Origin: Haloplanus sp.
Lineage (GTDB): Archaea > Halobacteriota > Halobacteria > Halobacteriales > Haloferacaceae
Assembly (NCBI RefSeq): GCF_028275055.1
Contig: NZ_JAQCNJ010000006.1
Coordinates: 1 to 64,000 of the forward strand
Length of the DNA stretch: 64,000 bases
Direction: 5' to 3'
In this document: in pieces, positions 1-64,000 of the stretch
How positions within the stretch are numbered: the stretch's first letter is position 1
Layout: the number at the start of each line of letters is the position of its first letter
Made by a program: the position numbers and the translations under genes
The notes under the pieces: model-generated
Databases searched by the model: none
What the model saw: the letters and a program-made list of their open reading frames with translations, nothing else
Told to the model about the DNA's origin: nothing

Positions 1-62
1 GGGGTGTACGCGTCGAGGCAACGAGACGTTGAGCCCGCGAGCACTAACAGTCCAAGCCACAT
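1..62 (+). rRNA. 23S rRNA, 3' end (partial)
   Basis: The first about 60 bases match the conserved 3' terminus of archaeal 23S rRNA, including gagcccgcgagcactaac near the end. A 5S rRNA and tRNA-Cys follow in the usual haloarchaeal rRNA operon order. The exact 3' end is uncertain by a few bases. The body of the gene lies outside the window. Confidence 0.9.
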
Positions 63-145
63 TCATCAGATGTCGCACTGTGACCCGATTTGATTGTCGG
101 GTCCAGGCGCTAGCTGGATCGCACGTAGATACGGTCGACAGGCAA

Positions 146-185
146 CCGACAATGGATGGTCGGCGGTTCGATTCCGCCGGTCGGC
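146..185 (+). ncRNA. mini-tRNA processing element upstream of 5S rRNA
   Basis: This spacer segment folds like the top half of a tRNA. A canonical T arm (five base pairs closing the loop TTCGATT, 162-178) stacks on a five-pair acceptor-like helix, CCGAC at 146-150 with GTCGG at 180-184. The D and anticodon arms are missing. The 5S rRNA begins immediately 3' of it. In Haloferax volcanii, tRNase Z was shown in vitro to make the 5S 5' end at such a mini-tRNA. The same role is inferred here from structure and position. Confidence 0.75.
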
Positions 186-186
186 A

Positions 187-309
187 TGAAGGCGGCCAGA
201 GCGGCGGGGAGACACCCGTACCCATCCCGAACACGGACGTTAAGCCCGCCTGCGTATCGGGCAGTACTGGAGTGGGCGACCCTCTGGGAGTCCTGATTCG
301 CCGCCTCAC
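187..309 (+). rRNA. rrf: 5S rRNA
   Basis: About 123 bases with the conserved archaeal 5S core cccgtacccatcccgaacac and the closing helix ggcggcc...ttcgccgcc that pairs the two ends. It lies just 3' of the 23S end and the mini-tRNA element. End coordinates are set from the terminal helix and may be off by two or three bases. Confidence 0.93.
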
Positions 310-329
310 CACTCATACTTGATTTGCCT

Positions 330-350
330 CGGCGAGCCGTAGGCTCGCCG
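330..350 (+). other. perfect hairpin between 5S and tRNA-Cys
   Basis: CGGCGAGCC, a three-base loop, then GGCTCGCCG form a perfect nine-pair stem about 20 bases after 5S. There is no long T-run behind it, only ggggtgtttcc. It could be a processing hairpin that defines the 5S 3' end, or a weak terminator separating the rRNA transcript from tRNA-Cys, which seems to have its own BoxA. Confidence 0.5.
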
Positions 351-421
351 GGGTGTTTCCGTACCCGAACGCCCGTCAACGGCCTGCGTACCGCATCATC
401 GGCTTCAACGGCGACCGCTAT

Positions 422-428
422 GCTTAAG
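422..428 (+). promoter_or_regulatory. putative BoxA for tRNA-Cys
   Basis: The sequence gcttaag is centred about 29 bases before the first base of tRNA-Cys. That is the archaeal TATA-box spacing for a transcript starting at or just before the tRNA. TTAAG cores are common in haloarchaeal stable-RNA promoters. Judged by position and composition only. Confidence 0.5.
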
Positions 429-453
429 CGACGGGCACCGTAGTATTGAACGC

Positions 454-529
454 GCCAAGGTGGCAGAGTCCGGCCTAACGCAGCGGCCTGCAGAGCCGCC
501 CATCGCCGGTTCAAATCCGGCCCTTGGCT
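454..529 (+). tRNA. tRNA-Cys (GCA)
   Basis: A 76-base cloverleaf. The acceptor strands are GCCAAGG (454-460) and CCTTGGC (522-528), with discriminator U at 529. The anticodon loop ctGCAga gives anticodon GCA, and the T arm contains ggttcaaatcc. CCA is not encoded. tRNA-Cys after 5S is the normal distal gene of haloarchaeal rRNA operons. Confidence 0.95.
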
Positions 530-1063
530 TTCTGACCGCCTAGAAATCCAGCGCCGAAGAGTAAAGCACCGATCAGTATACGCGGTACACGTTTCATTCC
601 AATCAGTATGTACGGTGGTCCTTTATCATCCGATGAAAACATCAAGGTGGCGGGAATACGGATCTCACTCCTCCGATTCCTGCTCATCGTTCCATACGCC
701 AATCGGTGTGGAGGGGACTCTCAACCGACAGGTGAGTTCTCAGTATCCAATAAGACAAAGAAGGCCTCCTGTGTGTCCGTGGCTCCTCTGGGCCGGCGAG
801 GTGGGACTCAGGTGGATGAACATGATCGTCTCACTCAACGGATTGACCGACACTGCCGGCCTCCGGGGTGAGTCGACGCTTCGGCCTCAGCAGATGTCGT
901 GTGGAGCCGCGGTCGGCGCAACAGCACCGAGGTCGGTCGTGACCATCGAAGACGAGGGAGTCCGTCCGGTCCCGGGCCGACCCACCGCATCGAGAGCAGT
1001 GCGACTGTCGGACTCCTCACGCGTGGGTCGCGTGTTATTCTGGGGCCCCCGAAAGGGGTGTCA
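530..1063. other. intergenic stretch without a convincing gene
   Basis: About 530 bases between tRNA-Cys and the GNAT gene. Six-frame ORFs here are shadows or lack haloarchaeal amino-acid bias. A 28-codon minus-strand ORF (597 to 511) would encode a short hydrophobic peptide and runs into tRNA-Cys; I do not call it. No RNA gene is recognised. Confidence 0.5.
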
Positions 1064-1657
1064 TCAGCGGTTCCGTTCCCACTCGTCGCGGGCGATGCTG
1101 TACCGAAGCGAATCACGGGGTTCCTCGCCAATGACGATATCGTTGCGAATCCGCCCCTCCCGACGACCGCCGAACCGGTCGATGTATGACTCGATGGCAC
1201 GTTGTGAGGGCTCGTTCTCCGGGTCGCAGGTGACCGCAACCACCTCGAACTCCAATCGGTTGAAGGCGAGTTCGAGAAAGCGGGCGGCTCGCTCGCCGGA
1301 GTAGCCCCGCCCCCAGAAGGGTTTACGGAACCACGTCCCGAGCTTCGCCAACCGGCACTCCCAGTCGGGGTGCAATGCCGCCATACCGGCCAGTTCCCCC
1401 TCGCGGTCGCCCTCGGTCGGCCGGACGGCGTAGTGGGCGTCCTCTCCGGCCGCAAACGCTTCGCCGCAGTCCCGGATGAATTCGGCCGTCTCCTTCGGTG
1501 ACTCGTGTGGATCCCACGGGACGTACCGCGTTATCGTGTCGATATCCGGTGCCTCGCGATGGACATGCTGGTACAACTCCAACGGGTCGGTCGTTTCGGG
1601 ATGGAGTCGCTCGTAGACGAGCCGGTCACTCTCCATCCGATCAGGAAAAAGGCCCAT
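1064..1657 (-). CDS. GNAT family N-acetyltransferase (RimJ/RimL type)
   Basis: A 197-residue protein of the acetyl-CoA-dependent N-acetyltransferase fold, in the subgroup that acetylates protein N-termini or small amines; the substrate is unknown. Support comes from the region LAKLGTWFRKPFWGRGYSGE, where FWGRGY resembles the acetyl-CoA pyrophosphate-binding motif A, followed by the strand FEVVAVTCDPENEPSQRAIE typical of this subgroup. The length is normal. The chosen start reads MGLFPDRMESDR; the methionine at residue 8 is an alternative. It stands alone, with a tRNA upstream on the map and a haloperoxidase gene on the same strand behind it. Family assignment is firm, function is not. Confidence 0.88.
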   Translation of the reverse strand: MGLFPDRMESDRLVYERLHPETTDPLELYQHVHREAPDIDTITRYVPWDPHESPKETAEFIRDCGEAFAAGEDAHYAVRPTEGDREGELAGMAALHPDWECRLAKLGTWFRKPFWGRGYSGERAARFLELAFNRLEFEVVAVTCDPENEPSQRAIESYIDRFGGRREGRIRNDIVIGEEPRDSLRYSIARDEWERNR

Positions 1658-1954
1658 AGTTCAACACCGGAAGCGAGCAACAAAAATCCCGGCTGACCGG
1701 CGGTTAACCGCTCCGCTTTTCATCCTGTCTGTGACCGGTCACGGCTCTCTCAGCGTGGTACTTCGTGTCTCACACAGCGCTTCTGACGGTAGTTCGGCAG
1801 TTCACACAGGCTCTGCTGAACGCAGGGCGTGCACCGGTCACGCCGTGTCACCGAACCACCGTCAGCAAGCGGTGACACATTTGTGAAAGTCCCCGACCAT
1901 GGGCTGGAGCCCACATGCAGGCGCTATCGGATTAAAACTGGCCTGTCGCTCGGA

Positions 1955-3784
1955 TCACGAAGGGTGCCTGGGGGTGTCCTGATCGGCTTCGTACCGGAGT
2001 TTTCTAAGCGTCCGTGTGTACTCGGTAATCGCCATCTCGGCATCAGCACCGTACTCCAGATACCGGGTGAATGTCGGGGCAATCGTTTCTCGCCCGTCGA
2101 ACGCGCGGCCGAACACGTCCATCAGCAGGCCAACCGCCACCTGTTCGCCGAGTTTCACCCCTTCGTAATGGTCGCTGTAGTAGTGGACGCCGGCGAACAT
2201 CCGCGCGAGCCCGACGTTCGAGATCAGCTTGTCGATTTCCTGATGAACACCGCGGTGCCCGTCGGGAACGTCGTTCATCGTCGGGGGGTGCTCACCCTCG
2301 CCCCGATCGACCGGTAGATAGTAGTCGGCCTCATCGTTCCAGTCGGCGTTCTCGAACCACGTTTTTAGGATGGTGCCGCAGGCACCGGCGATCACCGAGT
2401 GACCGCTGGGATACGCCGGGTGAACCGGCGACCCTTCTTGATACACCGTGGACAGGAACCCGGGGTCCCCGTCGCCGCCCGCCCGGAGTCGGCGCTGGCG
2501 ATCGAGGATCTCCGCGTCCGCTACCAAGGCGTCGACATTGAACCTATCCCTGCCCGGCGAGTCGTCGTTGAACTCCTGTGCGTGAATCCGACCGGCGTAG
2601 GTTTCGGGCCGACACCGGAAGTGAGCATAATATTTCTGATAAAATGCCGCCAGCAGTGCCTCCCGGCCTGCCCGGGCGATCAGGTCCAGCAGTCCGACCG
2701 GACCGTTGTCGGTGTAGTTGAACACCGGTCCCTCCTCACGGGTAACGTACGCGAGTCCATCGTCGTAATCGACCCAGTCTCTGCCCAGCAGGTACAGCGC
2801 GGCGATCAGATACTCCTGATACGGCGGTTCGGCGTTGACGATCGTCGCCAAGTGTCGTGGGGTCTCGAGATAGCCGCGCCCACCCTCCGTCTCGGATGGA
2901 GGGTTCGGATTCAGTTCCGCCGAGATCAGGCTCCCGTCGTCGTCTGTCGGGGCGATTCCTTCAAGAACGTCCAGCCACCTTTCCCGGGATTTGTTGTAAT
3001 CGATCTCCTGATACCGCAGATAGCGCTGCTTGGTCGGCAGCGACCATAGATCCACATCGTGTAACAGGAACTGGGAGACGTACGGCCCCCACCAGTCGGC
3101 CGCGCCAACGCCACCCTCCACGAACAGGCGGTCCGTGCCGTACCACCAGTCTTCATCTATGTCGGCGTCACCGATCCTGTCGAGATCGGTCGTCAGTGGA
3201 TCGTACACGTCGTCGAACCGGTCACTGGTGGTCGTCGTGTCACAGTCATCGGGTCCCGGTTCGTTTTTCCACTCCACGAACGGCACGTCCCGGAGTTGCT
3301 CCATGGCATAGAGGTCGATCATCTCGGCGGCGGTGTGTGGTCCCGTCGGGTCCGGTGCCATCGGCATCACACCCCGCCAGGCCTCCATTCCGGCGAGACT
3401 GACCGAATGCACGCCAGGCACGCCGATAAACAATCGCCCGTCGACGTCCGGGTCGTTCTTTCCGCCCCGTTCGAACATCGTGGCCACGCTCGGGTCGGCC
3501 GCTTCCCTGACCGCATTGAGATAGTGCTCGACCTTTTGATCAGGGTCCACGACGCCCTCGGACCGTGTGTCGTCATCGCCGTCGTCGTCCAGTGGCATTC
3601 CCTTCGTGAACAGGTACGGCCTGTAGTCGCACCTGTCGATCGTGACGATGGTATCCTGGCGTTCGGTGCTACGGTTTTGATAGGTTTGTAGCCCGTCCAC
3701 GAACTGTTCGACCGACTCCCGGCCACGCTCCGACTCAACTAACACCTCGCGCTCCTCGATACCGATTTGTGGGTTGTGAACCAT
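1955..3784 (-). CDS. vanadium-dependent haloperoxidase family protein (PAP2 superfamily)
   Basis: A 609-residue protein. The C-terminal half has the vanadate-binding signature: a lysine followed by an RPE motif (KYYAHFRCRPE), then HPAYPSGHSVIAGACG, then LARMFAGVHYYSDH with the arginine and histidine expected to coordinate vanadate. The family oxidises halides with peroxide or acts as a phosphatase; the activity here is unproven. No signal peptide is obvious. The ORF stays open for 103 codons upstream, but that part is Arg/Ser-rich and unlike haloarchaeal protein. The start MVHNPQIG is preferred because a BoxA-like agttttaatt lies about 40 bases upstream. The gene appears monocistronic. Confidence 0.88.
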   Translation of the reverse strand: MVHNPQIGIEEREVLVESERGRESVEQFVDGLQTYQNRSTERQDTIVTIDRCDYRPYLFTKGMPLDDDGDDDTRSEGVVDPDQKVEHYLNAVREAADPSVATMFERGGKNDPDVDGRLFIGVPGVHSVSLAGMEAWRGVMPMAPDPTGPHTAAEMIDLYAMEQLRDVPFVEWKNEPGPDDCDTTTTSDRFDDVYDPLTTDLDRIGDADIDEDWWYGTDRLFVEGGVGAADWWGPYVSQFLLHDVDLWSLPTKQRYLRYQEIDYNKSRERWLDVLEGIAPTDDDGSLISAELNPNPPSETEGGRGYLETPRHLATIVNAEPPYQEYLIAALYLLGRDWVDYDDGLAYVTREEGPVFNYTDNGPVGLLDLIARAGREALLAAFYQKYYAHFRCRPETYAGRIHAQEFNDDSPGRDRFNVDALVADAEILDRQRRLRAGGDGDPGFLSTVYQEGSPVHPAYPSGHSVIAGACGTILKTWFENADWNDEADYYLPVDRGEGEHPPTMNDVPDGHRGVHQEIDKLISNVGLARMFAGVHYYSDHYEGVKLGEQVAVGLLMDVFGRAFDGRETIAPTFTRYLEYGADAEMAITEYTRTLRKLRYEADQDTPRHPS

Positions 3785-4159
3785 ACACGTACGCCCCGTG
3801 GTTTCGTACTCGATACTATCAATTAAAACTATCTTCTGACCCCGACACGGAACCCGTGACGTGGCTCCACCACGCGCTCCCCCGCCCGCGCTCGACGACC
3901 TGCGAGCCATCGGGGCCCGGCAGCGGACGGCCCACGAAGGAGTCGATGTCGTCCGTAGGTCAGACGGGGTCGATACGTCCGAGAACACGGCTCTGTGCCG
4001 GTCGGCGTACGCCGTCGGCGTGGGGTAACTCCCGGCCCCCAGACGTTCTCGTGGGGCCGCGGTCGCCCTCACTGGTGTGGCCTGTCCCGCCACAAAGGGT
4101 CGGCGTCCGGGATCCGGTCGCGTGGCCTCACGACCCGCGACCGAGCGGGCTCCGGCCGT
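3785..4159. other. intergenic stretch upstream of the haloperoxidase gene
   Basis: About 375 bases between two minus-strand genes. The haloperoxidase frame stays open through most of it, but without haloarchaeal codon or amino-acid character. Apart from the BoxA at 3821-3830 I see no gene or RNA. Confidence 0.5.
3821..3830 (-). promoter_or_regulatory. putative BoxA of the haloperoxidase gene
   Basis: On the minus strand this reads agttttaatt, the only AT-rich patch in the GC-rich upstream region. It lies about 40 bases before the chosen ATG, implying a leader of roughly 15 bases. It supports the short start over the long ORF. Confidence 0.45.
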
Positions 4160-4465
4160 TCAGGTACTGTTCGCCTCGACCGCCAGTTCGATGGCTCGGT
4201 CCACGGCTTCGTCCCCTTCGCCAACGTCGTCGTACGCCTCGGTGAACGAACTCATCACATCCTTGGCCAGTTCGCGGGCGTCGGCTTCGGACGGCTGGAC
4301 GTTGTCGACCGCCGTCGACTCCTCTGCCTCCTCATCGACGACCCACACCTCGAACATCCCGTCCTGATCGGCGGTCGGTTGGAACTTCACCTCCACCTCG
4401 ACGGTGCGGCTCTCGTACTCGCGACGTCCGGTCTTCAGCCATCCCGATGGAACCGATCTACTCAT
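4160..4465 (-). CDS. hypothetical acidic protein
   Basis: A 101-residue acidic protein of unknown function. The N-terminal part has alternating hydrophobic residues (TVEVEVKFQP, MFEVWVVDEE) suggesting a small beta sheet. The C-terminal part is helical and very acidic (ARELAKDVMSSFTEAYDDVGEGDEAVDRAIELAVEA). No cysteines, membrane segments or catalytic motifs are visible. The start MSRSVPSG was chosen over a 20-codon extension because it begins the region with typical haloarchaeal composition. It is divergent from the alcohol dehydrogenase gene, with about 240 bases between the starts. Confidence 0.7.
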   Translation of the reverse strand: MSRSVPSGWLKTGRREYESRTVEVEVKFQPTADQDGMFEVWVVDEEAEESTAVDNVQPSEADARELAKDVMSSFTEAYDDVGEGDEAVDRAIELAVEANST

Positions 4466-4675
4466 GGAGACATATTCGCCCGTAACCCAGATAAGACTAT
4501 CCGTCAGCGCCACGTAGTTCGGCACTGGAGACAGATCCCTCGGGACCGCTGTTTCCGGTTTAGACGGACCCGCTGTGCGTGTCCACGTACACGCCGAAGA
4601 GACGGTGTCCGAGGCCGTCCTCGGAGAGTGTCCTCGTCCCGCAGGGAGGGGTGGTACCGTTCACGGACCCCCGCG

Positions 4676-4682
4676 TTTTTAT
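4676..4682 (+). promoter_or_regulatory. putative BoxA of alcohol dehydrogenase gene
   Basis: The sequence tttttat lies 24 to 30 bases before the ATG at 4706, the distance expected for a leaderless haloarchaeal transcript. It also supports that ATG over the long upstream extension of the ORF. Confidence 0.55.
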
Positions 4683-4705
4683 CGCGCCGCCACGTCTGGT
4701 CGTCC

Positions 4706-5722
4706 ATGACAGAGACGATGCAGGCGGCTGTCGTTCCGGAGGCGGGGGCCGACTTCGAGGTCGTCGAACGCGAGGTCGCGGATCCGGATCCGACCGAGGT
4801 CCGGGTCGCGGTCGACGCCTGTGGGATCTGCCACAGCGACGCGTTCGTGGTTGAGGGCACCTTTCCCGGTGTGACGTACCCACGGATCCCGGGGCACGAG
4901 GTGGTGGGTCGGGTCGATGCCGCCGGCGCCGACGTGACCGCTTGGAGCGAGGGGGATCGCGTCGGTGCGGGCTGGCACGGCGGCCACTGTTTCACCTGCG
5001 ACCCGTGCCGCCGTGGCGACTTTCTCCAGTGTGAGAACGCCGAGATCACGGGGTTGAGCTTCGACGGTGGCTACGCCGAGTACGCGACGGTCCCATCGGA
5101 GGCGGTGGCCGCTGTCCCAGACGATCTGGATGCCGTCGACGCCGCACCGCTCCTGTGTGCCGGCGTCACCACCTACAACGCCCTCCGGAACAGCGACGCC
5201 CGCCCCGGGGATCTGGTGGCCGTCGTCGGCGTCGGTGGGCTGGGTCACCTCGGCGTCCAGTACGCCCACGCCGCGGGGTTCGAAACCGTCGCCGTCTCAC
5301 GGAGCCCGGACAAGCGGGAGATGGCCGCCGACCTCGGTGCGGACCACTTCGTCGACGCGAGCGAGACCGACCCCGCCGAGGCACTCCAGGACCTCGGTGG
5401 CGCAAAGGTCGTTCTTTCGACTGCGCCGTCGGCCAACGCCGTCGAGTCGGTGATCGGCGGCCTCGGTACGAACGGCGAGGCCGTCGTCGTTGGGCTGCCA
5501 GGCGACCCCGTCCCCACGGACGTTCAGCATCTGATCGGCACCTGTGGCGCGGTGTCAGGGTGGGGGTCCGGCCACGCTCGTGACTCCCAGGACACCCTTG
5601 AGTTCAGTTCGCTGCGGGAGATCACCCCCGTCGTCGAGACGTTCGGTCTCTCGGATGTCGGCACGGCCTACGACCGGATGATGAACAACGACGCCCGGTT
5701 CCGAGCGGTACTCGACATCTGA
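4706..5722 (+). CDS. zinc-dependent alcohol dehydrogenase (MDR superfamily)
   Basis: A 338-residue medium-chain dehydrogenase that would oxidise alcohols or reduce aldehydes with NAD(P)H. The catalytic zinc site is visible as GICHSD and GHE (about residues 36-40 and 63-65). The structural zinc lobe is present as CFTCDPCRRGDFLQC, four cysteines with the usual spacing. The Rossmann motif is GVGGLGHLGVQYA. The length is typical of AdhP-like enzymes. The ORF is open 237 codons further upstream, but that part is a shadow of the opposite-strand gene, and the BoxA at 4676 fits ATG 4706. Substrate cannot be told from sequence. Confidence 0.92.
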   Translation: MTETMQAAVVPEAGADFEVVEREVADPDPTEVRVAVDACGICHSDAFVVEGTFPGVTYPRIPGHEVVGRVDAAGADVTAWSEGDRVGAGWHGGHCFTCDPCRRGDFLQCENAEITGLSFDGGYAEYATVPSEAVAAVPDDLDAVDAAPLLCAGVTTYNALRNSDARPGDLVAVVGVGGLGHLGVQYAHAAGFETVAVSRSPDKREMAADLGADHFVDASETDPAEALQDLGGAKVVLSTAPSANAVESVIGGLGTNGEAVVVGLPGDPVPTDVQHLIGTCGAVSGWGSGHARDSQDTLEFSSLREITPVVETFGLSDVGTAYDRMMNNDARFRAVLDI

Positions 5723-5815
5723 CTCGGCCGGGTCGGTGTAGCTCTCGGAATATCAATCGAGATACCCGGCCCACTAGGTATATACCCGCGAGTTCGATTA
5801 TAGTAGCCGATAGCG

Positions 5816-7306
5816 ATGTCCACGACACCACCTGCCGGTTCCGAGCCCCCTGCAGCCGAGTTTCCGCTGACCTTTGAACGGATCGTCGGTCGCATCGGTG
5901 CGCCAATCTTCATTCTCGACGCCGACCACGAGGTGGTGGTCTGGAACCACGGGATGGAGGAGTTGACCGGGAGCACACGCGCCGACGCGCAGGCGGCGGA
6001 CTCGGTCGGTGAGGCGTGGTATCAGGACGGCCGTCGGGCCAAGACGCTGGCCGACAAGGTGCTCGAAGCCCCGCAGGACGCCCACGAGCGATTCGATGTC
6101 AGGCGGGTCGACAACGGCGAGTTCCCCGAGTACCGAGACCGGAGCACGTTCACCGACACCCGCGGCGACACCCGTCACATTACGTTCAGCGCGTCGCCGC
6201 TTTTCGACGACGGCAACCTCGTCGGTGTGGTCGAACTGGTGACAGACCGGACGGAGGAGGTGCGCCGGCGACAACGGATCGAGGACCTCGTCGCTGAGGT
6301 CACCTCGACGATGCATGCGATTCAGGACGGTGACCTCGCCGCTCGCGCCGACTTCGACGCAGGCGGGTCGATCGACGAGGAACTGTGTGCGGTCGTCGAC
6401 TCGTTGAACGGGATGGGAGAGACACTCGACGGACTCGTGGCCGACGTGGACGAACAGACCCGGGAACTCCGGGAGATCACCCAGGAGGTCGCCGACAGCG
6501 CCACCCGAATGGAAGACATCGCCACGGAACAGGCCGAGCGAAGCGAGGCGGTCGCGAGCGAGGTGTCGACGCTCAGCGCGACCGTTGAGGAGGTCGCCTC
6601 GACCGCCGATTCGGTCGCCGACACCAGCCGTCAAGCCCGCGACCACGCCGAGGAGGGAAGCGAGACGAACCGCGAGGCCCGTGACGCGATGTCGGCGGTT
6701 CGGACGTCGAGCCGCGATGTCCGCGAGGACGTGGACGAACTCAACGACACCGTCGACGAAATCGACGAGGTGGTCGACGTGATCAACGACATCGCGGACC
6801 AGACGAACCTGCTGGCGTTGAACGCCAACATCGAGGCCGCCCGCGCCGACCGCGACAGCGACGGATTCGCCGTCGTCGCCGACGAGGTCAAAACCCTCGC
6901 ACAGGAGGCTCAAGACCAGGCCGGCGAGATCGAATCCATGATCGTCGATGTTCAAGACCGGACCGAGGGGACGGCCGATAGCCTCCGGACGACCGAACGC
7001 CGGATCGACGACGGTGTCGCCGAGGTGGAGGCGAGCATGGAGAAACTCGACGACATCGTCGACGCGGTCGGTGAGGCCGTCGCGGGCATCCAAGAGGTGT
7101 CGGAAGCGACCGACGAACAGGCGGCGAGCGCCGAGGAAATCGCCGCCATGGTCGACGAGGCACGCGACCGCTCGGAACGCGTCGCCGAGGAGGTCACGCA
7201 GGTCGTCCGGTTGACCCAACGCCAGACCGAGAAGGTGGCAGAGATCGCACAGCGTGTCGGTCGCCTGCGCGGCGACGGTCACCGGTCCCCGAGCGACCTG
7301 CGATAA
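5816..7306 (+). CDS. soluble PAS-domain methyl-accepting taxis transducer
   Basis: A 496-residue haloarchaeal transducer (Htr type) that would signal to CheA/CheW. A PAS-like domain lies at about residues 20-140 (IGAPIFILDADHEVVVWNHGMEELTG). A HAMP-like linker follows at about 145-200. A long methyl-accepting coiled coil runs from about 220 to 480, with the conserved hairpin tip INDIADQTNLLALNANIEAA. There is no transmembrane segment, so it should sense a cytoplasmic or redox cue, perhaps through the PAS domain. The acidic composition is normal for haloarchaea. No chemotaxis genes are adjacent; it seems a stand-alone receptor. Confidence 0.92.
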   Translation: MSTTPPAGSEPPAAEFPLTFERIVGRIGAPIFILDADHEVVVWNHGMEELTGSTRADAQAADSVGEAWYQDGRRAKTLADKVLEAPQDAHERFDVRRVDNGEFPEYRDRSTFTDTRGDTRHITFSASPLFDDGNLVGVVELVTDRTEEVRRRQRIEDLVAEVTSTMHAIQDGDLAARADFDAGGSIDEELCAVVDSLNGMGETLDGLVADVDEQTRELREITQEVADSATRMEDIATEQAERSEAVASEVSTLSATVEEVASTADSVADTSRQARDHAEEGSETNREARDAMSAVRTSSRDVREDVDELNDTVDEIDEVVDVINDIADQTNLLALNANIEAARADRDSDGFAVVADEVKTLAQEAQDQAGEIESMIVDVQDRTEGTADSLRTTERRIDDGVAEVEASMEKLDDIVDAVGEAVAGIQEVSEATDEQAASAEEIAAMVDEARDRSERVAEEVTQVVRLTQRQTEKVAEIAQRVGRLRGDGHRSPSDLR

Positions 7307-7516
7307 CACCCACCGCCACCGAAACAACGCGGTGGCGGTCCTCCATAGCCCGCCGTTGCCCATGGCCCGGCGTGGGACTCCGGAGCCTCGCTCGCGGGCC
7401 CGGTCGTGGCACGGGTGACGAGGTGGGCCGGAGGCCGGGGCCGGCGCGTCGTGTTCCGTCCGCCCCGTTTCTGGTCGTCTCGTCGCCCGGTCAGTCCCCG
7501 ACCGCCTCGACCCGCT

Positions 7517-7984
7517 CTACCGTTTCAACCGGGTGGTGTCGGCGCGGAGCGTCGAGACCCGCGCGTTCTCCTTGAGTCGGACACCATCCCCACCAACCGA
7601 GAGGGGCATCCGGGGAAGCGAGGCGACCACCCGCGTCGGATGGCTTGCGCCCCGTTCTAAGACCGCTCTGCGGGCTTGGAGAAGAACCTCCTCGTCGCCG
7701 GACAACGACTCGTTGTACTCGATCAGATACTGACCGGCGTCGAGGTGCCACCACCCGTGGTCTTCTCCGGGATTCCGGCGACGGGTTCCGTGGGGAGTGG
7801 TCGTCGCTGGGGCGAGTTCGCTGCCGCCGAAGTCGACCCGCCCGGGGTCGTCGACGACGTATACCTGCCGCGCCGTGAGGTCGACACCGTCGTCGTGGAC
7901 CTGCGTGTCGGTGTGTAGAAGTCCGTCGACGGCGGCCGCCACGCCCTCGTGATCGATCTCGTCTTTGTCTCCCTGCCCCGTCAT
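7517..7984 (-). CDS. dUTPase / dCTP deaminase-like protein
   Basis: A 155-residue protein resembling the trimeric dUTPase and dCTP deaminase fold. It has an N-terminal GVDLTARQVYVV strand, then WHLDAGQYLIEYNE, then QARRAVLERGASHPTRVVASL, which sits where the family has the motif RSSLxRxG. The usual serines of that motif are not conserved (ARRAVLERGA), so the catalytic type, or even activity, is uncertain. The start MTGQGDKD was chosen; a methionine 12 codons upstream is possible. It lies downstream of the AAA ATPase gene on the same strand with a 39-base gap, possibly cotranscribed. Confidence 0.72.
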   Translation of the reverse strand: MTGQGDKDEIDHEGVAAAVDGLLHTDTQVHDDGVDLTARQVYVVDDPGRVDFGGSELAPATTTPHGTRRRNPGEDHGWWHLDAGQYLIEYNESLSGDEEVLLQARRAVLERGASHPTRVVASLPRMPLSVGGDGVRLKENARVSTLRADTTRLKR

Positions 7985-8023
7985 GTGTGACTGTACGACG
8001 TGCCGGCTCAAAAGTCCCACCGA

Positions 8024-9397
8024 CTAGTGATCGTGATCGTGATTGTGGTCGGCATGGCCGCCGTCACCGGCCACAAGGGTATCGGCGTCGCCATCGATCA
8101 TATCCATGTTCTTCAGGTTGTCTCGTTCCTCGAAGTCGGCGACGGCGTCGAGGATATCCTCCTGTGTGAGCACCGTCCGTTCCTCGGTGAGCGCTTCAAG
8201 TACCGCCTCCCGCAGCACCATCCGAAGGTCGCTCCCGGTGAGGCCCTCCGTCTGCTCGGCCACCGCTCCCGGATCGAACTCGGCGATGTCCATGCGGCGG
8301 GTGATCACCTCAAGGATATCGGCCCGCATCTGTACGTCGGGCTTGGGGAAGTTGACGATCTCGTCGAAGCGCCGCCACGCCGCGGCGTCGAGTTGGTCGG
8401 GGTGGTTGGTCGCGCCGATCAACAACACCTCGTCCCGAATGAGGCTGATGTCGTCGATGCTTTTGAGCAGGGTGTTGACCGCCCGTTTTAGCGCGGCGTG
8501 TTCGTCGGAGCGCCGCGTTTTCGCGACCGAATCGAACTCGTCGATAAAAAGGATACACGGCGAGAGGCGCTTTGCCACCTCGAAGGTCTTTTCGACGTTT
8601 TTGGCCGTCTCACCGAGGTACTGGCTGGTGATCATCGACAACTTCACCTCAACGAACGGCTGGCCGAGTCCGTGTGCCAGCGCCCGCGAGGCGGTCGTCT
8701 TCCCCGTTCCCGGCGGGCCAACGAAGAGGAGTTTGCCGATCTCGCGCAGGCCGATCTCAGCGAGGTAGTCGCGGTGTTCGATCGCCTTGACGATCTTTTG
8801 AATCTCCCCTTCCTGATCGTCCGTGAGAACGAGATCATCGAGTGTCATCTCGATCTCCTCGGGAGCCCGAACCTGCACGAGATCGAGCATCTCCGCGTCC
8901 TCCTCCTCGTCGAAGTACGCGTCGAGAAGGCTATCGATCCACACCCGGTCGGCGTGGATCGGTCGGGTCTGCTCCCGGGCTTCGGCGGCGGTCACATCGA
9001 CCCCGTCGTGGCCGGAAAGGACCGACGCGAGCGTCGGGTTGGTGGCGATCCGATCCCGGTCGATCCGGTCGACGATCCAGTCGGCCGCCATCGACGGTTC
9101 CGTCAGCGAGATGCGGCCAGAAAAGTCCTCCTTTTCGGTGAACAGGAGGTCCGACACCGCCTCCCACGGTCGGTCGATACCGGTCGCTTGTCGTGCGGTT
9201 TCGTTGGTGACCACCAGTGGTCGCTCGATTCCGCCGGCCGGGACGTCGCCGTCCCGTTCCCCGTCGTCTTCACCTTCGTCGGTCCAGAACACCCGCCTGT
9301 ACCGAGGCGGGAGATCGTTCTCGTCGAGGCTCCGGTCGTCGGTATAGACGTGGGCCGTCAGCAGAAACTCCACGACTTCGAGAGCCGGGTCGTTCAT
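8024..9397 (-). CDS. AAA+ ATPase with histidine-rich C-terminal tail
   Basis: A 457-residue AAA ATPase. Residues 1-190 form an acidic N-terminal region without a recognised domain. The AAA module follows: Walker A GPPGTGKTT at about 227, Walker B ILFIDEFDS at about 280, a sensor-1 region LLIGATNHPDQLD, an arginine-finger-like WRRFDEIV, and a sensor-2 type helical lid GLTGSDLRMVLREA. This resembles the katanin/Vps4/proteasomal-ATPase group, which remodels proteins as hexamers; the client is unknown. The last residues, HADHNHDHDH, form a histidine/aspartate tail that could bind metal. The dUTPase-like gene lies just downstream. Confidence 0.88.
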   Translation of the reverse strand: MNDPALEVVEFLLTAHVYTDDRSLDENDLPPRYRRVFWTDEGEDDGERDGDVPAGGIERPLVVTNETARQATGIDRPWEAVSDLLFTEKEDFSGRISLTEPSMAADWIVDRIDRDRIATNPTLASVLSGHDGVDVTAAEAREQTRPIHADRVWIDSLLDAYFDEEEDAEMLDLVQVRAPEEIEMTLDDLVLTDDQEGEIQKIVKAIEHRDYLAEIGLREIGKLLFVGPPGTGKTTASRALAHGLGQPFVEVKLSMITSQYLGETAKNVEKTFEVAKRLSPCILFIDEFDSVAKTRRSDEHAALKRAVNTLLKSIDDISLIRDEVLLIGATNHPDQLDAAAWRRFDEIVNFPKPDVQMRADILEVITRRMDIAEFDPGAVAEQTEGLTGSDLRMVLREAVLEALTEERTVLTQEDILDAVADFEERDNLKNMDMIDGDADTLVAGDGGHADHNHDHDH

Positions 9398-9463
9398 CCT
9401 TCAATTGTTCTCGCGGTAGCCGTTTAACATCGTCGGATCGGACGACGCCCGCGGTGGCTCGGG

Positions 9464-11332
9464 CTACGCCCCGTCGGGGTTGACGAACGTCAGCGCCTCC
9501 CGGACCGCCTCGTCGTCGCCGATGAGCGTGACCCGGTCGCCCAGCTCGATCGTCTGTTCCCCGTCCGGGACGAACGTCTCCCCGTTTCGGGCCACCAGCG
9601 CGATCAGACAACGCGGTGGAAGCTGTGGCCCGATCTCGGAGAGGCTCCTGCCGACGAGTTTCTCGGCGGTGACCTCGACTTCCTGGACATCGCCTCGCTC
9701 CCCGATGTCGTCCATCCAGTTGACGAGCGACGGCCGCTCGATGTAGTCGTCGAAGGCCATCGCGGTGGCGTCGACGGCGGAGATGGCCCGCACCCCGAGG
9801 TCCTCGAATGCGTCGACGTTGCCGGGGTTGTTTACCCGTGCGAGCGTGGTTTCGGGTCCGAACTTCGACTCCGCCAACTGGGCGACCAGCAGGTTCACGT
9901 CGTCGTCGCCGGTGGTCGCGGCAACGATTTTGGCGTTCTCCGCCCCCGCCGAGCGCAACACCTCGGTGTCGGTGCCGTCGCCGTGGTGGACGGTCAACCC
10001 TTCGTTACGAGCCGTTTCGACGGTGTTCACATCCTCCTCGACGAGGACGACGTTCTCTCCACGGCCTTCGAGCCGGGCGGCGAGGGTCTGGCCCACGCTC
10101 CCGGCTCCGATGATGATCACACGCATTGGTATCACGTCGAGAAATTCGGCAATCCGTCTGGCGAACCCGGCTTCCAACGCGACGGTGAGAAAGATGACGA
10201 GAAAGACCGTTCCGACGAGAACGTTCGCCGCCGCCGGCATCCCCTCGGCACGGAACTCGACAGCAAAGAGCGTCGCGACCGAGGCGGGAATAATGCCACG
10301 CGGGCCGACGAAGCTCATAAACAGTTGCTCGCCGCGAGTGAAGCGGTCACCGGCCGTGCTGACGAACACGAGCACCGGTCGGATCACCAACGCGACGGCG
10401 GCGGCGACGATCAACCCACCGACGCCCAACCCGAGGAGATACTCGAACTGTAGCAGCGCTGCGAGCGTGATGAACACAAAGGAGAGAACGATCAACGTCA
10501 CGTCGCCTTTGAAATCGGTGACCTCCTCCTCGTATGGCACGTCGGTGTTGCCGAGGATGACGCCCGCGGTGGCGGCGGCGGCGATGCCGGCCTCCGTGGC
10601 GATGGCCTCGGCCCCGCCGTAGGCCACCAACGCCCCGCCGAGAACGAGGAGACGGGCGTTCTGTGGCGCGTTTCCGGGCGAGAGGTCGACATAGCGGAGC
10701 GCGTAGAAGACGACGGCGGCAACGGCCAACCCGACGACGATTCCGCTCCCGAGTCGCTGTGCAAACAGGGCGAACAACGCGGCGGGTTCGCGAACCTCCG
10801 CGATGATCGCCTCGAAGATGACCACCGCGAGGATGGCCGCCGTCACATCGTTGACGATCCCCTCCGTTTCGAGTGCGGTGCCCACCCGGCTCCGCACCGG
10901 CACCACCTCGAGAATGGGCGCGATGACGGTCGGGCCGGTGGCGACCAGCAACGCCCCGACCAGCGCCGAAACCAGCCACCCCACGCCGAGTGCGTAGTGG
11001 ACGACGACCGCCGTTCCGACGAGCGCGATGGCCGCCCCGAGAGTCACCAACTTGAACGCCGCCGCCGGTGCCTCCCGAAGCCGGCCGATACGGAGGTGGA
11101 ACGCCCCCTCGAAAACGATGACCGCGACCGACAAGCCAACGATGGCCGACAACGCGTTCCCGAAGGAGTCGGGCCCGACGACGCCCAACACCTCCGGGCC
11201 GAGGATCACCCCCGACGCCAACAGAAACACGACGCTCGGAACCTGAAACCGATCGGAGAGGAGCTGTGCCACGACGCCAACCCCGATGAGGGCGGCGACC
11301 AGCGTGATCAGATTCCCCCCGCCGGCTGTCAT
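9464..11332 (-). CDS. cation:proton antiporter with C-terminal RCK (TrkA-N/TrkA-C) domains
   Basis: A 622-residue integral membrane protein. Residues 1 to about 395 are almost wholly hydrophobic, with around twelve membrane helices in a monovalent cation:proton antiporter fold. Residues from about 402 begin MRVIIIGAGSVGQTLAARL, a Rossmann TrkA-N domain for nucleotide binding, followed by a TrkA-C domain (VGRSLSEIGPQLPPRCLIAL). It should exchange Na+ or K+ for protons, gated by a cytoplasmic nucleotide, which fits a high-salt cell. The start MTAGGGNLITLV precedes the first membrane helix; the 52-codon extension is not protein-like. Confidence 0.9.
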   Translation of the reverse strand: MTAGGGNLITLVAALIGVGVVAQLLSDRFQVPSVVFLLASGVILGPEVLGVVGPDSFGNALSAIVGLSVAVIVFEGAFHLRIGRLREAPAAAFKLVTLGAAIALVGTAVVVHYALGVGWLVSALVGALLVATGPTVIAPILEVVPVRSRVGTALETEGIVNDVTAAILAVVIFEAIIAEVREPAALFALFAQRLGSGIVVGLAVAAVVFYALRYVDLSPGNAPQNARLLVLGGALVAYGGAEAIATEAGIAAAATAGVILGNTDVPYEEEVTDFKGDVTLIVLSFVFITLAALLQFEYLLGLGVGGLIVAAAVALVIRPVLVFVSTAGDRFTRGEQLFMSFVGPRGIIPASVATLFAVEFRAEGMPAAANVLVGTVFLVIFLTVALEAGFARRIAEFLDVIPMRVIIIGAGSVGQTLAARLEGRGENVVLVEEDVNTVETARNEGLTVHHGDGTDTEVLRSAGAENAKIVAATTGDDDVNLLVAQLAESKFGPETTLARVNNPGNVDAFEDLGVRAISAVDATAMAFDDYIERPSLVNWMDDIGERGDVQEVEVTAEKLVGRSLSEIGPQLPPRCLIALVARNGETFVPDGEQTIELGDRVTLIGDDEAVREALTFVNPDGA

Positions 11333-11453
11333 CGGTACGCCTCCATGCGTCCACGACGACACGAGCGACGCCGATAAAACCCGCCCTTTCGCCCCAAATA
11401 TCAGTGAAAAAAACAGACCGACCCCCGAGCCACCCGGTGTGGGAGACGAGCGC

Positions 11454-12353
11454 TCACCCTTGACCGTCGAAATAGCCGAGAACGCCACGCACGTTGAGAC
11501 GGCGTTCCGCCCGTGCCTTCCGTCCCCCCCACGGGTCGACCGGTTCCGTCGTCTCGACGAAATGGTCGATAACGGCCTCGTCGTCGCCGAGTTCCGACCG
11601 CTTCGTGCGGACGCGGTCGACCCACTCGGAGAGGACCTCGTCGTACTCCGTCATCAGTCCCGGCGTGAACGGTGCGTCGCCGAAGTGCCCGAAACAGATC
11701 CTGTCGGGGTTACGGTCGGCGATGGCCGCGGCGTCGTCGAGACAGGTTTCCAAATCGAAGTTCGCCGGCGGTGACGTGGGCTGTAATCGTTCCGCACCCG
11801 GCGGCCGGATACCCGCGGCATCCCCCGAAAAGAGCACGTCGTCGCCGCGGTCGTGGAAGCACACCTGATGTGGGGCGTGGCCGGGGGCGTGCACCACGTC
11901 GAGAACGCGGTCGCCGAGGTCGATCACGTCCCCGCCCTCGATCGCCTCGATCCGGTCTTCGGGGATCGGTTTCGGGTCGACGTAGTACCCCCACTGGTCG
12001 CCGACGGCCGCCTTCGTCCCGGCGACCAGCCGATCGGGGTCGACCAGGTGGGAGACGCCGGTCTCGTGGGTTCGAACCGTCGCGTCGGGGTACTCCGCCA
12101 ACAGATAGCCCGCCCCGCCCGCGTGGTCGAGGTGGATGTGCGTCGTCAACACGAGGTCGAGGGCGTCGACGCCCACCTCGTCGAGGGCGTCGATCACGCG
12201 GTCGACGTTCGTCCCGAGGCCGGTGTCGACGACCGCCGGTCGCTCGGCGTCGAGGATGTAGACCGATCCGTAGCCGGGCACGTCGTACGCGCCCGTGTCG
12301 ACGTAGTAGAGGTCGGTACAGTCGGGGACGGCGGTGAGGTCGCCGATAGCCAT
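11454..12353 (-). CDS. MBL-fold metallo-hydrolase
   Basis: A 299-residue metallo-beta-lactamase fold protein. The zinc motif THIHLDHAGG (HxHxDH) is clear. A later histidine (APGHAPHQVCF), the metal-bridging aspartate (LFSGDAAG) and the last histidine (CFGHFG) follow in order. The family includes hydrolases and glyoxalase II-like enzymes; the substrate is unknown. The ORF is open far upstream but that part is the antisense shadow of serS; ATG 12353 starts MAIGDLTAVPD. It is divergent from serS with about 100 bases between the starts, leaving room for back-to-back promoters. Confidence 0.9.
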   Translation of the reverse strand: MAIGDLTAVPDCTDLYYVDTGAYDVPGYGSVYILDAERPAVVDTGLGTNVDRVIDALDEVGVDALDLVLTTHIHLDHAGGAGYLLAEYPDATVRTHETGVSHLVDPDRLVAGTKAAVGDQWGYYVDPKPIPEDRIEAIEGGDVIDLGDRVLDVVHAPGHAPHQVCFHDRGDDVLFSGDAAGIRPPGAERLQPTSPPANFDLETCLDDAAAIADRNPDRICFGHFGDAPFTPGLMTEYDEVLSEWVDRVRTKRSELGDDEAVIDHFVETTEPVDPWGGRKARAERRLNVRGVLGYFDGQG

Positions 12354-12452
12354 GGTCGAATCCCGACGGCGGCGGTAAAAAGCGTTCTGACGCCCCACCC
12401 CGGCCGGTCGGTCCCGACACGGTTTTGTCTCGGCCGCGAGAATCCCCGGCAA

Positions 12453-13838
12453 ATGCTCAGCAGGCAGTATCTCCGCGAGAACCCCGACACCGTTCGGCGA
12501 ACCCTCGAGAACCGGGGGATGGCCGACGACGTGGATCTCGACCGACTGCTGGAGGTCGACGAGGAGTGGCGGTCGCTCAAAAGCGAGGGTGACGACCTGA
12601 GACACGAGCGAAACGAGGTCAGCGACCGGATCGGCCGCCTCAAAGCCGAGGGAGAGGAGGCGGCGGCCCAGGAGGCCATCGAGCGGTCGTCGGAACTCAA
12701 AACGCGTCTGGAGACGGTCGAATCCGAGGCCGATGACCTCGAAGCCGATCTGAAGGCCGGTCTGCTGGAACTCCCGAACGTCCCCCACGAGGACGTGCCG
12801 GTCGGTGACGACGAGAGCGACAACGTCGAGGACCGCCGCCACGGCTTCGACGACCTGCGAGACCTGCCCGAGACCGTCACGCCCCACTACGACCTCGGCG
12901 AGAAACTCGACGTGATCGACGAGGCCCGCGGCGCGAAAACGACGGGGGCGGGCTTCTACTTTCTGAAAGGTGACGGCGCGCGTCTCGAACACGCGCTCAT
13001 CCAGTTCATGATGGACGTTCACCGCGAACAGGGCTATGTCGACCTCTTTCCCCCGGTCCCGGTCAAGTCCACGTCGATGGAAGGGACCGGCCAACTCCCG
13101 AAGTTCGCCGATGACGCCTACCGGATCGGCGGCGGCGAGACGGAGGCCTACGACGACGACGACCTCTGGCTGTGTCCCACCGCGGAGGTGCCCGTCACCA
13201 ACATGTACGCCGACGATATCCTCCTCCGGGACGACCTCCCGCTCAAACACCAAGCCTACACCCCGAACTTCCGGCGCGAGGCGGGCGAACACGGCACGGA
13301 GACGCGGGGTATCGTTCGCGTCCACCAGTTCAACAAGGTCGAACTCGTCAACTTCGTCGAACCCGAGAACAGTTACGACCGACTCGAAGCCCTCGTCGAC
13401 GAGGCCGAGGCGGTGCTTCGGCGGCTCGAACTCCCGTACCGCGTTCTGACGCTCTGTACGGGCGACCTCACCTTCGCCTCCGCAAAGACCTACGACATCG
13501 AGGTGTGGGCCCCCGGCACCGACGCCGACGACGGCCCGGACCGTGGCGGGCGGTGGCTCGAGGTTTCCAGCGCCTCGAACTTCGAGGACTTCCAAGCCCG
13601 GCGCGCGGGGCTTCGTTACCGCCCCGAGCGCCACGAATCGGCGGAGTATCTCCACACGCTCAACGCCTCCGGCACCGCCGTCGGACGTGTGATGGTCGCC
13701 ATCCTCGAATACTACCAGAACGAGGACGGCACCGTCACCGTCCCTGAGGTTCTCCGGCCGTACATGGACGGGAGGGAGGTCATCGAGGGCCACGAGAAGG
13801 TCGGCGAGAGTGCGGTGGGCGCGGGCGACAGGGAGTGA
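12453..13838 (+). CDS. serS: seryl-tRNA synthetase
   Basis: A 461-residue class II synthetase that charges tRNA-Ser with serine. The N-terminal tRNA-binding coiled coil covers about residues 25-110 (DRLLEVDEEWRSLKSEGDDLRHERNE region). Motif 2 appears as FRREAGEHGTETRGIVRVHQF, and motif 3 as NASGTAVGRVMVAILEYYQNEDG. This is the ordinary bacterial/haloarchaeal type, not the rare methanogen type. ATG 12453 gives the standard N terminus MLSRQYLREN. A tttt-containing patch about 25-30 bases upstream may be BoxA. An insertion sequence lies 53 bases behind the stop. Confidence 0.96.
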   Translation: MLSRQYLRENPDTVRRTLENRGMADDVDLDRLLEVDEEWRSLKSEGDDLRHERNEVSDRIGRLKAEGEEAAAQEAIERSSELKTRLETVESEADDLEADLKAGLLELPNVPHEDVPVGDDESDNVEDRRHGFDDLRDLPETVTPHYDLGEKLDVIDEARGAKTTGAGFYFLKGDGARLEHALIQFMMDVHREQGYVDLFPPVPVKSTSMEGTGQLPKFADDAYRIGGGETEAYDDDDLWLCPTAEVPVTNMYADDILLRDDLPLKHQAYTPNFRREAGEHGTETRGIVRVHQFNKVELVNFVEPENSYDRLEALVDEAEAVLRRLELPYRVLTLCTGDLTFASAKTYDIEVWAPGTDADDGPDRGGRWLEVSSASNFEDFQARRAGLRYRPERHESAEYLHTLNASGTAVGRVMVAILEYYQNEDGTVTVPEVLRPYMDGREVIEGHEKVGESAVGAGDRE

Positions 13839-13883
13839 GGTGCCGCGGTCGACGCCGGTAGGCCAATCGTAACTATATGTGCG

Positions 13884-13891
13884 GGCTGCTA
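13884..13891 (+). repeat. left target-site duplication of the IS
   Basis: ggctgcta directly abuts the left inverted repeat. It matches ggctgctg beyond the right inverted repeat at seven of eight positions. Confidence 0.7.
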
Positions 13892-13936
13892 GGTCGCGTT
13901 AAGTTAGAGAATGAGGCGCTCGACTTCAGAGTGTCT

Positions 13937-14575
13937 ATGGCCGAAATCGAACGCCTCAGCGAACGTATCGCGTGGATCGACTTGTCGTTTGTGGAGCGAG
14001 ATCGAACGCCGCGATGGGCGATTGAAGTAGGGATCCGCGGTCATTTGGCCGGTATGTCACTACGTGAGGTAAGTAAATTTCTCGAAAGCTTTGGGATCAA
14101 TCGGAGTCACGTCGCTATTCATAACTGGGTTCATAAAGCCGATCTACAGCCGATCTCGACCGTCTCCGAGGATCAACTTGCGGTTGACGAAAAGATGATC
14201 CGCCTCCATGGCCAGAAGTTCTGGCTGTACGGCGCGGTTGATCCACAGACGAACGAGATCCTTCACGTGAGCCTCTATCCGACCGCAAATAAACAGACCA
14301 CGCGATGGTTTCTCACCGAGCTACACCGCCGCTATCAACTCAATGACGTGGAATTTCTCGTCGATGACGCAGACTATCTCGGATCAGTTCTCGCTGAAGA
14401 TGGCTATCGATTTCAAATCATTCGACATGGAAATCGGAATGCCATCGAACGTGTCTTTTGGGAAATAAAACGATGAACATTATCGTTTGCGAATAGTTTC
14501 AGCAATGTCGCGCTAGAGACAGCTCAAAACTGGCTCGAAGCCTTCGCCGTCTACCACAATTCACGCCAAACTTAA
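13937..14575 (+). pseudogene. IS6 family transposase, interrupted by in-frame TGA
   Basis: A DDE/IS6-type transposase frame. The start MAEIERLSERI lies inside the element; the ORF track's earlier ATG at 13877 falls outside the left repeat. Visible motifs are a helix-turn-helix-like N terminus (GMSLREVSKFLESFGINRS), the first catalytic Asp in LAVDEKMI, the second in FLVDDADYL, and the Glu region NAIERVFWEIKR. TGA at 14474-14476 stops the frame, yet the same frame continues with NVALETAQNWLEAFAVYHNS to TAA at 14573. The break therefore looks like one arginine codon CGA changed to TGA. The truncated protein lacks about 32 C-terminal residues. Confidence 0.85.
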
Positions 14576-14578
14576 TAT
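14571..14578 (+). promoter_or_regulatory. IS-borne BoxA-like sequence driving the amphi-Trp gene
   Basis: cttaatat inside the right inverted repeat sits about 27 bases before ATG 14602, the right distance for a leaderless start. The ancestral sequence left of the insertion (taactatatg) would have had the same spacing if the IS and one target copy are removed. The IS thus seems to have cut between BoxA and start codon and supplied its own. This is inference from spacing. Confidence 0.45.
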
Positions 14579-14582
14579 GACC

Positions 14583-14590
14583 GGCTGCTG
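14583..14590 (+). repeat. right target-site duplication of the IS
   Basis: ggctgctg directly follows the right inverted repeat, matching the left copy at seven of eight positions. The mismatch suggests the insertion is not very recent, in keeping with the broken transposase. Confidence 0.7.
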
Positions 14591-14601
14591 CTGTCGACGT
14601 G

Positions 14602-14892
14602 ATGGCAGACGTTCCAACCGACGACCCGACCGGCACAGTTACGAACGACTACTTTGAGCAGGAGTACGAAGTGAGTGCCGCCGAGGCCGGTGAGTTCCTC
14701 GCCGAACTGGGCGAACAGCTCCAGTCCGGGGACGGGGACGTGACGGTCTCCGGCGACGACTGGGACCTTCCCTTCACTTACAGGGAGCCAGTCGAACTCG
14801 AGTTCGAATTCACCGGCGGCCACGATTCGGAACTGGAGATCGAGGTCGAACTGTCGACGGCGGGCGACGAGTCGCCCCCGTCGCTCGGCTAG
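14602..14892 (+). CDS. amphi-Trp domain-containing protein
   Basis: A 96-residue acidic protein of the amphi-Trp family, small archaeal proteins of unknown role. The pattern is visible as AAEAGEFLAELGEQLQSGDG, then VTVSGDDWDLPF, then PVELEFEFTG and a final ELEIEVELS strand. No enzyme motif is present. GTG at 14599 immediately precedes ATG 14602; the ATG is taken as start because it fits BoxA spacing. The upstream region was replaced by the insertion sequence. Its stop overlaps the stop of the convergent NTF2-like gene within the tetramer ctag. Confidence 0.82.
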   Translation: MADVPTDDPTGTVTNDYFEQEYEVSAAEAGEFLAELGEQLQSGDGDVTVSGDDWDLPFTYREPVELEFEFTGGHDSELEIEVELSTAGDESPPSLG

Positions 14893-15239
14893 TCGGTGTA
14901 CGTCGTGAGCGACGCGACCCGGTCGCCCTCGACCCGGTGGACGTCGACGAAGCCGAACAACTCGTCGCCGTCGACCGCCCGAAGGCGACCCCGGGCGAAC
15001 GTCTCTCGCTCCCCGGCACACACCGAGTCGAGGACGTGTTCGGTGTCCGTTCGGGGTCGCTCCTCGCGCATGAACCGGACGAACCGGTCCCGGCCGTCGA
15101 GGGTGCGGTCCGGCCGCCGGTGGACGAACTCCGGGTCGAGGAGGCTCCGGAGGCGGTCGTACTCCCCGGCGTCGATGGCGGCGTAGAACGCCCGAACCGT
15201 CCCCGCTGCCGTCGCGTCCCCGCCGGCGTCGTCGTCCAT
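14889..15239 (-). CDS. NTF2/SnoaL-like protein
   Basis: A 116-residue protein with the SnoaL-like (nuclear transport factor 2-like) alpha+beta barrel pattern: [24 protein letters not shown], then [14 protein letters not shown], then [19 protein letters not shown]. Members bind small ligands or act as isomerases or cyclases; no specific function can be given. ATG 15239 starts MDDDAGGD; the longer ORF runs into the divergent Tsr3 promoter region and is rejected. It ends tail-to-tail with the amphi-Trp gene, the two stops sharing ctag. Confidence 0.82.
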
Positions 15240-15319
15240 ACCCTCCGGTGGGGGACGGCGGGGGAAAATCGTTGCCGTCGCCCCGGTCCGCTTTTGTCCG
15301 TCGACCGCCTGCCTCCGGC

Positions 15320-15808
15320 GTGGACCTGCACGTTCGCTACGCGGGCGACGACGACCCCGAGAAGTGTACCGCCCGCAAACTCGCGCGGTTCGACCTCGCC
15401 GACCTCCACCGTTCGGACCGCGCGACACCGCATGGGGTCGTTCTCAATCCACACGCCGAACGGGCACTCTCCCCGGCCGATGTGACGGAAACGCTCGTGG
15501 CGCTCGACTGCTCGTGGGAGTCGGCGGACGAAGCCCGGTTTTCCCTCCCCGGCGACCACCGGGCGCTCCCCTATCTGGTCGCCGGAAACCCGATCAACTT
15601 CGGCAGGCCGTTCCGTCTGACGACCGTTGAGGCTCTCGCCGCCGGCCTGGTCGTTCTCGGTCATCGTCCCCACGCCGAGCGTATCCTCTCGAAGTTCACG
15701 TGGGGCGAGACGTTTCTCGAACTCAACGACGAACCGCTCCGGCGGTACGCCGACTGCGCGGACTCCGAGGCGGTCGTCGCGGTTCAACAGGAGTATTTGG
15801 ACCGATAA
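15320..15808 (+). CDS. tsr3: Tsr3-type rRNA aminocarboxypropyltransferase (DUF367)
   Basis: A 162-residue protein of the Tsr3 family, which transfers the aminocarboxypropyl group of S-adenosylmethionine to a modified uridine or pseudouridine in small-subunit rRNA. Family motifs are clear: the N-terminal [13 protein letters not shown], the central VALDCSW, then [15 protein letters not shown], and [11 protein letters not shown] near the end. The start is taken as GTG 15320, giving [11 protein letters not shown], because homologues begin there and a tttt patch lies about 26 bases upstream. The 24-codon extension to 15248 is not protein-like. A NOG1-like gene follows. Confidence 0.9.
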
Positions 15809-15862
15809 CGCGGCGAGCGCCGGAAGGACGGTCTTTTATCCGCGGGAGTTGAAAACACGACA

Positions 15863-16867
15863 ATGATTTTCGAAGCCCTGCCGACCACGCCTCGGTCGGA
15901 GGAACTCATCGACAAGGCCTTCTCGCGGGCCGCCCGCTCCGGTCGCGCGAAGTCGGGACTGGAGGCCCAGCAGTCGATGCTCCAGACGGCGGGCAACATC
16001 CTCTCGGACAATCTGGAGAACGTGGTGACGGAGTGGCCGGATTTCGGCGTCGTCGACCCCTTCTACCGCGAACTCGCCGACGCCGTGTTGCGCGGCTCGA
16101 TGCCTTCCCGTGCCGGCGACGACGGGACCGAACAGGTGGGCGTCGACGCCCTCCGGGCCAGTCTCTCCGAGGTGACGTGGGCTGGCCGACAGGTCGAGGC
16201 CATCCAGCGGGAGTACAACGGCAAACTCCGCAACGCCGACCTGGAGACGGCGCGAAAGCACCGCAAGCAGGCGTTCGCACGGATGGCGGACGTTGTTGAG
16301 GAGGTCGAGACCGACCTTCTGCGGATCGGCGAGGCACGGAACGCGCTCCGTGACCTGCCGGACATCCGCCCGGACGAACCGGCCATCGTCGTCGCCGGCT
16401 ACCCCAACGTCGGCAAGTCGTCGTTCGTGAACGCGGTCACACGCGCCGACAACGAGATCGCGCGCTACCCGTTTACGACTCGGGGCATCCAGATCGGCCA
16501 CCTCGAACGCGACCACGTCCGCTACCAGATCATCGACACGCCGGGCCTGCTCGACCGCCCGGCCGACGAGCGAAACGACATCGAGAGTCAAGCGGTGAGT
16601 GCCCTCGGACATCTGGCCGATGCCGTCCTCTTTGTCGTCGACGCCAGCGGGGCGTGTGGCTACCCCACCGACGCCCAACTCGACCTTCGTGATTCGGTCG
16701 TCGATCGGTTCGACGCCCCGGTCATCACCGTCTGTAACAAGAGCGACCGTTCCGACGATGTGGATGCCGACGCCTACATGAGCGTCACCGACGGGGAACG
16801 CGTTGAGACCGTTCTCGATCTGGCCGTCGACGCCGTCGACTGGGAGCCGGACCTTCCCTCGCGCTAG
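15863..16867 (+). CDS. NOG1-family GTPase
   Basis: A 334-residue GTPase of the NOG1/Obg class, linked to large-subunit ribosome assembly. The N-terminal helical domain (residues 1-165) is rich in charged helices. The G domain follows with G1 GYPNVGKSS, the switch region YPFTTRGIQIGH, G3 DTPGLLDRP, and G4 NKSD. The YPFTT signature is characteristic of this branch. ATG 15863 follows a short AT-rich patch near 15836. It lies 54 bases behind tsr3, so the two ribosome-related genes may be cotranscribed. Confidence 0.92.
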   Translation: MIFEALPTTPRSEELIDKAFSRAARSGRAKSGLEAQQSMLQTAGNILSDNLENVVTEWPDFGVVDPFYRELADAVLRGSMPSRAGDDGTEQVGVDALRASLSEVTWAGRQVEAIQREYNGKLRNADLETARKHRKQAFARMADVVEEVETDLLRIGEARNALRDLPDIRPDEPAIVVAGYPNVGKSSFVNAVTRADNEIARYPFTTRGIQIGHLERDHVRYQIIDTPGLLDRPADERNDIESQAVSALGHLADAVLFVVDASGACGYPTDAQLDLRDSVVDRFDAPVITVCNKSDRSDDVDADAYMSVTDGERVETVLDLAVDAVDWEPDLPSR

Positions 16868-17205
16868 GCCGTGGCGTCGGTGCCACCGACGCTCGCGGTC
16901 ACCTCCGGATCCGTCGCACCGTTTTCCTCCGTGTCGACCCGTACCCGCCGGCCGGCGACCGTCGCACACCCCCGCCTCGACGCACGGCTATGTGTCCACG
17001 ACAACGAGGCCACCGGAGACACGGCCGAGTCGCCCGACGGGAAGCGGTGTGAGAGCGTCGACCCCTCGCCATCGAGAGTGTGACGGGGCGACTCCAACCT
17101 GCCCGCCGACACCGCCACCCGGACGAGTCACACGGGACCGTGTCCCGCCCACCCCGCCCGTTCGACGGAGCGCCGCCCGCGTTCCCGGCACCGACGCCCG
17201 CGGAA
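16868..17205. other. intergenic stretch with an undecided short ORF
   Basis: About 340 bases between the NOG1-like gene and msrA. A minus-strand ORF (17118 to 16864, 84 codons, GTG start) has high GC at third positions and an acidic tail (VDTEENGATDPEVT). Its N-terminal half is Ser/Arg-rich and lacks any recognisable pattern. A plus-strand ORF in the same place is no better. I do not call either. Confidence 0.4.
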
Positions 17206-17766
17206 TCAGTCCTCGACCGTCGCTTCCGACCCCGTCCGGTCGGCGAACTTCTCGCGCACCTTCCGCATCTTGGGGCGGATCTGCACCTGACAGTACGCCT
17301 GCTGTGGGTTGTTCGCGTAGTAGTTCTGGTGGTACGGGTCGGCCTCGTAGAACGTCTCCAAGGGCTCGATTTCGGTGACGATCGGGTCATCGTAGTCGTC
17401 GGCGAGGCGGTCGACAACGGCCTCGACGGTCGCCCGTTGCTCGTCGTCGTGGTAGAAAACGGCCGAGCGGTACTGTGACCCCACGTCCGGCCCTTGTCGG
17501 TCCTCGGTGGTCGGATTGTGAAGGGTGAAAAACACCTCCAACAGGGTCTCATAACCCACCACGTCGGGGTCGTACTCGACCTGCACCGCCTCGGCGTGGC
17601 CGGTCCGACCCGAACACACCGCCTCGTAACTGGGGTTCTCGACGTGCCCGCCACAGTAGCCCGAGGTCACCTCGTCGACCCCTGCCAGTTCCTCGAAGGG
17701 CGCTTCCAGACACCAGAAACACCCGCCTGCAAGCGTCGCCACCGCGTGGTCATTGTCGTCGGTCAT
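17206..17766 (-). CDS. msrA: peptide methionine sulfoxide reductase MsrA
   Basis: A 186-residue enzyme that reduces methionine-S-sulfoxide in oxidised proteins. The active-site motif GCFWCLE is at about residues 14-20. The family motifs GYCGGHVENPSYEAVCSGRTGHAE and DVGSQYRSAVFY follow, as does YHQNYYANNP near the C terminus. The start MTDDNDHAVATLAGG is preferred; the ORF's 43-codon extension overlaps the divergent CPBP gene's promoter region. The start-to-start gap to that divergent gene is about 80 bases. Confidence 0.96.
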   Translation of the reverse strand: MTDDNDHAVATLAGGCFWCLEAPFEELAGVDEVTSGYCGGHVENPSYEAVCSGRTGHAEAVQVEYDPDVVGYETLLEVFFTLHNPTTEDRQGPDVGSQYRSAVFYHDDEQRATVEAVVDRLADDYDDPIVTEIEPLETFYEADPYHQNYYANNPQQAYCQVQIRPKMRKVREKFADRTGSEATVED

Positions 17767-17845
17767 ACGCCCATGTAGGGGCCGGCCCCGTATGTACTCC
17801 GTGCCCGGCAGGAAGCTTTTCGACCCTGCCGTCCCAGATAATGGT

Positions 17846-18649
17846 ATGCCCTCGCTTGATGACACGGTGACCGACCGGTTGCGGGCGGTCGTCATCGTGC
17901 TTCTGGTCTCCGGTGTCGGCCTTGGCGTCGGTGTTGCGCTCGTGGTGGCGCTTTCGCTCGGACTGACGGCCCGTGGTGTGGAGCCGTCGCCGGTGACATT
18001 TCTGGTTATCTCGCTCGTGTCCGTCCAAGGCGTCGCCTTCGGCGGTGTCGCCCTGAGCTACCTCCGTCTGCGCGACCGGTCGCTCCGGAGCCTCGGCGTC
18101 CGTCTCCCGTCGATCCGTGAGGTCCTGATCGTCGTCGGCGGGTACGCGGCGGCGCTCGTGGCCGCCGTTGTCGGGTCGATCGTTGTTTCCGTGACCGGCG
18201 CGCCGGCCGGCGAGAACCAGGTCTCGGAGTTCGCCAGCACCGATCCGACGGTTCTGCTCTGGCTCATCCCCGCCTCGATACTGCTCATCGGCCCAGGCGA
18301 GGAACTCCTCTTCCGTGGTATCGTTCAGGGCCGCCTCCGTGAAACGTTCGCCGCCGTTCCCGGTGTCGTTCTCGCGAGTGCCCTTTTTGCGGCAATCCAC
18401 TACGTCGCGCTGACCGGTGGGGCGGGCGGCCGACTCGTGACGGTGGGGGTTCTCTTTTTCCCCGCACTCGTCTTCGGCGGCGTCTACGAACTGACCGACA
18501 ACCTCGTCGTGCCGTCGCTGGTTCATGGGGCGTACAACGCGACGCTGTTTGCCTTCGCTTATTTGGCGATTCGGCTGTCCGAGAGCGGTGGACTTCCCGA
18601 ACAGGGGGCGTCCGTCGTCGTCGTGGTGACGGCGGCGCTCCCGGGCTGA
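17846..18649 (+). CDS. CPBP family intramembrane metalloprotease
   Basis: A 267-residue polytopic membrane protein with about seven or eight helices. The CPBP (Abi/CAAX-protease-like) motifs are present: EELLFRGIVQGRL at about residue 151 with the paired glutamates and arginine, a histidine in ALFAAIHYVAL, and the final VPSLVHGAYNA. The family cleaves prenylated or other membrane-bound substrates. The target here is unknown. ATG 17846 (MPSLDDTVTD) precedes a short cytoplasmic segment and the first helix. tgtA follows 48 bases downstream on the same strand. Confidence 0.87.
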   Translation: MPSLDDTVTDRLRAVVIVLLVSGVGLGVGVALVVALSLGLTARGVEPSPVTFLVISLVSVQGVAFGGVALSYLRLRDRSLRSLGVRLPSIREVLIVVGGYAAALVAAVVGSIVVSVTGAPAGENQVSEFASTDPTVLLWLIPASILLIGPGEELLFRGIVQGRLRETFAAVPGVVLASALFAAIHYVALTGGAGGRLVTVGVLFFPALVFGGVYELTDNLVVPSLVHGAYNATLFAFAYLAIRLSESGGLPEQGASVVVVVTAALPG

Positions 18650-18697
18650 TCCGGCCGGGAGCGGAACGCTTACCGCCACGCCCGGGGAAACCGGGGT

Positions 18698-20197
18698 ATG
18701 CGCGAACGCTTCGAGCTCCGGCGCGGTGACGCACTCGGCCGGATTGGGGAGTTGACCGTCCCCCACGCCGGTCGAACCGTCGAGACGCCGGCACTCCTCC
18801 CCGTCATCAACCCCAATCTCCGGACGGTGTCGCCCGCCCGCCTCGAAGCCGAGTTCGGTGCCGACGCCCTCATCACCAACGCATACATTATCCGCGGGAC
18901 CGAGGACCTCCGCGAGCGGGCACTCGATGAGGGACTCCACGAGATGCTCGAGTTCTCGGGTGTTATCGTCACCGATTCCGGCTCCTTCCAGCTTTCCGAG
19001 TACGGCGAAATCGACGTGACGACCCGCGAGATACTCGACTTTCAGCGCGCCATCGGCTCCGACGTGGCGACGCCGGTCGACGTGCCGACGCCGCCCGACG
19101 CCACCCGCGAGACCGCCGAGGCCGATCTTGAAACGACCGAACGGGCCCTCGCCGACGCCGAGGCGGTCGACACCGGCGAGATGCTTCTCAACGCGCCGAT
19201 TCAGGGGTCGACACACCTCGACCTGCGGGAGGCGGCCGCCCGTCACGCCGACGCCACCGACCTCGACGTGTTTCCCGTCGGCGCGGTCGTTCCGCTGATG
19301 AACGACTACCGCTACGCCGACGTGGTCGACGTTGTCGCGGCCGCGAAACGGGGACTCGGCGCGGACGCCCCCGTCCACCTCTTCGGTGCGGGCCACCCGA
19401 TGATGTTCGCGCTCGCGGTCGCGATGGGGTGTGACCTCTTCGATTCCGCGGCCTACGCCATCTACGCCCGCGACGGGCGTTATCTCACCGTTCGCGGGAC
19501 GAAACACCTCGCCGACATCGACTACTTCCCCTGTTCGTGTCCGATCTGTACGTCTCACACCCCCGAGGAGCTCCGCGCGGCGGAGAACGGTGAGCGGGAT
19601 CGTCTGCTGGCCGAACACAACCTCCACGTCTCCTTTGCGGAGATCCGCCGGATCAAAACGGCGATCCGCGAGGGGACTCTGCTGGAACTCGTCGAATCGC
19701 GCGCCCGTGCCCACCCCGCGATGCTCGACGGCTACCGGACGCTTCTGGACCACGCCGAACGGATCGAGCGCCACGACCCGGCCTCCAAGGGCACCTTCTT
19801 TTATTGTTCGACCGAAAGCGCCCGCCGGCCCGAGGTGGTCCGCCACCACGGCCGCCTCACCCGTCTCGACGCGCCCGACTGCCTCCTGTTGACCGAAGGT
19901 AACTCGCCCTCGGACGACCGCTTCGACGCCGCGTGGCGCGTCCTGCCGCCCTTTGGTCCCGTCCCTCGGGCCCTGTCGGAAACCTACCCCTTCACCGCCG
20001 AACTCCCCGACCGGATCGATCCGGCCGCACAGGTGGCCGCCGCCCGCGGGGTCGTACGCCTCGTCGCCGCGAACCCCGAGACGAGCGTGACGCTCGTCCA
20101 CGACGACTGGCCGGCGTCGGCGCTCACACCGATCCCCGAGTCGGTGACCGTCGAATGCCTCGGCCGGCGGCATACCGGCGGCGTCGACCGAGACTGA
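18698..20197 (+). CDS. tgtA: tRNA-guanine(15) transglycosylase, archaeosine type
   Basis: A 499-residue enzyme that swaps guanine-15 of archaeal tRNAs for preQ0, the first tRNA-bound step of archaeosine synthesis. The catalytic region [17 protein letters not shown] includes the base-recognition aspartate. [12 protein letters not shown] and [12 protein letters not shown] follow. The zinc site begins with [17 protein letters not shown]. The length fits the haloarchaeal form. ATG 18698 gives [17 protein letters not shown], the expected N terminus. The partner enzyme ArcS lies 1.1 kb downstream on the same strand and the radical SAM subunit RaSEA is at 43.8 kb. Confidence 0.96.
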
Positions 20198-20266
20198 CCG
20201 TTCGTCCGAGGGTCTGCGCACCCACACATCATTCATATACACGCAGACCGTATGTGCCAGTGACAG

Positions 20267-20653
20267 ATGTCCAACCGATCGCGCTCAGGCGACCCGACGG
20301 ATCGAGACCACGACGCGCCGTCGACAGACGGGGTGACACGTGACGACCCGCTTTCGGCCGACACCGCCGAGGAACTCCGGGCCATCGCCGACCGGATCGA
20401 CGACCTCGCCGGGTCGCTCCCGATCGGGCCCGCCCGACACCACGCCCGCCAAGCGGCCATGGCGGCCCGAACGACCGCCGACGGCGAGGCAAATCCCGTG
20501 GCCCGCCGCGTGGCCCTCGGCGAACTCGTCACGGAACTCCGAACCGCCGCCGACGAGGCCGCGGCGACCAGGACGCAGTACGAGTTTCTCGAATGCTTGT
20601 ACGAGGACGCGTTGCCGGTGACCCGCGACGCGAGCGGCGCGATATACGGCTGA
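20267..20653 (+). CDS. hypothetical helical protein
   Basis: A 128-residue acidic protein not recognised. Residues 1-30 are polar and probably disordered. The rest predicts several amphipathic helices (ADTAEELRAIADRIDDLAG, ARRVALGELVTELRTAADEAAATRTQYEF). No cysteine pair, membrane segment or enzyme motif is seen. The codon use and acidity match the neighbours, so it looks like a real gene. It lies between tgtA and the cold shock gene, 69 bases after tgtA. Confidence 0.65.
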   Translation: MSNRSRSGDPTDRDHDAPSTDGVTRDDPLSADTAEELRAIADRIDDLAGSLPIGPARHHARQAAMAARTTADGEANPVARRVALGELVTELRTAADEAAATRTQYEFLECLYEDALPVTRDASGAIYG

Positions 20654-20758
20654 GTCCGGCCCCGTCACGGTCGGCCGGCACATACCGGCCTGCGCACCGT
20701 CCGTGGTACCACGACTCTCGGAACGGTTATACCCTGTCGGGGTGTACGTATGTTTGTA

Positions 20759-20953
20759 ATGGCAAACGGTAAGGTTGATTTCTTCAACGATACAGGCGGC
20801 TACGGCTTCATCGAGACTGACGACGCGGACGACGACGTGTTCTTTCACATGGAGGACGTTGGCGGTCCGGACCTCGAAGAGGGACAGGATGTAGACTTCG
20901 AAATCGAGGACTCACCGAAGGGTCCGCGCGCGACGAACCTCGTTCGTAACTGA
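20759..20953 (+). CDS. cspA: cold shock domain protein
   Basis: A 64-residue single OB-fold nucleic-acid binding protein of the bacterial-type cold shock family, common in haloarchaea. Both RNA-binding motifs are present: RNP1-like GGYGFIETDD and RNP2-like DVFFHMEDV. The acidic inserts are normal for a halophile. ATG 20759 gives the conserved start MANGKVDFFND; GTG/ATG codons three residues upstream are unlikely. A ggttatacc patch about 30 bases upstream could be BoxA. Confidence 0.93.
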   Translation: MANGKVDFFNDTGGYGFIETDDADDDVFFHMEDVGGPDLEEGQDVDFEIEDSPKGPRATNLVRN

Positions 20954-21347
20954 TTCGTTCGTAACCGATCTCGACACGGCCGCCTCGCGGCGACACCGAC
21001 CGAGACGCTCGTTTTCACGATACTACACGCCGAGCGACCGCTCCGGCCGCCGGCGTCAGCCACGGATCGTGTCCTCGTCGTTCATCCGACCACCGACATC
21101 CCACGAGTCACACCGTTCGGTCTCGTCGTCGACGCCCGTGTCACAACACGAGCCTCAAGAGGCCATCGTCGAGCGTCCGGCAGGCCGGTCCGATGGCCCC
21201 GATGGCTCCCGATCCGCCGACAGAACCGCCGCGATGGTCTCGCGGTCCCTCCGTCGGTGTGCCCCGTCACAGGCCGTGCCGGGACGTGGACGGCTACAAA
21301 CGCGGTCGGAACGCAACGTAGTTCCGCCTCGGCCACGAGGCTCCCGC
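20954..21347. other. intergenic stretch between cold shock gene and arcS
   Basis: About 390 bases. The arcS frame is open through much of it but encodes Ser/Arg-rich, non-halophilic sequence. A cgagacgctcgtttt stretch near 21001-21015 could be a weak terminator for the cold shock gene. No gene or RNA is recognised. Confidence 0.45.
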
Positions 21348-23108
21348 ATGACCGAGTACTTCGAGGTACACGGGCGCGACGGGGCCGCCCGTCTGGGCGA
21401 ACTCCGCCTCCGTGACCCCACGACGACGCCCGCTATCGCCGACGATGTCGTCGTCGACGCCGGAAGCCTGTGGGCCGCCGACCGCGACCACCCCACTGGA
21501 ACCGACGCCGAACTGACGATCCTCCCGCATCGGGGCTTCCCCGCAGGGACCGACCCGACCGTACAGGACACCTTCACCGTCGACTATCCCGATGTCGATT
21601 ATCCGAGTGCGGGCGTGATCACCGCCGAGACGGCCGACGACTACGGCTGTGACGCCTACGTTCTCTCGAACGCCGCCGGTGTCGTCGGCCATGGCGCCTC
21701 CTTCCGCGACGAACTGATCGCCGTTCGAGAGGCGATCCCACCGGACACCGCGCTCTACCTCGCCGGCGTCGCGACGCCGGCGAACGTCGCCAGCCTCGTC
21801 GCCGCCGGCGTCGACCTCGTCGACACGAAACTGGCGCGGGTAAAGGGCCGACAGGGGCGTTATCTCACCACGGAGGGCGAGTACCATCTCGACGAACTCG
21901 ACGAACTGCCCGGTGCCTTTCCGTCCGATCCACCGGTCGATGCGTTCGACCGCGAGGCCTGCGTCGATCACAACGTCGCCGTTCTCCGATCCGCGCTCGC
22001 GACCGTCCGGACGCGGATCCGACGGGGCCGGCTCCGGGACTACCTCGAAGGCCAAGCCCGCCACGAGAACTGGCTGACCGCCGCGTTCCGGGAGTTCGAT
22101 CAGGAGTACGGTTATCTGGAGCGACGGACGCCCGTGCTCCGCGACACGGAACTCAGCGCCGCGAGCGAGGACACCCTGAATCGCGTCGAGATCCAGCGGT
22201 TCGCCGACCGCGTGACAACACGTTACCGAAACCGATTCTCGAACCCGCTGGTGCTCGTGCCGTGTTCGGCGCGCAAGCCATACAGTGACTCCCAGAGCCA
22301 CGCCCAGTTCCACCGCGCGATCGATTACCGCGGCCACATCGTCTCGATTACCTCACCTATCGGTGTCGTGCCCCAGGAATTGGAGTGTACCTACCCGGCC
22401 CAACATTACGACGCGGTGGTCACCGGCGACTGGACCGACGGTGAAAAGCGGTTCGTCGCCACGGTGCTGGAACGGTATCTGGAACGCAACGACTACCCGC
22501 GGGTGATCGCCCACGTCTCCGGCGAGGGTTACCGCGACATCTGTGCCCGCGTCGCCGAACGCGTCGACGTCCCCTTCGAGTTCACGGCCGAAGATCACCC
22601 CACCACCGACACCTCGCTCTCGAATCTCGATGCCGCGCTGTCGGGCGAGCTCAGATACTCGAAGCGGGAACGCCAACACAACACGATCCGGGCAATCGCG
22701 GACTACCAGTTCGGCCCCGGTGTAGGCGACGAACTCTTTTCGAACCTGCACACGACGAGTCACCACCCCAAGCTACAGGTACGCGACGGCGACGGGACAC
22801 AGCTCGCGGCGCAGGTGCCACAGTACGGCGTGCTCTCCTTTACACTCGCTGGCGCTCGCCACTGGGCCGAGAGCGACGCGCCGACCAAACGGGTCCAAAT
22901 CGACGGGTTCGTACCTCATGGGAGCGTTCTCGCCCCGGGCGTCGTCGACGCCGCCGACGGGATCCGCGTCGGCGACGAGGTGGTGGTTGAGGGGCCGGCC
23001 GCCTTCGGCGTCGGCCGCGCGGCGATGCACGGCCGCGAGATGCGGGCGAGTACCCGCGGCGTTGCCGTCGAGATGCGCCACGTCGAGGCGACCGAGGACA
23101 ACGTTTAA
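21348..23108 (+). CDS. arcS: archaeosine synthase ArcS (alpha subunit)
   Basis: A 586-residue protein that attaches lysine to preQ0 at position 15 of tRNA; the radical SAM protein RaSEA then converts the adduct to archaeosine. The N-terminal half is a degenerate TGT-like barrel. The diagnostic motif PCSARKPYSDSQSH lies at about residue 304. A C-terminal PUA RNA-binding domain covers about 505-586 (VQIDGFVPHGSVLAPGVVDA, then VGDEVVVEGPAAFGVGRAAM). ATG 21348 gives MTEYFEVHGRDGAARLG, paralleling the TgtA N terminus; the 93-codon extension is rejected. The AOR-like gene starts one base after the stop. Confidence 0.94.
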   Translation: MTEYFEVHGRDGAARLGELRLRDPTTTPAIADDVVVDAGSLWAADRDHPTGTDAELTILPHRGFPAGTDPTVQDTFTVDYPDVDYPSAGVITAETADDYGCDAYVLSNAAGVVGHGASFRDELIAVREAIPPDTALYLAGVATPANVASLVAAGVDLVDTKLARVKGRQGRYLTTEGEYHLDELDELPGAFPSDPPVDAFDREACVDHNVAVLRSALATVRTRIRRGRLRDYLEGQARHENWLTAAFREFDQEYGYLERRTPVLRDTELSAASEDTLNRVEIQRFADRVTTRYRNRFSNPLVLVPCSARKPYSDSQSHAQFHRAIDYRGHIVSITSPIGVVPQELECTYPAQHYDAVVTGDWTDGEKRFVATVLERYLERNDYPRVIAHVSGEGYRDICARVAERVDVPFEFTAEDHPTTDTSLSNLDAALSGELRYSKRERQHNTIRAIADYQFGPGVGDELFSNLHTTSHHPKLQVRDGDGTQLAAQVPQYGVLSFTLAGARHWAESDAPTKRVQIDGFVPHGSVLAPGVVDAADGIRVGDEVVVEGPAAFGVGRAAMHGREMRASTRGVAVEMRHVEATEDNV

Positions 23109-23109
23109 C

Positions 23110-25041
23110 ATGGTCTCCCGACTACCTGCGCCGATGTCATCGTCCCCCCGGCGCGACGTGATCCGGATCGACCTTTCAGCGGGGACCGTCACCCGCGACC
23201 GTGTCCCGGCGTCGTGGCGCCGCGACTACCTCGGCGGAAAGGGGTTGGGTGCCCGCTACCTCTACGACGAACTCGATCCCGGAACGGACCCACTTGGTCC
23301 GGACAACCGGCTTTGTCTCCTTCTCGGACCGCTCTCGGGTTATCTTCCCGGTGAGTCTCGCTACGCGGCGATCACGAAGTCACCGCTCACCGGGGTCTTT
23401 TTGGACTCATACAGCGGCGGCTCCTTTGCCGACGCCCTCGCCGGCGCGCTCCCCGAGGCGTTCGGGTTCGTGATCGAGGGTGTCGCCGACGGCCCTCGGA
23501 CGGTCACCGTCACCGACGGCGAGGTTCGGATCGAGGACGCCGCCGACCTGTGGGGGGCCGACGCCGCCGAAACCGACGCCGCCATCGACGGGTCGGTCGC
23601 TTGTATCGGCCCGGCGGGCGAGAACCGGGTCGCGTACGCGACCATCGCCTCCGACGGCGGCGACCACCACGCCGGTCGGGGCGGGGCCGGCGCGGTGATG
23701 GGAGCCAAACGGCTGAAGGCCGTCGCCGTCCGCGGTGAGCCACCCACCCTCCCCGACGAGTTGGCCGGCCTCCGTGACCGGTATGCCGCCGCCTACCGCG
23801 ACGACGACACCGGCCGGTGGCAGGCCGCCGGCGAGACGGTCGAGAGCGTCGACTTCGCCAACGAGGTTGGCGTTCTCTCGACACGCGGGTGGCAGGGCGG
23901 GCGCTTCGACGACGCGGGCGACATCGGCATCGAGGCGGTCCGTGAGGCCGCGACCGGCCGGGAGAACGCCGAGGACGCGGTCCCCGGCGGTTTCCGGGTC
24001 GACACCGACGAGGGGGAGTCGATCCCCCGCGGCGGCGCGTTGATGTCCCTCGGTGCGGGCCTCGGCGTCGACGACGTCGAGACGGTGGTCCGCTTGGCCT
24101 CGATCTGTGACCGTCTCGGAATGGACGCCATCAGCGCCGGCAACGCGGTGGCGTGGGCGATGCGCGCCGGTGACGGTGTGGGACGTGGTTCCGCGGGCGG
24201 TAGCCCACAGGCCGGTAGCGGAGAGGGGTCACGCTCCCCGGACCCGACCGGCCGATCCGACGGCCTCGACCCCGACCTTTCGTTCGGCGACGCTGACGCC
24301 GCCGCCGCGCTCCTTTCGGCCATCGCCACCCGATCGACAGACCTCGGTGACGTTCTCGCCGACGGCGTGGCACGCGCCGAAAAGCGCCGCGACGGCGGCG
24401 CGGTCCCGACGGTGAAGTCGATGGAACTGCCGTCGTACGACCCCCGCGGGGCGGCCGGAATGGCGCTTGCATACGCCACCAGCGACCGCGGGGGCTGTCA
24501 CCGCCGCGCCCGCCCGGTCGAGCGCGAGGCGTTCCAACGCGACGAGTGGACGACCGCCGACCGTGTCGCCACCGTGATCGGCGCACAGAACGTCCGGTCG
24601 ACGCTCTGGAGCCTCGTTGTCGATGACTTTGCCGGCGAAACCATGTGGAGCGACCTCGGCGCGGAGTGGTTGGCCGCGGTCGGCATCGAGTACGACCGCG
24701 AATCGCTCGCGACGCTTGGCGAACGCGTCTGGACGCTCGTGCGCCTGTTCAACGTCCGCGAGGGGATCGACCGCGCCGACGACTCGCTTCCGGATCTGTT
24801 CGAGGAGCCACTCCCCGACGGCCCGGCCGCCGGTCGGACGGTCGACCGCGAGGCGTTCGACGCCATGCTCGACGCCTACTACGCGGCTCGAGGCTGGTCT
24901 CCCGACGGTGTCCCGACCGCCGACACGGTCGATCGGTTGGGACTACGCGCCGTTGTCGACGACGAAACGCCGCTCGGATCGGCCACCGCGGCGGGTGACG
25001 GGAACACGTCCACCGACGGCCCGCGCGGCCGGGGCCCGTGA
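23110..25041 (+). CDS. AOR-family protein lacking the [4Fe-4S] cysteines
   Basis: A 643-residue member of the tungsten-dependent aldehyde ferredoxin oxidoreductase family. Pterin-cofactor regions are kept: GGKGLGARYLYDELDP, GRGGAGAVMGAKRLKAVAV, and DPRGAAGMALAYATSDRGGCH. The CxxCxxxC triad that should hold the cluster is replaced by NAEDAVPGG, and the fourth ligand region reads NVRSTLWS instead of the paralogue's DICKFNAF. Only four cysteines exist, none in those places. A Gly/Ser-rich linker (GVGRGSAGGSPQAGSGEG) interrupts the second half. Electron transfer to ferredoxin seems impossible by the usual route. It starts one base after arcS; the ATG at 23134 is an alternative start. Confidence 0.85.
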   Translation: MVSRLPAPMSSSPRRDVIRIDLSAGTVTRDRVPASWRRDYLGGKGLGARYLYDELDPGTDPLGPDNRLCLLLGPLSGYLPGESRYAAITKSPLTGVFLDSYSGGSFADALAGALPEAFGFVIEGVADGPRTVTVTDGEVRIEDAADLWGADAAETDAAIDGSVACIGPAGENRVAYATIASDGGDHHAGRGGAGAVMGAKRLKAVAVRGEPPTLPDELAGLRDRYAAAYRDDDTGRWQAAGETVESVDFANEVGVLSTRGWQGGRFDDAGDIGIEAVREAATGRENAEDAVPGGFRVDTDEGESIPRGGALMSLGAGLGVDDVETVVRLASICDRLGMDAISAGNAVAWAMRAGDGVGRGSAGGSPQAGSGEGSRSPDPTGRSDGLDPDLSFGDADAAAALLSAIATRSTDLGDVLADGVARAEKRRDGGAVPTVKSMELPSYDPRGAAGMALAYATSDRGGCHRRARPVEREAFQRDEWTTADRVATVIGAQNVRSTLWSLVVDDFAGETMWSDLGAEWLAAVGIEYDRESLATLGERVWTLVRLFNVREGIDRADDSLPDLFEEPLPDGPAAGRTVDREAFDAMLDAYYAARGWSPDGVPTADTVDRLGLRAVVDDETPLGSATAAGDGNTSTDGPRGRGP

Positions 25042-25217
25042 CCGACCGTCGTCCGACGGGGTCGAACCCCTCGCGACCCCACCCCTGTTACCGGTGTGGG
25101 GAGACGATCGAACCCGGACACGTCTACGGCGTCCTTGACCTGCTTGATGCGGACGGCGATCTTCAGGTGTTACTTTGTCGGCGCTGTGCCGCGGCGCTCC
25201 GTGACTTTCTCGAGTGA
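25038..25217 (+). CDS. zinc-ribbon microprotein (59 aa)
   Basis: A short gene absent from the ORF track. GTG 25038 overlaps the AOR-like stop as GTGA, suggesting translational coupling. The product has two CxxC knuckles, CYRCGE and CRRCAA, separated by about 26 residues (IEPGHVYGVLDLLDADGDLQ between), a treble-clef or zinc-ribbon arrangement. The composition is acidic and ends LRDFLE. The function is unknown; such small zinc proteins are common in haloarchaea. Coupling to the AOR-like gene suggests a shared role, which is inference. Confidence 0.72.
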   Translation: MTDRRPTGSNPSRPHPCYRCGETIEPGHVYGVLDLLDADGDLQVLLCRRCAAALRDFLE

Positions 25218-25271
25218 GGTGTGGTTGGCCGGGGTCGGGAGCCTTTTGCCCCTCCGGACGCACGCTCGGAT

Positions 25272-25658
25272 ATGGACGAGTTCGACCTCGGCGTTCCGCG
25301 CCAGATTCTGGAATCGCTCCCTGAAGACGACGAGGCCGCCCGACAGGACATGCAACGAGCCGTCGCGGGGCTTGAGGCCCGCCTCAACGAGACCGTCGAG
25401 GCCGCCGAAACGGAGCGCGAGGCCGCAAGCGGCGTCGCCGACGGCTTGGAGCGACTGGAGGACCAACTCGAACAGTACGACGACTTTGTCCCCGAACTCC
25501 GGGCGTGGGGCCAGTCGCCCATCTACGCCATCGCGTGGCGCAACCTGCAGGCGGATCTTATCATGCAGATCCAGGACGTTGGCTGGCTCGCCGGCCACCT
25601 GGACCGCGAACGGACCTACCGCACCGTCGACGACGGCATCCGCCTGAGCGATATCTGA
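25272..25658 (+). CDS. hypothetical coiled-coil protein
   Basis: A 128-residue protein not recognised. Residues about 20-75 form an acidic amphipathic coiled coil (AGLEARLNETVEAAETEREA, then GVADGLERLEDQLEQYDDF). The C-terminal half has conserved-looking aromatics (ELRAWGQSPIYAIAWRNLQA, MQIQDVGWLAGHL). ATG 25272 (MDEFDLGVPRQ) is preferred to an upstream GTG-led extension. It lies 54 bases after the zinc microprotein and 72 bases before the SAMP1 gene, in one run of genes. The same-strand neighbours suggest a link to SAMP1 or tungsten enzymes; no direct evidence. Confidence 0.75.
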   Translation: MDEFDLGVPRQILESLPEDDEAARQDMQRAVAGLEARLNETVEAAETEREAASGVADGLERLEDQLEQYDDFVPELRAWGQSPIYAIAWRNLQADLIMQIQDVGWLAGHLDRERTYRTVDDGIRLSDI

Positions 25659-25730
25659 GCCACACCCGCACGGCTCCGGCCGCCGCGCGTGGGTCGCGTG
25701 ACTTTTCACTACGGCCGCTCATCCAACGGT

Positions 25731-26012
25731 ATGGATCTGGAACTGCGATTCTTCGCGACGTTCCGCGAGGCTGTCGGTCAGAAGGAGCTTGAACGAGAGT
25801 TCAAGAACGGGTCGACTGTCGGCGACGTTCTCACGACGCTGGAAACGGAGTACGACGGCATGGAGGGACAACTGCTCGACGACGAGGGTGAGCTACAACC
25901 CAACCTCAACATCCTGAAAAACGGCCGCGAGGTGCTCCACATGGAGGGGTTGGACACGGTCATGGAAGACGGCGATACGCTCTCGGTGTTCCCCCCGGTG
26001 GCGGGCGGATGA
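25731..26012 (+). CDS. samp1: ubiquitin-like small archaeal modifier protein 1 (MoaD family)
   Basis: A 93-residue beta-grasp protein ending in the diglycine VFPPVAGG. SAMP1 is adenylated by the E1-like UbaA and either conjugated to protein lysines or used as the sulfur carrier for molybdopterin/tungstopterin. Family features are FATFREAVGQKELE at the N terminus and MEDGDTLSVFPPVAGG at the C terminus. ATG 25731 (MDLELRFFATF) is chosen over the GTG 14 codons upstream. The next gene overlaps the stop by four bases (ATGA). A sulfur-carrier role would suit the neighbouring AOR-family gene. Confidence 0.93.
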   Translation: MDLELRFFATFREAVGQKELEREFKNGSTVGDVLTTLETEYDGMEGQLLDDEGELQPNLNILKNGREVLHMEGLDTVMEDGDTLSVFPPVAGG

Positions 26013-26281
26013 CGCCCGATGAGTGGGTGACGCGGGAGCGGTCCTTCCGCGGCATCTCGAAGCGTCTGGCGATCAACTATCTGGAGACGCTGGGTGCCGA
26101 CCGGATCGACGACGATCGGGTCGAGGCAGAGGCGTGGGCGGCGACGCTCTCGGAACAGACCGTCGGCGTCGGACCGTCGGTGTCGCTGACGCAGGTCGAC
26201 CTCGTTTTCGAGGGCGACCCCGAGGGCCTCGACGACCTGATCGAACGGTTCGCCCGCAAGGCGATGCGAGCCGGGGGATAA
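26009..26281 (+). CDS. hypothetical protein coupled to samp1
   Basis: A 90-residue protein of unknown function whose ATG overlaps the samp1 stop (ATGA). The sequence looks like an alpha/beta fold: RERSFRGISKRLAINYLETL, then VEAEAWAATLSEQTV, then VSLTQVDLVFEGDP and a final helix DLIERFARKAMRAGG. No cysteine or metal motif is visible. Its tight coupling to the ubiquitin-like modifier makes it a candidate SAMP1 partner, by context alone. Confidence 0.75.
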   Translation: MTPDEWVTRERSFRGISKRLAINYLETLGADRIDDDRVEAEAWAATLSEQTVGVGPSVSLTQVDLVFEGDPEGLDDLIERFARKAMRAGG

Positions 26282-26283
26282 CG

Positions 26284-26652
26284 GTGTCCGGCGCGCCGAA
26301 CTCCCCGATCGACGGGCAGGTGTTTATGCTCGCCGCGGCAAAGGCGAGCGTCGGTCCCGGCTCGCTGTCGGACCTTCTGGCACGGGTTCAGACCGACCTC
26401 GCCGACCGCGTTGACGCCTACCGCCGGGAGTTCGAGCGGGTCGACGACGACGACGGTGACCGGGAGGTGTTTCTCGTCCCGGCCGACCACTGGGAGTCGG
26501 TCGGCGAGCGTCTCGGCTTCGGCCGGCGTGAAACACGGGCGGTCGCCCGCACCCACGCCGAACAGCTCCGCCGGATCGGCTCCGACACCGGCCGCCGCGA
26601 GGAGTTCGAGACGGCACTGGAGATCAGGCAGGCGGTCGTTGTCGGCCGCTGA
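26284..26652 (+). CDS. hypothetical protein (GTG start)
   Basis: A 122-residue acidic protein, not recognised. GTG 26284 lies two bases after the preceding stop; the ORF track's longer frame overlaps the preceding gene and is rejected. Features include LAAAKASVGPGSLSDLLARV, then EVFLVPADHWESVGERLGF, then ETRAVARTHAEQLRRIG. It appears helical, with no membrane segment. It is the last gene of the run that begins at arcS; about 290 non-coding bases follow before azlC. Confidence 0.68.
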   Translation: MSGAPNSPIDGQVFMLAAAKASVGPGSLSDLLARVQTDLADRVDAYRREFERVDDDDGDREVFLVPADHWESVGERLGFGRRETRAVARTHAEQLRRIGSDTGRREEFETALEIRQAVVVGR

Positions 26653-26945
26653 CGGTGCCGTGTCGGGCTATTGAACTCGTTGTGTGCTCCCGCCCCGGGT
26701 CGACCACACGCGCTAAACCGTTCTCGAAAAAACCGGTGTCGGCTGTCCACGCCGGCGGCCCTGTGCCGACCCCGACCCGGACCCCGAAACGACGCGGACC
26801 CGCCTGACAGCACGCTTGTTTTCGTCGGCCGAAGACGATGATCCCCGCCGGCACCCGCGGCGGGACCGGAGACACCTCCGAACCGGTCACGGAGCCGTGG
26901 TCTCGAACCGAAAGGTCGTTGCCGGCCCACGGTGGAGGGTGAGCC

Positions 26946-27698
26946 ATGTCCCGCCTTCCCGCCCCCCTTCTCGCCGGCGCTCGGGCGTCGGTGCCGTTGT
27001 TGCTCGGACTGGTCCCGTTCGGTCTCGTCGCCGGTGTCGCCGCGGTCGATGCTGGCCTCTCGCCGCTTCAGGCCATCGGACTCTCGGTCGTCGTCTTTGC
27101 CGGTGCGTCACAGCTCGCCGTCGTCGACCTCCTCGGCCGGGATGCCCCCCTCGTGGTTGTCGTTCTCACGGCGACGATCATCAACCTGCGGATGAGTATG
27201 TACTCGGCGTCGATCGCTCCCTACTTCGCCGGCTTCCGTCGACGGTGGCGGGGCCTCTGTGCGTATCTGCTGACCGATATGTCCTACGCGCTGGCTATCG
27301 CGACGTTCACCGACGGCGGTGGTGCGGACGCCGCTCCCGACACGCCCGACTCAGACCCCGCTCGAGCGCGGCTCGACCCGGCCGAGCCGACACACCGCCG
27401 CGGCTACTACCTCGGCACGGCGGTCGCCATCTGGGCGGTCTGGCAGGTCGCCACCGTCGCCGGCGTCGTTGTCGGCGCCCGGATCCCCGATCGCTGGGGC
27501 GTCGGCTTCGCCGTACCGCTGGTGTTTCTCGCTTTGCTCGTCCCCGACCTGACCGACCGCCCCCGCGTGATCGCGGCGCTCGTGGGCGGCGGCGTCGCGG
27601 TCGTCGGGTCGGGGTGGCCCCTGAACCTCGGTCTCATCGGCGGTGCACTCGCCGGCGTGGCCGCCGGCGTCGCCGCCGACAGGAGGGCGACCGCGTGA
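26946..27698 (+). CDS. azlC: AzlC family amino-acid permease
   Basis: A 250-residue membrane protein with about seven helices. It is the large subunit of the two-part AzlCD branched-chain amino acid exporter. The family stretch VVVFAGASQLAVVDLLG and the motif NLRMSMYSASIAPYF are clear. A polar, acidic loop (residues about 122-155) is a halophile-style insertion. ATG 26946 begins MSRLPAPLLAGARAS directly before the first helix. azlD overlaps the stop by four bases (GTGA). Confidence 0.9.
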   Translation: MSRLPAPLLAGARASVPLLLGLVPFGLVAGVAAVDAGLSPLQAIGLSVVVFAGASQLAVVDLLGRDAPLVVVVLTATIINLRMSMYSASIAPYFAGFRRRWRGLCAYLLTDMSYALAIATFTDGGGADAAPDTPDSDPARARLDPAEPTHRRGYYLGTAVAIWAVWQVATVAGVVVGARIPDRWGVGFAVPLVFLALLVPDLTDRPRVIAALVGGGVAVVGSGWPLNLGLIGGALAGVAAGVAADRRATA

Positions 27699-28033
27699 CG
27701 ACGACCTACGGACCCCTCGCCGTCTGGGCGGTCGTTCTCCTCGTTGGCCTTCTCACGTTCTGTATCCGGTACTCCTTCATCTACCTTTTCGACCGGATCG
27801 ACGGGGTGCCGCCACGGGCCGAGTCGGCGCTTCGGTACGTGCCTGCGGCGGTGCTGGCGGCGCTGGTGGCGCCAGCCGTCGTCGACCCCGGGCCGACGGT
27901 CGCCGCGACGCTCGTTGACGACCGCCTCGCCGCGGGTGCCGTCGCGGCCGCGGTGGCGTGGTACACCGAGGACGTGCTCGCGACCATCGGTGCTGGTATG
28001 ATGGCACTGTGGACGATGGGTGCCGTTCTGTGA
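27695..28033 (+). CDS. azlD: AzlD family protein
   Basis: A 112-residue membrane protein with four predicted helices, the small partner of AzlC. The family pattern LLTFCIRYSFIYLFDR and RYVPAAVLAALVAPAV is visible. The start is GTG 27695, overlapping the azlC stop. The ORF track shows it only as the tail of a much longer shadow frame. It ends ten bases before the stop of the convergent isocitrate lyase gene. Confidence 0.88.
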   Translation: MTTTYGPLAVWAVVLLVGLLTFCIRYSFIYLFDRIDGVPPRAESALRYVPAAVLAALVAPAVVDPGPTVAATLVDDRLAAGAVAAAVAWYTEDVLATIGAGMMALWTMGAVL

Positions 28034-28042
28034 GCCACGGTG

Positions 28043-29104
28043 TCAGTCGTCGTTCGCCGGCGGTGTCTCCGTCTCGCCGTCGGTGGTGATCGGGTCGTCC
28101 TCCGCGTCGCTGAACCCGGCCGACTCCTCCATCCGACGGCTGGCCTCCGGGTCGAACTCGGCTTCGGTCCGTTGATACTTGCTCACGAAGGAGAGTTCGT
28201 GGTGGCTCTCCGTCGGGTGGCCGAGATACCGATCCTCGAGGTCGAACTGCGCTTGTTCGCCCGTCTCGGCGAGCGTCTTGAAGTCCTCGTAGGCGGCGTG
28301 GGCACCGGAGTGGAGGGAAAAAAGGGTGATGAAGACGTACCGGTATCCGAGGTCACCCAGCTCCGCGAACGTCAGCGGATCCTCCTCCTCGGACCACGCG
28401 AAGGAAGAGGAGTAGTTGAACGCCAGATCCAGATCGGGGTGTGTCTCGTGGATGGTCTCGGCGTACTTGACGGCATCCTCTCGGGAGGGGTCGGGCATCT
28501 CGGGCCACACCAGATCGACGCCGGCGTCGGCGTAGATCCGTCCGCGCTCGAGATGTTCCTCCCAGTCACCGTTGGCGGAGCCGTAGGCGTCGGTCCGGGC
28601 GATGATCACGGTGTCGTCGCACTGCTTGGCGTCGACGGCCGCCCGGAACCGGGCCTCGGCGTCCTCCCGTGAGACGATTTTCTTCCCGGCGATGTGGCCA
28701 CACCGCTTGGGCGTCGTCTGGTCCTCGATGTGGACCGCGGCGACGCCGGCTTTCTCGTACTCCCGAACCGCTCGGCGGACGTTGTGTATCCCCCCGTATC
28801 CCGTATCGCAGTCGGCAACGACGGGCAGGGTCGTTGCCTCCACGATGCGCTTTGCGTTTTCGACCATCTCGGTCATCGTCACCATCTCCAAATCCGGGAA
28901 GCCGAACTGCCCGAGAACGGTCGAGTAGCCGCTCATGTAGACGGCGTCGTGGCCCGTCATCTCGGCGAGGCGGGCGTCGAGCGCGTGGTAGATCCCGGGA
29001 GCGAAAACGAACTGTTGATCCTCAAGCCGGTCCCGGAAGGCTTCGGCTGCAGGGTTGTCGATTTCTCTCGTGTACGTGTCGACATCGAGGTCGTTCGGCG
29101 TCAT
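28043..29104 (-). CDS. aceA: isocitrate lyase
   Basis: A 353-residue enzyme splitting isocitrate to glyoxylate and succinate for the glyoxylate bypass. The isocitrate-lyase signature KRCGHIAGK lies at residues 133-141 with the catalytic cysteine. Substrate and metal residues are visible in [23 protein letters not shown] and the later FNYSSSFAW. The length matches the short haloarchaeal form. The last 30 residues are an acidic tail. Malate synthase is not adjacent in this window. The start overlaps the stop of a small upstream ORF by four bases, so translation may be coupled. Confidence 0.94.
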
Positions 29105-29352
29105 CGGCCGTTCTCCGTGCCGCCGGTCGGTTGTCCCCCGGGTCGATTGACGTCGGGAACGAGCGGGGCTTGCTGTGCCAGTTCATCATCGTACGCACGC
29201 CGAACCGCGGCGTCGGCCGACGGCCGCTGCGCCGGTCTGTCGTCGGTCGTTATCCGCCCGCCGTCGGTGCGCGTGTCGTCCGCGCGGCCGATGTCGGGAA
29301 CGAGCGGGGCTTGCTGTGCTAGTTCATCGTCTGGCCGGGTCGTCGGTTCCAT
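29101..29352 (-). CDS. small protein with duplicated [13 protein letters not shown] motif, upstream of aceA
   Basis: An 83-residue acidic ORF whose stop overlaps the aceA ATG (ATGA). It contains the segment [13 protein letters not shown] twice, near the N terminus and again about 47 residues later, joined by a polar, disordered-looking linker ([20 protein letters not shown]). The encoding DNA is also duplicated with only two mismatches. No known domain is recognised. It could be an unstructured adaptor, a leader cistron tuning aceA, or the remnant of a duplication. The shared operator-like overlap makes cotranscription with aceA likely. Confidence 0.65.
29152..29190 (-). repeat. direct repeat copy 1 in the small ORF upstream of aceA
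   Basis: A 39-base unit containing cgggaacgagcggggcttgc. It recurs 141 bases away at 29293-29331 with two mismatches and encodes the second [13 protein letters not shown]. Confidence 0.85.
29293..29331 (-). repeat. direct repeat copy 2 in the small ORF upstream of aceA
   Basis: Second copy of the 39-base unit; the spacing of 141 bases is exactly 47 codons, so both copies are read in the same frame. Confidence 0.85.
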
Positions 29353-29538
29353 ATCGGTGGTGGGTGGTTACCGGTCGGTTATCTCTCGATCCAGTCCGTC
29401 TCGCAGCCGTTGCCGTGTACGCACATTGCGTCCGTCACGAGACCCGCCTTGGCAATAAAGTTAATGATTTATAATGATAATATACATTCATTACATTATT
29501 CGGTGCGTGCCATCGGTCCCCAACCCGACTCCACGGTG

Positions 29539-29545
29539 CTTAATT
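29539..29545 (+). promoter_or_regulatory. putative BoxA of the ABC transporter operon
   Basis: cttaatt lies 25 to 31 bases before ATG 29570, fitting a leaderless start. A long AT-rich tract (about 29450-29500) lies further upstream, between the divergent aceA unit and this operon. Confidence 0.5.
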
Positions 29546-29569
29546 CCGTCCGGCACCGAAGGTCAGCAG

Positions 29570-30520
29570 ATGGTAGCCGCTATCGAAATCGACGGTCTCA
29601 CGAAACGATACGGCGATGTGACGGCGCTAGATGGCGTCTCGCTTTCGGTCCCTGAGGGGAGTTTTTTCGGCCTGCTCGGCCCGAACGGCGCGGGGAAGAC
29701 GACGTTCATCAACATTCTCGTCGGCCTCGCCCGGAAAAGCGGCGGCGAGGCGCGTGTGTTCGGTCACGACATCGAGACCGAGTACCGCGCCGCCCGCGAC
29801 CGGGTCGGCCTCGCCCCACAGGAGTTCAACGTCGACCGCTTCTTTCCGATCCGCGAGGTACTCGAACACAAGGCGGGCTACCACGGTATCCCGAGCCCGG
29901 AAGCCCGACAACGGGCCGATGAGGCGTTGAAACAGGTCGGCATCTACGAGAAACGTGACACCCGCTTCGACTGGCTCTCCGGGGGCATGAAGCGTCGGTT
30001 TCTCATCGCCCGTGCCCTCGTCACTGACCCCGACCTCCTGATCCTCGACGAACCGACCGCCGGCGTCGACGTCCAACTCCGTCACGACCTCTGGGAGTTG
30101 ATCACCGACCTCAACGAGGGCGGGACGACCATCCTTCTCACCACCCATTACATCGAGGAGGCCGAACGCCTCTGTGACGAGGTGGCGATCCTCGATCAGG
30201 GACGGGTCGTCACGGTCGCCACGCCGGGCGACCTGATGGACCGTGGCACCGACCGCATCACCGTCACGTTCCGCGATCCGATCCGGTCGACTCCCTCCAT
30301 CGCCGCGGGCAACGGCCAGGTTGAGGCGGTCGAGATTCGGGACGGACGCCTCGTTGTCTCCGCCTCTCAGGGCGGCCTCGTTGCCCCCGAACTCGTCCGC
30401 GAACTCGACGCCGCGGGCTATGAAATCGTCGACTTGGACGTATCGCGCACCTCGCTCGAAGAGGTGTTCGTCGAACTGACCCGGTCGGACTCGTCGGTCA
30501 CCGAGGAGGGGACGGCATGA
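29570..30520 (+). CDS. ABC transporter ATP-binding protein (ABC-2 exporter)
   Basis: A 316-residue nucleotide-binding subunit of a drug/lipid-type ABC-2 exporter. Walker A GPNGAGKTT, signature LSGGMKRRF, Walker B LLILDEPTAGVD and the H-loop LLTTHYIEE are all present. The C-terminal 80 residues form the extra domain typical of the DrrA/NatA group. The start MVAAIEIDGLTKRYG fits the BoxA; the 32-codon extension crosses the promoter. The permease gene overlaps the stop by four bases. The substrate is unknown. Confidence 0.94.
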   Translation: MVAAIEIDGLTKRYGDVTALDGVSLSVPEGSFFGLLGPNGAGKTTFINILVGLARKSGGEARVFGHDIETEYRAARDRVGLAPQEFNVDRFFPIREVLEHKAGYHGIPSPEARQRADEALKQVGIYEKRDTRFDWLSGGMKRRFLIARALVTDPDLLILDEPTAGVDVQLRHDLWELITDLNEGGTTILLTTHYIEEAERLCDEVAILDQGRVVTVATPGDLMDRGTDRITVTFRDPIRSTPSIAAGNGQVEAVEIRDGRLVVSASQGGLVAPELVRELDAAGYEIVDLDVSRTSLEEVFVELTRSDSSVTEEGTA

Positions 30521-31284
30521 GTCGCCCGACCGTCCAACTCCGGACGCTGGTGCGGCGGGAGATCCTCCGGTTCGTCAGGCGACCGTACAACACGTTCCTT
30601 CCACCGATCATCACGAACACGCTGTACTTCGCCGTCTTCGGTGTTATTCTCGGCAGTCGAATCGGCTCCATCGCCGGCGTGAGTTACATCCAGTTCGTCC
30701 TCCCTGGACTGGTCGTTCTCGGATCCATCTCCGACGCCTTCGAGAACGCCTCCTTCTCCATCTTTCACGGCCGGTGGAACGACTACATCGACGCCGTAAT
30801 TGTCACGCCGATGTCGAATCTCAACATGGTCGCGTCGTACGTGATCGCGAGTGCGATCCGAGGGATCGTCACGGCGTTGCTGATCGTCGGCGTCGGCCTC
30901 GTGTTCACCTCTGTTCCCATCTCACACCCGTTCTATCTGGCCGCGAACGTTCTCGTCATCACAACACTGTTCGGTGGCCTCGGCATCATCGGCGGCCTGT
31001 GGGCCGACGATTTCGACTACCTCACGGTGATGAACCAGTTTATCCTCCGCCCGCTCGTCTTTTTCGGCGCGGTGTTCTACTCGCTTTCCGTGCTGCCGCC
31101 GCTCTGGCGACAGGTTTCCCTGCTCAACCCGATGGTGTACATGGTCAACGGCGTCAGATACGGGATGATCGGCGTCTCCGAGGTCGACCCGAACACCTCC
31201 CTGGCCGTTCTCTCGACGGCGACGGTGGCCGTTCTCGCGGCCGATTACCTCCTGTTCAGGCGCGGCTACGGACTGACGGAGTAG
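30517..31284 (+). CDS. ABC-2 type transporter permease
   Basis: A 255-residue membrane subunit with six helices, the partner of the preceding ATPase (ATGA overlap). The ABC-2 motif region LLNPMVYMVNGVRYGMIGVSEVD near the C terminus and the N-terminal REILRFVRRPYNTFLPPI are typical. The length is normal. Together with the ATPase it should form a homodimeric-type exporter in the cytoplasmic membrane. Confidence 0.93.
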   Translation: MSRPTVQLRTLVRREILRFVRRPYNTFLPPIITNTLYFAVFGVILGSRIGSIAGVSYIQFVLPGLVVLGSISDAFENASFSIFHGRWNDYIDAVIVTPMSNLNMVASYVIASAIRGIVTALLIVGVGLVFTSVPISHPFYLAANVLVITTLFGGLGIIGGLWADDFDYLTVMNQFILRPLVFFGAVFYSLSVLPPLWRQVSLLNPMVYMVNGVRYGMIGVSEVDPNTSLAVLSTATVAVLAADYLLFRRGYGLTE

Positions 31285-31397
31285 CCCGTCTCCGAGCCTC
31301 CCCCCGGACGGCAAAGGCTGGCAACGAGTGACATGGTACAATCGCCGTTTTCGTTAAACGGAGTTATTAATCGGCGGCGACCGCACAGCCAGTCGCT

Positions 31398-32297
31398 ATG
31401 TCGAACAGTCCAGACGGTTCCTCGATGACCCGGGCCCAGTCGTACGCCCTCGTCGTCGCGGCAGCCGTCCTGTTGAGTGCAATCCTCGCGCCGGTCGCCT
31501 ACGATCGGGCGACACAACCCGACAGTCGGGTCGCCGTTATCACGATCGAGGGGGCGATCTCCTCGAACACCGTGACCCCGATCCAAGAGGACCTTCGCGA
31601 GGCCCGCGAGAACGAATCGATCGATGCGGTCGTTCTGAACGTCGATAGCCCCGGCGGCGGTGCGGCCGCGAGTGAACAACTCTACCTCTCGGTTCAGCGG
31701 ACGGCCGCCGAGATGCCCGTTGTCGCCAGCGTCAAATCCGCGGGCGCGTCGGGAGCCTACTACGCGATGCTCCCCACCGAGGACATCTACGTCACGCCGG
31801 CCTCCATCGTCGGGAGTGTCGGCGTCCGGGGCGCGGCCCCCACACCGTCCCTACCCGGTGAGATCAAAAGCGGTCCGGACAAGGCCAGTTCCACGGCCGA
31901 CCGGCGTCGTGCACAGATCGAGACGCTCCAGCGCGCGTTTGTCGGGAGCGTTATGAAACACCGTGGCGACGACCTCGAACTCAGTCGAAGCGAGGTTGCC
32001 CACGGCAAGGTGTACACCGGCGCTCGCGCCGTCGACAACGGAATGGCCGACGAAATCGGCTCCTCACAGGATGCCATCCGTCGGGCGGCCGACGCGGCGG
32101 GCCTCGACGACTACGAAGTCGTCCGCAAGGAACCGCCGACCACCGGCGGTCTCCTGCTTCTCAGCACCGACGACGGCGGAACGGTCGTCGTCGAGAAGAG
32201 CCCGGTTGGCTACGACGCGGTCGACGCGCCGACGTATCTGATGGTTTACGGAACGGTCAACACACAAGACGAGGTGATCGGCAATGTCAGCGCCTAA
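31398..32297 (+). CDS. S49 family signal peptide peptidase (SppA-like)
   Basis: A 299-residue membrane-anchored serine protease. A single N-terminal helix (SYALVVAAAVLLSAILAPVAY) anchors the domain outside the cell. The catalytic serine lies in KSAGASGAYYAML (about residue 117), and the lysine in VAHGKVYTGARAVDNGMADE (about 205), matching the Ser-Lys dyad of SppA. SPGGGAAASEQLY is the oxyanion region. The family degrades cleaved signal peptides. A ttattaatc patch about 30 bases upstream may be BoxA. The next gene starts 14 bases before this stop. Confidence 0.9.
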   Translation: MSNSPDGSSMTRAQSYALVVAAAVLLSAILAPVAYDRATQPDSRVAVITIEGAISSNTVTPIQEDLREARENESIDAVVLNVDSPGGGAAASEQLYLSVQRTAAEMPVVASVKSAGASGAYYAMLPTEDIYVTPASIVGSVGVRGAAPTPSLPGEIKSGPDKASSTADRRRAQIETLQRAFVGSVMKHRGDDLELSRSEVAHGKVYTGARAVDNGMADEIGSSQDAIRRAADAAGLDDYEVVRKEPPTTGGLLLLSTDDGGTVVVEKSPVGYDAVDAPTYLMVYGTVNTQDEVIGNVSA

Positions 32298-33297
32298 CTC
32301 CAGACTCGCCGCGGTGTTCGTCGTGATCGTGGTCGTTCTCGTCGGTGGCGCGGCCGCCGCCCCGTACGCCCTCGGATCGGGTGGTGGGGACGACGACCCG
32401 ACCACCGCCGCGAACCAGCAGTTCCAACCCGACTCCGTTCTCCCCGACAGCGGTGCCGAGGAGGGCGAGGTCAGCATGGACAGCGATGCGAGTGACAAAA
32501 CCGTTCTCGTCGATGTCGGGCACGCGAACGACGTCTCGGGGACACAACTCGAACCGTTGTTGTCGACGCTCGCAGAGAACGGCCATCAGGTCCGCTTCTA
32601 TCGCGGCCAGCGTCGCAGTCTCAACGAGTCGCTTCGCTCCGCCGACGCGTTTCTCGTCGTTAGTCCCCGCGAGCGGTTTACCGACGACGAACTCGCCGGC
32701 GTCCAAGCCTTCACCGACGCCGGCGGCCGCGTCCTCGTGATGGGCGACCCGCCCGCCGTCCAAGCCGGCGGCGGTCCGTTCTTCAGCCTCGGCGGGCTTG
32801 AAGAGACCGGGCCACAGACGGCGTCGCTCGGCTCGAACTACGGCATCGCCTACGGTTCGGGCTATCTTTACAACATGGCAACAAACGACAACAACTACCA
32901 GAGCATCTACGCCCGACCCGCCGGCGACTCCGCTCTCGCCGACGGCGTCGACCGTGTCGTGATGCGCGAGGCCGCCCCGATCCGAACCGGGGAGGCGACC
33001 CAGGTGCTCGTCGCATCGGAAGGAACGCAACTCTCGACGACCCGCGAGACCGGCCGCTACGCCGTGGTCGCCCGCAACGGCAACGTGGCCGCCGTCGGTG
33101 ACACCGAGTTCGTCACACGGGAGAACGCCCACGACGCCGACAACGAGGTGCTCATCGGCAACCTCGCCGACTTCCTCGTCGACGGCGACAAGGAGCCCGG
33201 CGCACCGGCCGATCCCGACTCCGATCGCCCGACGCAACCGGGCGGCGGTCCGCCCGAACCGCCCAGAACCCCGCAGCCGACCCCTGCCCCCGCCTGA
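32284..33297 (+). CDS. membrane-anchored DUF4350-like protein
   Basis: A 337-residue protein with one N-terminal membrane helix (AVFVVIVVVLVGGAAAAPYAL) followed by an acidic extracellular region. The core resembles the GATase-like DUF4350 domain: TVLVDVGHANDVSGTQLEPLL, then DAFLVVSPRERFTDDELAG, then GGRVLVMGDPPAVQ. The C-terminal 45 residues are Pro-rich (PPEPPRTPQPTPAPA). No catalytic residue can be named. It overlaps the S49 protease gene by 14 bases, so the two are probably made together and may work at the membrane surface. Confidence 0.8.
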   Translation: MSAPNSRLAAVFVVIVVVLVGGAAAAPYALGSGGGDDDPTTAANQQFQPDSVLPDSGAEEGEVSMDSDASDKTVLVDVGHANDVSGTQLEPLLSTLAENGHQVRFYRGQRRSLNESLRSADAFLVVSPRERFTDDELAGVQAFTDAGGRVLVMGDPPAVQAGGGPFFSLGGLEETGPQTASLGSNYGIAYGSGYLYNMATNDNNYQSIYARPAGDSALADGVDRVVMREAAPIRTGEATQVLVASEGTQLSTTRETGRYAVVARNGNVAAVGDTEFVTRENAHDADNEVLIGNLADFLVDGDKEPGAPADPDSDRPTQPGGGPPEPPRTPQPTPAPA

Positions 33298-33364
33298 CCG
33301 ACCGCTCCCGGTTCAGCCCGCCGCCGGGTGAAAGAGCCAAGTCCGGCGCCCTCCCACTCCACGT

Positions 33365-33955
33365 ATGCGCCAGTTCGTCGTCATCGGCCACGACGCCCCT
33401 ACGACACCCGAGTTCGCACTCGACGACCTCACGGGCGGAGCCGGCCGCCTCGACGTGCTCTGTCGGTGTGTCACGTCGGCCTTTGTTCTCTCCCACACGA
33501 TCCGTGAGAACGTCCGCGTCCACCTCGTTCTTGCCGACGCGTTCACCGTGACGTTCGCGGGGAGCGACCTCCGCCGTCTCAACCCCGACGAGCGGAGTAC
33601 GGCCGCGCTGATCCGGGGTGCACTGGAGCGACGTGACGACGCCATTGGCCACCAACCGGTCGAGTCCAGCCCCGGTGTCTCGATCCGCCACCGGGGACTC
33701 GAACCGACGCTTGACGCCACGGCGGGGTCGGTCGTCCACCTCCACGAGGCGGGCACACCGGTCGTCGACGCCGACCCGCCGGCCGATCCCGTCTTCGTTC
33801 TCTCGGACCATCACGACTTCACCGACGAGGAGACGGCCACACTCGCCGACTGCGCCGATCTGCGGCTCCGCCTCGGCCCGCGGGCGCTCCACGCCGACCA
33901 CGCCATCACCATCGCCCACAACTACCTCGACACCGGTGGCTATCGGACGTACTGA
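33365..33955 (+). CDS. trmY: tRNA (pseudouridine(54)-N(1))-methyltransferase TrmY
   Basis: A 196-residue SPOUT methyltransferase that methylates pseudouridine-54 in archaeal tRNAs. Family motifs are visible: MRQFVVIGHDAPTTPEF at the N terminus, GRLDVLCRCVTSAFVLSH, and the SAM-binding knot near VFVLSDHHDFTDEE and the C-terminal HADHAITIAHNYLD. The length is normal. Pus10, which makes the pseudouridine substrate, is encoded at 50.1 kb. tRNA-Pro follows 50 bases downstream. Confidence 0.94.
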   Translation: MRQFVVIGHDAPTTPEFALDDLTGGAGRLDVLCRCVTSAFVLSHTIRENVRVHLVLADAFTVTFAGSDLRRLNPDERSTAALIRGALERRDDAIGHQPVESSPGVSIRHRGLEPTLDATAGSVVHLHEAGTPVVDADPPADPVFVLSDHHDFTDEETATLADCADLRLRLGPRALHADHAITIAHNYLDTGGYRTY

Positions 33956-33973
33956 GTGGGGCGAATCACAACT

Positions 33974-33980
33974 GTTAAAC
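33974..33980 (+). promoter_or_regulatory. putative BoxA of tRNA-Pro
   Basis: gttaaac lies 26 to 32 bases before the first base of tRNA-Pro, the expected archaeal spacing. Confidence 0.5.
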
Positions 33981-34005
33981 TCGCCGCTGGCGTTTCTCAG
34001 GTCGC

Positions 34006-34078
34006 GGGCCGGTGGGGTAGCTTGGTATCCTTCGGCCTTCGGGTGGCCGTAACCACGATTCGAATTCGTGCCGGCCCA
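34006..34078 (+). tRNA. tRNA-Pro (CGG)
   Basis: A 73-base cloverleaf. Acceptor strands are GGGCCGG (34006-34012) and CCGGCCC (34071-34077), with discriminator A at 34078. The D stem is GGGT/ATCC. The anticodon stem CGGCC/GGCCG closes the loop ttCGGgt, giving anticodon CGG for codon CCG. The T arm is CACGA-TTCGAAT-TCGTG. No intron and no encoded CCA. Confidence 0.94.
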
Positions 34079-34366
34079 CTTCTCCCACGTTCAATATCGG
34101 TGAGAACCTGTCTTCGGGGGCCTAACGATGTCCTCACGGGTGGTTGTCCTGCGAGTTACGGCGCGCGTGGTGAACGCCACCGGCCCGCCCCGGATTCAGG
34201 TCGGTCACCGGGTTGCACTGGTCTGTCTCCCGTGACGACTCCCGGAAAAAAGTACTCGATGATGGTCGCCTACACCGAGGAGACGTTCACCTCCGTCGCC
34301 CAAGACGAGACAGGTGGCGGCCGACCCTGACCTGCCGTATTTGTGTGTCCCGACATCATAGGCGAT

Positions 34367-34825
34367 ATGGATTTGGATCGGTTCGCTACCGACACACCCA
34401 CCGACGACGCGCCGGCCGACGGACAGGTCTGTGTGGTCGCGACACAACCGGACACGTTCGAACGGTGCCGAGCGGGCCTGTACCCATCGCCGCGGTCCTA
34501 CCGGCGCACCCGGCGGTCGTTCGAGTGGTTGGCGTTCTACCGGACGAAGCCAGTCTCTGCAGTGACACATTACGCACGGGTAACCGACCGTGTCGACCAG
34601 ACGCGAGGCGGTCCGGGGCCGATGGATGAGAACGACTGGGTCGCGACCATCGACCCCTTCTCGGACACCGAGGCGGTGACCGTTTTCGAGTTGGGTAACC
34701 TCGTTCCGCTCGACGCACCGGTCGACAATGACGGGACGGGTGTCCGTGGGGCGTGGTACTGTTCCATCGCCGACCTCCGGGCGGCGGCGACGTTGTCGGC
34801 GCTGGCCGAACGGGCGGAGACCTGA
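34367..34825 (+). CDS. hypothetical protein
   Basis: A 152-residue protein not recognised with certainty. The sequence has an alpha/beta pattern: GQVCVVATQPDTFERCRAG, then RSFEWLAFYRTKPVSAVTHYARVTD, then DTEAVTVFELGNLVPLDAPV. The central FYRTKPVSAVTHYARV is reminiscent of small beta-barrel (PUA/ASCH-like) nucleic-acid binding domains, but this is only a resemblance. ATG 34367 is chosen; the eight-codon extension reads back into the promoter. It is alone on its strand, between tRNA-Pro and the J-domain ferredoxin. Confidence 0.72.
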   Translation: MDLDRFATDTPTDDAPADGQVCVVATQPDTFERCRAGLYPSPRSYRRTRRSFEWLAFYRTKPVSAVTHYARVTDRVDQTRGGPGPMDENDWVATIDPFSDTEAVTVFELGNLVPLDAPVDNDGTGVRGAWYCSIADLRAAATLSALAERAET

Positions 34826-35170
34826 CAGCCCCTCTCGGGCGCAGGGTGACACACGGTCGTGCCCGCGTCCCCGTGAGCGCCGTCGACCCGCTTGCTCGTG
34901 ACGATACTGCAACGGGAGTGAATCAGTGGGGGGCACTCCCAAGCCGACCGATGGCCCGCCACCACATTGTAACCCGTCCCTTACCTGGCGGTTCGGCCAT
35001 CGGCTTCCACGGTTCCCGCCGTCGGGACGTCCCATCAACTCCTGTGAACGCCCGGCCGGTGTGCCGACCGCCGACTCGCTCACGGCCGCCACGGACCGCC
35101 TCGCCCGACGGTGCCGAGAGGCGCAACACCGGCGGTGGGTGTTTATACCTCTGACCCTCTACCCGAACCT
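34826..35170. other. intergenic stretch upstream of the J-domain ferredoxin
   Basis: About 345 GC-rich bases. ORFs here are short or lack haloarchaeal composition. The only signal I see is BoxA-like tttata at 35142-35147 just before the ferredoxin start. Confidence 0.45.
35142..35147 (+). promoter_or_regulatory. putative BoxA of the J-domain ferredoxin
   Basis: tttata lies 24 to 29 bases before the GTG at 35171, a leaderless arrangement. It supports the GTG start over the upstream ATG at 35111. Confidence 0.6.
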
Positions 35171-35833
35171 GTGGACGATCCGTACGACGTACTGGGGGTC
35201 AAGCCGGACGCCGACGAGGCCGAGCTAGACCAAGCGTACCGGCGGCGTGTGGTGGAGACGCACCCGGATCAGGGCGGTTCGGTACGTGCCTTCCAGCGGG
35301 TAAAGGCGGCCTACGAGGCCGTGATGAACGACCGGGACGAGTCGGCGCCGGACGCCGACGCTGCGGCCGACACCGAGGCCGACGAGGCGTCCGACGAACG
35401 CCGCGATATCGTCTCCCGTGTTGAGTATCTGGACTACGAGGTAATCCAAGACCGCGGGTGGTCACTCGATGACGACGACCTGTTCGAGAAGGCCTCGACA
35501 GCGGGACTCGACCCGACCGCCTACGGCAAGTTCTTGATCAACCCCGGAGAAACGCTGCTCGAGGCAGCCGAGAATCGTGGGTTCGCATGGCCGTACGCTT
35601 GCCGTGGCGGTGCGTGTGCGAACTGTGCGGTCGCGGTTGTCGACGGCGAGATGGCGACGCCAGTCGATCACATCCTGCCGGCGGAGATGGTCGACCGGGG
35701 CATCCGCCTCTCCTGTATCGGCGCGCCGACGACGGAGACGCTCCAGGTCGTCTACAACGTGAAGGGACTGCCCGACCTCGACGAACTCAAACTCCCCCCG
35801 TATCGGTTCGAGCGGGCGCGGTCGACCGACTGA
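35171..35833 (+). CDS. J-domain / 2Fe-2S ferredoxin fusion protein
   Basis: A 220-residue two-domain protein. Residues about 3-60 form a DnaJ J domain with the HPD motif (VVETHPDQGG), which would stimulate an Hsp70. An acidic linker (DADAAADTEADEASDE) follows. Residues about 120-205 form a plant-type ferredoxin: CRGGACANC near 143 and a fourth cysteine in RLSCIGAP near 179 bind the 2Fe-2S cluster. Haloarchaeal ferredoxins of this kind are known; the J domain may recruit chaperones for cluster or electron-transfer partners. GTG 35171 is chosen from homologue-like start DDPYDVLGV and the BoxA. Confidence 0.92.
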   Translation: MDDPYDVLGVKPDADEAELDQAYRRRVVETHPDQGGSVRAFQRVKAAYEAVMNDRDESAPDADAAADTEADEASDERRDIVSRVEYLDYEVIQDRGWSLDDDDLFEKASTAGLDPTAYGKFLINPGETLLEAAENRGFAWPYACRGGACANCAVAVVDGEMATPVDHILPAEMVDRGIRLSCIGAPTTETLQVVYNVKGLPDLDELKLPPYRFERARSTD

Positions 35834-35848
35834 GCGCCGCAACGCCGG

Positions 35849-36727
35849 TCAGTGTCGCCGGGCGAGCGCCATGGCGGTCAGCGCCAGTGCCGCGGCAAGA
35901 ACCGTCAGGACACCGAAGCCGTGACCGTCGCCGACCGTAGCCGTCGCGGGGTCCGTTGGCGTCGCGGGCTGTTCAGCCCGCGTGGGCGTGGCGGGGAGTG
36001 GAGTGCCGGTCGGTGTCGGTGTGGTTGTTGATGCCGTCGTGGTGGGGGCCGACGCGGGCGTTGTCGTCGCCGTGGCCGTCGGTGTCGCCGTCGTGCCCCT
36101 CACTCGCACTGTCGCCGTTCGCGAGGCGGCATCGACGCCGCTCCCCGCCGCGGTCACCGTGTAAACACCCGGCACCGGGTCGCTGATTTCAACGCGTATC
36201 AGTCCCCTGCTCCCGGTGATCCGCCCCGTCGCCACGGTGGCCCCCGAGGGACCGACGACCGTCACGTTGAGGCGGTCGACCGCGTCGAAGTTGTACCGCG
36301 CCCTGACGGAGAGGCGGTTGAGGTGTTCGGGATCGGTGCTCCGGTTGGTGACAGTCACCGCCTGCTGGTCGCGGAGTTCGAGCGAATCGATTTCCGGCCG
36401 ACGAACGCTGAGTTCCGCCTGCACGTCGCTGTCGGTGGTCACGTAGTACGATCCGGGCTCGACGCCGTCGAAGTCGGCGGCCGCGGGGGACTCGATGGTG
36501 AACGACGCGCCGCCGCCAACGGCGCGAAACGTCGTCGCGTTGGTTCCGATCGCTCCGGAACCGCCCGACAGTTCGACCGCCGAGATGTTCAGCGTCTCAC
36601 TAACGTAGACACGAACGGGTGGCGTCGTCTCCGCCGGCTCGGATCGTGGGTCGTTGACGGCGGCCCCTGGGAGCGTGACCACGCCGACGAGGAGGACCAC
36701 GAGCAGCGGGATGACCGTTCGGCGCAT
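35849..36727 (-). CDS. secreted surface protein with PGF-CTERM-like anchor
   Basis: A 292-residue exported protein. The N terminus (MRRTVIPLLVVLLVGVVTLPGAAV) is a signal peptide. The body is beta-rich with two repeated immunoglobulin-like stretches (RVYVSETLNISAVELSG, then RLNVTVVGPSGATVATG) and several N-glycosylation sequons. A Thr/Pro-rich stalk follows. The C terminus reads GHGFGVLTVLAAALALTAMALARRH, the layout of the archaeosortase signal, but with HGF where PGF is usual. It is probably lipid-anchored in the S-layer zone after processing. It is divergent from the zinc-ribbon gene. Confidence 0.82.
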   Translation of the reverse strand: MRRTVIPLLVVLLVGVVTLPGAAVNDPRSEPAETTPPVRVYVSETLNISAVELSGGSGAIGTNATTFRAVGGGASFTIESPAAADFDGVEPGSYYVTTDSDVQAELSVRRPEIDSLELRDQQAVTVTNRSTDPEHLNRLSVRARYNFDAVDRLNVTVVGPSGATVATGRITGSRGLIRVEISDPVPGVYTVTAAGSGVDAASRTATVRVRGTTATPTATATTTPASAPTTTASTTTPTPTGTPLPATPTRAEQPATPTDPATATVGDGHGFGVLTVLAAALALTAMALARRH

Positions 36728-36812
36728 GTTTCAGATTGTTGAATGGTGTATCATAAATCTATGCCGGTGGAGGCGGGGGAAGGCTGAAGAGGCGGCGTGA
36801 AAACTCTGTGGC

Positions 36813-37178
36813 ATGGACTGCCCGCAGTGTGGCGACACACTCGATACCTACGCCCTGAGCGGCCGGGAGGCGTCCGTCTGCGAGAACTGCGGCTACGTCG
36901 GCATCGACGCCGAACACCGAGGTACCCCCCGTCGGATCGAGTCGTGGAACGACGCGCTCCGACGGTTCTACGGGAGCGACGAGGACCCGAGTGTCGAACT
37001 CCGACCTCCGTTGTCCCGGCCCTCCGGGGACGACGCGAGCGATGAGTCGTGGAACGACGCGCTCCGACGGTTCTACAACCGGCAGACCGATGACACCGAC
37101 GACACCGACGCGCCGACCGGTGGCCCCGTGACGGAGGGGGATGCTACCACGAAGCCGACCGACGCCGAGACCGGATAG
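36813..37178 (+). CDS. small zinc-ribbon protein with duplicated ESWNDALRRFY motif
   Basis: A 121-residue acidic protein. The N-terminal 40 residues form a zinc ribbon: CPQCG at residues 3-7 and CENCGY near 28. The motif ESWNDALRRFY then occurs twice, about 35 residues apart, separated by a polar linker. The tail is disordered (DDTDDTDAPTGGPVTEGD). Haloarchaea have many such zinc proteins; the single WxxALxRFY helix looks like the common form. No function can be given. The DNA of the two motif copies is identical over 33 bases. Confidence 0.8.
   Translation: MDCPQCGDTLDTYALSGREASVCENCGYVGIDAEHRGTPRRIESWNDALRRFYGSDEDPSVELRPPLSRPSGDDASDESWNDALRRFYNRQTDDTDDTDAPTGGPVTEGDATTKPTDAETG
36939..36971 (+). 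repeat. 33-bp exact direct repeat, copy 1
   Basis: A 33-base unit beginning gagtcgtggaacgacgcgct and encoding ESWNDALRRFY. It is identical to 37044-37076. Confidence 0.9.
37044..37076 (+). repeat. 33-bp exact direct repeat, copy 2
   Basis: Second identical copy, 105 bases (35 codons) downstream in the same frame. Identity at synonymous positions points to a recent duplication or gene conversion. Confidence 0.9.
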
Positions 37179-37201
37179 CCGGCTTCTCGGTCACGGCCGC
37201 C

Positions 37202-38236
37202 TCAGTCTTCCGCCGACGATCCCTGCGCCTGTCGGGCGTTCTCGCCGTCGTCCTCCTGTTCCTCGTCGGAGCGGGCGGCGACGAGGGCACCGCGAGCGAC
37301 ACTGTAGAGCGGTTCGCTGACGCTCTGGACCTCGCTGATCGAGAACGGAATCGATGCCTCTTGAAGATGGTCCTCGAACAACTTCTCGAAGCCGCGGGGG
37401 CTGGAGGTGCCACCGGTGACGACGACCGGCACGTCGAGGTCCTCCTCGACGTCCTCCTCGTCGACCTCGCGGGCGATGTTCTCGATCACGTAGTCAAGCA
37501 GGTTCTCGTAGTAGATGGCGAGTGCGCCCTCGACGCCACCGACGTCGGTGCGGAAGTCGAGTTCGAAGTCGTCCTCCTTGATCGAGGTGATCTTGTCGAC
37601 GGGCGTGCCCGTCGCTTGGGCGGCCTGCTCGTCGATCCAGTCGCCCCCCCGGGCGATGGAGAACTTCATGACGGGCACCGCGTAGTACGACAGACAGACG
37701 TTGGTCATGCCCGCGCCGAACGAGACGCCGAGGCCGGTAAAGTTGTGATTGGCGAGTTCGGAGTAGATGACCGCCATCCCCTCGTTGATCGGTTCGGTCT
37801 CATAACCCATGTCGCCAAGCATCGATTCGAGGGTCTTCTCGTGGTACAGCGTCGAGAGCTTCGAATCGATCGGGTCGGCCGGACTGGAAAAGTAGAGCCG
37901 TTCGCCCGGGTGGTCGGGCTGGCCGACCACCTGTTCGGTGATCAGTTTGATCATCGGGATGGCCGAGGACTCCTCCGAGGAGAGGATGCCGTGTTGCATC
38001 GGGCGGCGCGTCTCCTCGTTGAAGATGTTGGCGAAGTTCAGGGCGTCGTCGCCGACGACGTACACCTTGTCGTCTTTCCGGATGTGGAGAACGTCGCTCC
38101 GGGAGAGCATCTGCTCCGCCATATCGGAGTACTCGATTTCCACGAAGGAGTTGCGTTGCTGGACGAAGACCGTCTCCGCCCCCTCCTGCTGTGCCGAGAT
38201 GAGGTTCATCGTCCCGACGTCTAGGCCTTTTGCCAT
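37202..38236 (-). CDS. salactin-type archaeal actin homologue
   Basis: A 344-residue actin-fold ATPase resembling salactin of Halobacterium salinarum, a dynamically unstable filament-forming protein. The nucleotide motifs are present: phosphate-1 [11 protein letters not shown] at the N terminus, phosphate-2 [15 protein letters not shown] in the middle, and the adenosine motif [12 protein letters not shown]. The C terminus is a 25-residue acidic, disordered tail ([20 protein letters not shown]). The start [11 protein letters not shown] is preferred over a 14-codon extension. An integral membrane protein gene lies 130 bases upstream on the same strand. Confidence 0.9.
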
Positions 38237-38366
38237 ACGGGTGTGATGCCCCGTCGCCATCATAAACGTTTCCGCCAAAGTGTCGACGGATTATATAGAC
38301 CTGACACACGTCAGACGACGAAAATCGGGACACACCGGGTGACTGCGCGCCGGCGTGCCCGTGTCG

Positions 38367-39308
38367 TCACCACGAGAACAGGTTTTTTGCGCGGTCGACG
38401 AACCCCTCGTCGTCCTCGGTGGCCACTTCCTCCGCTTGCTGTTGTTGGCGGAGTTCGCTCAGCGCCGCCGTCTGGTCGTCGACTCCGGAGGCAGTGTCGG
38501 TGTTCTGCTCGCGGCCTTGCAGTTTTTGCAGGTTCGAGAGCGCGTCGTCGACGCCATCCCCGGACGACCGGACGGTCGTTGCCTCCGCGTTCTCGAAAGC
38601 CTCGCGGTCGACCTCCACGTCGGCATCCGTGTTCAGTTCGAGGCGTTTCGTCTCCGTCCGATCGACCCCGCCCCACGAGAGGTCGGCGTCGGCCATCGCT
38701 TCGTCGATGTCGCGACGCACCCGCTCCTCCGAGACGGAGTCGGTCGTCCCGCCGCCGGCCCCGGCGTCGCCCCCGCTCCTCCCGGCGTCCACCGCCCCGC
38801 TACCGGTCACCGCGTCGTCGCTTTCGGTTCCGGCGCGTGCCACCTGGTGGCCCACGAGAGCCGCCCCCGTCGCCCCGACAACGGCGACGAGGCCAACGGC
38901 GTACACGGCGATGATCTGTGCGCTGTAGTCCGGCGCCCGCGAGACGTTCCAGTTCATCGGATAGACCGACGCGAACGCCCCGACAGCGATGAGACACACC
39001 GCGACCCCGGCGAGGGCAGCGTACCGCATCCGGCCGTCGCCCGGCAGGAGGACGACGATGCCGAGCAACAGCGCCGGAAACCCACCCGCCGACGCCACCA
39101 CCGCCACCTCCCGGAGGGCGAAGGCGGTGTCTCCCGGATCACTGGCGAGCGCCGACAGAAAGAACACGACGATACCGATGGCCCCGAGGGTAATACCCCC
39201 AAAGAAGAGCGCGAACCCCAGATAGACGTCGGTCTCCGTCTCGGGGGCTCCGATGTATCGCTCGTACAACTCGAAGAGTGCGTTGTCGGGGGTACTGTCA
39301 GGGGTCAT
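38367..39308 (-). CDS. haloarchaeal membrane protein upstream of salactin
   Basis: A 313-residue protein with four or five membrane helices in the first about 160 residues (GFALFFGGITLGAIGIVVFFL, then AAGGFPALLLGIVVLL-type segments). A long acidic cytoplasmic tail follows, with a predicted helix (SEERVRRDIDEAMADADLSWGG) and a coiled-coil stretch (DALSNLQKLQGREQN, then ALSELRQQQQAEE). The C terminus DRAKNLFSW is hydrophobic. The family has no clear function. Position before the salactin gene suggests it could be a membrane anchor for the filament; that is inference. Confidence 0.78.
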   Translation of the reverse strand: MTPDSTPDNALFELYERYIGAPETETDVYLGFALFFGGITLGAIGIVVFFLSALASDPGDTAFALREVAVVASAGGFPALLLGIVVLLPGDGRMRYAALAGVAVCLIAVGAFASVYPMNWNVSRAPDYSAQIIAVYAVGLVAVVGATGAALVGHQVARAGTESDDAVTGSGAVDAGRSGGDAGAGGGTTDSVSEERVRRDIDEAMADADLSWGGVDRTETKRLELNTDADVEVDREAFENAEATTVRSSGDGVDDALSNLQKLQGREQNTDTASGVDDQTAALSELRQQQQAEEVATEDDEGFVDRAKNLFSW

Positions 39309-39412
39309 GGAATGAGTCTATAGGCTCATCACACAAGACTGTTGCCGACCGTCTGACGCGGATCTGACGCCGTATCCGAAGGCTTATCATCGAACTCGCC
39401 GACCCACGTACG

Positions 39413-40684
39413 ATGCCTTCTCGGTCCAGTCTCCGCGTGGGCGACGCACTCGTTGTCCTCGGCTGTCTGTGTCTGCTCGGAACGGTCGGCGGCGGCGCGG
39501 CCCTAGCCCCCGCCGGCACGCCCGGCGGGACCACCGACGCCTCCGGAGACGCCCGACAGACGCTCGTCGGTGTCCAAGGGGTCGGCAGCTACCACGACGG
39601 CGGCTCGGTCCGCTTTTTCGATGGCACCGACGAGGGGTGGCGCGAACCCTCCGCTCCGGTGTACTTCGACGTGACACGACTGGAGAACGGCCGCGTCCTC
39701 GCGGGCTACATGGCCGGCGGGTACGAGGCGTGTGGTCCTTACGAGGCGCCGTGTCACCGCACCGGCTACCGGATCATCGACCCTGACCCCTCGCCCGAGG
39801 TGGTCGAGGAGTGGTCGTTCCCGGTCCGTACCCGCGTCGCCAGCGAGGTCCACGATGTCGAACCCCTCCCCGGTGGCGGGTTCGTTCTCGCGGACATGGA
39901 ACACGAGCGGATCCTGATCGTCGAGAACGGCGAGGTGACATGGGAGTGGAAGGCGAGTACGCGCTACACCGCTCCCGAGGATCCGACCACCCAGGACTGG
40001 CTCCACATCAACGATGTGGACCGCATCGGCGATGACCGATTCCTCGTCTCCGTTCGGAACGCGAACCAGTTGCTCGTTCTCGAACGCGGCGAGGGCGTCG
40101 TCGAGGTGATCAACGCGGACCCCGACGGCGACACCGACGACCCGACCGGCGACCCGGACGTCCTCTACCACCAGCACAACCCCCAGTGGCTCGGCGACGG
40201 GGCCGTTCTCGTCGCCGACAGCGAGAACCACCGCGTGGTCGAACTCCACCGGACCGAGTCGGGTGACTGGGAGCCTGCATGGATTCTCGAGGGGGCCGGC
40301 GGCCAGAAGTTCGACTGGCCCCGCGACGCCGACCGCCTCCCCAACGGCAACACGCTGATCACCGACACGCGAAACGCCCGGATCGTCGAGGTCAACGAGT
40401 CCGGCCGCGTCGTCTCGGAACGCCAACTCGACTACCGAGCCCTCCCCTACGAGGCCGATCGCCTGCCCGCCGGCGAAACGGTCGGCGGATCCACCTACGG
40501 CGACGAGGGGACGACGGGCGCCGCCGGCGGGAGCGTTCCGGTGTTGACGCCTGTTCTCCGGCTGGCAAGCGCCGCCGTGCGCCTCCCGCTCTGGGTCGGT
40601 GAACTCCACGTCTTTGCGACGCTTGTTTCCCTCGTTCTCGTCGGCTCCGGGGTCGGTCTCCGCATCCGCCGGCGCTTCCGGTGA
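39413..40684 (+). CDS. exported arylsulfotransferase (ASST)-like beta-propeller protein
   Basis: A 423-residue protein with an N-terminal signal-like helix (DALVVLGCLCLLGTVGGGAAL) and a C-terminal membrane helix (FATLVSLVLVGSGVGL) ending in RIRRRFR. The middle is a beta propeller with repeated blades such as GGGFVLADMEHERILIVENG and LPNGNTLITDTRNARIVEVNESG, typical of the arylsulfotransferase/ASST-like family. HINDVDRIG and YHQHNPQWLG carry candidate active-site histidines. Enzyme activity is unproven; propeller proteins of this sort may only bind ligands. It should face the outside, anchored by its C terminus. Confidence 0.8.
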   Translation: MPSRSSLRVGDALVVLGCLCLLGTVGGGAALAPAGTPGGTTDASGDARQTLVGVQGVGSYHDGGSVRFFDGTDEGWREPSAPVYFDVTRLENGRVLAGYMAGGYEACGPYEAPCHRTGYRIIDPDPSPEVVEEWSFPVRTRVASEVHDVEPLPGGGFVLADMEHERILIVENGEVTWEWKASTRYTAPEDPTTQDWLHINDVDRIGDDRFLVSVRNANQLLVLERGEGVVEVINADPDGDTDDPTGDPDVLYHQHNPQWLGDGAVLVADSENHRVVELHRTESGDWEPAWILEGAGGQKFDWPRDADRLPNGNTLITDTRNARIVEVNESGRVVSERQLDYRALPYEADRLPAGETVGGSTYGDEGTTGAAGGSVPVLTPVLRLASAAVRLPLWVGELHVFATLVSLVLVGSGVGLRIRRRFR

Positions 40685-40730
40685 CGCCCCGGCCGGCGCG
40701 CTTTTCCCCGCCGCTTCCCCCACGTCCCGT

Positions 40731-41288
40731 ATGGACGATGACCTCCGCTGGGAGACGACCGACTCGGCCATCGACTACTCCTGTCCCGGCTTCGACGTGC
40801 GAGACGACGAGGTAACGCTGCCCGACGGCACCGAGACCGACTACCAGTACGTCGATGAGTCCCCGGCTGTGGTTGTCCTTCCGTTCACCCCGAACGGCGA
40901 CGTGGTCGTTATCGACGAGTGGCGACAGGCGGTCGGCCGAGTGAACCGCGGGCTCCCCGCCGGGTCCGTCGAGAACGACGACCCGGATATCGAGACGGCC
41001 GCCCGGCGCGAACTCCGCGAGGAGACGGGGTACGAGGCCGGATCGATGTCGCGGCTCCTCTCGGTCGAACCGACCAACGGCATCGCAAACTCGGTCCACC
41101 ACCACGTCGTCGCCCACGACTGTACCCCCACCGGCTCGCGCAATCTCGATTTCAACGAGAGCATTCGCGTCTCCACGACCGCCTACGACGACCTCCTCGC
41201 GGCCGCCCTCGACGATGACCTGTGGGACGGGCGGGCTGTCACCGCGGTCACGGGATACGAACTTCGGGCACGAGACGCCGACACGTAG
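40731..41288 (+). CDS. Nudix hydrolase
   Basis: A 185-residue pyrophosphohydrolase resembling ADP-ribose/nucleoside-diphosphate-sugar pyrophosphatases. The Nudix box reads GLPAGSVENDDPDIETAARR followed by ELREETGYEAG, with the metal-binding REETG core. The upstream strands (VVVLPFTPNGDVVVIDEWR) match this subgroup. ATG 40731 (MDDDLRWETTD) is preferred; the ORF extension lies over the preceding gene's end. It lies 46 bases behind the ASST-like gene and converges on the AOR gene. Confidence 0.92.
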   Translation: MDDDLRWETTDSAIDYSCPGFDVRDDEVTLPDGTETDYQYVDESPAVVVLPFTPNGDVVVIDEWRQAVGRVNRGLPAGSVENDDPDIETAARRELREETGYEAGSMSRLLSVEPTNGIANSVHHHVVAHDCTPTGSRNLDFNESIRVSTTAYDDLLAAALDDDLWDGRAVTAVTGYELRARDADT

Positions 41289-41337
41289 CCGTCGCTGACC
41301 GACTGAAAAATAAAGAAGTCGTGGGGTGGCCGGAGCC

Positions 41338-43272
41338 TCAGTCGTCGGCCGGGGCCTGGCCGCTGGAGCCGGAGACGCCCGTGCCGGGGCCGAGGTCGAT
41401 GTCGAGGTGTTCGAGCGTGTCGTCGGTGACGACGCCGTCCTCCCAGCCACGGTGCTCGTAGTACTCGGTCTTCATCTCGCTGAGCTCGCAGAGTTCGCCC
41501 TCGGAGCCACCCTGACCGGGGATGGCCTCGTCGTCGCCTTCGACGAACCGACCCGGGAGCGAGTCGTCCGCGCCGTCGAAGCCGGCGAGGTTGTTGAAGT
41601 AGCGTTCGAGGTTGTACACCCGTTCGCCGGCCGTCATGAGTTCCTCTTCGGTGAGGCCACGGCCGGTCATGCCGTTGTACTGTTTGATGTACTCCTCGAT
41701 GCCCTCCGCGAACGCGTTGAACTTGCAGATGTCGAACGAGTCCGAGATGGCGTGGAGGTCTTGGAAGGTGGCACAGAGTTCGCCCTTGCCTTCCCAGTCG
41801 TAGGGATCGACCTTCTCCGGAATGCCGAGGATCTCGGCCGCCGGGGTGTAGCCGCGCAGGTGGCAGGCACCGCGGTTCGAGGTGGCGTATCCGATGCCCA
41901 TGCCCTTCATACAGCGCGGGTCGTAGGCCGCGATGGTCTGGCCCTTGACGTCGAGGCGGGTGTCGTGTGCGTCCATCTCCTCGGCGGCGCGCTCCGGACC
42001 CTTCGCGAGGAGGTCGCCGAGTTCGCTGTTGCGGTGGCCAACCTCCTCGATGAGGTCGATCATGTGCTCCTCGTCGCCCCAGTCGATGTCGTCGTCGAGG
42101 CCGTCGAGGTAGCCCTTCTCGGTCATCTCCATCGCCATGGCCAGCATATTACCCATGTCGATGGTGTCGACGCCCACGTCGTTACACCGGTCGATCATGA
42201 TCGCGATGGAGTCTCGGTCGTCGTTGCCGGACATGGTCCCGAGGGCCCACGCCGACTCGTACTCGTAGGACTCCATCTGGACGTTCATGTCCTGACCCTT
42301 GTGCTCGTAGTTGACCTCGACCTCCTTTTTACAGGCGACCGGGCAGGAGTGACAGGTCGGCTCGTTGACCAGGATGTTCTCGCGGACGTTCTCGCCGCTG
42401 ATGTTCTCGGCGGTGACGTCGGTCCCTTCCTCGTCGTTCATCGCGAACGAGGAGGTGTACTGGCCGTTCTTTGTCGGGTGGCCGTCCATCTCCTCGGTGA
42501 TGTTCATTAGGACGTTCGTCCCGTACATCGAGAGCGCACCCTCGTTGGGCGCGGTGACGTCGGACTCCTGGATGACCTGCATCGCCTGCCGGGCACCCTC
42601 ACCGAACGTATCGGAGTCCGCAGGCTTGGGCATCTCCGTACCGGCTTTCACGACGACGGCCTTGACGCCCTTGTTGCCCATCACGGCACCGGTGCCGCCA
42701 CGGCCCGAGGCACGGTCGTCCTCGTTGACGATACAGGAGTAGCGGACCTCGTTCTCGCCGGCCGGGCCGATGACCATACAGGAGAGGTTCTTGCCGTAGG
42801 ACCCCTCGACCTCCTCCTCGAGGATCTCGCGCGTCTCGTGGACGCCCTTCCCCCAGATGTGGGAGGCGTCATGGAGTTCGATCTCGCCGTCCTCTGCGAC
42901 GGCGTAGACGGGGTCGTCCGTCTGGCCGTCGAAGAGGATGCCGTCGAAGCCGGCCCACTTGAGTCGAGCACCGGACCAGCCACCGTGGTGGGAGTCCGTC
43001 ACCGTCCCCGTGAGCGGCGACTTCGTACAGATCGCGATCCGGCCGCTCATAACCGCCTGTGAACCGGTCAGCGGCCCGTTCATGAACGCAAGGCGGTTGT
43101 CGGGCCCCAGCGGGTCGACGTCGGGACCGGCGTCGAAAACGTACTTGACGCCGAGCCCACGCCCGCCGATATACTTCTTTGCGTCCTCGTCGTCGACGCT
43201 CCGGTAGGAGACGTCGCCCGAACTGAGGTCGACCTGTGCCACGTTGTCTCTGAATCCGCCCAAGTCTGTCAT
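41338..43272 (-). CDS. aor: aldehyde ferredoxin oxidoreductase (tungsten enzyme)
   Basis: A 644-residue canonical member of the AOR family, oxidising aldehydes to acids with ferredoxin as acceptor and a tungstopterin cofactor. All cluster ligands are present: CHSCPVACK provides three cysteines and DICKFNAF the fourth. Pterin regions GGRGLGVKYVF, GRGGTGAVMGNKGVKAVVV and DPRCMKGMGIGYATSNRGACH are intact. ATG 43272 gives MTDLGGFRDNVAQVDLSSG; the 21-codon extension crosses the promoter. The divergent vanZ gene and a TTAGGCCGGCCTAA palindrome lie upstream. This intact copy makes the losses in the 23-kb paralogue easy to see. Confidence 0.95.
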   Translation of the reverse strand: MTDLGGFRDNVAQVDLSSGDVSYRSVDDEDAKKYIGGRGLGVKYVFDAGPDVDPLGPDNRLAFMNGPLTGSQAVMSGRIAICTKSPLTGTVTDSHHGGWSGARLKWAGFDGILFDGQTDDPVYAVAEDGEIELHDASHIWGKGVHETREILEEEVEGSYGKNLSCMVIGPAGENEVRYSCIVNEDDRASGRGGTGAVMGNKGVKAVVVKAGTEMPKPADSDTFGEGARQAMQVIQESDVTAPNEGALSMYGTNVLMNITEEMDGHPTKNGQYTSSFAMNDEEGTDVTAENISGENVRENILVNEPTCHSCPVACKKEVEVNYEHKGQDMNVQMESYEYESAWALGTMSGNDDRDSIAIMIDRCNDVGVDTIDMGNMLAMAMEMTEKGYLDGLDDDIDWGDEEHMIDLIEEVGHRNSELGDLLAKGPERAAEEMDAHDTRLDVKGQTIAAYDPRCMKGMGIGYATSNRGACHLRGYTPAAEILGIPEKVDPYDWEGKGELCATFQDLHAISDSFDICKFNAFAEGIEEYIKQYNGMTGRGLTEEELMTAGERVYNLERYFNNLAGFDGADDSLPGRFVEGDDEAIPGQGGSEGELCELSEMKTEYYEHRGWEDGVVTDDTLEHLDIDLGPGTGVSGSSGQAPADD

Positions 43273-43355
43273 GGTAACGTGCGTTAGTTGGTTACGCTTC
43301 CAACCTGTTAATCGTTGCTCCGCCGACGTAATCACGTTTGGTTTCGTAACAAGTT

Positions 43356-43369
43356 TTAGGCCGGCCTAA
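43356..43369. promoter_or_regulatory. palindromic operator-like site TTAGGCCGGCCTAA
   Basis: A perfect 14-base palindrome of the form TTAGG-N4-CCTAA in the region shared by the divergent aor and vanZ-like genes. It overlaps the AT-rich patch (ttttagg) about 30 bases before the vanZ ATG, so a bound repressor would block TBP there. The half-sites resemble DtxR/IdeR-type boxes (TTAGG...CCTAA). A second site of the same form is at 62815-62830. Confidence 0.5.
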
Positions 43370-43390
43370 TGTCACGAAAACGCGTCACTA

Positions 43391-43756
43391 ATGCACCGAT
43401 CGATCATCACGGTCGCGGTGGGACTCGCCCTCATCTCGGGGTCGGTCGTAAACCCCGATTGGCTCGGGTCCTCGGGTGCCGACACGGCGGCGTTCTCCTG
43501 GGCGTTTCACCTCGTCGGCTACGCCGTTCTCGCCGCCGCCATCCGGCGTTCGTTCGGCCCTGGGTGGCGCGGTGCCGCCGCTGCCGTCGCCGTCGCGACC
43601 GGCGTCGGAGCGGGCGTGGAACTCGTTCAGTTAGGCATCGCCTACCGCACCGGCAGCGTCGCCGACGCCGTTCTCAACGCCGTCGGTTCGGTCGTCGGTG
43701 TGACGGCTGCCCGCGTCGCCCGGTACCGTCCGTGGGTGTCGCCGACCCGGCGGTAA
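43391..43756 (+). CDS. VanZ-like membrane protein
   Basis: A 121-residue membrane protein with about four helices of the VanZ-like family. The pattern FSWAFHLVGYAVLAAAIRRSF and the acidic VGAGVELVQLGIAYRTGSVADAVLNAVGSV, with its ELVQ and D...N residues, is typical. Function is unknown; in bacteria VanZ gives low-level teicoplanin resistance, which has no meaning here. The start MHRSIITVAVG lies about 30 bases after an AT patch that overlaps the palindrome at 43356. It is 62 bases upstream of the RaSEA gene. Confidence 0.85.
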   Translation: MHRSIITVAVGLALISGSVVNPDWLGSSGADTAAFSWAFHLVGYAVLAAAIRRSFGPGWRGAAAAVAVATGVGAGVELVQLGIAYRTGSVADAVLNAVGSVVGVTAARVARYRPWVSPTRR

Positions 43757-43818
43757 CTCCCTCCTGTCGTTGTACCGACCCCGAAGCCGCTTTACGCGTC
43801 GGCCGGCTACCGTCGGCA

Positions 43819-44889
43819 ATGAGCGAACCGAGCCCCGACGTGTACGAACAGGGGAAGGGAATGGACGCACACAACCAGGTGATGCGGGGAATCCGGTCCC
43901 GCAAGAACGAGACGTACGACCCCCACGAGCCGACGCGGGTGTGGATCGACGAGGACCAGACGCCCGACGGCGTCTCACAGTCGCTGACCATCATCCTCAA
44001 CACCGGCGGCTGTCGCTGGGCACGGGCCGGCGGTTGCACGATGTGTGGCTACGTTGCCGAGTCCGTCGAGGGGGGTTCGGTCACCCACGACGCCCTCATG
44101 GACCAGATCGACGCCTGTCTCGCCCACGAACGCGAGAACGCCGACGACCCCGCCGACCTGATCAAGATCTACACCTCCGGCTCCTTTCTCGACGAACGCG
44201 AGGTCGGCGCCGAGAGTCGGCGTGCAATCGCCGACACCTTCGCCGACCGGGAACGCATCGTCGTCGAGTCGCTTCCCGACTTCGTCGACCGCGGGAAACT
44301 CGCCGATTTCACCGATCACGGTCTCGCGACCGACGTGGCGGTCGGACTGGAGACCGCCACCGACCGCGTGCGCCACGACTGTGTGAACAAGTACTTCGAC
44401 TTCGAGGACTTCGTCGACGCGACCGGGGAGGCCGACGCCGCCGGTGCAGGCGTGAAGGCGTACCTCCTGTTGAAACCCCCTTTTCTCTCGGAGCGCGAGG
44501 CCGTCGAGGATATGACCGCCTCCGTGCGCCGGTGTGCGGAGTACTGTCACACTGTCTCGATGAACCCTTGTAACGTCCAGCGCTACACCATGGTCGACGA
44601 TCTTTATTTCCAGGGTGGATACCGCCCGCCGTGGCTCTGGTCCGTCGCCGAGGTGCTCGAACGAACGGCCGACACCGACGCCATCGTCGTCTCCGACCCC
44701 GTCGGCGGCGGCAGCGACCGCGGGCCGCACAACTGCGGCGAGTGTGACGGCCGGGTCGAACGGGCCATCAAGGACTTCAGCCTCCGGGGTGACCCGACCG
44801 TATTCGAGCAGGTGTCCTGTGACTGCGAGGCGACGTGGCAGACGGTGCTTGAGGCCGAGACGAGTTACGCGATGCCGCTTGCGCGCTGA
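43819..44889 (+). CDS. radical SAM archaeosine synthase subunit RaSEA
   Basis: A 356-residue radical SAM enzyme that, with ArcS, turns the preQ0-lysine adduct on tRNA into archaeosine. The cluster motif GGCRWARAGGCTMCGY shows CX7CX2C. IYTSGSFLDEREV and the later GLETATDRVRHDCVNK are typical of the Elp3/MiaB-like SAM fold in this family. C-terminal cysteines (HNCGECDGR, VSCDCEATW) may bind another metal. ATG 43819 gives MSEPSPDVYEQGKGMD. The partner genes arcS and tgtA are about 20-25 kb away on the same strand. Confidence 0.9.
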   Translation: MSEPSPDVYEQGKGMDAHNQVMRGIRSRKNETYDPHEPTRVWIDEDQTPDGVSQSLTIILNTGGCRWARAGGCTMCGYVAESVEGGSVTHDALMDQIDACLAHERENADDPADLIKIYTSGSFLDEREVGAESRRAIADTFADRERIVVESLPDFVDRGKLADFTDHGLATDVAVGLETATDRVRHDCVNKYFDFEDFVDATGEADAAGAGVKAYLLLKPPFLSEREAVEDMTASVRRCAEYCHTVSMNPCNVQRYTMVDDLYFQGGYRPPWLWSVAEVLERTADTDAIVVSDPVGGGSDRGPHNCGECDGRVERAIKDFSLRGDPTVFEQVSCDCEATWQTVLEAETSYAMPLAR

Positions 44890-45037
44890 CGACCACGCCC
44901 ACGCCACAACACCTTTCGCTCGCCGGCCGCAGGTTGTTCTATGCCCCACACAGCCGACCGTCCGGCTTCACCCCGGAGCGGTTGTCCCGGCCGCCCGACC
45001 CTCCCCACGTCCGGCCCGACACAACCGGGTGAGTCGA

Positions 45038-47254
45038 ATGGTCGACACTGACGCCGACGCCTTCGACTTCGACTTCGGCCGCCGGTCGCTTCTCGCCGCC
45101 CTCGCGGGCGCCGGAACCGCGTCGCTGGCCGGTTGTCCGGCTTCGAACGGCGGGGGCGGGGGCGGCGACGGCGGTGAGGACCCGACCCCCACGACGACAG
45201 CCGACCCCGAGACGGCGAGCAGGCTGGCCGAGCGGTTCGCGCCGACCTTCGCGTTCGACACCGCCGAGCAGTGGCTTCCGACCGACCCCCGGCCGTACAC
45301 GAGTGAACGCGACGGCCGGACGGTTGTCGACGGCTTCGACGCCCTCAACGGGTACACGAGTCGGCACGACGAGGCAGGCGACCCCCCGGAGCCGACGGTG
45401 TTCTACCACGTCGTCGAGTACGCGGACTCACCGCTCGCCGTTGTCCAGTTCTGGTACTACTTCGCGTTCGACCAGTTCACCACCAACTTCCACTGGCACG
45501 ACTGGGAGGTGTTACACGTGTTTGTCGACACCGGCACCGACGACCCACAACTGTTCGTCGCGAGTTCGCACTCCGAACGGGTGCCGAACAACGAACACCT
45601 CGACCCGGACCCGGACCGCGTGCCTCGGGTTCTCTCGGAACTCGGTTCCCACTCCAGTGCGCTGTCGCTGAACGACCGCCGAAACAGCTTCCAGCGTCTA
45701 CCCCTCGATACCCTGCCGGCCGACATCACGAACCGAGCGCTCGACGCGGTCGAGCAGTTGGCCGACCTCCCGGCGGCCTACGGCCTCCCCCGGGACGAGG
45801 GTCTCCGACTCCCATACGTCGTTCCCGAACTCGACGGCACGCCGGTCCACGAACACCCCGATCTGCCCGCCGTCGACCGCGACGCTCTCGTCCCCCGGCC
45901 GTTGACCGTCCGGTCGTTCGACGCCCTCTCCTCGCCCCCGACCGACCTCCCGTCCCGGGAGACGGGCCTCGTTTTCGCCCCCACAAACGAAGACGACGGC
46001 GACGTGACCTACGACCTCGTCCCGACCCGTGACCTCGAGACCATCGACGAGTTCACCGGGCCGCGATTGAGTTTCGAGTTTGCGGTTCCGGAACTCGCCG
46101 AGGACGCCATCGCGGGTCATATCACGACCGCGGGGACGCCGTGGAATCAACAGCGGTACAACGATCCGGTCGCGGATATCACTGAACCCGCACACCGGTC
46201 GGAACTGTCCGACCGCTACGACGCCGTCTCGCCGCCCGGGCCGATCAACGACCTCGTCGCGACGGTGTCCGAGACGGTCCGGTCGCCGGTCGCCCCCGAC
46301 GACGAGGGTGTCGAGACGACCGACGCCTCCGTCGAGGCGGTAACCCTTCTCCAGAGTGACCCCGTCGCCGCACCGACGTTTCGCGGGGTTGCGATGCTCC
46401 GTGGCGTCGAGGCCGGCGACCACCGGTTGACGGTCAACGGGGCCGGCGTCGCTCCCCACACGGAACCGGTAACGGTCGGCGGGGGCGAGACGGAGGCGGC
46501 GACCGATACGGCCACGACCACGACCACGGTCACCGCCGCCGCCGACGCCGACGGGACCAACGCCGTCACCCTCGCGGGCGTCGAGGGCGAGATTCCCCTC
46601 GTTCCTGCGGGCGAAGCGACCAAACTCGAGGTCGACGCCGACGGCACCGACGCGGATCTATCCACCCTCGCTGTCGACGACGACTTCGGCGGCCGACTGT
46701 ACGAGGCGTCGGTCGACGGTCCCGACGCCGTCTACATCCACCGCGGCGGGGCGTACACGGCGGAGGTCCGCGACGTCGACGACGCAGTCGGCGCATTCCG
46801 GGTCAACCCCTCCGGGACCGATCCGGTCCGGATCGACCGCCCACGGACGGGGACGGCGTCGCTGGCGTCGTTCGTCGAAACGCTGGTCGCGGAGACAACG
46901 GACCGCCTCGGCGAGGTGGGGGACGATGACGATGACGACGACGACGCGGACGAGGGCGGCGACGACGACGACACGACCGGTGGCGGGGGGACGACCCAGA
47001 CCTTCGGCGGCTTGCTCCGGGCGCTGGAAGCGGTCAGTGGCGCGGCGGGCCGCGCGGCCGACCGGGCCGAGGCGGGTGACCGGGGTGGATCGGATCGGGC
47101 ACTCTCGGCGCTCGCGTCGAACCTTGACCGCGCCATCGAACGCTTCGATGGGCTCCGCGAGACGCTGCCGGCCGACCGGGCGGCCGCGACGGATCGGCAG
47201 TTGCGGGAGGCCCAGCGACGGACGAACCAGGCGACCGCCGCGAAAAAACTTTAG
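45038..47254 (+). CDS. large Tat-exported lipoprotein of unknown function
   Basis: A 738-residue acidic protein. The N terminus has a twin-arginine signal (FGRRSLLAALAGAGTASLAGC) ending in a lipobox cysteine, so it is exported folded and lipid-anchored. Residues about 75-200 contain an aromatic, histidine-rich block (VVQFWYYFAFDQF, FHWHDWEVLHVFVDTG) that may be a hydrolase-like or Vps62-like domain. Later parts are beta-rich and Thr-rich. A run of aspartates (DDDDDDDD) near 630 precedes a helical C terminus. ATG 45038 is chosen because it places the signal at the N terminus. It ends tail-to-tail with purQ. Confidence 0.8.
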   Translation: MVDTDADAFDFDFGRRSLLAALAGAGTASLAGCPASNGGGGGGDGGEDPTPTTTADPETASRLAERFAPTFAFDTAEQWLPTDPRPYTSERDGRTVVDGFDALNGYTSRHDEAGDPPEPTVFYHVVEYADSPLAVVQFWYYFAFDQFTTNFHWHDWEVLHVFVDTGTDDPQLFVASSHSERVPNNEHLDPDPDRVPRVLSELGSHSSALSLNDRRNSFQRLPLDTLPADITNRALDAVEQLADLPAAYGLPRDEGLRLPYVVPELDGTPVHEHPDLPAVDRDALVPRPLTVRSFDALSSPPTDLPSRETGLVFAPTNEDDGDVTYDLVPTRDLETIDEFTGPRLSFEFAVPELAEDAIAGHITTAGTPWNQQRYNDPVADITEPAHRSELSDRYDAVSPPGPINDLVATVSETVRSPVAPDDEGVETTDASVEAVTLLQSDPVAAPTFRGVAMLRGVEAGDHRLTVNGAGVAPHTEPVTVGGGETEAATDTATTTTTVTAAADADGTNAVTLAGVEGEIPLVPAGEATKLEVDADGTDADLSTLAVDDDFGGRLYEASVDGPDAVYIHRGGAYTAEVRDVDDAVGAFRVNPSGTDPVRIDRPRTGTASLASFVETLVAETTDRLGEVGDDDDDDDDADEGGDDDDTTGGGGTTQTFGGLLRALEAVSGAAGRAADRAEAGDRGGSDRALSALASNLDRAIERFDGLRETLPADRAAATDRQLREAQRRTNQATAAKKL

Positions 47255-47943
47255 ACGGTCGCCGACGTGGCCCCGAACCCACGCAGGAGCACCGCCCCGT
47301 CCGTCCCACCGAGGTCGGGGAGTGTCGCCCGTTCGGGGTGGGGCATCATCACCGCTGTCGTTCGTTTCTCGCCGACGACGCCGGCGACGTTGTCCCGCGA
47401 GCCGTTGGGGTTGGCGTCGTCGGTGACCACGCCCTCGGCGTCGCAGTACCGAAGCAGGATCCGGTCGTCCTCTATCAGTCGCTCGTGGGTGTCGTCGTCA
47501 GCCTCGAATCGGCCCTCGCCGTGGGCGATAGGGAGTTCCAGTACGTCGCCCTCGTCGTACCCCCGCGTCCACGGCGACTCGGTCGTCTCGACCCGGACGT
47601 GGACCCGTTCACACTGGAAACGCGCGCTCCGGTTGACGGTGAACGCGCCCGGGGTAAGACCGGCTTCACAGCCGATCTGTGCGCCGTTACAGACGCCGAG
47701 GACCGGAATGCCCTCGCTCGCCGCCTCGCACACCGCGTCGATGACCGGCGTGCGTGCGGCCATCACCCCTGCCCGGAGATAGTCGCCGTAGGAGAAGCCG
47801 CCGGGGAGCAACACACCGGTCGCGTTCTCGGGCAGGCCGTTCTCGTACCAGACGCGTTCGGCGTCGATCCCGAGGTGAGACAGCGCGCGAACGGAGTCGC
47901 GGTCACAGTTGCTCCCGCCGAACTGGAGCACTGCGACCGTCAT
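47251..47943 (-). CDS. purQ: phosphoribosylformylglycinamidine synthase subunit PurQ
   Basis: A 230-residue glutamine amidotransferase that supplies ammonia to PurL in purine synthesis. The nucleophile cysteine lies in VLGVCNGAQIGCEAGL, and the catalytic His/Glu pair in MMPHPERAT. The N-terminal LQFGGSNCDRD and LPGGFSYGDYLRAG are family hallmarks. Its ATG overlaps the purS stop by four bases. The stop overlaps the end of the convergent lipoprotein gene by four bases. Confidence 0.96.
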   Translation of the reverse strand: MTVAVLQFGGSNCDRDSVRALSHLGIDAERVWYENGLPENATGVLLPGGFSYGDYLRAGVMAARTPVIDAVCEAASEGIPVLGVCNGAQIGCEAGLTPGAFTVNRSARFQCERVHVRVETTESPWTRGYDEGDVLELPIAHGEGRFEADDDTHERLIEDDRILLRYCDAEGVVTDDANPNGSRDNVAGVVGEKRTTAVMMPHPERATLPDLGGTDGAVLLRGFGATSATV

Positions 47944-48191
47944 CGGCCCGAAACCTCAACCTCGTAGTCGTGGATGGTCGGGTTCGCCAGCAGTCGCTCG
48001 GCCATCTCGTCGGCGCGGTCGCGCGCCGCCTCACTGTTCTCGGCGTCGAGGTCGATCTCGAACCGGTCGGTCGACCGGAGGTCGTCGAGTTCGAACCCGA
48101 GTCGTTCGAGCGCCTGCTGTGTCGTTTCGGCCTCCGGATCGAGAACCCCGCGCTTGAGCCGGATCGTGACCGTCGCGGTGTATGCCGTCAT
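47940..48191 (-). CDS. purS: phosphoribosylformylglycinamidine synthase subunit PurS
   Basis: An 83-residue small subunit that bridges PurL and PurQ. The pattern ATVTIRLKRGVLDPEAETTQQALERLGF is diagnostic. ATG 48191 (MTAYTATVTIRL) is chosen over one seven codons upstream. purQ follows with an ATGA overlap. purC lies about 220 bases upstream on the same strand and may be a separate unit. Confidence 0.94.
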   Translation of the reverse strand: MTAYTATVTIRLKRGVLDPEAETTQQALERLGFELDDLRSTDRFEIDLDAENSEAARDRADEMAERLLANPTIHDYEVEVSGR

Positions 48192-48414
48192 CGGTCGACC
48201 GTGGGTGGCCACGAGGCAAAGCCGTTTTGGAGTGCCGGCCTCCGGCCGAACGGCGTAGATCGCTCGGCCCGCTAGCGTTCGTATGGCCGTCCAGTAACCC
48301 GACCGACTCCACCATCTCTGTCTGTGCTTTCGGTCGCTGCTCGTCTCGGCGGCGGTCTACCGGTTCACGACGAGCCTGCTGTACGACCAGCCACGGCCCG
48401 GCGTCGGTCCGTAG

Positions 48415-49428
48415 TTACAGGGTGCGGACGGCGTCGACGGCGTCCGTAACCGGCGGAGCGTCGAACCACGACCCCCCGGTGTAGGCGTTCGCGCCAGCGG
48501 CGTACAGATCCGAGACGGCGGTCACGACCGACGCCGGAAGCGGGTCGGGGTCGGCGGCACAGCGGTCGCGCCAGTCGGCGACATCCAGACGGTCGGCCTC
48601 GGCCTTTGCCTCGCTCACCGCCTCGACCCACCCGGGGTCGGCCCGCTTGTAGTACTGGCGAACCACCTCCTTCGACACCTCCTGACCGTCGTAGGCAAAG
48701 CGATTCTCGTCGAACGTCCCCACCACGTCGGCCACCTTCACCTCCCCGTCGACGTAGCAACACTCGATCTTGCCGTCCTCGTGGACGAACCCGGCGTTCT
48801 CGGCGCGGTCGGTGACGACGCGGTTCACCTCGCGGGCGAGAACGTCGAGGTCGTCGAGGGCGGCCGCGCCGGCGATACGGTTGGCCTCGGCCCTGTCGAG
48901 ATACCGGTCCTGTTCCTCGTACTTCGTCGAGAACTCCACCACAGGGTCCGGCAGGTCGACCGGCTCCTCGGGCCAGTCGCCGCGGTCGAGACCGTACTCG
49001 CGCGGTTTGCCACGCCGCCGGAGGCTCGATCCCACCGGGACTGTGTTGCGAAAAACGATCTCCAGCGGGATCAGGTAGTTGTTCCCGGCCGCGCGGTGGA
49101 AGGCGTCGTAGTCGTACGCGCCCTCCTCGAAGGGCAGATCCGGCACCCGAACGAGTTCGATAGCGAGTTCCCGTGGCGCGTCGTCGACGGCCGACAACTG
49201 CACCGCGTCCGGTCCCACGCCACGGTAGTGGGTCGACACACCCTCTGATTCCAGCAGTTCGAAGTTGAACGCACCCATCGTACAAAGGCTCCGTCCCTTT
49301 TTGGGGATTCGGTCGGGCATCGCCCCCCAATCGAACACGGAGTAGTCGTCGGTGAAGTCGAAGCGCCCCCGCCCCGTCGCCGTCGCCGTGGGTTCGCGCT
49401 CGACGCGGAACTCCTTGACGCTCGTCAT
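48415..49428 (-). CDS. purC: phosphoribosylaminoimidazole-succinocarboxamide synthase
   Basis: A 337-residue SAICAR synthetase joining aspartate to CAIR in purine synthesis. Motifs include [21 protein letters not shown] at the N terminus, [20 protein letters not shown], and [20 protein letters not shown] near the C terminus. The long form is usual in haloarchaea. ATG 49428 ([10 protein letters not shown]) is preferred; nine extra codons upstream are possible. With purS/purQ downstream, this forms a purine biosynthesis cluster on one strand. Confidence 0.94.
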
Positions 49429-49520
49429 GGTGGCGTTCGCGCGCGCCGTCGGCAAGAAGCTTTCAGTTCCGACGCCCCCGACCCCCGAACGATTTTACGA
49501 CGGCGCGCCACGGTACGAGC

Positions 49521-50045
49521 GTGTCACGTCCCCCCGCCCCGCCGGAGGAGGTCCCCGCCGACCCAGGGTCAGCGGGGTCCGACCTCGATCCGGACGTTGC
49601 GGCCGACCTCCGGCGCCTCCGTGGCCTGAGTCATTTTCTCGACGACTCCATCCGGATCCCCGGCACCACCTACCGCGTCGGTGTCGAACCCTTGCTTGGC
49701 CTCCTCCCCGTCGCCGGCGACGCCGCCGGCCTCGTGTTCTCGGCGTACGTTCTCGCCGTTGCCGTCCGAACGGGCGTCCCGCGGGCGACGCTCGGCCGGA
49801 TCGTCCTGACGCTCTGGCTCGACGCCACCGTCGGGTCGGTTCCGCTTCTCGGCGATCTGTTCGACGCCTACTGGAAGGCGAACCTGCGGTCGACCCGCCT
49901 GCTCGATGCCCGTCTCGCCGACCCCGAGAGCGCGGCGGCCGACCGCCGGTACCTGCAACGAGCCGGCGTTCTCGTCGCCTGCCTCGGCTGTCTCGGTCTC
50001 GCCGGGGTTGTCGCGCTCGGCTGGTGGCTCGCCGGCATGGTCTGA
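49521..50045 (+). CDS. DUF4112 membrane protein
   Basis: A 174-residue protein starting with GTG. It matches the DUF4112 pattern: LSHFLDDSIRIPGTTYRVGVEPLLGLLPVAGDAAGL, then LDATVGSVPLLGDLFDAYWKANLRS, with two or three membrane helices. The glycine/proline-rich paired repeat is characteristic. Function is unknown. It lies 44 bases before pus10 on the same strand and about 90 bases from the divergent purC. Confidence 0.85.
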   Translation: MSRPPAPPEEVPADPGSAGSDLDPDVAADLRRLRGLSHFLDDSIRIPGTTYRVGVEPLLGLLPVAGDAAGLVFSAYVLAVAVRTGVPRATLGRIVLTLWLDATVGSVPLLGDLFDAYWKANLRSTRLLDARLADPESAAADRRYLQRAGVLVACLGCLGLAGVVALGWWLAGMV

Positions 50046-50088
50046 GCGGAATGGCAAGACAGTTACGCGAGCCGACCTCCCGACCGGT

Positions 50089-51396
50089 ATGAGCCTTCTC
50101 GACGACGCCCGACGGCTCGCCGCGACCGGCCCCGTCTGTGACGCCTGTCTCGGGCGCGTCTTCGCCGACCGGAGTTTCGGACTGACCAACGCCGAACGTG
50201 GGCGGTCGCTCCGCGTCGCCGTCGCCCTCGACGACGACGACGATTTCGACCCCGTCACCGTCGAGGACTGCTGGGTCTGTGAGGGGCGGTGTGGCGAGTT
50301 CGACGACTGGGCCGCCCGCGCCGCCGACACCGTCGGGAACGTCGAGTTCGACACCTATCAGGTCGGCACCCGGACGCCGCCGCTGATCGAGGAAAACGAG
50401 CGACTGCTCCGTGAGGAGGTGGGACGCGACCCCGAGATGGCGCTTGCCCCCGACGGCGACGCCGCGGGCGAGCCGTTCAAAATGGAGTTCAACCGCGAGG
50501 TCGGCAAACGCGTCGGCCGTCTCGTCGACGCCGAGGTGGAGTTCGAGCGGCCGGACGTGCAGTTCATCGTCGACCTCGACGCCGACCGGGTCGAGGCGGA
50601 GATCAACTCCGCGTTCGTCTACGGCCGGTACCGGAAACTCGAACGCGACATCCCACAGACCGAGTGGCCCTGCCGGGAGTGTCAGGGGAGCGGCCGGCAG
50701 GGACGCGAGCCCTGTGACCACTGCGGCGGGTCGGGCTACCTCTACGAGCGCAGCGTGGAGGAACTCACCGCACCGGTCGTCGAGGACGTGATGGACGGCG
50801 TCGACGCCCTCTTTCACGGCGCGGGTCGCGAGGACGTGGACGCCAGGATGCTCGGCACCGGTCGCCCCTTCGTCATCGAGGTGAAAGAGCCCCGCCGCCG
50901 CCGTGTCGACGTCGACCGTCTCGAGGCGGACGTGAACGCCTTTGCCGACGGCGCGGTGGAGGTCGAGGGGCTCCGTCTCGCGACCTACGAGATGGTCGAG
51001 CGCGTGAAACGACTCGACGCGAGCAAGACCTACCGCGCCGCCGTCGCGTTCGACGCCGACATCGAGGCGGACGCCCTCGACGCGGCGCTTGCGAGTCTCG
51101 ACGGCGCGACGGTCGAACAGGAGACGCCGAGCCGGGTCGACCACCGCCGGGCGAGCATGACTCGGACCCGCGAGGTGTACGACGCCGACGGTGAGTTCGA
51201 GGATCCACGCCACGCGACCGTCGAGGTCCACGGGGCCGGCGGACTCTACGTAAAGGAACTCGTCTCGGGCGACGACGGCCGGACAGAGCCGAGTCTGGCG
51301 GGGCTGCTCGGTGTCGGCGCACGCGTCACCGCCCTCGACGTTCTCGCCGTCGAGGGCGAGGCAGGTTCCTTCGAGAACGGGGAGTACTTTGTGTAA
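50089..51396 (+). CDS. pus10: tRNA pseudouridine(54/55) synthase Pus10
   Basis: A 435-residue archaeal Pus10, making pseudouridine at positions 54 and 55 of tRNA. The N-terminal THUMP-like region holds cysteine pairs (CDACLGR, CWVCEGRC). An inserted DnaJ-like zinc knuckle pair, CRECQGSGRQGREPCDHCGG, lies near residue 205. The catalytic aspartate is in FHGAGREDVDARMLGTGRPF. The C terminus VHGAGGLYVKELVSGDDGRTEPSL is typical. ATG 50089 (MSLLDDARR) is supported by the cysteine-rich start. TrmY, acting on the product, is encoded at 33.4 kb. Confidence 0.94.
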   Translation: MSLLDDARRLAATGPVCDACLGRVFADRSFGLTNAERGRSLRVAVALDDDDDFDPVTVEDCWVCEGRCGEFDDWAARAADTVGNVEFDTYQVGTRTPPLIEENERLLREEVGRDPEMALAPDGDAAGEPFKMEFNREVGKRVGRLVDAEVEFERPDVQFIVDLDADRVEAEINSAFVYGRYRKLERDIPQTEWPCRECQGSGRQGREPCDHCGGSGYLYERSVEELTAPVVEDVMDGVDALFHGAGREDVDARMLGTGRPFVIEVKEPRRRRVDVDRLEADVNAFADGAVEVEGLRLATYEMVERVKRLDASKTYRAAVAFDADIEADALDAALASLDGATVEQETPSRVDHRRASMTRTREVYDADGEFEDPRHATVEVHGAGGLYVKELVSGDDGRTEPSLAGLLGVGARVTALDVLAVEGEAGSFENGEYFV

Positions 51397-51437
51397 CACA
51401 CGAACGCTTACGACGACCGCTCCCCAACGCTGACCCG

Positions 51438-53231
51438 ATGAGTTCGGTTCCTGAACGGAGCGAGATCGACGACGAGAACAAGTGGGATCTGGAGAGCATC
51501 TTCGCGAGCGACGAGGACTGGGAGACGGCCCTCGCCGACATCAGCGACCGGATCGACGACCTCTCGGTGTACGAGGGGCGGGTGACCGAGAGCCCGGAGA
51601 CGCTGCTCGAACTGCTCGAACTGCGGGAGGATCTCCTGCGGGACGTGTCGACGGTGTCGACATACGCCAGCCTCCGGAGTAGCGAGGACACGAGAGACGG
51701 CGAGTACCAGGCCATGTCGGCCCGGGCGGAGTCGCTCGCGGCCGACGCCCGGAGCGCCGCGAGCTTTGTTCGGCCGGAACTACAGGCCCTCGACCGCGCG
51801 GAACTCGACGACTTCGTCGAGACCGAACCTGTTCTCGCCGAATACGACCACTACTTCGACGACGTGCTTCGCGCGAAGCCACACACCCGTTCGAAGGAGG
51901 TCGAGGAGCTGCTCGCGGACCTCTCGGACGTGACCGACGCCGCGAGCGACGTCTACTCCATGCTCTCGAACGCCGATATGGAGTTCCCGACCGTCGAGAA
52001 CCCTGACGGCGAGGACGTGGAGATCACGCTTGGCAACTTCACCAAACTCCAGAAGCATCCAAACCGCTCGTTCCGCCGCGAGGTCCACGAGGTTTTCTAC
52101 GACCACTGGGCGGACGTGCGCAACGGCGTCGGGACGGCGTTGAAAAAGAGCGTGACCTCGGACGTGAAGCTCGCTCGCGCCCGCAACTACGACACCGCCC
52201 GCGAGGCGGCGCTCGACGGGCCGAACGTCCCTATCGACGCCTACGACACGCTCGTCGACACCGTTCGGGAGAACCTCGACTACCTCCACCGTCACGCCGA
52301 CCTCAAAGCCACCGCGCTCGGTGTCGACGACCTGCGGATGTGGGACCTCTACGCGTCGATGGCCGACGGGGAGCCGCCGTCGATCCCCTACGGACAGGCG
52401 GTCGAGTACGTCGTCGACGCGGTCGAACCGCTCGGCGAGGCGTATCAGGAACGGCTGGCCGAGGGACTCGACTCCCGGTGGGTCGACGTTTACGAGAACC
52501 GCGGCAAGCGCTCGGGTGCGTTCTCGGCGGGCACGTACGACACCCAGCCGTTCATCCTCATGAACTACCAGAACGACGTGTCGTCGATGTACACACTGGC
52601 CCACGAGCTCGGCCACTCGATGCACTCGGAGTTGGCCAACGAAGCCCAGCCGTGGCAGTACAGCGACTACGACATCTTCGTCGCCGAGGTGGCGAGTACG
52701 GTCAACGAGACGCTGCTCACCCACCACCTGCTGGAGACCGTCGACGACGACACGCTCCGCCGACACGTTCTCGACGAGTACCTCGAACGCTTCCGGTCGA
52801 CGTTGTTTCGCCAGACCATGTTCGCGGAGTTCGAACTCCGGATCCACGAGACCGTCGAGAACGACGGCGCGCTCACCCCCGACCGGTTCGACGACCTGTA
52901 CCGCGAGTTGAAAGAGGCGTTCTACGAACCCGCGGTCGTCGACGACCGGATTGCCCGCGAGTGGATGCGGATCCCCCACTTCTACTACGGCTACTACGTC
53001 TACCAGTACAGCACGGGTATCAGCGCGGCGACGGCAATCGTCGACCGGATCCGGTCCGAGGGCGAGAACGCCGCCGCGGACTACCGCGAAGCCCTGCGGA
53101 TGGGTGGCTCCGCGTATCCCGCCGAAATCCTGGAGCAGGCCGGCGTGGACACGACCGACGCGGGGTACATCGAGACGGCGCTTTCGACATACGACGAGAC
53201 GCTGGACGAGATGGAACGGCTGATCCGGTAG
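51438..53231 (+). CDS. pepF: oligoendopeptidase F (M3 family)
   Basis: A 597-residue zinc metallopeptidase cleaving short peptides in the cytoplasm. The zinc motif HELGH lies at about residue 389 in TLAHELGHSMHSELAN, with the third ligand glutamate about 25 residues later (FVAEVAST). The helical N-terminal half (TLLELLELREDLLRDVST, EFPTVENPDGEDVEITLGNF) is normal for the family. Length is typical. It follows pus10 by 41 bases on the same strand. Confidence 0.95.
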   Translation: MSSVPERSEIDDENKWDLESIFASDEDWETALADISDRIDDLSVYEGRVTESPETLLELLELREDLLRDVSTVSTYASLRSSEDTRDGEYQAMSARAESLAADARSAASFVRPELQALDRAELDDFVETEPVLAEYDHYFDDVLRAKPHTRSKEVEELLADLSDVTDAASDVYSMLSNADMEFPTVENPDGEDVEITLGNFTKLQKHPNRSFRREVHEVFYDHWADVRNGVGTALKKSVTSDVKLARARNYDTAREAALDGPNVPIDAYDTLVDTVRENLDYLHRHADLKATALGVDDLRMWDLYASMADGEPPSIPYGQAVEYVVDAVEPLGEAYQERLAEGLDSRWVDVYENRGKRSGAFSAGTYDTQPFILMNYQNDVSSMYTLAHELGHSMHSELANEAQPWQYSDYDIFVAEVASTVNETLLTHHLLETVDDDTLRRHVLDEYLERFRSTLFRQTMFAEFELRIHETVENDGALTPDRFDDLYRELKEAFYEPAVVDDRIAREWMRIPHFYYGYYVYQYSTGISAATAIVDRIRSEGENAAADYREALRMGGSAYPAEILEQAGVDTTDAGYIETALSTYDETLDEMERLIR

Positions 53232-53350
53232 ACAGCCCGGTACTCCCTCGGGATCACGGGTGCGTCCCACCGGCGGTGTCAGTCGGGGTTCGCGTCCGGG
53301 TTCGCGTACCCAAAGGCCCATTTACACCCGCTACTTAGGAAAGATAACCA

Positions 53351-54580
53351 ATGTCACGGAGTCCGTCGCTTCCGGACCGCCCGCGGTTGGATCTGGATCC
53401 CGAGATGTCCGACGCGGAGCGGCTGGACGCCATCCAGCAACATTACGAGCGGATGATCCGCGTCAACGAGGAACTGGCAGAGCGGCTCGATGAAACCGAC
53501 GACCGTCGCGAGGAACTGATGGAAGAGGTCGACCATCTCAAGCGCCGAAACGAGGTGCTGAAGACCTCGTCACTGTACGTTGCCACCGTCGAAGAGGTGG
53601 CCGACGACGGCGTCATCATCAAACAGCACGGCAACAATCAGGAGGTGCTCACCGAACCGTCCCCGCGCATCCGAAAGGAACTCGCTGCGGGCGACCGCGT
53701 CGCCGTCAACGACTCCTTCAGCGTGCAGGCGATTCTCGACGACGAGACGGATTCGCGAGCACAAGCCATGGAGGTCGAGGAGTCGCCGACGGTCACCTAC
53801 GACGACATCGGCGGCATCGGCGACCAGGTGCGCGAGGTGCGCGAGGCCGTCGAGGACCCCCTGTTGACGCCGGAACTGTTCGAAAAGGTCGGCGTCGATC
53901 CGCCGTCGGGTGTCCTGCTCCACGGCCCGCCGGGGACGGGGAAAACGATGCTCGCAAAGGCCGTCGCCAACGAGACGGACGCCACATTCATCAAAATGGC
54001 CGGCTCCGAACTCGTCCGGAAGTTCATCGGCGAGGGGTCCCGACTGGTCCGTGATCTCTTCGAACTCGCCGAGGAGCGCCAGCCGGCGGTCATCTTTATC
54101 GACGAGATCGACTCCGTCGCCGCCAAGCGGACGGACTCGAAGACCTCCGGCGACGCCGAGGTCCAGCGGACGATGATGCAACTGCTCTCCGAGATGGACG
54201 GCTTCGACGACCGCGGCGAGATTCGGATCATGGCCGCGACCAACCGGTTCGACATGCTCGACGAGGCGATTCTCCGCCCCGGCCGGTTCGACCGGCTCAT
54301 CGAGGTGCCAAAGCCCGACGCCGAGGGCCGCGCTCAGATCCTCAGCATCCACACCCGCGACATGAACGTCGACGACGACGTCGACTTCGCGGAACTGGCC
54401 GACGATCTCGACGACTACAGCGGCGCCGACCTCGCCTCCCTCGCGACGGAGGCCGGGATGTTCGCCATCCGCGACGACCGCACCCTCGTCACGATGGCCG
54501 ACTTCCGCGACGCAAAGGCGAAAATCGAGGACAACGAGGACTCCGGCCCGGTGATGGCTTTCACTGACTACCAGTACTGA
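53351..54580 (+). CDS. pan: proteasome-activating nucleotidase PAN
   Basis: A 409-residue hexameric AAA ATPase that unfolds proteins for the 20S proteasome. An N-terminal coiled coil covers about 18-66 (YERMIRVNEELAERLDETDD). An OB domain follows (SSLYVATVEEVADDGVIIKQ). The AAA module has Walker A GPPGTGKTML, Walker B IFIDEIDS and the pore-loop region FIKMAGSELVRKFIGEGSR. The C terminus is TDYQY; the tyrosine is last rather than second-last, so the usual HbYX form is not exact. SAMP1, which can mark proteins for turnover, is encoded at 25.7 kb. Confidence 0.95.
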   Translation: MSRSPSLPDRPRLDLDPEMSDAERLDAIQQHYERMIRVNEELAERLDETDDRREELMEEVDHLKRRNEVLKTSSLYVATVEEVADDGVIIKQHGNNQEVLTEPSPRIRKELAAGDRVAVNDSFSVQAILDDETDSRAQAMEVEESPTVTYDDIGGIGDQVREVREAVEDPLLTPELFEKVGVDPPSGVLLHGPPGTGKTMLAKAVANETDATFIKMAGSELVRKFIGEGSRLVRDLFELAEERQPAVIFIDEIDSVAAKRTDSKTSGDAEVQRTMMQLLSEMDGFDDRGEIRIMAATNRFDMLDEAILRPGRFDRLIEVPKPDAEGRAQILSIHTRDMNVDDDVDFAELADDLDDYSGADLASLATEAGMFAIRDDRTLVTMADFRDAKAKIEDNEDSGPVMAFTDYQY

Positions 54581-54807
54581 GTCCGACCGGTTCCCGACGG
54601 ATCGCTTTTTCTCGACCCGTTCTTCGGTGGTCGGTTCCGGGCAACCGCCGCGTACCGTGGTGTCGGTTCTCGGACGGACCGCCGTGCCCGCCGGCGTGTG
54701 TCGTCGGCATGACCTCCGATACACGGCGCTCGAAGGTCCGTACCGCCCACATCGTCCGGAGCGCCGACGGCTTTTTAGCCGCGCTCCCCCTACCTGAAAC
54801 GACTGCG

Positions 54808-55191
54808 ATGAATGGAAACACGCCGTACGGAGGCGCGCCGGGAGTCGTCGACGCCGGACAGCGGTCGACGGACGTCGAACTCACTCAGAACCAGCGACAG
54901 TCCCTCCAGCGGGCCGTGGCGGGAATCGTCTCACAGACCCGATCGTACCTGCCCGACAGTTACACCGTCGGGTCGGAGCTATCCTACGGGTCGAACGGAC
55001 CGACGGCAACCGTCGCCGTCCGTCCGCCGGCGGGCCATCCCGTGAGCGCGGGGTTCGCGCCCGACCTCGACGATCTCGAAACCGGACTGGAGACCGACGA
55101 ACGCGACGAGGTCGCGCGCGGACTGGCCGCGAGCGCCGCGCTTCAGGTGATGGATGCCGTCGGCGACGGTATCACGCCGACCGCTCGCTGA
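54808..55191 (+). CDS. DUF5811-like haloarchaeal protein
   Basis: A 127-residue protein resembling the haloarchaeal DUF5811 family. The start MNGNTPYGGAPG, the central VGSELSYGSNGPTATVAVRPPAG and the end ARGLAASAALQVMDAVGDGITPTA fit. Function is unknown. ATG 54808 is chosen; a tttttagc patch about 30-37 bases upstream may be BoxA. Its 3' end overlaps the minus-strand small membrane gene. It follows PAN on the same strand but 227 bases away. Confidence 0.8.
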   Translation: MNGNTPYGGAPGVVDAGQRSTDVELTQNQRQSLQRAVAGIVSQTRSYLPDSYTVGSELSYGSNGPTATVAVRPPAGHPVSAGFAPDLDDLETGLETDERDEVARGLAASAALQVMDAVGDGITPTAR

Positions 55192-55391
55192 CGTTTTTCT
55201 CGTTCGCCGTCGGCGGGGCGATCAGGACCGCATAACAGAACAGGAGCGCCGACGGCCGTCGGTGTCGCCGTCACCGCCGACACGAACGCCCCGAGAAGCA
55301 ACGGCACCGGGAGCAGTGCCAGCAACAGGTCATACCGGGACGGTGTTGTCGGTAGGCTGATACTGTCGCTCTGGGGCGTTTGAACGCTCAT
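55143..55391 (-). CDS. small membrane protein, probably frameshifted near its C terminus
   Basis: The open frame encodes 82 residues. The N-terminal 48 residues look real, with a membrane helix (YDLLLALLPVPLLLGAFVSAV). From about 55250 the frame turns Arg/Pro-rich. Shifting by one base there gives LLFCYAVLIAPPTANEKNVS, a second hydrophobic segment and polar tail, ending at TGA 55174-55172 (72 residues). That two-helix layout is common among small haloarchaeal membrane proteins. A single-base indel, real or from sequencing, is the simplest reading. A ggtggagtgag stretch before the ATG could be a ribosome binding site, with a tttac-type BoxA further up. Confidence 0.55.
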   Translation of the reverse strand: MSVQTPQSDSISLPTTPSRYDLLLALLPVPLLLGAFVSAVTATPTAVGAPVLLCGPDRPADGEREKRQRAVGVIPSPTASIT

Positions 55392-55536
55392 ACGTACTCA
55401 CTCCACCTTTTGATTGCTAATTTGTAAACTAAAACGTTTCGCCGAGCGTATCTGAGGAGTCGACCGAACGTTCAAAAAACCACCGTAAATAATATGGATA
55501 CGTTACTTCGGGCCATCGGTCCGGGCGCGGCTCGGC

Positions 55537-57339
55537 TTACTTCCCCCAGAACGGATCCCGCCGCCGGTGGTTGTCGAGAAAGCCTTGGAGCGCCTCGAGT
55601 TCGTCGGCGGCGATTTCGTCGGTCAGTTCCTGTTCGAGGATCTTCGCGTGTTTCTCGGGCACGTCGACCCAGAGCTCATCACCCTCGTCGATCCCGCGGC
55701 CGACGGTCGGGCCGTCGATGGCGACGCTGACGCGTTCGCCCGCCCGCGCCTCGTCGACGTCGTCGCCCTGTTTCTGGATGCCGCTCAACTGACCGACACG
55801 GTCGAACTCGTTGCCGTCGAAGCCGCCGACGTAGGAGTTGTTCTGGAGGGTGCCCGAGAGCACCTCGACGCCGACGACGGCGGGGTCGGACTGGCGGAAG
55901 ACGTGGTCGTCAAGGATCCGGAAGCGGGCGGGCCGGACGATCTTGTCGAGAACGGTCTCCTGTTGGGCGCGCTGGCGTTCCTCGATAAACGTCTCGTAGT
56001 CCTCGACCAGTTGGTAGATCACGTCGTCGTGGAACAAACGTACGCCGCCCTCCTCGAGTTCGCGCTCGGCGTTCGCGAGAACGTCGACGTTGAACCCGAG
56101 GATCACTTGATGTTCGGCGCCGTCGGCGGTGCTGGCGACGGCCACGTCGCGGGGGGCCACGTCGCCGACCTCCGCCCGAAGGATCGGCACCTCGGCATCG
56201 ACGAGAGCGTTTGCGATCGCCTCCAGACTGCCGAGCGTGTCGGCTTTGACGACGACGCCGTTCTCCTCGGTCTCGACCTCGATCTCGGCGAGTTCGGACT
56301 CTACATCCGCGGCGACGGCCGCCCGCTCGCGGTCGCGAACGACCCGGACGGGAGCGCCGGCCATGGCCTCGGCTAGATCGGGGGCGGCGATCTTCACCCC
56401 GGCGGCGGCGGCGACGGCGTCGACCCGTCCGAACCGCTTCTCCGCGCGGATCTCGGCCAGCGGCTTGGGTTGGAGGAGCGCTCGCACCTCGGTCACGATG
56501 GGGTCGCCGGTCCCCCCGACGACGATCTCGTCGCCCTCGCGGATCGTCCCGTCGTACATCACCGCATCGAGGGTGGTGCCGAAGCCTTTCTCCTCTTTCA
56601 CCTCAAGGACCGTCCCCGCGCCAGGGCCGTCCACGTCGATCGTCATCTGTTCTTTCATGTACCGCTGTGACAACCCCATCAACACGGTCAGGAGGTCAGG
56701 GACCCCCTCGTCGGTCATCGCGGAGACGGGGACGACACCGATGTTGCCTTGGAAGTCTTGGACCCGCCAGTAGAGGTCGGCCGAGAAGCCCGAGTCGGAG
56801 AGTTGGCCGATGATCTCGTAGAGGTTTTCGTCGAGTCGGGAGCGGGCGCGATCGCTCTGTGACTCGTAGGAGACCTGTATCGGCTCGCCGTCCTGTGGGT
56901 TCCACCCCGGTGTGGTGTCGATCTTGTTGGCCGCGACGACAAACGGCGTCCCGGTCCGTTTGAGAATGTCGATGGCCTCCTCGGTCTGGGGCTGGAAGCC
57001 GTCGTTTACGTCGACGACGAGAATAGCGATGTCGGCGAGTGCGCCGCCGCGCGAACGAAGCGTCGAGAAGGAGTGGTGGCCGGGCGTGTCGATAAACAAC
57101 AGCCCGGGCAGATCGAAGTCGTCGGGATCGACGAGGCTGCCGGCGATCCCCGAGATGGTGTCGAGGGGGACCGCAGTCGCCCCGATGTGCTGGGTTATCG
57201 CGCCGGCCTCGCCCTCACTGACCGCCGAGCCGCGGATCGTATCAAGCAGGCTGGTCTTCCCGTGGTCGACGTGCCCGAGCACGGCGACGATGGGGGTTCG
57301 AAGTGCGTCCGGTCGGTCGCGTGTGTCCGAATCTGACAT
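55537..57339 (-). CDS. infB: translation initiation factor IF-2 (aIF5B)
   Basis: A 600-residue translational GTPase that joins ribosomal subunits and checks initiator tRNA. G1 is [13 protein letters not shown]2-G3 appear as GATAVP and [12 protein letters not shown], and G4 is AANKID. Domains II-IV follow, with [17 protein letters not shown] and [20 protein letters not shown]. The length fits the archaeal form without the bacterial N-terminal extension. ATG 57339 ([13 protein letters not shown]) is chosen over a 22-codon extension. A T-run on the transcribed strand near 55470 could end the transcript. The PRC-barrel/nob1 pair is divergent. Confidence 0.95.
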
Positions 57340-57443
57340 GGTGTCCCCCGACAGAAGGTTGCTTAGTGGGCAAGAGCCGTGGACCGAAGTTAAGTCTTTC
57401 AACATCCCCTCACGCCGCTCGCTGCGGTGTCGGCCCCGTGGCG

Positions 57444-57449
57444 TTTAAG
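57444..57449 (+). promoter_or_regulatory. putative BoxA of the PRC-barrel/nob1 pair
   Basis: tttaag lies 25 to 30 bases before ATG 57474, consistent with a leaderless transcript. Confidence 0.55.
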
Positions 57450-57473
57450 TTCGTGCCCTCGAATATCACGCCC

Positions 57474-57719
57474 ATGTCCAACGTACTCGCGGAAAACCTT
57501 TCGGGGAAGTCCGTGATGGGTTCCGATGGAACCGAACTCGGGATGTTGTACAACATCACGATGAACCTGAACACTGGCGCGCTGAACGACCTGCTCGTGT
57601 CTCCCAACGAACAGTTCTCCGCGTCCGACTCCCGCTTCCAGCAGGACGACCAGGGGCGACTCCACGTCCCCGTCTCCCGTGTGCAAGCGGTGAAAGACTA
57701 TATCGTTATCGACCGGTAG
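57474..57719 (+). CDS. PRC-barrel domain protein
   Basis: An 81-residue protein made of one PRC-barrel domain, a small beta barrel found in RNA-metabolism and photosynthetic proteins. SGKSVMGSDGTELGMLYNITMNLNTG and HVPVSRVQAVKDYIVIDR are characteristic. The start MSNVLAENL follows the BoxA. The nob1 start codon follows the stop directly with no gap, so the two are cotranscribed and likely act together in rRNA processing; RimM-like PRC proteins do so in bacteria. Confidence 0.9.
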   Translation: MSNVLAENLSGKSVMGSDGTELGMLYNITMNLNTGALNDLLVSPNEQFSASDSRFQQDDQGRLHVPVSRVQAVKDYIVIDR

Positions 57720-58178
57720 ATGCACGTTCTCGACTCCTCAGCGTTTATCCACGAGTACCACACCTCAGAGTCGATGGCTTCCATCCCCGCGGTTGAGGAG
57801 GAACTCGAAGACGAGAGCGCCTACCGCTTCGACGCCATGGAGGGTGCGGGGATGCACATCCACATCCCGGCCGACAACACCGTCGAGACCATCGAACGGG
57901 CGGCCATCGAGACGGGTGACGGCGAGGAACTCTCCGATACCGACGTGCGTCTCGTCGCCACCGCCTTCGAACTCGACGGGACGCTCGTCACCGACGACTA
58001 CGCGATGCAGAACGTCGCCGAACATCTCGGCGTCGTCGTCGAGGTGATCGCCCGTGAGGGCATCTCCGAACAACGCGACTGGCGGTTCCAGTGCCAAGGT
58101 TGTGGCCGCGAGTTCGACGACCACCGCGACCGTTGTCCCATCTGTGGGAGCGACCTCTCGCGAAAGAACCCCGCCTGA
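57720..58178 (+). CDS. nob1: NOB1-family rRNA endonuclease
   Basis: A 152-residue PIN-domain ribonuclease that makes the 3' end of 16S rRNA. The PIN acidic residues appear in VLDSSAFIHEY, in an internal glutamate (VEEELEDES), and in LSDTDVRLVATAFE and VTDDYAMQNVAE. A C-terminal zinc ribbon follows: CQGCGREF and CPICGSDL. The length is standard for archaea. It starts immediately after the PRC-barrel stop. Confidence 0.94.
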   Translation: MHVLDSSAFIHEYHTSESMASIPAVEEELEDESAYRFDAMEGAGMHIHIPADNTVETIERAAIETGDGEELSDTDVRLVATAFELDGTLVTDDYAMQNVAEHLGVVVEVIAREGISEQRDWRFQCQGCGREFDDHRDRCPICGSDLSRKNPA

Positions 58179-58334
58179 GAGGCGAGCGCCGCGCCCTCGG
58201 GCCGCCCGGGCCTCGTCGCCTCTCCCCAACGAAACACGACACCGCGCCTTCGTGATGCCTTTCCCGTCCACCCGTGGCGTGATCGTTCGGTGTCCCGGCG
58301 TGTCCATTTTACCCCTCGGGGTCGGTGGTGTGGT

Positions 58335-59369
58335 ATGCGCGCCGCAACGTATCACGGTCCCGGCGATATCCGGATCGAGGAGCGTCCAAAGCCCGAACTC
58401 GAGGCCCCAACCGACGCCATCGTCCGCGTCACCCACACCGCGGTCTGTGGCTCAGACCTGTGGTTCTACCGCGGCGAGAGCGACCGGGAGGTCGGCTCGG
58501 CTGTCGGCCACGAGCCTATGGGAATCGTCGAGGCGGTCGGTGACGACGTGCGCTCGGTCAACCCTGGTGACCGCGTACTCGCCCCCTTTCGGATCAGTTG
58601 TGGCGCCTGTGAGTTCTGTCGGAAAGGCCTGCACACCTCCTGTGTCGACGGTGATTCGTGGGGCGGGGCGAACGGCGGTGGGCAGGGCGAATACGTCCGT
58701 TCGACCCACGCCGACGGCACGCTCGTTCGGGTTCCCGACCGCCACGCCGACGACGAGGACACCCTCCGGGCGCTTCTCCCGTTGACCGACGTGTTGGGGA
58801 CGGGCCACCACGCCGCCACCAGTGCCGGCGTCGACGCCGGGGCCACCTGCGTCGTCGTCGGCGACGGCGCGGTCGGCCTGTGTGCGGTTCTCGCCGCCCG
58901 CCGCCTCGGCGCGGAGCGAATCGTCGCCGTTGGCCACCACGAGGACCGTCTCGCCGTCGCCGAGGAGTTCGGCGCGACCGACACCGTTGCCGCCCGCGGC
59001 GACACGGCCATCGAACGGGTCCAGGAACTGACCCACGGCGGCGCGAATCACGTCGTCGAGTGTGTCGGCGCGTCGTCGTCGATGAACGCCGCCATCTCGA
59101 TGGCTCGTCCCGGCGGCACCGTTGGCTACGTCGGCGTCCCCCACGGCGTCGACGAACTCGACCTGTACGGCATGTTCGGCGACAACGTAACCCTCCGTGG
59201 CGGCGTCGCCCCCGTCCGGGCCTACACCGAGGAACTGATGGCCGACGTACTGGACGGCACGCTTGACCCCTCGCCGGTCTTCACCGAGACGGTCGGCCTC
59301 GACGGAGTCCCCGAGGGCTACCGGCTGATGGACGACCGCGAGGCGATCAAGGTGCTCGTGAAGCCGTAA
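58335..59369 (+). CDS. zinc-dependent alcohol dehydrogenase (threonine/sorbitol type)
   Basis: A 344-residue medium-chain dehydrogenase. Catalytic zinc residues are in TAVCGSDLWFYRGE and GHEPMGIVE. The structural zinc lobe is CGACEFCRKGLHTSC. The Rossmann motif is VVVGDGAVGLCAVLAAR. This matches the threonine-dehydrogenase-like branch more than AdhP. ATG 58335 (MRAATYHGPGDI) is the natural start. The Rieske-helical gene starts 47 bases downstream and may share a transcript. Confidence 0.92.
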   Translation: MRAATYHGPGDIRIEERPKPELEAPTDAIVRVTHTAVCGSDLWFYRGESDREVGSAVGHEPMGIVEAVGDDVRSVNPGDRVLAPFRISCGACEFCRKGLHTSCVDGDSWGGANGGGQGEYVRSTHADGTLVRVPDRHADDEDTLRALLPLTDVLGTGHHAATSAGVDAGATCVVVGDGAVGLCAVLAARRLGAERIVAVGHHEDRLAVAEEFGATDTVAARGDTAIERVQELTHGGANHVVECVGASSSMNAAISMARPGGTVGYVGVPHGVDELDLYGMFGDNVTLRGGVAPVRAYTEELMADVLDGTLDPSPVFTETVGLDGVPEGYRLMDDREAIKVLVKP

Positions 59370-59416
59370 CGGGCACGCGAGCCACGCTTATTCCCCTCGG
59401 TGCGCTATGGCGTGCT

Positions 59417-61159
59417 ATGACCGGATTCGAACGCGTCGCCGCCGCCGACGAGGCCCGCGAGGCGAGTCCGCAGGTCGTCACCGCCGACGGTCGACCCATC
59501 GGTCTCTTCTACCACGAGGGATCGTTTCACGCCGTCGACAACCGCTGTCCCCACATGGGCTTTCCCCTCGCCGAGGGGTCCGTCGACGACGGCATTCTCA
59601 CCTGCCCGTGGCACCACGCCCGTTTTGAACTCTCCTGTGGTGATACGCTCGACCCATTCGCCGACGACGTCACCGCCTTCCCGGTCGAGGTGCGGGACGG
59701 CGACGTGTACGTCGATCCACATCCCGACCGCGAGACGCCGCCGGCGACCCATTGGGAGGAGCGCCTCGACCACGGCCTCCGGGAGTCACTCGACCTCGTC
59801 GTTGCCAAGGCGGTTCTTGGCCTCGACGACGCCGGCGTCGCGCCGACGGTCCCCTTGGAGGTGGGGACGGCCTTCGGGACACGGTACCGCGAGAACGGGT
59901 GGGGCAGGGGGCTGACGACGATGACGGCGATGGCGAACCTCCACGACGCCCTCCGGCCCGAGGACCGGCGGCGGGCCCGCTACGTCGGCCTCGGAGCGGT
60001 GGCCGACGACTGCGCCGGCGAACCCCCCTTCTTCGTTCAGGAGCCGTTGTCGACCGACGGCGTCGCCCCCGACCGCCTCGCCGACTGGTTCAGAGAAACG
60101 ATCGAGCTTCGGGACGCCGACGGCGCGGAGCGGGTACTCCGGGCGGCCATCGCGAGCGACGCCGACGAGTCGGCACTCGCCGGAACCGTTGTTGCCGCGG
60201 CGACCGACCACCGGTATCTCGACTCCGGTCACCGCCTCGACTTCGCGAACAAGGCCTTCGAACTGCTGGACCGGATCGGCTGGGACCACGCCGACGCCGT
60301 TCTCCCCAGCCTCGTGCCCGCGCTCGCCTCGGCCGACCGCGCCGAGGAGCGGTCGGCGTGGCGCCAACCCGTCGACGTGGCCGGCCTCGTCGTCGAGGCG
60401 AGCGACGCGCTTCCCGACCTGATCGAGACCGGCGAGAAGAAGACGTGGACCGAACCGGACGGCTTCGTCGACCGGCTCCTCGCCGACGACCCCCACGCTG
60501 TGATGGATACGTTGACCGACGCCATCGAGGCGGGGGCGAGCGCCGCCGCCCTCGCCCGAGCGGTCGCCGACGCCGCCGCCAGACGGGTCGCGCAGTTCGG
60601 CACGGCAAACGAGTTCCGCGACTGGAACACAGTGCATCACACCTACACGTACGCGAACGCGGTCTGTGGCCTCGCTGGGCGCACCGACGCCCCCGAACTC
60701 TACCGCGCCGTTTTCGACGGAGCGATGAGCGTCTACCTCGACCGCTTTCTCAACACGCCGCCAGCCCCCCTGCCCGATCCCGACGGCGACGCCGACCCGG
60801 ACGCCGTTCTCGACGACCTGTTGGAGACGTTCGAGGTTGAGGCCGACGACACCGTGTCCCGCGCCGGCCGACTCGTGGCCGAGTATCTCGCGGCCGGTGG
60901 CGACGCCGCCGGTCTGAAGCGCGCGATCGGCGAGGCGCTGTTGCGCGAGGACGTCGGCTTCCACCCGCGACAGAACGTCGAGGCGGCCGTGTCCCGGTAC
61001 GACGCTGCGGCCGCGAACGGTCGGGAGCGCCGAGGACGCGCCCACCTCGTCGCGACGGCGCGTTACCTCGCGGCCCACACGCCCACCCGTCGAGAGGGCG
61101 AACAGACCTTCCGGATGGCCCAGCGCCTCGCCAGAGGCGAGACCCTTCACGAGGCCTGA
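59417..61159 (+). CDS. Rieske 2Fe-2S domain fused to a large helical domain
   Basis: A 580-residue protein. Residues 1-105 form a Rieske domain with the cluster ligands in RCPHMGFPLAEG (about 43) and LTCPWHHARFEL (about 62). The remaining 470 residues are predicted almost all alpha-helical and acidic, with many Ala-rich helices (SAAALARAVADAAARRVAQF) and a conserved-looking WNTVHHTYTYANAVC with paired histidines. No oxygenase iron site is obvious in the helical part. The gene follows an alcohol dehydrogenase and precedes an OsmC gene. Possibly an electron-transfer or oxidative enzyme; substrate unknown. Confidence 0.88.
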   Translation: MTGFERVAAADEAREASPQVVTADGRPIGLFYHEGSFHAVDNRCPHMGFPLAEGSVDDGILTCPWHHARFELSCGDTLDPFADDVTAFPVEVRDGDVYVDPHPDRETPPATHWEERLDHGLRESLDLVVAKAVLGLDDAGVAPTVPLEVGTAFGTRYRENGWGRGLTTMTAMANLHDALRPEDRRRARYVGLGAVADDCAGEPPFFVQEPLSTDGVAPDRLADWFRETIELRDADGAERVLRAAIASDADESALAGTVVAAATDHRYLDSGHRLDFANKAFELLDRIGWDHADAVLPSLVPALASADRAEERSAWRQPVDVAGLVVEASDALPDLIETGEKKTWTEPDGFVDRLLADDPHAVMDTLTDAIEAGASAAALARAVADAAARRVAQFGTANEFRDWNTVHHTYTYANAVCGLAGRTDAPELYRAVFDGAMSVYLDRFLNTPPAPLPDPDGDADPDAVLDDLLETFEVEADDTVSRAGRLVAEYLAAGGDAAGLKRAIGEALLREDVGFHPRQNVEAAVSRYDAAAANGRERRGRAHLVATARYLAAHTPTRREGEQTFRMAQRLARGETLHEA

Positions 61160-61199
61160 CGCCCGGAACGCTTTTTCTCCCGCTCAATCCACGGTACAC

Positions 61200-61721
61200 A
61201 TGGCGAGGAATCTCCACGAGCGACAGGCACCGCTGAAAGAAACCTACGAGTCCGACCCCGAGGCGGCGCAGGTGACGCTCACGGCCACCGGTGACGAGGC
61301 GGCAGACGCGACGGCCTGCAGTGTCGCGGTGGGTGAGGCCGTCTACGAGGCGGAACTCCACGAGGGCGCGGGTGGCTCCGGCACCGCGGCCTGTTCGGGC
61401 GACCTCCTGCTCGGTGCGCTCGCCGCCTGTTCGCAACTGACCGCACAGGCGGTGATCGAAAACTTCGGCGTCGACGCCACGGTGTCGGTCCGTGTCGAGG
61501 GCGACCTGGATCTCCGGGGAACGATGGGTGTCGCCGACGTCCCTGTCGGGTTTCAGGACATCCGCCTCGACGCGACGCTATCGGGTGACCTCGACCCGGA
61601 GACGGCGGCGGCGATTCAGGAGGCGACCGAGCGGTACTGTGTGGTGTACCGGACGCTGGTCGACACGCCGGACGCGACCACCGAATGGGCGTTCGAAAAA
61701 AGCGCCGAGGATGAGATTTGA
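61200..61721 (+). CDS. OsmC family protein
   Basis: A 173-residue protein of the OsmC/Ohr fold, which reduces organic hydroperoxides or related electrophiles with cysteine thiols. A candidate peroxidatic cysteine is in SGDLLLGALAACSQLTAQAV, and the second in ERYCVVYRTL. GGSGTAACSGDLLLGAL is the typical active-site stretch. ATG 61200 gives MARNLHERQAPLKE. The last 19 bases, including the stop, lie inside the 3' part of the oppositely oriented tRNA-Ser gene. Confidence 0.9.
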   Translation: MARNLHERQAPLKETYESDPEAAQVTLTATGDEAADATACSVAVGEAVYEAELHEGAGGSGTAACSGDLLLGALAACSQLTAQAVIENFGVDATVSVRVEGDLDLRGTMGVADVPVGFQDIRLDATLSGDLDPETAAAIQEATERYCVVYRTLVDTPDATTEWAFEKSAEDEI

Positions 61722-61788
61722 ACTCATGTGTCCTGAACGGACAGTTGCTCTCGAAGCAACCGCCTTGGCCGGGCTAGGCTACCTCGGC
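61703..61788 (-). tRNA. tRNA-Ser (CGA)
   Basis: An 86-base tRNA on the minus strand with the long variable arm of serine tRNAs. Acceptor strands are GCCGAGG and CCTCGGC, with discriminator G. The anticodon loop ttCGAga, closed by GTTGC/GCAAC, gives anticodon CGA for codon UCG. The variable arm is TGTCC-gttc-aGGACA. The T arm holds gttcaaat. No encoded CCA. The 3' end overlaps the OsmC coding end. Confidence 0.94.
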
Positions 61789-61813
61789 ACATGATGAGTA
61801 TGATCGTGCGGGC

Positions 61814-61820
61814 GTTTAAT
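61814..61820 (-). promoter_or_regulatory. putative BoxA of tRNA-Ser
   Basis: On the minus strand attaaac lies 26 to 32 bases before the tRNA 5' end, the same spacing seen for tRNA-Cys and tRNA-Pro in this window. Confidence 0.5.
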
Positions 61821-61885
61821 CGGTTTCGATTCGACGCCGGCTCCCGATCCCGCGGATTGAAGTCGCCGTAGCCCGAGCCGCGACC

Positions 61886-62329
61886 ATGGCGACGGTCGAC
61901 ACGGCGATAAACGCGATACACCTGCTGGTTGCCGGTCTGTGGGCCGGCAGCGTTCTGTTCGTGGCCGGCGGACTGCTGCCCGCCGCCCGCGACGGCGACC
62001 TCGGTGCAACGGTGCTCGGCGGGCTGATCGGTCGCCTCCGGTGGGGGTCACGGGTCGCGTCGGTCGTTCTCTTGCTCACCGGCGGCCATCTCGCTGGAAC
62101 ACGGTACACCGCCGAGACGCTCTTTGGGTCTACGCGTGGCTACCTCGTTCTCGCGATGGTCGGGTTGTGGCTCGCCATGGCCGGTCTCATTGAGGCGGGG
62201 TCGGGCCGCCTTCTCGACGGCGTCGACGAGCGAAGGGTGCGAAAGCCCGCACGCGCGGCGACGCCGTTTTTTGTCGCCGCGACGGGTGCGGCCGTCGGGC
62301 TACTCGTTATCGGCGGCGTCCTGCTCTGA
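61886..62329 (+). CDS. CopD-like integral membrane protein
   Basis: A 147-residue protein with four membrane helices. The N-terminal IHLLVAGLWAGSVLFVAGGLLP with its histidine and tryptophan resembles the CopD/copper-resistance D-like family. LRWGSRVASVVLLLTGGHLAGTRY and a C-terminal FFVAATGAAVGLLVIGGVLL complete it. Metal binding is not proven. It is divergent from tRNA-Ser, about 100 bases apart. Confidence 0.8.
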   Translation: MATVDTAINAIHLLVAGLWAGSVLFVAGGLLPAARDGDLGATVLGGLIGRLRWGSRVASVVLLLTGGHLAGTRYTAETLFGSTRGYLVLAMVGLWLAMAGLIEAGSGRLLDGVDERRVRKPARAATPFFVAATGAAVGLLVIGGVLL

Positions 62330-62387
62330 CCGGTAGAAACCGACGCCGACCGCCGGATCCCGGCGGTCGACAGGTTGCCGTGGCGAG

Positions 62388-62531
62388 TTACGTCGTCGGG
62401 GTGTGCCGGTCGCCTCGGCCACGCACCGACGACGAGTCACCGTAGACGATGCGCTCGACGATTTCGTCGAAATCGGGAAGCGTACGGTCACGTGTCGGTT
62501 CGTCCGCTGGCACGTGTGGTACGAGGGTCAT
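62388..62531 (-). CDS. 47-residue acidic protein
   Basis: A short ORF below the track's size limit. It reads MTLVPHVPADEPTRD followed by LPDFDEIVERIVYGDSSSVR and a polar tail. GC at third positions, acidic content and the helix DFDEIVERIVYG fit a real haloarchaeal gene. A BoxA-like gttttttattc lies about 35-45 bases upstream and ggggtga about 10 bases before ATG resembles a ribosome binding site. The function is unknown. Confidence 0.5.
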   Translation of the reverse strand: MTLVPHVPADEPTRDRTLPDFDEIVERIVYGDSSSVRGRGDRHTPTT

Positions 62532-62565
62532 CTGCCGTCACCCCGTTCGAACATGACGGCGTTCT

Positions 62566-62576
62566 GAATAAAAAAC
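62566..62576 (-). promoter_or_regulatory. putative BoxA of the 47-residue gene
   Basis: On the minus strand gttttttattc, the strongest AT tract in the area, 35 to 45 bases before the ATG at 62531; a TSS about 26 bases on would leave a leader of about 14 bases holding the ggggtga motif. Confidence 0.45.
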
Positions 62577-62814
62577 GTTCTGCCGCTCCGATCACCGGCT
62601 GTGCCCCCGTCTGAGGGCCACGACAGCCGTCATGACGGTTCTCACCGGGCACCCGCTCCGGACGTCTCGGGCCGGAGGAGCAGACGACCACGGCCGCCGC
62701 CGATGGGCCGCGACGGCGGCCGACACGCCGAGCCACCCGGGCATAGCTCCGGACACACGCCCACGTCACGTCCTGGGCCACACTATCGGCTGCCACGAAC
62801 CGCATACTTTTTAT

Positions 62815-62830
62815 TTTAGGGTTACCTAAA
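62815..62830. promoter_or_regulatory. TTTAGG-gtta-CCTAAA operator-like palindrome
   Basis: Six-base inverted half-sites TTTAGG and CCTAAA flank a four-base spacer. The site overlaps the AT-rich promoter patch (ctttttatttta) directly before a 55-codon gene whose ATG is at 62839, nine bases after the site. A bound protein would block initiation. The TTAGG-N4-CCTAA core is the same as at 43356-43369 and resembles DtxR/IdeR-type metalloregulator boxes. Confidence 0.5.
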
Positions 62831-62838
62831 CAGTGTCA

Positions 62839-63006
62839 ATGCCAACTGGTAAACGGTCCCACACGGACGATGACGGGGAGCCACAGTCGCCCGAAACGCC
62901 CAGGGTGTCGGTCTGTGAGAGCTGTCCCGGTCGAACGGTGTTTCTCGAGTCCGGCAACACGGACGGTTGGATCGCAAGCGACCTGACGATGGAACCGACG
63001 CGCTAG
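62839..63006 (+). CDS. 55-residue protein with CxxC motif
   Basis: A short ORF below the track's size limit. It begins MPTGKRSHTDDDGEPQ, then VSVCESCPGRTVFLES, and ends NTDGWIASDLTMEPTR. The ending GWIxSDxT is reminiscent of several small haloarchaeal families with W-I-x-x-D near the C terminus. One CxxC pair could bind metal in a dimer. The AT-rich promoter patch and the palindrome at 62815-62830 just upstream support expression and regulation. Confidence 0.62.
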   Translation: MPTGKRSHTDDDGEPQSPETPRVSVCESCPGRTVFLESGNTDGWIASDLTMEPTR

Positions 63007-63462
63007 TCCGCGCTGTGTTTTCGCGGGCCCTCCGAACACCCGTTTGACCCGACCCGGACACCGCCACCGAGGGGCCTCGCCGCGCGTTTCGACCACCCGT
63101 GGCAGGCGTTCGTGCGTACACCCCGACCATGCCCGATGGCAGGCCCGACGTGGCTCGCGTCCGTCCGTCGTTTCCGTGCTGTCGGTCGATAACCCGCCGT
63201 AATCGCGCCCCAGTCGCGACCGGAAACAGGCGTCCTACGACACCACACATCCGATGGCATCGACCGAACGCGTCGCGTTCGCTCCACTCACGTCTCCCAA
63301 CCCCAGCCAACCGATCCGGAACGACCGGATCTGCCACGGAGAGGAGAACGGGACGACGAGCGGTGTCCCGAACGCCGCCGCGTCGCTTGCCGTGGCCTGT
63401 GAGCGAAACGGGGACCGTACAGAACGGTCGTGTGCGGAGTCGGACAGCCACCCCGCTTGGCC
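63007..63462. other. intergenic stretch without a convincing gene
   Basis: About 456 bases. Long ORFs across it are Arg/Ser/Thr-rich shadows. I looked for RNase P RNA, SRP RNA and tRNA patterns and found none. Confidence 0.45.
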
Positions 63463-63759
63463 TTACCGGAGCGTGACGGAGGTGAGAAACCCGAGGGCGA
63501 CGAACTGGAGCGCCCGCATCGCGACCACCGTCGTCTGTGCGGCCGGGTCGGCGGCGTACAACATCCCCGAACTGATGAAAAAGCCGATGGCGACGACGTT
63601 CTCGACGGCGAGAACACCCGCAAACGCGACGAAACCCAGCGTGAGCGGGGTGCCGAACCGGCGGTAGTTTCGCCCCCACACGACGAGCAGGGTGGCAAGC
63701 AGGCCGATGTTCAGCGCGGACAGGACGGCTGCAACCGACAGCAGTGGTGTCATGTTCAT
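63463..63759 (-). CDS. small haloarchaeal membrane protein coupled to an HTH regulator
   Basis: A 98-residue protein with three membrane helices (SVAAVLSALNIGLLATLLVVW, TLGFVAFAGVLAVENVVAIGF, ALQFVALGFLTSVTL). The start MNMTPLLSVA lies one base after the stop of the upstream HTH gene, so the pair is one operon. Haloarchaea carry several such HTH-plus-small-membrane-protein pairs (DUF7521-like, name uncertain). The membrane partner may sense a signal for the regulator; this is inference from pairing. Confidence 0.82.
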   Translation of the reverse strand: MNMTPLLSVAAVLSALNIGLLATLLVVWGRNYRRFGTPLTLGFVAFAGVLAVENVVAIGFFISSGMLYAADPAAQTTVVAMRALQFVALGFLTSVTLR

Positions 63760-63760
63760 T

Positions 63761-64000
63761 TCAGATATGCTCCGTTATCTCCTCGAACCGGTCGCGGTGG
63801 CGGTCGAACCGGTCGGTGAGAAAGTAGAGGCGGCCGTACTCCTGATCGCCGCTCTCGACGACGTCGTGATCTTCGAGCATGTCGAGATGGTGGCGAACGG
63901 AGTTGTAGTCGATGTCGAGCGCCTCACAGAGTTTGTTCGCGTTACGCGGTCGCTCGTCAAGGAGACGGATGATCCGCGCGCGGTTCTCGCCGCCACGCGT
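63761..64000 (-). CDS. ArsR-type winged-helix regulator (5' end beyond window)
   Basis: The last 79 codons of a minus-strand gene not shown as such in the ORF track because its start lies beyond 64000. It reads RARIIRLLDERPRNANKLCE, then ALDIDYNSVRHHLDMLEDHD, then YGRLYFLTDRFDRHRDRFEE. The DYNSVRHHLDMLEDHDVV stretch is the recognition helix of an ArsR/winged-helix DNA-binding domain with the usual beta wing. The small membrane protein gene starts one base after its stop. Confidence 0.85.
   Translation of the reverse strand, partial: TRGGENRARIIRLLDERPRNANKLCEALDIDYNSVRHHLDMLEDHDVVESGDQEYGRLYFLTDRFDRHRDRFEEITEHI

Follow-up and report, generated by a model that had tools for sequence, protein, structure and literature searches.

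A haloarchaeal clade of the aldehyde ferredoxin oxidoreductase family without cluster cysteines, and its possible role in Mo/W cofactor handling

Introduction

What might a protein do which has kept the fold of an aldehyde ferredoxin oxidoreductase (AOR) but not the ligands of its [4Fe-4S] cluster? The question is raised by a gene within a 64,000-nucleotide stretch of Haloplanus sp. DNA (contig NZ_JAQCNJ010000006.1, positions 1 to 64,000), described here as the window. Four cluster cysteines are found in 99% of AOR-family members (PMC10413684). The gene considered here, which we call AOR*, i.e., the cluster-less AOR-family gene, encodes none of the four. A first-pass annotation of the window suggested that such a protein, being unable to pass electrons to ferredoxin in the known way, may have a new acceptor, do non-redox chemistry, or serve as a cofactor carrier or scaffold. 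Features are collected in Table 1, with Pf indicating Pyrococcus AOR.

Table 1. Features of AOR* and of its surroundings within the window.
Feature	Position	Strand	Basis and remarks
arcS, archaeosine synthase alpha, directly upstream of AOR* and co-directional	21333..23108	+	Also in close relatives; near AOR* in 4/39 named loci
AOR*, cluster-less AOR-family gene	23110..25041	+	643-aa translation, AFOR_N/AFOR_C matches, AlphaFold model
Thr243 (Pf second-shell Thr243), kept	23836..23838	+	T in 45/45
NAEDAVPGG, residues 286-294, where CxxCxxxC cluster ligands would stand	23965..23991	+	Cys absent from columns in 45/45 orthologues
PRGG, residues 306-309, replacing PEYE (Pf Glu311-Tyr312-Glu313)	24025..24036	+	Alignment to Pyrococcus AOR
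DRLGMD, residues 334-339, first pterin motif DxxGxD, intact	24109..24126	+	Asp339 in 45/45
Tyr443 (Pf Tyr427), kept	24436..24438	+	45/45
His464-Arg465-Arg466 (Pf His448 and position 450), kept	24499..24507	+	H 45/45, R 45/45
WSLVVDD, residues 500-506, replacing second pterin motif and fourth cluster Cys (DxxGLC)	24607..24627	+	W 45/45 at Pf Asp489, D 45/45 at Pf Cys494
145-aa gene (cluster c18), between AOR* and samp1	25221..25658	+	Pfam/NCBIfam search without match; adjoins AOR* in several genera
samp1, MoaD-like sulfur carrier of molybdopterin synthase	25689..26012	+	NF041918, 4.9e-32
AOR-family paralogue with complete four-Cys site and Glu313; local reference, outside the module	41338..43335	-	Domain matches, motifs, tree

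An AOR by domains and predicted fold

Membership of AOR* in the AOR family, as initially annotated, is borne out. In a domain profile search of the 643-aa product both AFOR domains are matched near full length (AFOR_N, 3.9e-64; AFOR_C, 7.2e-87). The AlphaFold model, at a mean pLDDT of 89.4, matches the solved AORs 1AOR, 9MQX and 9G7J at TM scores of 0.83-0.88 and 29-32% identity, with Pyrococcus AOR 32% identical in the fold comparison. AOR*, that is, belongs by descent to the AFOR superfamily, having both the AFOR_N and AFOR_C domains and the AOR fold. The structure modelling which had been proposed as a check on the pterin site recovers that fold, but does so less confidently for the loop with His464 (block mean 59).

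Comparison with orthologues points to a different translation start from that of the open reading frame, suggesting Met9 (23134) instead of 23110. As arcS ends at 23108, the two genes abut. The window's AOR* also possesses a Gly/Ser-rich low-complexity insert of low pLDDT (residues 357-391, ~24178-24282), one which is mostly short or absent among orthologues.

Loss of the cluster cysteines

As counted in the first-pass annotation, four cysteines remain in the 643 residues (69, 165, 333 and 463), none of them at the cluster. The alignment considered here consists of 45 AOR* and 55 cluster-bearing sequences. At the four cluster columns the window's AOR* reads gap/D/G/D, where all relatives outside of the AOR* clade read C/C/C/C, and across the 100 sequences only two states are seen, i.e., four Cys (55) or zero (45). 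Loss of all four ligands is upheld, as too is replacement of the CxxCxxxC triad by NAEDAVPGG. Nor are there substitutes: cysteines elsewhere at the cluster, named at the outset as a finding that would speak against loss, were looked for in the alignment, and the four columns are Cys-free in every one of the 45 orthologues. The fourth ligand had been sought in NVRSTLWS, and there the cysteine is indeed gone, but the equivalent of Pf Cys494 falls just after that stretch, i.e., at Asp505 within LWSLVVDDF, with Asp at this position in all 45 AOR*. The paralogue at 41.3 kb has, as had been described, CHSCPVACK and DICKF at the corresponding places. Functional AOR and WOR enzymes possess four [4Fe-4S]-binding cysteines, and by that measure AOR* is not one of them.

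Changes beside the metal and the retained pocket

Functional positions were mapped from Pyrococcus AOR, whose numbering is used below, with residue roles following PMC12096430 and PMC10413684. A second replacement, absent from the first-pass annotation, lies beside the metal, where Glu313 and its Glu and Tyr neighbours have been proposed as AOR acid-base/proton-relay residues (PMC12096430). The 55 other sequences all have Glu at both 311 and 313, with either Tyr or Phe between them. AOR*, by contrast, has Arg at 311 (45/45), Gly at 312 (45/45) and Ala, Gly or Ser at 313 (45/45), with the window's copy reading Arg-Gly-Gly. Among the second-shell residues of AOR, which are Glu313, Thr243, Tyr427 and His448 (PMC12096430), three are kept and Glu313 is gone in 45/45, and this is not the set of a functional AOR.

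Much else is kept. Equivalents of Gly95, Arg182, Thr243, Asp343, Tyr427, His448 and the Arg at 450 are invariant in 45/45 AOR*, with that of Arg76 present in 41/45; Gly95, Arg182, Asp343 and Arg450 are among the residues associated with the pterin and Mg. The earlier statement that tungstopterin-binding motifs are retained holds for the first of these (DxxGxD) but not for the second, as DxxGLC, which spans Asp489 and Cys494, has been rebuilt as WSLVVD. Loss of Asp489 was considered as a trait specific to AOR* and rejected, since W, F, Y or H is found there in some cluster-bearing relatives. AOR* thus no longer has an electron exit or the acid/base residues, but has kept most of the metal-pterin pocket, and we infer that this pocket would be occupied by cofactor.

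A single, conserved clade

Strong AOR* orthologues are found in more than half of 394 genomes of the class (genome search), and named AOR* loci from many haloarchaeal genera come from scanning 85,462 species genomes. In a quick LG+G4 tree the 45 cluster-less sequences form a single clade (SH-aLRT 100), with cluster loss a single change on that tree. The exact replacements recur in 45 orthologues, which come from many genera and mostly have open frames, and dN/dS of 0.19-0.33 versus close and distant orthologues indicates purifying selection. A conserved cluster-less clade, the existence of which was to be judged by alignment and tree, thus does exist, and AOR* is not the isolated, decayed copy that would have undone the initial interpretation.

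Nearest to AOR* are cluster-bearing haloarchaeal sequences, followed by those of Thermoplasmata and other archaea. This sister group (Haloferax marinum L071, Halorubrum halodurans L074, L116 and L130-L136; L071, L074 and L116 being nearest on the tree) is ~42-45% identical to AOR* but, unlike AOR*, has kept EYET as well as CxxCxxxC and the fourth Cys. Both types occur together in Halorubrum halodurans. A literature search, mainly of openly accessible papers, did not find an earlier description of a cluster-less AOR clade.

Genomic neighbourhood

The order arcS-AOR*-c18-samp1 is common to the window and its closest relatives, and samp1 adjoins AOR* in G292, G283, L036 and L056 as well. SAMP1 is the molybdopterin synthase sulfur carrier in Haloferax (PMC4443979). 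Proximity of AOR and MoaD genes in archaea was reported in 2010, in passages that do not mention cluster loss (PMC2948915). The c18 protein is a conserved haloarchaeal one whose gene is near arcS in other genera too. Elsewhere in the window (35111-35833) a DnaJ domain is fused to the N-terminus of a haloarchaeal [2Fe-2S] ferredoxin.

More broadly, 39 named cluster-less loci were surveyed by tblastn with flanks of up to 8 kb, with neighbour families assigned via profile matches of representatives and locus gene calls taken from a simple script. Formate dehydrogenase (FDH) alpha is found near AOR* at 24 of these loci, YqeC (TIGR03172) at 17, a TorD/NarJ-like chaperone at 15, a MobA-like nucleotidyltransferase (a match falling below the MobA family cut-off) at 13, a NuoF-like protein at 8 and a tungstate/molybdate-type ABC ATPase at 4. 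At least one of these or FdhB is present at 34/39. By rough estimate, chance would supply ~0.2 loci for YqeC and ~0.4 for FDH alpha. At seven loci of cluster-bearing relatives there is no FDH, YqeC or MobA; the sister loci L071 and L074 have none of these nearby. Individual arrangements include co-directional yqeC-AOR*-DUF7124 (G266) along with AOR* adjacent to yqeC and mobA-like genes in Haloferax massiliensis (L045). Recurrent downstream of AOR* (L141-L143, L050, L057 and others) are genes for a ~711-aa HdrA/MvhD-like polyferredoxin, a TorD-like chaperone and FDH alpha.

A DUF7124 gene abuts or closely follows the AOR* 3' end in 19/39 named loci (e.g., L052:9896-10684). Its product starts with a long disordered stretch and ends in a small alpha/beta domain, and a fold search with its weak AlphaFold model (pLDDT 68.8) returned no significant match.

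Co-occurrence with YqeC and formate dehydrogenase

Gene profiling covered haloarchaea, with genomes missing from search output counted as gene-negative. Across 394 haloarchaeal genomes AOR* is found in 220, YqeC in 273 and both in 218. The two with AOR* but not YqeC are incomplete assemblies. One is G366 (85% complete); the other is the draft to which the window itself belongs (79%), and here yqeC is predicted to be present in the full genome. When AOR* is shuffled within genera, a mean of 29.7 such exceptions is seen (minimum 19) versus the 2 observed, the shuffling having used 221/219 genomes (AOR*/both) instead of the final 220/218. In many genera, genomes which are without YqeC are also without AOR*. 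The converse is looser, as 55 genomes have YqeC but not AOR*. A profile re-search of 56 YqeC-only genomes supplied one AOR*, split over contigs (G309), and one cluster-bearing sister (G247). Five borderline genomes (G032, G164, G265, G342 and G350) have the cluster-bearing sister rather than AOR*, and 5/6 of genomes with solely the sister type are without YqeC. Some haloarchaeal genomes have two YqeC copies.

With FDH status taken from best E-values, strong FDH-alpha matches are present in 207/220 AOR* genomes. The other 13, two of which have the long-FDH N-terminal region, imply that FDH is not the sole possible client. That AOR* is tied only to the long, NuoG-type FDH was rejected, as the N-terminal region is matched in only 155/394 genomes, and most of the close relatives of the window's genome give no match. 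Together with the neighbourhood survey, these counts give AOR* the genomic linkage to, and co-occurrence with, cofactor-maturation genes and clients that one looks for in a carrier or insertion protein.

Proposed function and its alternatives

AOR* probably handles cofactor instead of oxidising aldehydes: the cluster and catalytic acid have been lost, the pocket is kept, and the gene is found with cofactor-building and FDH genes. More specifically, it is about an even bet, in our estimation, that AOR* is a non-redox AOR descendant which binds Mo/W-(bis)pterin and hands it on during the maturation of FDH-type enzymes. That reading is based on a dead redox site, a retained pocket, the near-obligate presence of YqeC, which is an accessory protein of Mo enzymes, and neighbours which make, load and use bis-MGD. 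The pterin binding, the non-redox nature and the step of action are all arrived at indirectly. Counting against this role are the 55 YqeC genomes without AOR* and MobA proximity at 13/39 loci only. So too do the rebuilt second pterin motif, the 13 AOR* genomes without a strong FDH-alpha match, and the outcome of yqeC deletion in C. difficile (see below).

As a mechanism, AOR*, a descendant of tungsten aldehyde oxidoreductases, would have given up redox catalysis. It would take up Mo- or W-molybdopterin and hold it as non-nucleotide (bis-)MPT, the form typical of AOR-fold proteins. Helped by YqeC, it would pass this to the MobA-like guanylyltransferase and TorD-like chaperone, with final insertion into FDH and related enzymes. 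The order, speculatively, could be MoeA, AOR*/YqeC, MobA, TorD-like chaperone and then enzyme. A narrower version, possible but distinctly more tentative, has AOR* as a dedicated bis-molybdopterin assembly scaffold or carrier, pairing two (Mo/W-)MPT before MobA adds nucleotides, with YqeC driving loading or release in a non-selenium context. Given the rebuilt second pterin motif, one pterin or more would have to take up a different position, and AOR* might bind only one MPT, or none.

Binding none leads to an unlikely alternative, which is that AOR* has stopped binding pterin and is now a pseudoenzyme with a structural or regulatory job, e.g., as a scaffold for, or subunit with, FDH, YqeC or DUF7124 proteins. 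The rebuilt cluster side, where invariant Arg307 and Asp505 replace Glu311 and Cys494, fits with this, as does the abutting DUF7124 gene conserved at many loci, but invariance over 45 sequences of residues contacting phosphate, pterin and metal would be unexpected of an empty pocket. AOR* as still an enzyme of formate or aldehyde metabolism we consider slightly less likely again, whether its W/Mo-pterin would serve non-redox chemistry or a redox reaction whose acceptor docks at the pterin itself. Although the metal-facing equivalents of Thr243, Tyr427 and His448 are invariant and there is linkage to FDH operons, the tightest partner is YqeC, which is no metabolic enzyme, and Glu311, Tyr312 and Glu313, conserved in the other sequences compared, have gone along with the cluster in 45/45. 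That joint loss weakens the new electron acceptor among the options of the first-pass annotation, whereas gene context favours its carrier or scaffold. Improbable, in turn, is a Mo/W cofactor sensor or buffer controlling cofactor supply or Mo-enzyme expression; a ligand-binding pseudoenzyme could act as a sensor, and the genomic linkage would be the same, but neither the domain search nor the AlphaFold model has a DNA-binding or signalling domain. A decayed paralogue or sequencing artefact may be dismissed given mostly open frames, purifying selection and a single supported clade of 45 orthologues sharing exact replacements over many genera.

Comparison with known systems

Cofactor handling by AOR* may be compared with several known systems. 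TorD, XdhC, FdhD and MoeA1-MobB share the proposed job, that of holding Mo/W cofactor and delivering it to FDH-type enzymes. To our knowledge, their folds are other than that of AOR, and none is derived from AOR. MoeA1-MobB is a cofactor platform in Methylorubrum extorquens (PMC13197769). With AOR/WOR enzymes (Pyrococcus AOR, 1AOR; C. autoethanogenum, 9G7J) AOR* shares the fold, AFOR_N/AFOR_C, the first pterin motif and Arg182/Thr243/Asp343/Tyr427/His448, but it differs in being without cluster Cys and Glu313, in its changed second pterin motif, and in its context of cofactor maturation and FDH.

Within the family, E. coli YdhV offers a precedent for the role proposed. Purified YdhV lacking a functional cluster was found to retain bis-Mo-MPT, and from its extracted cofactor MobA can make bis-MGD that activates TorA (PMC9103625). 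YdhV (WOR clade 41, Class V) differs from AOR* in belonging to a class that has cluster cysteines and in having a redox-active cofactor, with transfer from YdhV seen in vitro only.

YqeC has so far served just to mark selenium-dependent Mo hydroxylases (PMC2276186), and its deletion in C. difficile gave no clear phenotype (PMC11448449). The YqeB/YqeC/SelD module of those enzymes has YqeC and a MobA-like nucleotidyltransferase gene in common with the AOR* context; in haloarchaea YqeC, the module member profiled, is linked to AOR* and FDH. YqeC is widespread in haloarchaea, though its selenium role was proposed from SelD-bearing organisms. The AOR* partnership suggests a YqeC role that is broader than the selenium context.

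Significance

As four cysteines are present in 99% of the family (PMC10413684) and yet a large, conserved clade is cluster-less, the AOR fold is put to use beyond known redox catalysis. Because Haloferax massiliensis has AOR*, the proposal is testable within a genetically tractable genus. The near-obligate AOR*-yqeC partnership provides a handle on YqeC, a protein without a proven biochemical role, and linkage to FDH points to a missing maturation factor for Mo/W cofactor, including for the step, as yet poorly understood, at which the bis-pterin intermediate forms.
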